Assembly (NCBI GenBank): GCA_030608825.1
Contig: JAUWDL010000061.1
Span: 1 to 7,087, forward strand
DNA: 7,087 nucleotides
Source: Gemmatimonadales bacterium
GTDB lineage: Bacteria; Gemmatimonadota; Gemmatimonadetes; Palauibacterales; Palauibacteraceae
Direction of reading: 5' to 3'
The notes under the pieces are model-generated. The model did not search any database, was not told the DNA's origin, and worked only from the letters and a program-made list of their open reading frames with translations. The position numbers and the translations under genes were made by a program. Shown here one piece after another: positions 1-7,087 of the stretch (positions are counted from its first letter, which is position 1; every line of letters begins with the position of its first letter).

Positions 1-189
1 GACGAGTTCCGCTGCATCTTCTGTGGCTTTTGTCAGGAGGTCTGCCCCGTGGAGGCGATCCACCTCGGCGTACACTACGAGAACGCCGAATACAGCCGGG
101 AGCGGTGGGTGTACGATCTTGAGCAGTTGAGCGAGCTCGACCACCCGTACACCGCCCTGTGGGACCCTGCGGACCCCAGGTCCGAATGA
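1..189 (+). CDS. nuoI: NADH-quinone oxidoreductase subunit I (NuoI), C-terminal fragment
   Basis: The first 63 codons, read in frame 1 and ending at TGA 187-189, form the C-terminal 62 residues of a protein whose start lies left of the window. Fragment residues 5-16 give the 4Fe-4S ferredoxin motif C-x2-C-x2-C-x3-CP (Cys 5, 8, 11, 15), followed by VEAIHLGVHYENAEYSRER. This matches the second cluster-binding motif and tail of NuoI, the subunit that carries clusters N6a and N6b in the peripheral arm of proton-pumping complex I. The acidic, proline-rich tail (DHPYTALWDPADP) is plausible for a C-terminus. nuoI is usually followed by nuoJ on the same strand, but here a convergent gene follows after 18 bp, so the nuo cluster ends or is split here. 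A 2x[4Fe-4S] subunit of a related oxidoreductase cannot be excluded because the N-terminal half is missing. Confidence 0.82.
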   Translation, partial: DEFRCIFCGFCQEVCPVEAIHLGVHYENAEYSRERWVYDLEQLSELDHPYTALWDPADPRSE

Positions 190-207
190 CCGCGAATCCG
201 GGGAGCT

Positions 208-789
208 TCAGTTGGCTGGTTCGAAGTTGACGCAGAGTTCGTCGGTCTCAGCGACATCGAGTGGTTGCTCGAAAAGGTTACACCAGCACTCGGCGGAGTC
301 ACCCGTACAGCGCCCGTCGCAGTCGAAGTGGAGGCAGGCGGGACACGTGCCGAACGAGCGGCCTCCACGGACCTGGCTAAGCCGAGCCACCAGCTCTTTC
401 AGTGTACGAACGAATCGAGCCCGAACTGCGGGCTGCAGGGAGCGAAACGCGGCGACGAGATCGCTCAGCGGATCATCCTCTAACGTGTCTCTCCCCTTCT
501 TCGCCAAGTCGAGTCGGATGCTGCGGCCGTCAACTGCGGAAGGGTTCTTCTGTACGAATCCGCGGTCAACCAGACGCTGAACCGTCTGGGAGGCTGTGCC
601 GCGCGTCGTCGCGTGAAACTCGGCGAACGCCGATACGGTCCGCGAGAACCGGTTGGCGCGCGAAAGGTAGCGCAGCGCGGCCCATTGAGCGGGCGTGAGG
701 CCGCGCGGGTAGCCTGCTCCCGCCACCGCGTACCCGAGCTGCGCTAGCAGTTCGGCCCCTTCTTCCTCGCTTCTCGAGTCGGCTTCCAT
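208..789 (-). CDS. MarR-type winged-helix regulator with cysteine-rich C-terminal tail; candidate regulator of the divergent suf operon
   Basis: This is a 193-residue protein with ATG at 789-787 and TGA at 210-208. Residues 31-103 look like a MarR winged helix: LTPAQWAALRYL (31-42), a recognition-helix region TTRGTASQTVQRLVDRGFVQ (61-80) and a wing D87-GRSIRLDLAKKGRD carrying the family's D-x-R-x3-L-x-L-x3-G pattern. Residues 104-141 are probably the C-terminal dimerisation helix. The tail has seven cysteines (149, 152, 157, 161, 168, 170, 186) in the spacing C-x2-C-x4-C-x3-C-x6-C-x-C-x15-C, and there are none earlier in the protein. Such clustering suggests an Fe-S cluster or zinc site. MarR proteins are ligand- or redox-responsive dimeric DNA-binding proteins. 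This gene is divergent from sufB, with a dyad between them, so I infer it controls suf and possibly itself. That role is inferred: SufR and IscR, the known suf regulators, belong to other HTH families. No clear Shine-Dalgarno precedes the ATG, so the leader may be short. Confidence 0.85.
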   Translation of the reverse strand: MEADSRSEEEGAELLAQLGYAVAGAGYPRGLTPAQWAALRYLSRANRFSRTVSAFAEFHATTRGTASQTVQRLVDRGFVQKNPSAVDGRSIRLDLAKKGRDTLEDDPLSDLVAAFRSLQPAVRARFVRTLKELVARLSQVRGGRSFGTCPACLHFDCDGRCTGDSAECWCNLFEQPLDVAETDELCVNFEPAN

Positions 790-803
790 ACAGATAAACG
801 GTA

Positions 804-809
804 GCTATA
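804..809 (-). promoter_or_regulatory. Possible extended -10 element for the MarR-type gene
   Basis: On the minus strand this reads TATAGC and is preceded by TGG, giving the extended -10 arrangement TG-n-TATAnn. It lies 14 bp upstream of the ATG at 789, which would give a very short leader and agrees with the absence of a ribosome binding site. No convincing -35 is spaced correctly, as expected for extended -10 promoters. This is motif evidence only. Confidence 0.3.
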
Positions 810-810
810 C

Positions 811-822
811 CAACCTATGTTG
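811..822. promoter_or_regulatory. Short dyad CAAC-n4-GTTG, possible secondary operator
   Basis: CAACCTATGTTG has perfect 4 bp arms and lies just upstream of the putative minus-strand -10 at 804-809. Its CAAC/GTTG half sites share sequence with the right arm (CAACTATA) of the larger dyad at 840-862. It could be a weaker autoregulatory site for the same regulator, but dyads this short arise easily by chance. Confidence 0.25.
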
Positions 823-864
823 ACAAGCTAGATTAACCATATAGTTTTGTAACGCAACTATACT
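820..864 (+). promoter_or_regulatory. Candidate promoter region of the suf operon
   Basis: The divergent spacer is AT-rich compared with the flanking genes. On the + strand it holds a consensus -35 hexamer TTGACA (820-825) and a good -10 hexamer TATACT (859-864). These two are too far apart (33 bp) to be partners. TTGACA could pair with TATAGT at 840-845 only with a short 14 bp spacer, and TATACT has no good -35 at 16-18 bp. The TATACT box is the likelier -10 because it puts transcription start about 55-60 nt before the sufB start, and it could depend on an activator. Which hexamers are used cannot be settled from sequence alone. Confidence 0.4.
840..862. promoter_or_regulatory. Inverted-repeat operator candidate (TATAGTT-n9-AACTATA)
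   Basis: The 23 bp element has perfect 7 bp arms, TATAGTT (840-846) and AACTATA (856-862). Inside the spacer, G849-C853 and T850-A852 are also symmetric about A851, so 9 of 11 position pairs match. The size, the AT-rich outer arms and the GTT/AAC core resemble operators bound by MarR-family dimers. The right arm overlaps the -10-like TATACT (859-864), so a bound protein would block RNA polymerase at sufB. The obvious candidate binder is the adjacent MarR-type protein; that link is inferred. Confidence 0.6.
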
Positions 865-913
865 GCGGCCACCGGGATTGGCGAGAGTGCCGTCCACTGG
901 GCCGGCTTCTCAC

Positions 914-920
914 GACAGGA
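914..920 (+). promoter_or_regulatory. Ribosome binding site fixing the TTG start of sufB
   Basis: GACAGGA ends 7 nt before the TTG at 928-930. The sufB frame is open back to a TAA at 850-852 but contains no upstream ATG, GTG or TTG, so this site and the TTG together define the start. Confidence 0.6.
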
Positions 921-927
921 TAAGCAC

Positions 928-2337
928 TTGCCGCGCAACGAGACCATCGCAGAGCTCGGGCTCGACGAATACGGATACGACTTCGTCACGGAGGACAAGC
1001 CGGTCTTCAAGTCCCGTAAGGGCTTGGACGAAGAGATCGTGCGCCAGATCTCGGCGCACAAGGAGGAGCCGGCGTGGATGCTCCAGTTCCGGCTCAAGGC
1101 TCTGGAGATCTTCGAGTCGAAGCCGATGCCGGACTGGGGCGGTGATCTGGATCGGCTCAATCTGGACGAGATCTACTTCTACGTCCGTCCCCAGGACCGC
1201 ATGGAGCACTCCTGGGACGATGTGCCCGATGAGATCAAGGAGACGTTCGAGAAGCTCGGGATCCCCGAGGCGGAGCGTAAGGTCCTGGCGGGCGTGGGCG
1301 CCCAATACGAGTCGGAGATGGTCTACCACTCGCTCAAGGAGGAGTGGGAGCAGCAGGGCGTGATCTTCGAGTCGATCGAGGACGGGCTCAAGAAGTACCC
1401 CGACCTGTTCAGGGAGTACTTCTCGACGGTCGTGCCGACGGCGGACAACAAGTTCGCGGCGCTGAACTCGGCGGTCTGGTCGGGCGGCTCGTTCGTGTAC
1501 ATCCCGAAGGGCGTGAAGGTGGAGATCCCGCTTCAGGCCTACTTCCGCGTCAACTCCGAGCAGATGGGGCAGTTCGAGCGTACGCTGATCATCGCCGACG
1601 AGGGATCCGAGGCCCACTACATCGAGGGGTGCACGGCGCCGGTCTACACGACCGACTCCTTTCACTCGGGCGTGATCGAGATCATCGTCAAGCCGAACGC
1701 CAGGTTCCGGTACACGACGATCCAGAACTGGTCGAACAACATGTACAACCTCGTCACGCAGCGAGCGATCGTCGAGGAGGGGGCGTACATGGAGTGGCTG
1801 GACGGGAACCTGGGCTCGAAGCTGACGATGAAGTACCCGTCCTGCTTCCTGGTCGGCGAGGGAGCGCACGGGCAGATCCTGTCGATCGCGTACGCGAGCG
1901 ACGGCCAGCACCAGGACACGGGCGGCAAGGTGGTGCACGTCGCGCCCCACACGACCTCGCAGATCACGTCGAAGTCGATCTCCAAGGGTACGGGGCGGGC
2001 GACGTACCGGGGTCTGCTCAAGGTGTACGAGGGCGCGACCAACGCGAAGTCGAACGTCGAGTGCGACGCGCTCCTGCTGAGCGAGACGTCGCGGACGGAC
2101 ACGTACCCGTACATCGAGATCGACGAGGAGTCGGCGTCGATCGGCCACGAGGCGACCGTGTCGAAGGTGGGCGACGAGCAGCTCTTCTATCTCACCAGCC
2201 GCGGCCTCTCCCAGGAGGAGGCCATGGCCATGGTCGTGCGCGGCTTCATCGAGCCGATCGCCAAGCAGCTCCCGCTCGAGTACGCCATCGAGCTCAACCG
2301 GCTGGTCGAACTCGAAATGGAAGGAAGCGTCGGGTAG
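928..2337 (+). CDS. sufB: Fe-S cluster assembly scaffold SufB
   Basis: This is a 469-residue protein, normal for the family, starting at TTG 928 and ending at TAG 2335-2337. SufB is the core scaffold of the cytosolic SUF complex; with SufC and SufD it builds a nascent cluster from SufU-delivered sulfur. Strong signatures are [23 protein letters not shown] (174-196), [28 protein letters not shown] (230-238), the beta-helix core from about 215 to 370, and the C-terminal [22 protein letters not shown]. Cys379 in NVEC aligns with E. coli Cys405, Cys235 with Cys254, and His407-Glu408 with His433-Glu434, residues implicated in cluster assembly. Only three cysteines are present (235, 306, 379). The N-terminal CxxC found in some SufBs is absent, as in actinobacterial forms. 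It is the first gene of the rightward operon, 138 bp from the divergent regulator. The usual partner sufC is neither just before nor just after it. Confidence 0.97.
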
Positions 2338-2355
2338 GCCGACCCCTACCCGACG
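2328..2355 (+). other. Strong stem-loop spanning the sufB stop codon (11 bp perfect stem)
   Basis: The left arm CGTCGGGTAGG (2328-2338) and right arm CCTACCCGACG (2345-2355) are perfectly complementary around a 6 nt loop CCGACC. The sufB TAG stop (2335-2337) lies in the left arm. No T-run follows, since the next bases are purine-rich, so this is not a classical intrinsic terminator. Possible roles are partial attenuation, an RNase barrier protecting sufB mRNA, or a processing site that sets SufB:SufD ratios. The 65 bp gap holding it is the largest in the operon. Confidence 0.65.
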
Positions 2356-2387
2356 GAGGACCGAGGGAGTTGAGAGGATACGTGGGG

Positions 2388-2394
2388 AACGGAG
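2388..2394 (+). promoter_or_regulatory. Ribosome binding site favouring GTG 2403 as the sufD start
   Basis: AACGGAG ends 8 nt before GTG 2403. Competing in-frame starts are TTG 2370, GTG 2382 (preceded by GAGAGGA with only 3 nt spacing) and GTG 2394. The 2403 start has the best spacing and begins close to the conserved part of the protein. Confidence 0.5.
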
Positions 2395-2402
2395 TGACAA
2401 GC

Positions 2403-3800
2403 GTGAAGATAGATGCGACCGCGGGCGGAGCCGTGAGGCTGGCTGACCCGGAACGCGCTCTTGCCGCCATCAGCGGGCTGAACGAGCCGGAGACGCTCAG
2501 GCAAGCCCGGCGGCTGGCGTGGGAGCGCTTCCGGGAACTTCCCATGCCGACCCGAAAGTCGGAGGAGTGGCGGTACACCGATATCTCGAGCCTCCGTCTC
2601 GAGGACTACGAGCCCGCCATTCCAGGCCTCAACGGTGATCGACCCGGGGGCCCGGAGCCGGGTGCGCTGGACCAGCTGGAAGCCGTTCCCGAGCCGGTGC
2701 GTGAGGTTCTGGCCCGCTCACGGGAACGAAGCGGCGTTTGGGTTCAGGTGGACGGCGTCACCGTCTACCACAGGCTCGACGACGATCTGGCCGAGCGCGG
2801 GGTCGTCTTCGCGTCGATCTCGACAGTGGCCCGCGAGCGGCCTGATCTGATGGAGAAGTACCTGTTCACGAGCCCGATACCGGAGATGGAGGAGAAGCTC
2901 TGGGCGGCTCACGTGGCACTGCTCTCAGAGGGCTTCGTGCTTCACGTGCCTCGTGGCGTGCGCCTTCCGGCGCCGGTTCACACCTTCCGCTGTATCACCA
3001 AACCCGGAACCCTCGTCTCAACGCACTCCCTGGTGGCGGTGGAAGAGGGCGGCGAGGCCACCTGTATCGACGAGTTCATGTCGCCCGACCTGCCGGAGCC
3101 TTCCATCAACCTGGCCGGCGCGGAGCTTTTCGGTGGTCCTGAGGCGACGCTCCACTACATCGCGCTGCAGCGCTTCGGAACGGGCGTGAAGCACTTCGGG
3201 CTTCAACACGTCACCTCTCAGCGGGACAGCCGGCTGGTCGGCGTCAACATCAGCCTCGGGGGCAATCTCTCGCGGGTGGACGTGACCAGCCACCTGGATG
3301 GACCCGGCAGCGAGAGCGAGATGCTGGCCCTGTGGTTCGGGGATGGCACGCAGCACTTCGACCACCACACCCTGCAGCACCACGCCGCGCCGAGCGCGCA
3401 CAGCAACCTCCTGTACAAGGGCGCCCTGACTGATTCGGCCCAGAGTGTCTTTCGCGGTCTCATTCGGGTGGAGCCGGAGGGTCAGCTGACGGACGCGTAC
3501 CAGACCAACCGCAACCTCATCCTGAGCGAGGAGGCCGGCGCCCGCGCGCTTCCGAACCTCGAGATCGAGGCGGATGATGTCCGGTGCTCTCACGGAGCGA
3601 CGGTGGGCCAGGTGGACTCGAGGCAGCTCTTCTACCTCATGAGCCGGGGGCTGAGCCGCCGGCAGGCCGAGAGGCTTCTGGTCTTCGGGTTCTTCGACGA
3701 GGTCCTGGGACGCATCCCCGTCGAGGGCGTGCGCGACCGGATCCGCGAGGCGATCGAAGCGAAGATCGGCCTTGGCACGTCGCCGCTGACGAGCGCCTGA
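2403..3800 (+). CDS. sufD: Fe-S cluster assembly protein SufD
   Basis: This is a 465-residue protein from GTG 2403 to TGA 3798-3800, slightly long for SufD. The frame stays open far upstream inside sufB, but that part is a shadow reading. SufD is a SufB paralogue that completes the SufBCD scaffold and is linked to iron acquisition. The N-terminal region has the typical ETLRQARRLAWERFRELPMPTRKSEEWRYTD. The beta-helix middle includes HVPRGVRLPAP and SHLDGPGSESEMLALWFGDGTQHFDHHTLQHHAAPSAHSNLLYKGAL. The C-terminal block ADDVRCSHGATVGQVDSRQLFYLMSRGLSRRQAERLLVFGFFDEVL carries Cys395-x-His397, equivalent to E. coli Cys358 and His360, which are needed for in vivo cluster formation. It follows sufB after a 65 bp spacer with a hairpin and is 3 bp from the Rieske gene. 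It looks intact. Confidence 0.96.
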   Translation: MKIDATAGGAVRLADPERALAAISGLNEPETLRQARRLAWERFRELPMPTRKSEEWRYTDISSLRLEDYEPAIPGLNGDRPGGPEPGALDQLEAVPEPVREVLARSRERSGVWVQVDGVTVYHRLDDDLAERGVVFASISTVARERPDLMEKYLFTSPIPEMEEKLWAAHVALLSEGFVLHVPRGVRLPAPVHTFRCITKPGTLVSTHSLVAVEEGGEATCIDEFMSPDLPEPSINLAGAELFGGPEATLHYIALQRFGTGVKHFGLQHVTSQRDSRLVGVNISLGGNLSRVDVTSHLDGPGSESEMLALWFGDGTQHFDHHTLQHHAAPSAHSNLLYKGALTDSAQSVFRGLIRVEPEGQLTDAYQTNRNLILSEEAGARALPNLEIEADDVRCSHGATVGQVDSRQLFYLMSRGLSRRQAERLLVFGFFDEVLGRIPVEGVRDRIREAIEAKIGLGTSPLTSA

Positions 3801-3803
3801 CCC

Positions 3804-4112
3804 GTGAGCGACTTCACGACGGTGGCCAGTCTGGCGGACGTCCCGGAGAGCGGCTTGAAGGCGGTGCAGGTGGATGGGGCCAACCTGGTCCTCGTGAGAC
3901 GCGACGGACGGGTCTACGCGCTCGAGGACCGCTGCTCCCACGAGGAGTTCCCGCTATCGGCGGGAGAGGTGACCGGCGACCAGATCACCTGCGCTCTACA
4001 CGGAGCACGCTTCGACCTCGCCTCGGGTACGCCGAAGGCGTTGCCCGCCGTCCTGCCGGTGCGCACTTTCGAGTGCCGCGTCGAGGGCGACGAGGTCCAG
4101 GTCAGACTCTGA
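3804..4112 (+). CDS. Rieske [2Fe-2S] ferredoxin-like protein of the suf operon
   Basis: This is a 102-residue soluble protein with GTG at 3804 and TGA at 4110-4112. The whole length is one Rieske domain. Cys44-x-His46 and Cys63-x2-His66, separated by 16 residues, form the two-Cys/two-His [2Fe-2S] site (CSHEEFPLSAGEV and ITCALHGARFDLASG). There is no signal peptide or membrane anchor, which resembles ferredoxins of aromatic-ring dioxygenases or the NirD small subunit rather than the bc1 Rieske protein. No oxygenase subunit is nearby. The gene lies 3 bp after sufD and 20 bp before sufS, has only a weak GACGAG-like ribosome binding site, and is probably translated by coupling. Rieske genes occur within actinobacterial suf operons; their exact role is not established, and electron supply for assembly or a client role are possibilities. 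Confidence 0.93.
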   Translation: MSDFTTVASLADVPESGLKAVQVDGANLVLVRRDGRVYALEDRCSHEEFPLSAGEVTGDQITCALHGARFDLASGTPKALPAVLPVRTFECRVEGDEVQVRL

Positions 4113-4132
4113 TCGCGATCGGCGCCGGCTCC

Positions 4133-5383
4133 ATGGAGACCGCAGTGGTCGCACCCCCGTACGATATCGAAGCCGTCCGCCGGGACTTTCCCATCCTGGA
4201 GCAGAAGGTCAACGGGCAGCCGCTCGTTTACCTGGACAGCGCGGCCAGCTCGCAGCGACCGCGCGCCGTTATCGACGCGATTCGCCGACATTACGAGACC
4301 TCGCACGCCAACGTGCACCGCGGTGCTCACGAGCTCAGCGTGCGCGCGACCGAGGCGTACGAGGACGCCCGCACCTGCGTCGCCGCCCACATCGGTGCGG
4401 AGGATACCGCCGAGATCGTGTTCGTAAGAGGAACGACGGAGGCGATCAACCTCGTGGCGGGCAGCTTGGGCAAGGCCCGCATCGGCTCGGGCGACGAGAT
4501 CCTGCTCACCAAGATGGAACACCACTCCAACATCGTCCCCTGGCAGCTCCTGGCGGAGCGCACCGGGGCCACGCTGCGTTTCGTGGACGTCTCCCCCGAG
4601 GGACGGCTCGTGCTGGACGACTACGGCCGGATGCTCTCCGAGCGGACGCGTCTGGTCGGTGTCACTCACGTCTCCAACAGCCTCGGCGTCATCAATCCCG
4701 TGCGGGAGATCGCCGCGCTCGCTCACGAGGCCGGTGCCCTATGCCTCGTGGACGGCGCTCAGGCGGCCCCGCACCTCGCCCTCGACATGGGGGCGCTCGG
4801 ATGCGATTTCTACGCGTTCAGCGGCCACAAGATGTGCGGGCCGACCGGGATCGGGGTGCTCTGGGCACGGCGCGCGATTCTGGAGGAGATGCCGCCCTAC
4901 CAGGGCGGCGGCGAGATGATCGCCTCCGTCACGCTCGACGGCTCCACCTGGGCTGAGGTGCCTCACAAGTTCGAGGCGGGAACGCCGAACATCGCCGGCG
5001 CCGTCGGCCTCGGCGCGGCGATCCGTTATCTGGACGGCATCGGTCTGGATGCCATCCGACGGTACGAGACGGAGCTCACGGGGTATGCTCTCGAACGACT
5101 CGGCGAAATCGAAGGGCTTCGGATCTACGGACCAACCGACGGGCGCGTGGGTGTTCTCTCTTTCACGTATCTGGACGTCCACGCTCATGACCTGGCGACG
5201 ATCCTCGATCAGCGAGGTATCGCGATCCGGGCCGGTCATCACTGCAATCAACCGCTCATGGAGCACCTCGGAATCGATGCGACCGCTCGTGCCAGCCTCT
5301 ACCTGTACAACACGCCCCAGGAGGTCGACGCCCTCTGCGAGGCTCTCCACCTGGCCGGCGAGCTCTTCTGTCGCAGAGTCTGA
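4133..5383 (+). CDS. sufS: Cysteine desulfurase SufS (group II, PLP-dependent)
   Basis: This is a 416-residue protein from ATG 4133 to TGA 5381-5383, normal for SufS. It converts L-cysteine to alanine and a protein-bound persulfide. Key residues visible are His130 in MEHHSNIVPW (stacks on PLP), Asp207 and Gln210 in LVDGAQAAPH, the PLP Schiff-base Lys233 in FSGHKMCGPTGIGVLW, and the catalytic Cys371 in RAGHHCNQPLM. His352, in AHDLATILDQRGI, lies 19 residues before Cys371. The same spacing separates B. subtilis His342 and Cys361, and that histidine joins the zinc swap with SufU, in agreement with the sufU gene 27 bp downstream. The open frame extends left to about 3584, but that part is a shadow of sufD and the Rieske gene. 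GTG 4145, four codons in, has a better ribosome binding site (GGAG, 6 nt spacing) and could be the true start. Confidence 0.97.
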   Translation: METAVVAPPYDIEAVRRDFPILEQKVNGQPLVYLDSAASSQRPRAVIDAIRRHYETSHANVHRGAHELSVRATEAYEDARTCVAAHIGAEDTAEIVFVRGTTEAINLVAGSLGKARIGSGDEILLTKMEHHSNIVPWQLLAERTGATLRFVDVSPEGRLVLDDYGRMLSERTRLVGVTHVSNSLGVINPVREIAALAHEAGALCLVDGAQAAPHLALDMGALGCDFYAFSGHKMCGPTGIGVLWARRAILEEMPPYQGGGEMIASVTLDGSTWAEVPHKFEAGTPNIAGAVGLGAAIRYLDGIGLDAIRRYETELTGYALERLGEIEGLRIYGPTDGRVGVLSFTYLDVHAHDLATILDQRGIAIRAGHHCNQPLMEHLGIDATARASLYLYNTPQEVDALCEALHLAGELFCRRV

Positions 5384-5410
5384 GCGCACGCCCCCCCGTA
5401 CGGCACACTC

Positions 5411-5935
5411 ATGAGCGAACACGCTGACACCCCGGGTGGCACGTCGATCGACCGAAGGATCCCGAGCGCCCTCGCCGATCTCTTTCAAGAGGTCATCCTC
5501 GACCACTACAGACGTCCCAGGAACAAGGGGTCGCTCGAGGCGCCCACCCACACCGTCACGATGAACAACCCGCTGTGCGGCGACGTCATCGAGCTGTCAA
5601 TCTCCGTCCGAGGCGACCGGATCGACGAGGTGCGCTACGAGGGCAGAGGTTGCTCGATCAGCCAGGCCGCCGTCTCCATGATGACCGAGCGGCTCAAGGG
5701 AGCGAGGCTCGGCGAGGCTCGGGCCCTGTCGGCGAAGTTCACCCGTCTGCTCCACGGCGAGGAGGCGCTTCAACGGGACGAGAAGCTGGGCGATCTGCGG
5801 GCCCTGGCGGGCGTCTCGAAGTTCCCGGTACGGATCAAGTGCGCCCTTCTGGGCTTCAACTGCCTCGATGAGCTGATCGGAGAGCCCGCAGCCGGGAAGC
5901 GCGAGCCCGAAACCGGGCCGGGAGAGCAGCGGTAG
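5411..5935 (+). CDS. sufU: SufU zinc-dependent sulfurtransferase / Fe-S assembly protein
   Basis: This is a 174-residue protein from ATG 5411 to TAG 5933-5935. SufU accepts persulfide sulfur from SufS and passes it to SufB. The IscU-like fold is seen from LADLFQEVILDHYRRPRNKG (21-40) on. Expected zinc ligands are Cys56 and Asp58 (NPLCGD), Cys81 (GRGCSISQAAVSMM) and Cys144 (RIKCALLGF). The roughly 19-residue insertion between the second and third cysteine blocks that separates SufU from IscU is present (about 95-135). The 'CALLG' form of the last motif is the actinobacterial style, whereas Firmicutes have CATLAW. An extra Cys151 follows. The N-terminus carries about 20 extra residues and the C-terminal 20 residues are a charged, probably disordered tail. 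No Shine-Dalgarno precedes the ATG, and no other start codon exists before the conserved region. Translation may be coupled to sufS, 27 bp upstream. Confidence 0.95.
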   Translation: MSEHADTPGGTSIDRRIPSALADLFQEVILDHYRRPRNKGSLEAPTHTVTMNNPLCGDVIELSISVRGDRIDEVRYEGRGCSISQAAVSMMTERLKGARLGEARALSAKFTRLLHGEEALQRDEKLGDLRALAGVSKFPVRIKCALLGFNCLDELIGEPAAGKREPETGPGEQR

Positions 5936-5943
5936 CCGTCTCC

Positions 5944-5947
5944 GGAG
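5944..5947 (+). promoter_or_regulatory. Ribosome binding site for rsgA
   Basis: GGAG ends 7 nt before GTG 5955 and supports that start. It lies in the 19 bp gap after the sufU stop. Confidence 0.5.
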
Positions 5948-5954
5948 CCCTCGG

Positions 5955-6860
5955 GTGAGCGCGCGGACCGAGGGGCGCGTGCTCAGGAGCGCTGGCGGGG
6001 TGTATTCGGTGGATTGCGGCGATCGAATCCTCGACTGCGCGCTTCGCGGACGGTTGAAGCTGGGCGAGGAAAAGATCAACCCGGGAGACCGAGTGCTCCT
6101 GGAGCACCTCTCCGACGGGAGCTGCCGAATCGAGGCCCTCCTGCCCCGCAACACCAAGCTCTCACGGCGCGCCGTCGCGGGCAGCCGGGAGCAGGTGATC
6201 GTGGCGAACGTGGATCAGCTGGCCGCGGTCTTTGCGGTGGGGGAGCCCGCGCCCGACTTCAGGCTTCTGGATCGGTTTCTGGTGCTGGCGGAGCTGAACG
6301 ATCTCTCGGCCTTCATCGTCCTCAACAAGACCGACCTCCCAAGCGACGCTGGAACGATGGGCGCCTTCGACATCTACCGCGAGGCCGGCTACGACATCCT
6401 CCCGACGAGCGCCGAACGAGGCGACGGCGTCTCCGATCTCAGGCGCCGGCTCGGAGGTCACGCGACCGTCTTCGCCGGGCCTTCCGGCGTCGGCAAGTCC
6501 AGTCTCCTCAACCTCCTGCTTCCCGAGCATGAGCTGAAGGTCCGAGAGGTGAGCAGGAAGCGGGGCCGGGGAAGGCATACGACCGTCGGATCCACCTTCT
6601 ACCGGCTTCCGGACGGGGGATACGTCGCCGACACCCCGGGGCTGCAACTGCTGGTGCTCTGGGATCTGTCGCCGGACGAGCTCGCGGGTGCGTTTCCCGA
6701 GTTCAGCACGGCGATCGGCGGCTGCCGCTTCAACAACTGCCGGCACGTGAGCGAGCCGGATTGCGCCGTGCGGCGCCTCATCGAGGCCGGAGCGGCGAGC
6801 GAGGCGCGTTACGGCAGCTACCGAGCCCTGCTGGATGAGGCCAGGCAGGAAGGTTCGTGA
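5955..6860 (+). CDS. rsgA: Ribosome small-subunit-dependent GTPase RsgA
   Basis: This is a 301-residue protein from GTG 5955 to TGA 6858-6860. RsgA (YjeQ/YloQ) is a late 30S ribosome assembly factor whose GTP hydrolysis is triggered by the 30S subunit. Residues 1-70 form the N-terminal OB-fold (GRVLRSAGGVYSVD, LKLGEEKINPGDRVLLE). The GTPase is circularly permuted, with motifs in the order G4 NKTD (124-127), G5 TSA (151-153), G1 GPSGVGKS (175-182), G2 at T209/T210 (GRHTT) and G3 DTPG (226-229). The C-terminal zinc module has Cys257, Cys262, His264 and Cys270 (CRFNNCRHVSEPDC). All motifs are intact and the length is standard. It lies 19 bp after sufU and overlaps the next gene by 4 bp, so it is probably co-transcribed. 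A functional link to Fe-S assembly is not implied by the family. Confidence 0.96.
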   Translation: MSARTEGRVLRSAGGVYSVDCGDRILDCALRGRLKLGEEKINPGDRVLLEHLSDGSCRIEALLPRNTKLSRRAVAGSREQVIVANVDQLAAVFAVGEPAPDFRLLDRFLVLAELNDLSAFIVLNKTDLPSDAGTMGAFDIYREAGYDILPTSAERGDGVSDLRRRLGGHATVFAGPSGVGKSSLLNLLLPEHELKVREVSRKRGRGRHTTVGSTFYRLPDGGYVADTPGLQLLVLWDLSPDELAGAFPEFSTAIGGCRFNNCRHVSEPDCAVRRLIEAGAASEARYGSYRALLDEARQEGS

Positions 6861-7087
6861 GCGGGCGGAACGACTTCCCAGGATTTCTCCGGGACCGCTT
6901 CTCCGGATACGAGGCGCGACGCGCGGACCCACCGGAGGGCACAGCGCGAGCCGCCGTGGTGCTCGTGCTCAGGGCCGGCGAGATCGAGCCGGAAGCCCTC
7001 TTCGTCGTGCGGGCCACCCATGAGCGCGACCCATGGTCCGGGCACGTGGCACTCCCCGGCGGACGTGAAGAGCAGGTGGACCGTGAC
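6857..7087 (+). CDS. NUDIX hydrolase, CoA-pyrophosphatase-like, N-terminal fragment
   Basis: The frame starts at GTG 6857, overlapping the rsgA stop (GTGA), and stays open for 77 codons to the right edge, so the gene is cut. AGGAAGG at 6847-6853 could serve as ribosome binding site. Residues about 32-52 form the first beta strands (AAVVLVLRAGEIEPEALFVVRA). These are followed by THERDPWSGHVALPGGREEQVD, which matches the lead-in of CoA diphosphatase/NudL-type NUDIX proteins (R-x-DPWSGH-x-FPGG) and the first glycines of the NUDIX box. The catalytic REUXEE portion lies beyond the window. Such enzymes cleave nucleoside diphosphate-linked substrates, often CoA or its derivatives. The substrate cannot be fixed from this fragment. 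Confidence 0.85.
   Translation, partial: MSGRNDFPGFLRDRFSGYEARRADPPEGTARAAVVLVLRAGEIEPEALFVVRATHERDPWSGHVALPGGREEQVDRD

Follow-up and report, generated by a model that had tools for sequence, protein, structure and literature searches.

The control of Fe-S cluster assembly in bacteria has mostly been told through IscR, RirA, SufR and Fur. IscR and SufR are regulators that hold a cluster themselves and exert feedback on Fe-S assembly. SufR represses suf through a winged helix and carries an Fe-S site on C-terminal cysteines, and IscR and RirA belong to the Rrf2 family, which regulates Fe-S and iron genes. In ArnR, the C-terminal cysteines hold a [4Fe-4S] cluster that is needed for DNA binding. 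ArnR has three conserved cysteines, is found almost only in Actinobacteria and targets narK and hmp, and its winged helix, like that of SufR, is termed reminiscent of MarR/ArsR (PMC12343034).

Here we analysed a 7,087-nucleotide stretch (the window) of a Gemmatimonadales MAG of 82.7% completeness. On its plus strand, sufB, sufD, a Rieske-type ferredoxin gene, sufS, sufU and rsgA follow one another in this order (Table 1). A further plus-strand gene begins after rsgA (6857-7087) and resembles, by eye, one for a Nudix hydrolase. A Rieske-type ferredoxin gene between sufD and sufS was also seen in a genome of the same genus (G003) and, more distantly, in the genome of the Longimicrobiales locus L043. 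A marR gene is divergent from sufB across an intergenic gap of 138 bp (790-927), and the 3' end of a nuoI gene on the plus strand precedes the marR stop codon. The sequence-only reading of this locus had proposed a MarR regulator with a seven-cysteine tail facing sufB, and the ORF bore out its description of the gene. The cysteines are residues 149, 152, 157, 161, 168, 170 and 186, all within the last 45 residues, with the spacing C-x2-C-x4-C-x3-C-x6-C-x-C-x15-C and codons spanning 232-345. The MarR winged helix precedes them, with both domain profiles above their cut-offs (PF12802 50.8 bits, cut-off 27; PF01047 31.9 bits, cut-off 24.6).

Table 1. Coordinates of the features in the window and the grounds for each.
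Feature	Position	Strand	Grounds and remarks
Four-cysteine marR gene, 193 aa	208..789	minus	ATG start (ORF)
sufB, TTG start, predicted target	928..2337	plus	TIGR01980 724.3 bits, cut-off 346.4
sufD	2403..3800	plus	Pfam and NCBIfam profile matches
Rieske-type ferredoxin	3804..4112	plus	Pfam and NCBIfam profile matches
sufS	4133..5383	plus	Pfam and NCBIfam profile matches
sufU	5411..5935	plus	Pfam and NCBIfam profile matches
nuoI 3' end, second copy in the window MAG	1..189	plus	
Winged-helix recognition region, residues 52-75, nearly invariant	565..636	minus	Alignment columns and model helices
Cysteine tail, C149/C152/C170/C186 conserved	232..345	minus	Alignments
Predicted operator, 17/18 specified positions	841..861		Arms TATAGTT/AACTATA at 840-846 and 856-862
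Weak second site, 13/18	798..818		marR promoter side, 43 bp from the 841..861 site

The motif that defines the family is four cysteines, not seven. A protein search gave 1,919 relatives, and the best 120 of these were aligned with the query. In all 121 aligned sequences C149, C152, C170 and C186 were present, whereas C157 (19/121), C161 (61/121) and C168 (29/121) were not conserved. In a second, broader alignment, also of 121 rows, the four cysteines made up four of the 14 invariant columns. A scan of contigs for encoding stretches gave 476 loci. Taking the window, the best 80 of these 476 loci and the best 120 proteins together, the pattern C-x2-C-x(9-20)-C-x15-C occurred in 199 of 201 sequences, with a middle spacer usually of 17 residues; the two misses were L051, which ends at a contig edge, and P0029, which has x13. 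The conservation of cysteine spacing, which the sequence-only reading had put up for checking, holds for the four-cysteine pattern, and the seven-cysteine motif as such was rejected because three of the seven cysteines vary. The recognition helix, with the query letters HATTRGTASQT, was nearly invariant across the family alignments.

For the window protein, AlphaFold2 on the broader 121-row alignment gave a mean pLDDT of 87.7 and placed helices at residues 52-58 and 63-75. The block-mean pLDDT values of the tail were 84, 79, 65, 89, 91 and 78; with 39 rows the tail had been unresolved, and with 121 rows most of it was resolved except residues 160-163 (pLDDT below 50). Structure comparison of the model showed an ordinary MarR fold over residues 1-144, and the fold-search matches listed cover residues 1-150 at most, so that they are uninformative on the tail. 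The tail had no significant match to PDB or Pfam entries, Fe-S and zinc modules included. An alternative to an Fe-S site is a structural or redox-active zinc bound by the four cysteines, which would make the protein a thiol/disulfide oxidant switch, with Fe-S genes induced as oxidants damage clusters. Such four-cysteine sites commonly bind zinc, and the stray Pfam matches of single tails hit zinc ribbons as often as Fe-S modules, but none of these matches was significant.

The subfamily is found in two phyla, Pseudomonadota and Gemmatimonadota. Its spread within the Gemmatimonadota is patchy, with a match at E <= 1e-30 in 6 of 395 sampled genomes, which suggests transfer. In the titles and abstract beginnings of the open-access literature we found no description of a four-cysteine MarR subfamily, which is weak evidence of absence; on the best reading, the subfamily is undescribed so far, and its palindrome, with the regular spacing of neighbouring sites, is new here. 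One Hyphomicrobiales genome carries three four-cysteine marR copies (L017, L030 and L144), each with operator-like sites upstream. L144 had been a candidate for a remote sdhB target and was rejected, since it is one of these marR copies, with an Rrf2-like gene divergent from it.

Genomic neighbours were called with E. coli K-12 proteins, the suf proteins of the window and two proteins from the loci as references. For 45 of the 80 four-cysteine MarR genes, Fe-S assembly or Rrf2 genes lay within 3 kb (38 when Rrf2 is not counted); for 37 other MarR genes, taken from genomes that carry the four-cysteine family, the count was zero. These controls came from 40 stretches, from which L222 (not a MarR match) and L205 and L231 (four-cysteine MarR genes) were left out. 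A first census, with 50/80 against 1/39, was dropped as inflated, since a glutaredoxin/A-type-carrier/rhodanese fusion used as reference caught plain rhodaneses, and L205 and L231 stood among the controls. When the count was widened to Fe-S enzymes and carriers over the whole stretch, it came to 53/80 against 0/37; the references of this extended census were picked from marR-bearing loci or plasmids, so that the test counts lean upward, and the same set served for scanning the controls. The remaining 27 loci had no recognised Fe-S gene, which makes the link strong, not universal; 16 of them carry an RpoH-type sigma gene. Within 600 bp, the nearest divergent Fe-S-linked gene was an A-type carrier at 14, an Rrf2 gene at 13, a CGFS glutaredoxin at 5 and sufB at 2 of the 80 loci. 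The sequence-only reading is partly supported here: the tie of a tailed MarR subfamily to Fe-S genes reaches well past the window, but suf is only one partner beside Rrf2 genes, A-type carriers, CGFS glutaredoxin, ferredoxin and RpoH-type sigma genes. On a tree of 80 rows, suf adjacency takes four changes, at least three of which follow from branches with good support.

RpoH-type sigma genes were found at 21 of the 80 loci (20 on the opposite strand) and at none of the 37 controls. In Paracoccaceae/Roseobacteraceae, many of the partners are of this type, which fits a general stress response, as the zinc switch would have it. The strongest neighbour class is nevertheless Fe-S assembly, the feedback pattern of cluster-holding regulators, and we regard a zinc-based oxidant switch as somewhat unlikely. 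Three further observations concern the neighbourhood. Divergence of RpoH-type sigma genes from marR was seen in many Alphaproteobacteria (L042-L080 in Paracoccaceae/Roseobacteraceae, and others; L274 and L276). A DUF6522 gene (PF20132) occurred at 16/80 loci against 0/37, mostly directly downstream of marR (for example L034, 4392-4778). Proteins that fuse a CGFS glutaredoxin with an A-type-carrier-like and a rhodanese-like part (by eye) are encoded divergent from marR at L025 (6578-7507), and similar triple-domain fusions occur in other gammaproteobacterial loci.

The near-invariance of the recognition helix predicts a shared DNA site. Upstream regions were read by eye for a palindrome (ATAGTWKCGNNNCGMWACTAT), which in degenerate form is the 21-bp ATAGTTTCG-NNN-CGAAACTAT with 18 specified positions. 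A site scoring at least 14/18 lies upstream of 74 of the 81 four-cysteine marR genes, against 0-1 of 81 in each of five shuffles; a score of 13/18 is near noise, since 4-7 of the 81 regions attain it after shuffling. As the pattern came from the same 81 regions on which it was then scored, tests depending less on this choice were added. Neighbouring sites (139 sites, giving 61 spacings) stood 21-22, 33, 44 or 55 bp apart in 46 of the 61 cases: 33 bp 18 times, 21-22 bp 13 times, 44 bp 12 times and 55 bp three times, with the other 15 scattered. These spacings are approximately multiples of 11 bp, so that dimers would sit on one face of the DNA. A promoter of the form TTGTCA-N16..18-TAnnnT was present in 41 of the 81 upstream regions, and in most of the promoter-bearing regions shown the palindrome lies over the promoter spacer and the -10 element.

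In a sample of 142 genomes of Alphaproteobacteria, 16 had a relative at E <= 1e-30, and these relatives included tail-less ones. A site of at least 14 was present at all nine tailed loci retrieved, whereas eight of nine tail-less ones scored at most 12, the exception being L256 with a site of 15. Genome-wide, matches with at most two mismatches in these 142 genomes were at noise level, control matches being at least as frequent; five of the 2-mismatch sites, in four genomes, adjoin a tailed marR. In 30 genomes, searched with at most two mismatches, there were 48 forward matches against 23 for the reversed control, and single weak matches are uninformative for this reason. All five exact sites in these 30 genomes belong to marR (two), erpA (one) and a bolA-grx4-rhodanese-mrp operon (two). 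This operon, in which BolA and Mrp were called by Pfam and the glutaredoxin and rhodanese by eye, lies 14-18 kb from marR in two Marinobacter. Two more erpA promoters (L148 and L156) have sites scoring 16. A site near lipA/sdhB at L150 and most remote 2-mismatch sites were dropped as noise. In the window MAG, the only match with at most three mismatches was 841-861, with one mismatch and within the marR-sufB gap; the reversed pattern likewise gave one match at this threshold. For 26 other sufB genes in related genomes, at loci without a close homologue of the window marR, the upstream regions scored 9-12/18 (two of these regions were short, at 35 and 197 bp).

On this evidence we consider it probable, by a modest measure, that the window MarR holds an Fe-S cluster on its four-cysteine tail and represses sufB, and likely itself, from the 21-bp palindrome. 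What the sequences show is that tail and palindrome are conserved, that the palindrome lies on promoters with helical spacing of its sites, and that the neighbourhood is enriched in Fe-S genes; from this we infer DNA binding and repression, as well as an Fe-S ligand rather than zinc or a thiol switch. When clusters are plentiful, the holo dimer would bind ATAGTTTCG-N3-CGAAACTAT, in many cases with a pair of dimers on the same DNA face, and block the promoters. Iron starvation, oxidants or toxic metals would deplete the clusters and empty the tail, and the dimer would release the DNA, so that suf and, in other genomes, a wider set of Fe-S genes would be expressed. For the subfamily as a whole, the best reading is a repressor of Fe-S genes that responds to Fe-S status or to a metal or redox signal.

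The link to the suf operon of the window needed separate consideration. DNA homology to the same-genus genome G003 extends over 929-7087 at 92% and ends at the sufB start codon. G003 and its same-genus relatives have sufC upstream of sufB, where the window has marR, and the sufB start codon (region 900-935) is ATG in these relatives and TTG in the window. No sufC above the cut-off was found in the window MAG (best 94.3 bits, cut-off 212.8), which means little at its level of completeness. Either a regulator cassette replaced sufC before the housekeeping operon, or a spare sufB on the marR side and that operon were merged in assembly. In the latter case the regulator would be real but its link to the window suf operon an artefact. 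Besides the break at the sufB start codon and the missing sufC, a merger is favoured by L043, where the gene opposite marR is a stand-alone sufB, with fdxA, nuoB, nuoG and nuoI after it, and sufC-sufB-sufD lies elsewhere in the genome, its SufB 90% identical to the stand-alone copy. Yet the 17/18 site sits within the marR-sufB gap itself, and marR stands beside fuller suf operons at L024, L031, L035, L038 and L041. We regard a merger as unlikely. The case for the family is independent of this question.

Spare Fe-S enzymes accompany the gene on plasmids, and second copies of Fe-S genes occur in some marR-bearing genomes. A second full-length sufB was present in four of seven genomes with marR-linked suf and absent in three. 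In the window MAG, a complete nuoI on another contig (G000:C236:23-391) is 95% identical to the partial copy over 59 residues. Plasmid searches gave 153 records each, and the following gene occurrences come from the 20 listed. A four-cysteine marR stands beside aconitase on two Antarctic Polaromonas plasmids, in one of which the stretch adds SufBCDSU, ErpA, IscA, GrxD, BolA, NifU, LipA, FdxA and MoaA. It is accompanied by aconitase, SdhB and a sigma factor on an Octadecabacter plasmid, and on a Bradyrhizobium plasmid it is present twice with rpoH and fdxA, in one of these cases also with a NuoB-like gene. These five plasmid stretches contain ten sites scoring at least 14, seven of which stand upstream of a MarR/rpoH, iscA, aconitase or sigma gene, but for the Polaromonas marR genes the score is only 13. 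The Polaromonas Fe-S modules have already been published, in a paper whose main text is without the term 'MarR' (PMC6015842).

Both Polaromonas plasmids also carry, some kilobases away from marR, a gene for a heavy-metal P-type ATPase. This would fit a tail that directly senses a toxic soft metal (Cu, Hg or Cd), with the Fe-S genes replacing damaged clusters, but such a neighbour was seen in one plasmid group only, and we hold direct metal sensing to be very improbable. Returning to a cluster-holding tail, the plasmids allow a broader and more tentative proposal, which we rate as possible but somewhat doubtful: the four-cysteine MarR may act as master switch for a mobile 'Fe-S reserve kit', in islands on plasmids and chromosomes. 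The kit would contain spare Fe-S enzymes (aconitase, SdhB, NuoB/G/I, LipA, MoaA and FdxA), a spare set for Fe-S assembly and trafficking (SufBCDSU, IscA/ErpA, Grx4, BolA, Nfu and Mrp/ApbC) and, in many cases, an RpoH-type sigma factor. It would stay silent until the tail reports that the clusters of the cell are failing. If this is true, the window would be an example from the Gemmatimonadota, since nuoI stands there as a second copy next to marR and suf. If the plasmid link to duplicated Fe-S enzymes holds, it would mean transferable survival of Fe-S damage with a dedicated sensor.

With a tail motif of its own, a DNA site of its own and its recurrence at Fe-S genes, this family yields a clear testable prediction. 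By the tests made, the window protein is a MarR, not a SufR or Rrf2 member. Its Pfam scan had no match to the Rrf2 domain PF02082, and NCBIfam, which should contain a SufR model, gave no match to one, either for the window protein or for the 121 family members. The Rrf2 family appears instead as a partner: in 13 of the 80 loci, the Fe-S-linked gene closest to marR on the divergent side is an Rrf2 gene. The AdcR/ZitR zinc repressors share the MarR fold and are metal-dependent; their model NF038251 had no match in the window protein and matched 8 of the 121 family members (best 8.4e-5), and we know of no comparable cysteine tail in them. HiPIP-like [4Fe-4S] modules share the CX2CXnCXnC layout with the tail, although only one of 43 tails matched in sequence, at E 0.1. 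This layout is found in HiPIP-like BSS/MASS small subunits, with the MASS beta ligands C32, C35, C51 and C86, and such a motif also binds a single Fe in a rubredoxin-like fold (PMC12358834). The sequence-only reading had placed the known suf/isc regulators in other helix-turn-helix families; this is too strong for SufR, given the likeness of its winged helix to MarR/ArsR noted in the ArnR paper cited above (PMC12343034). ArnR of Corynebacteria has three cysteines, whereas the present family has four, with a fixed x15 spacing and Fe-S gene partners. SufR and the window protein are alike in that the latter, too, is a predicted winged-helix suf repressor with C-terminal cysteines. Among the described systems, the predicted regulator would work most like SufR and ArnR.
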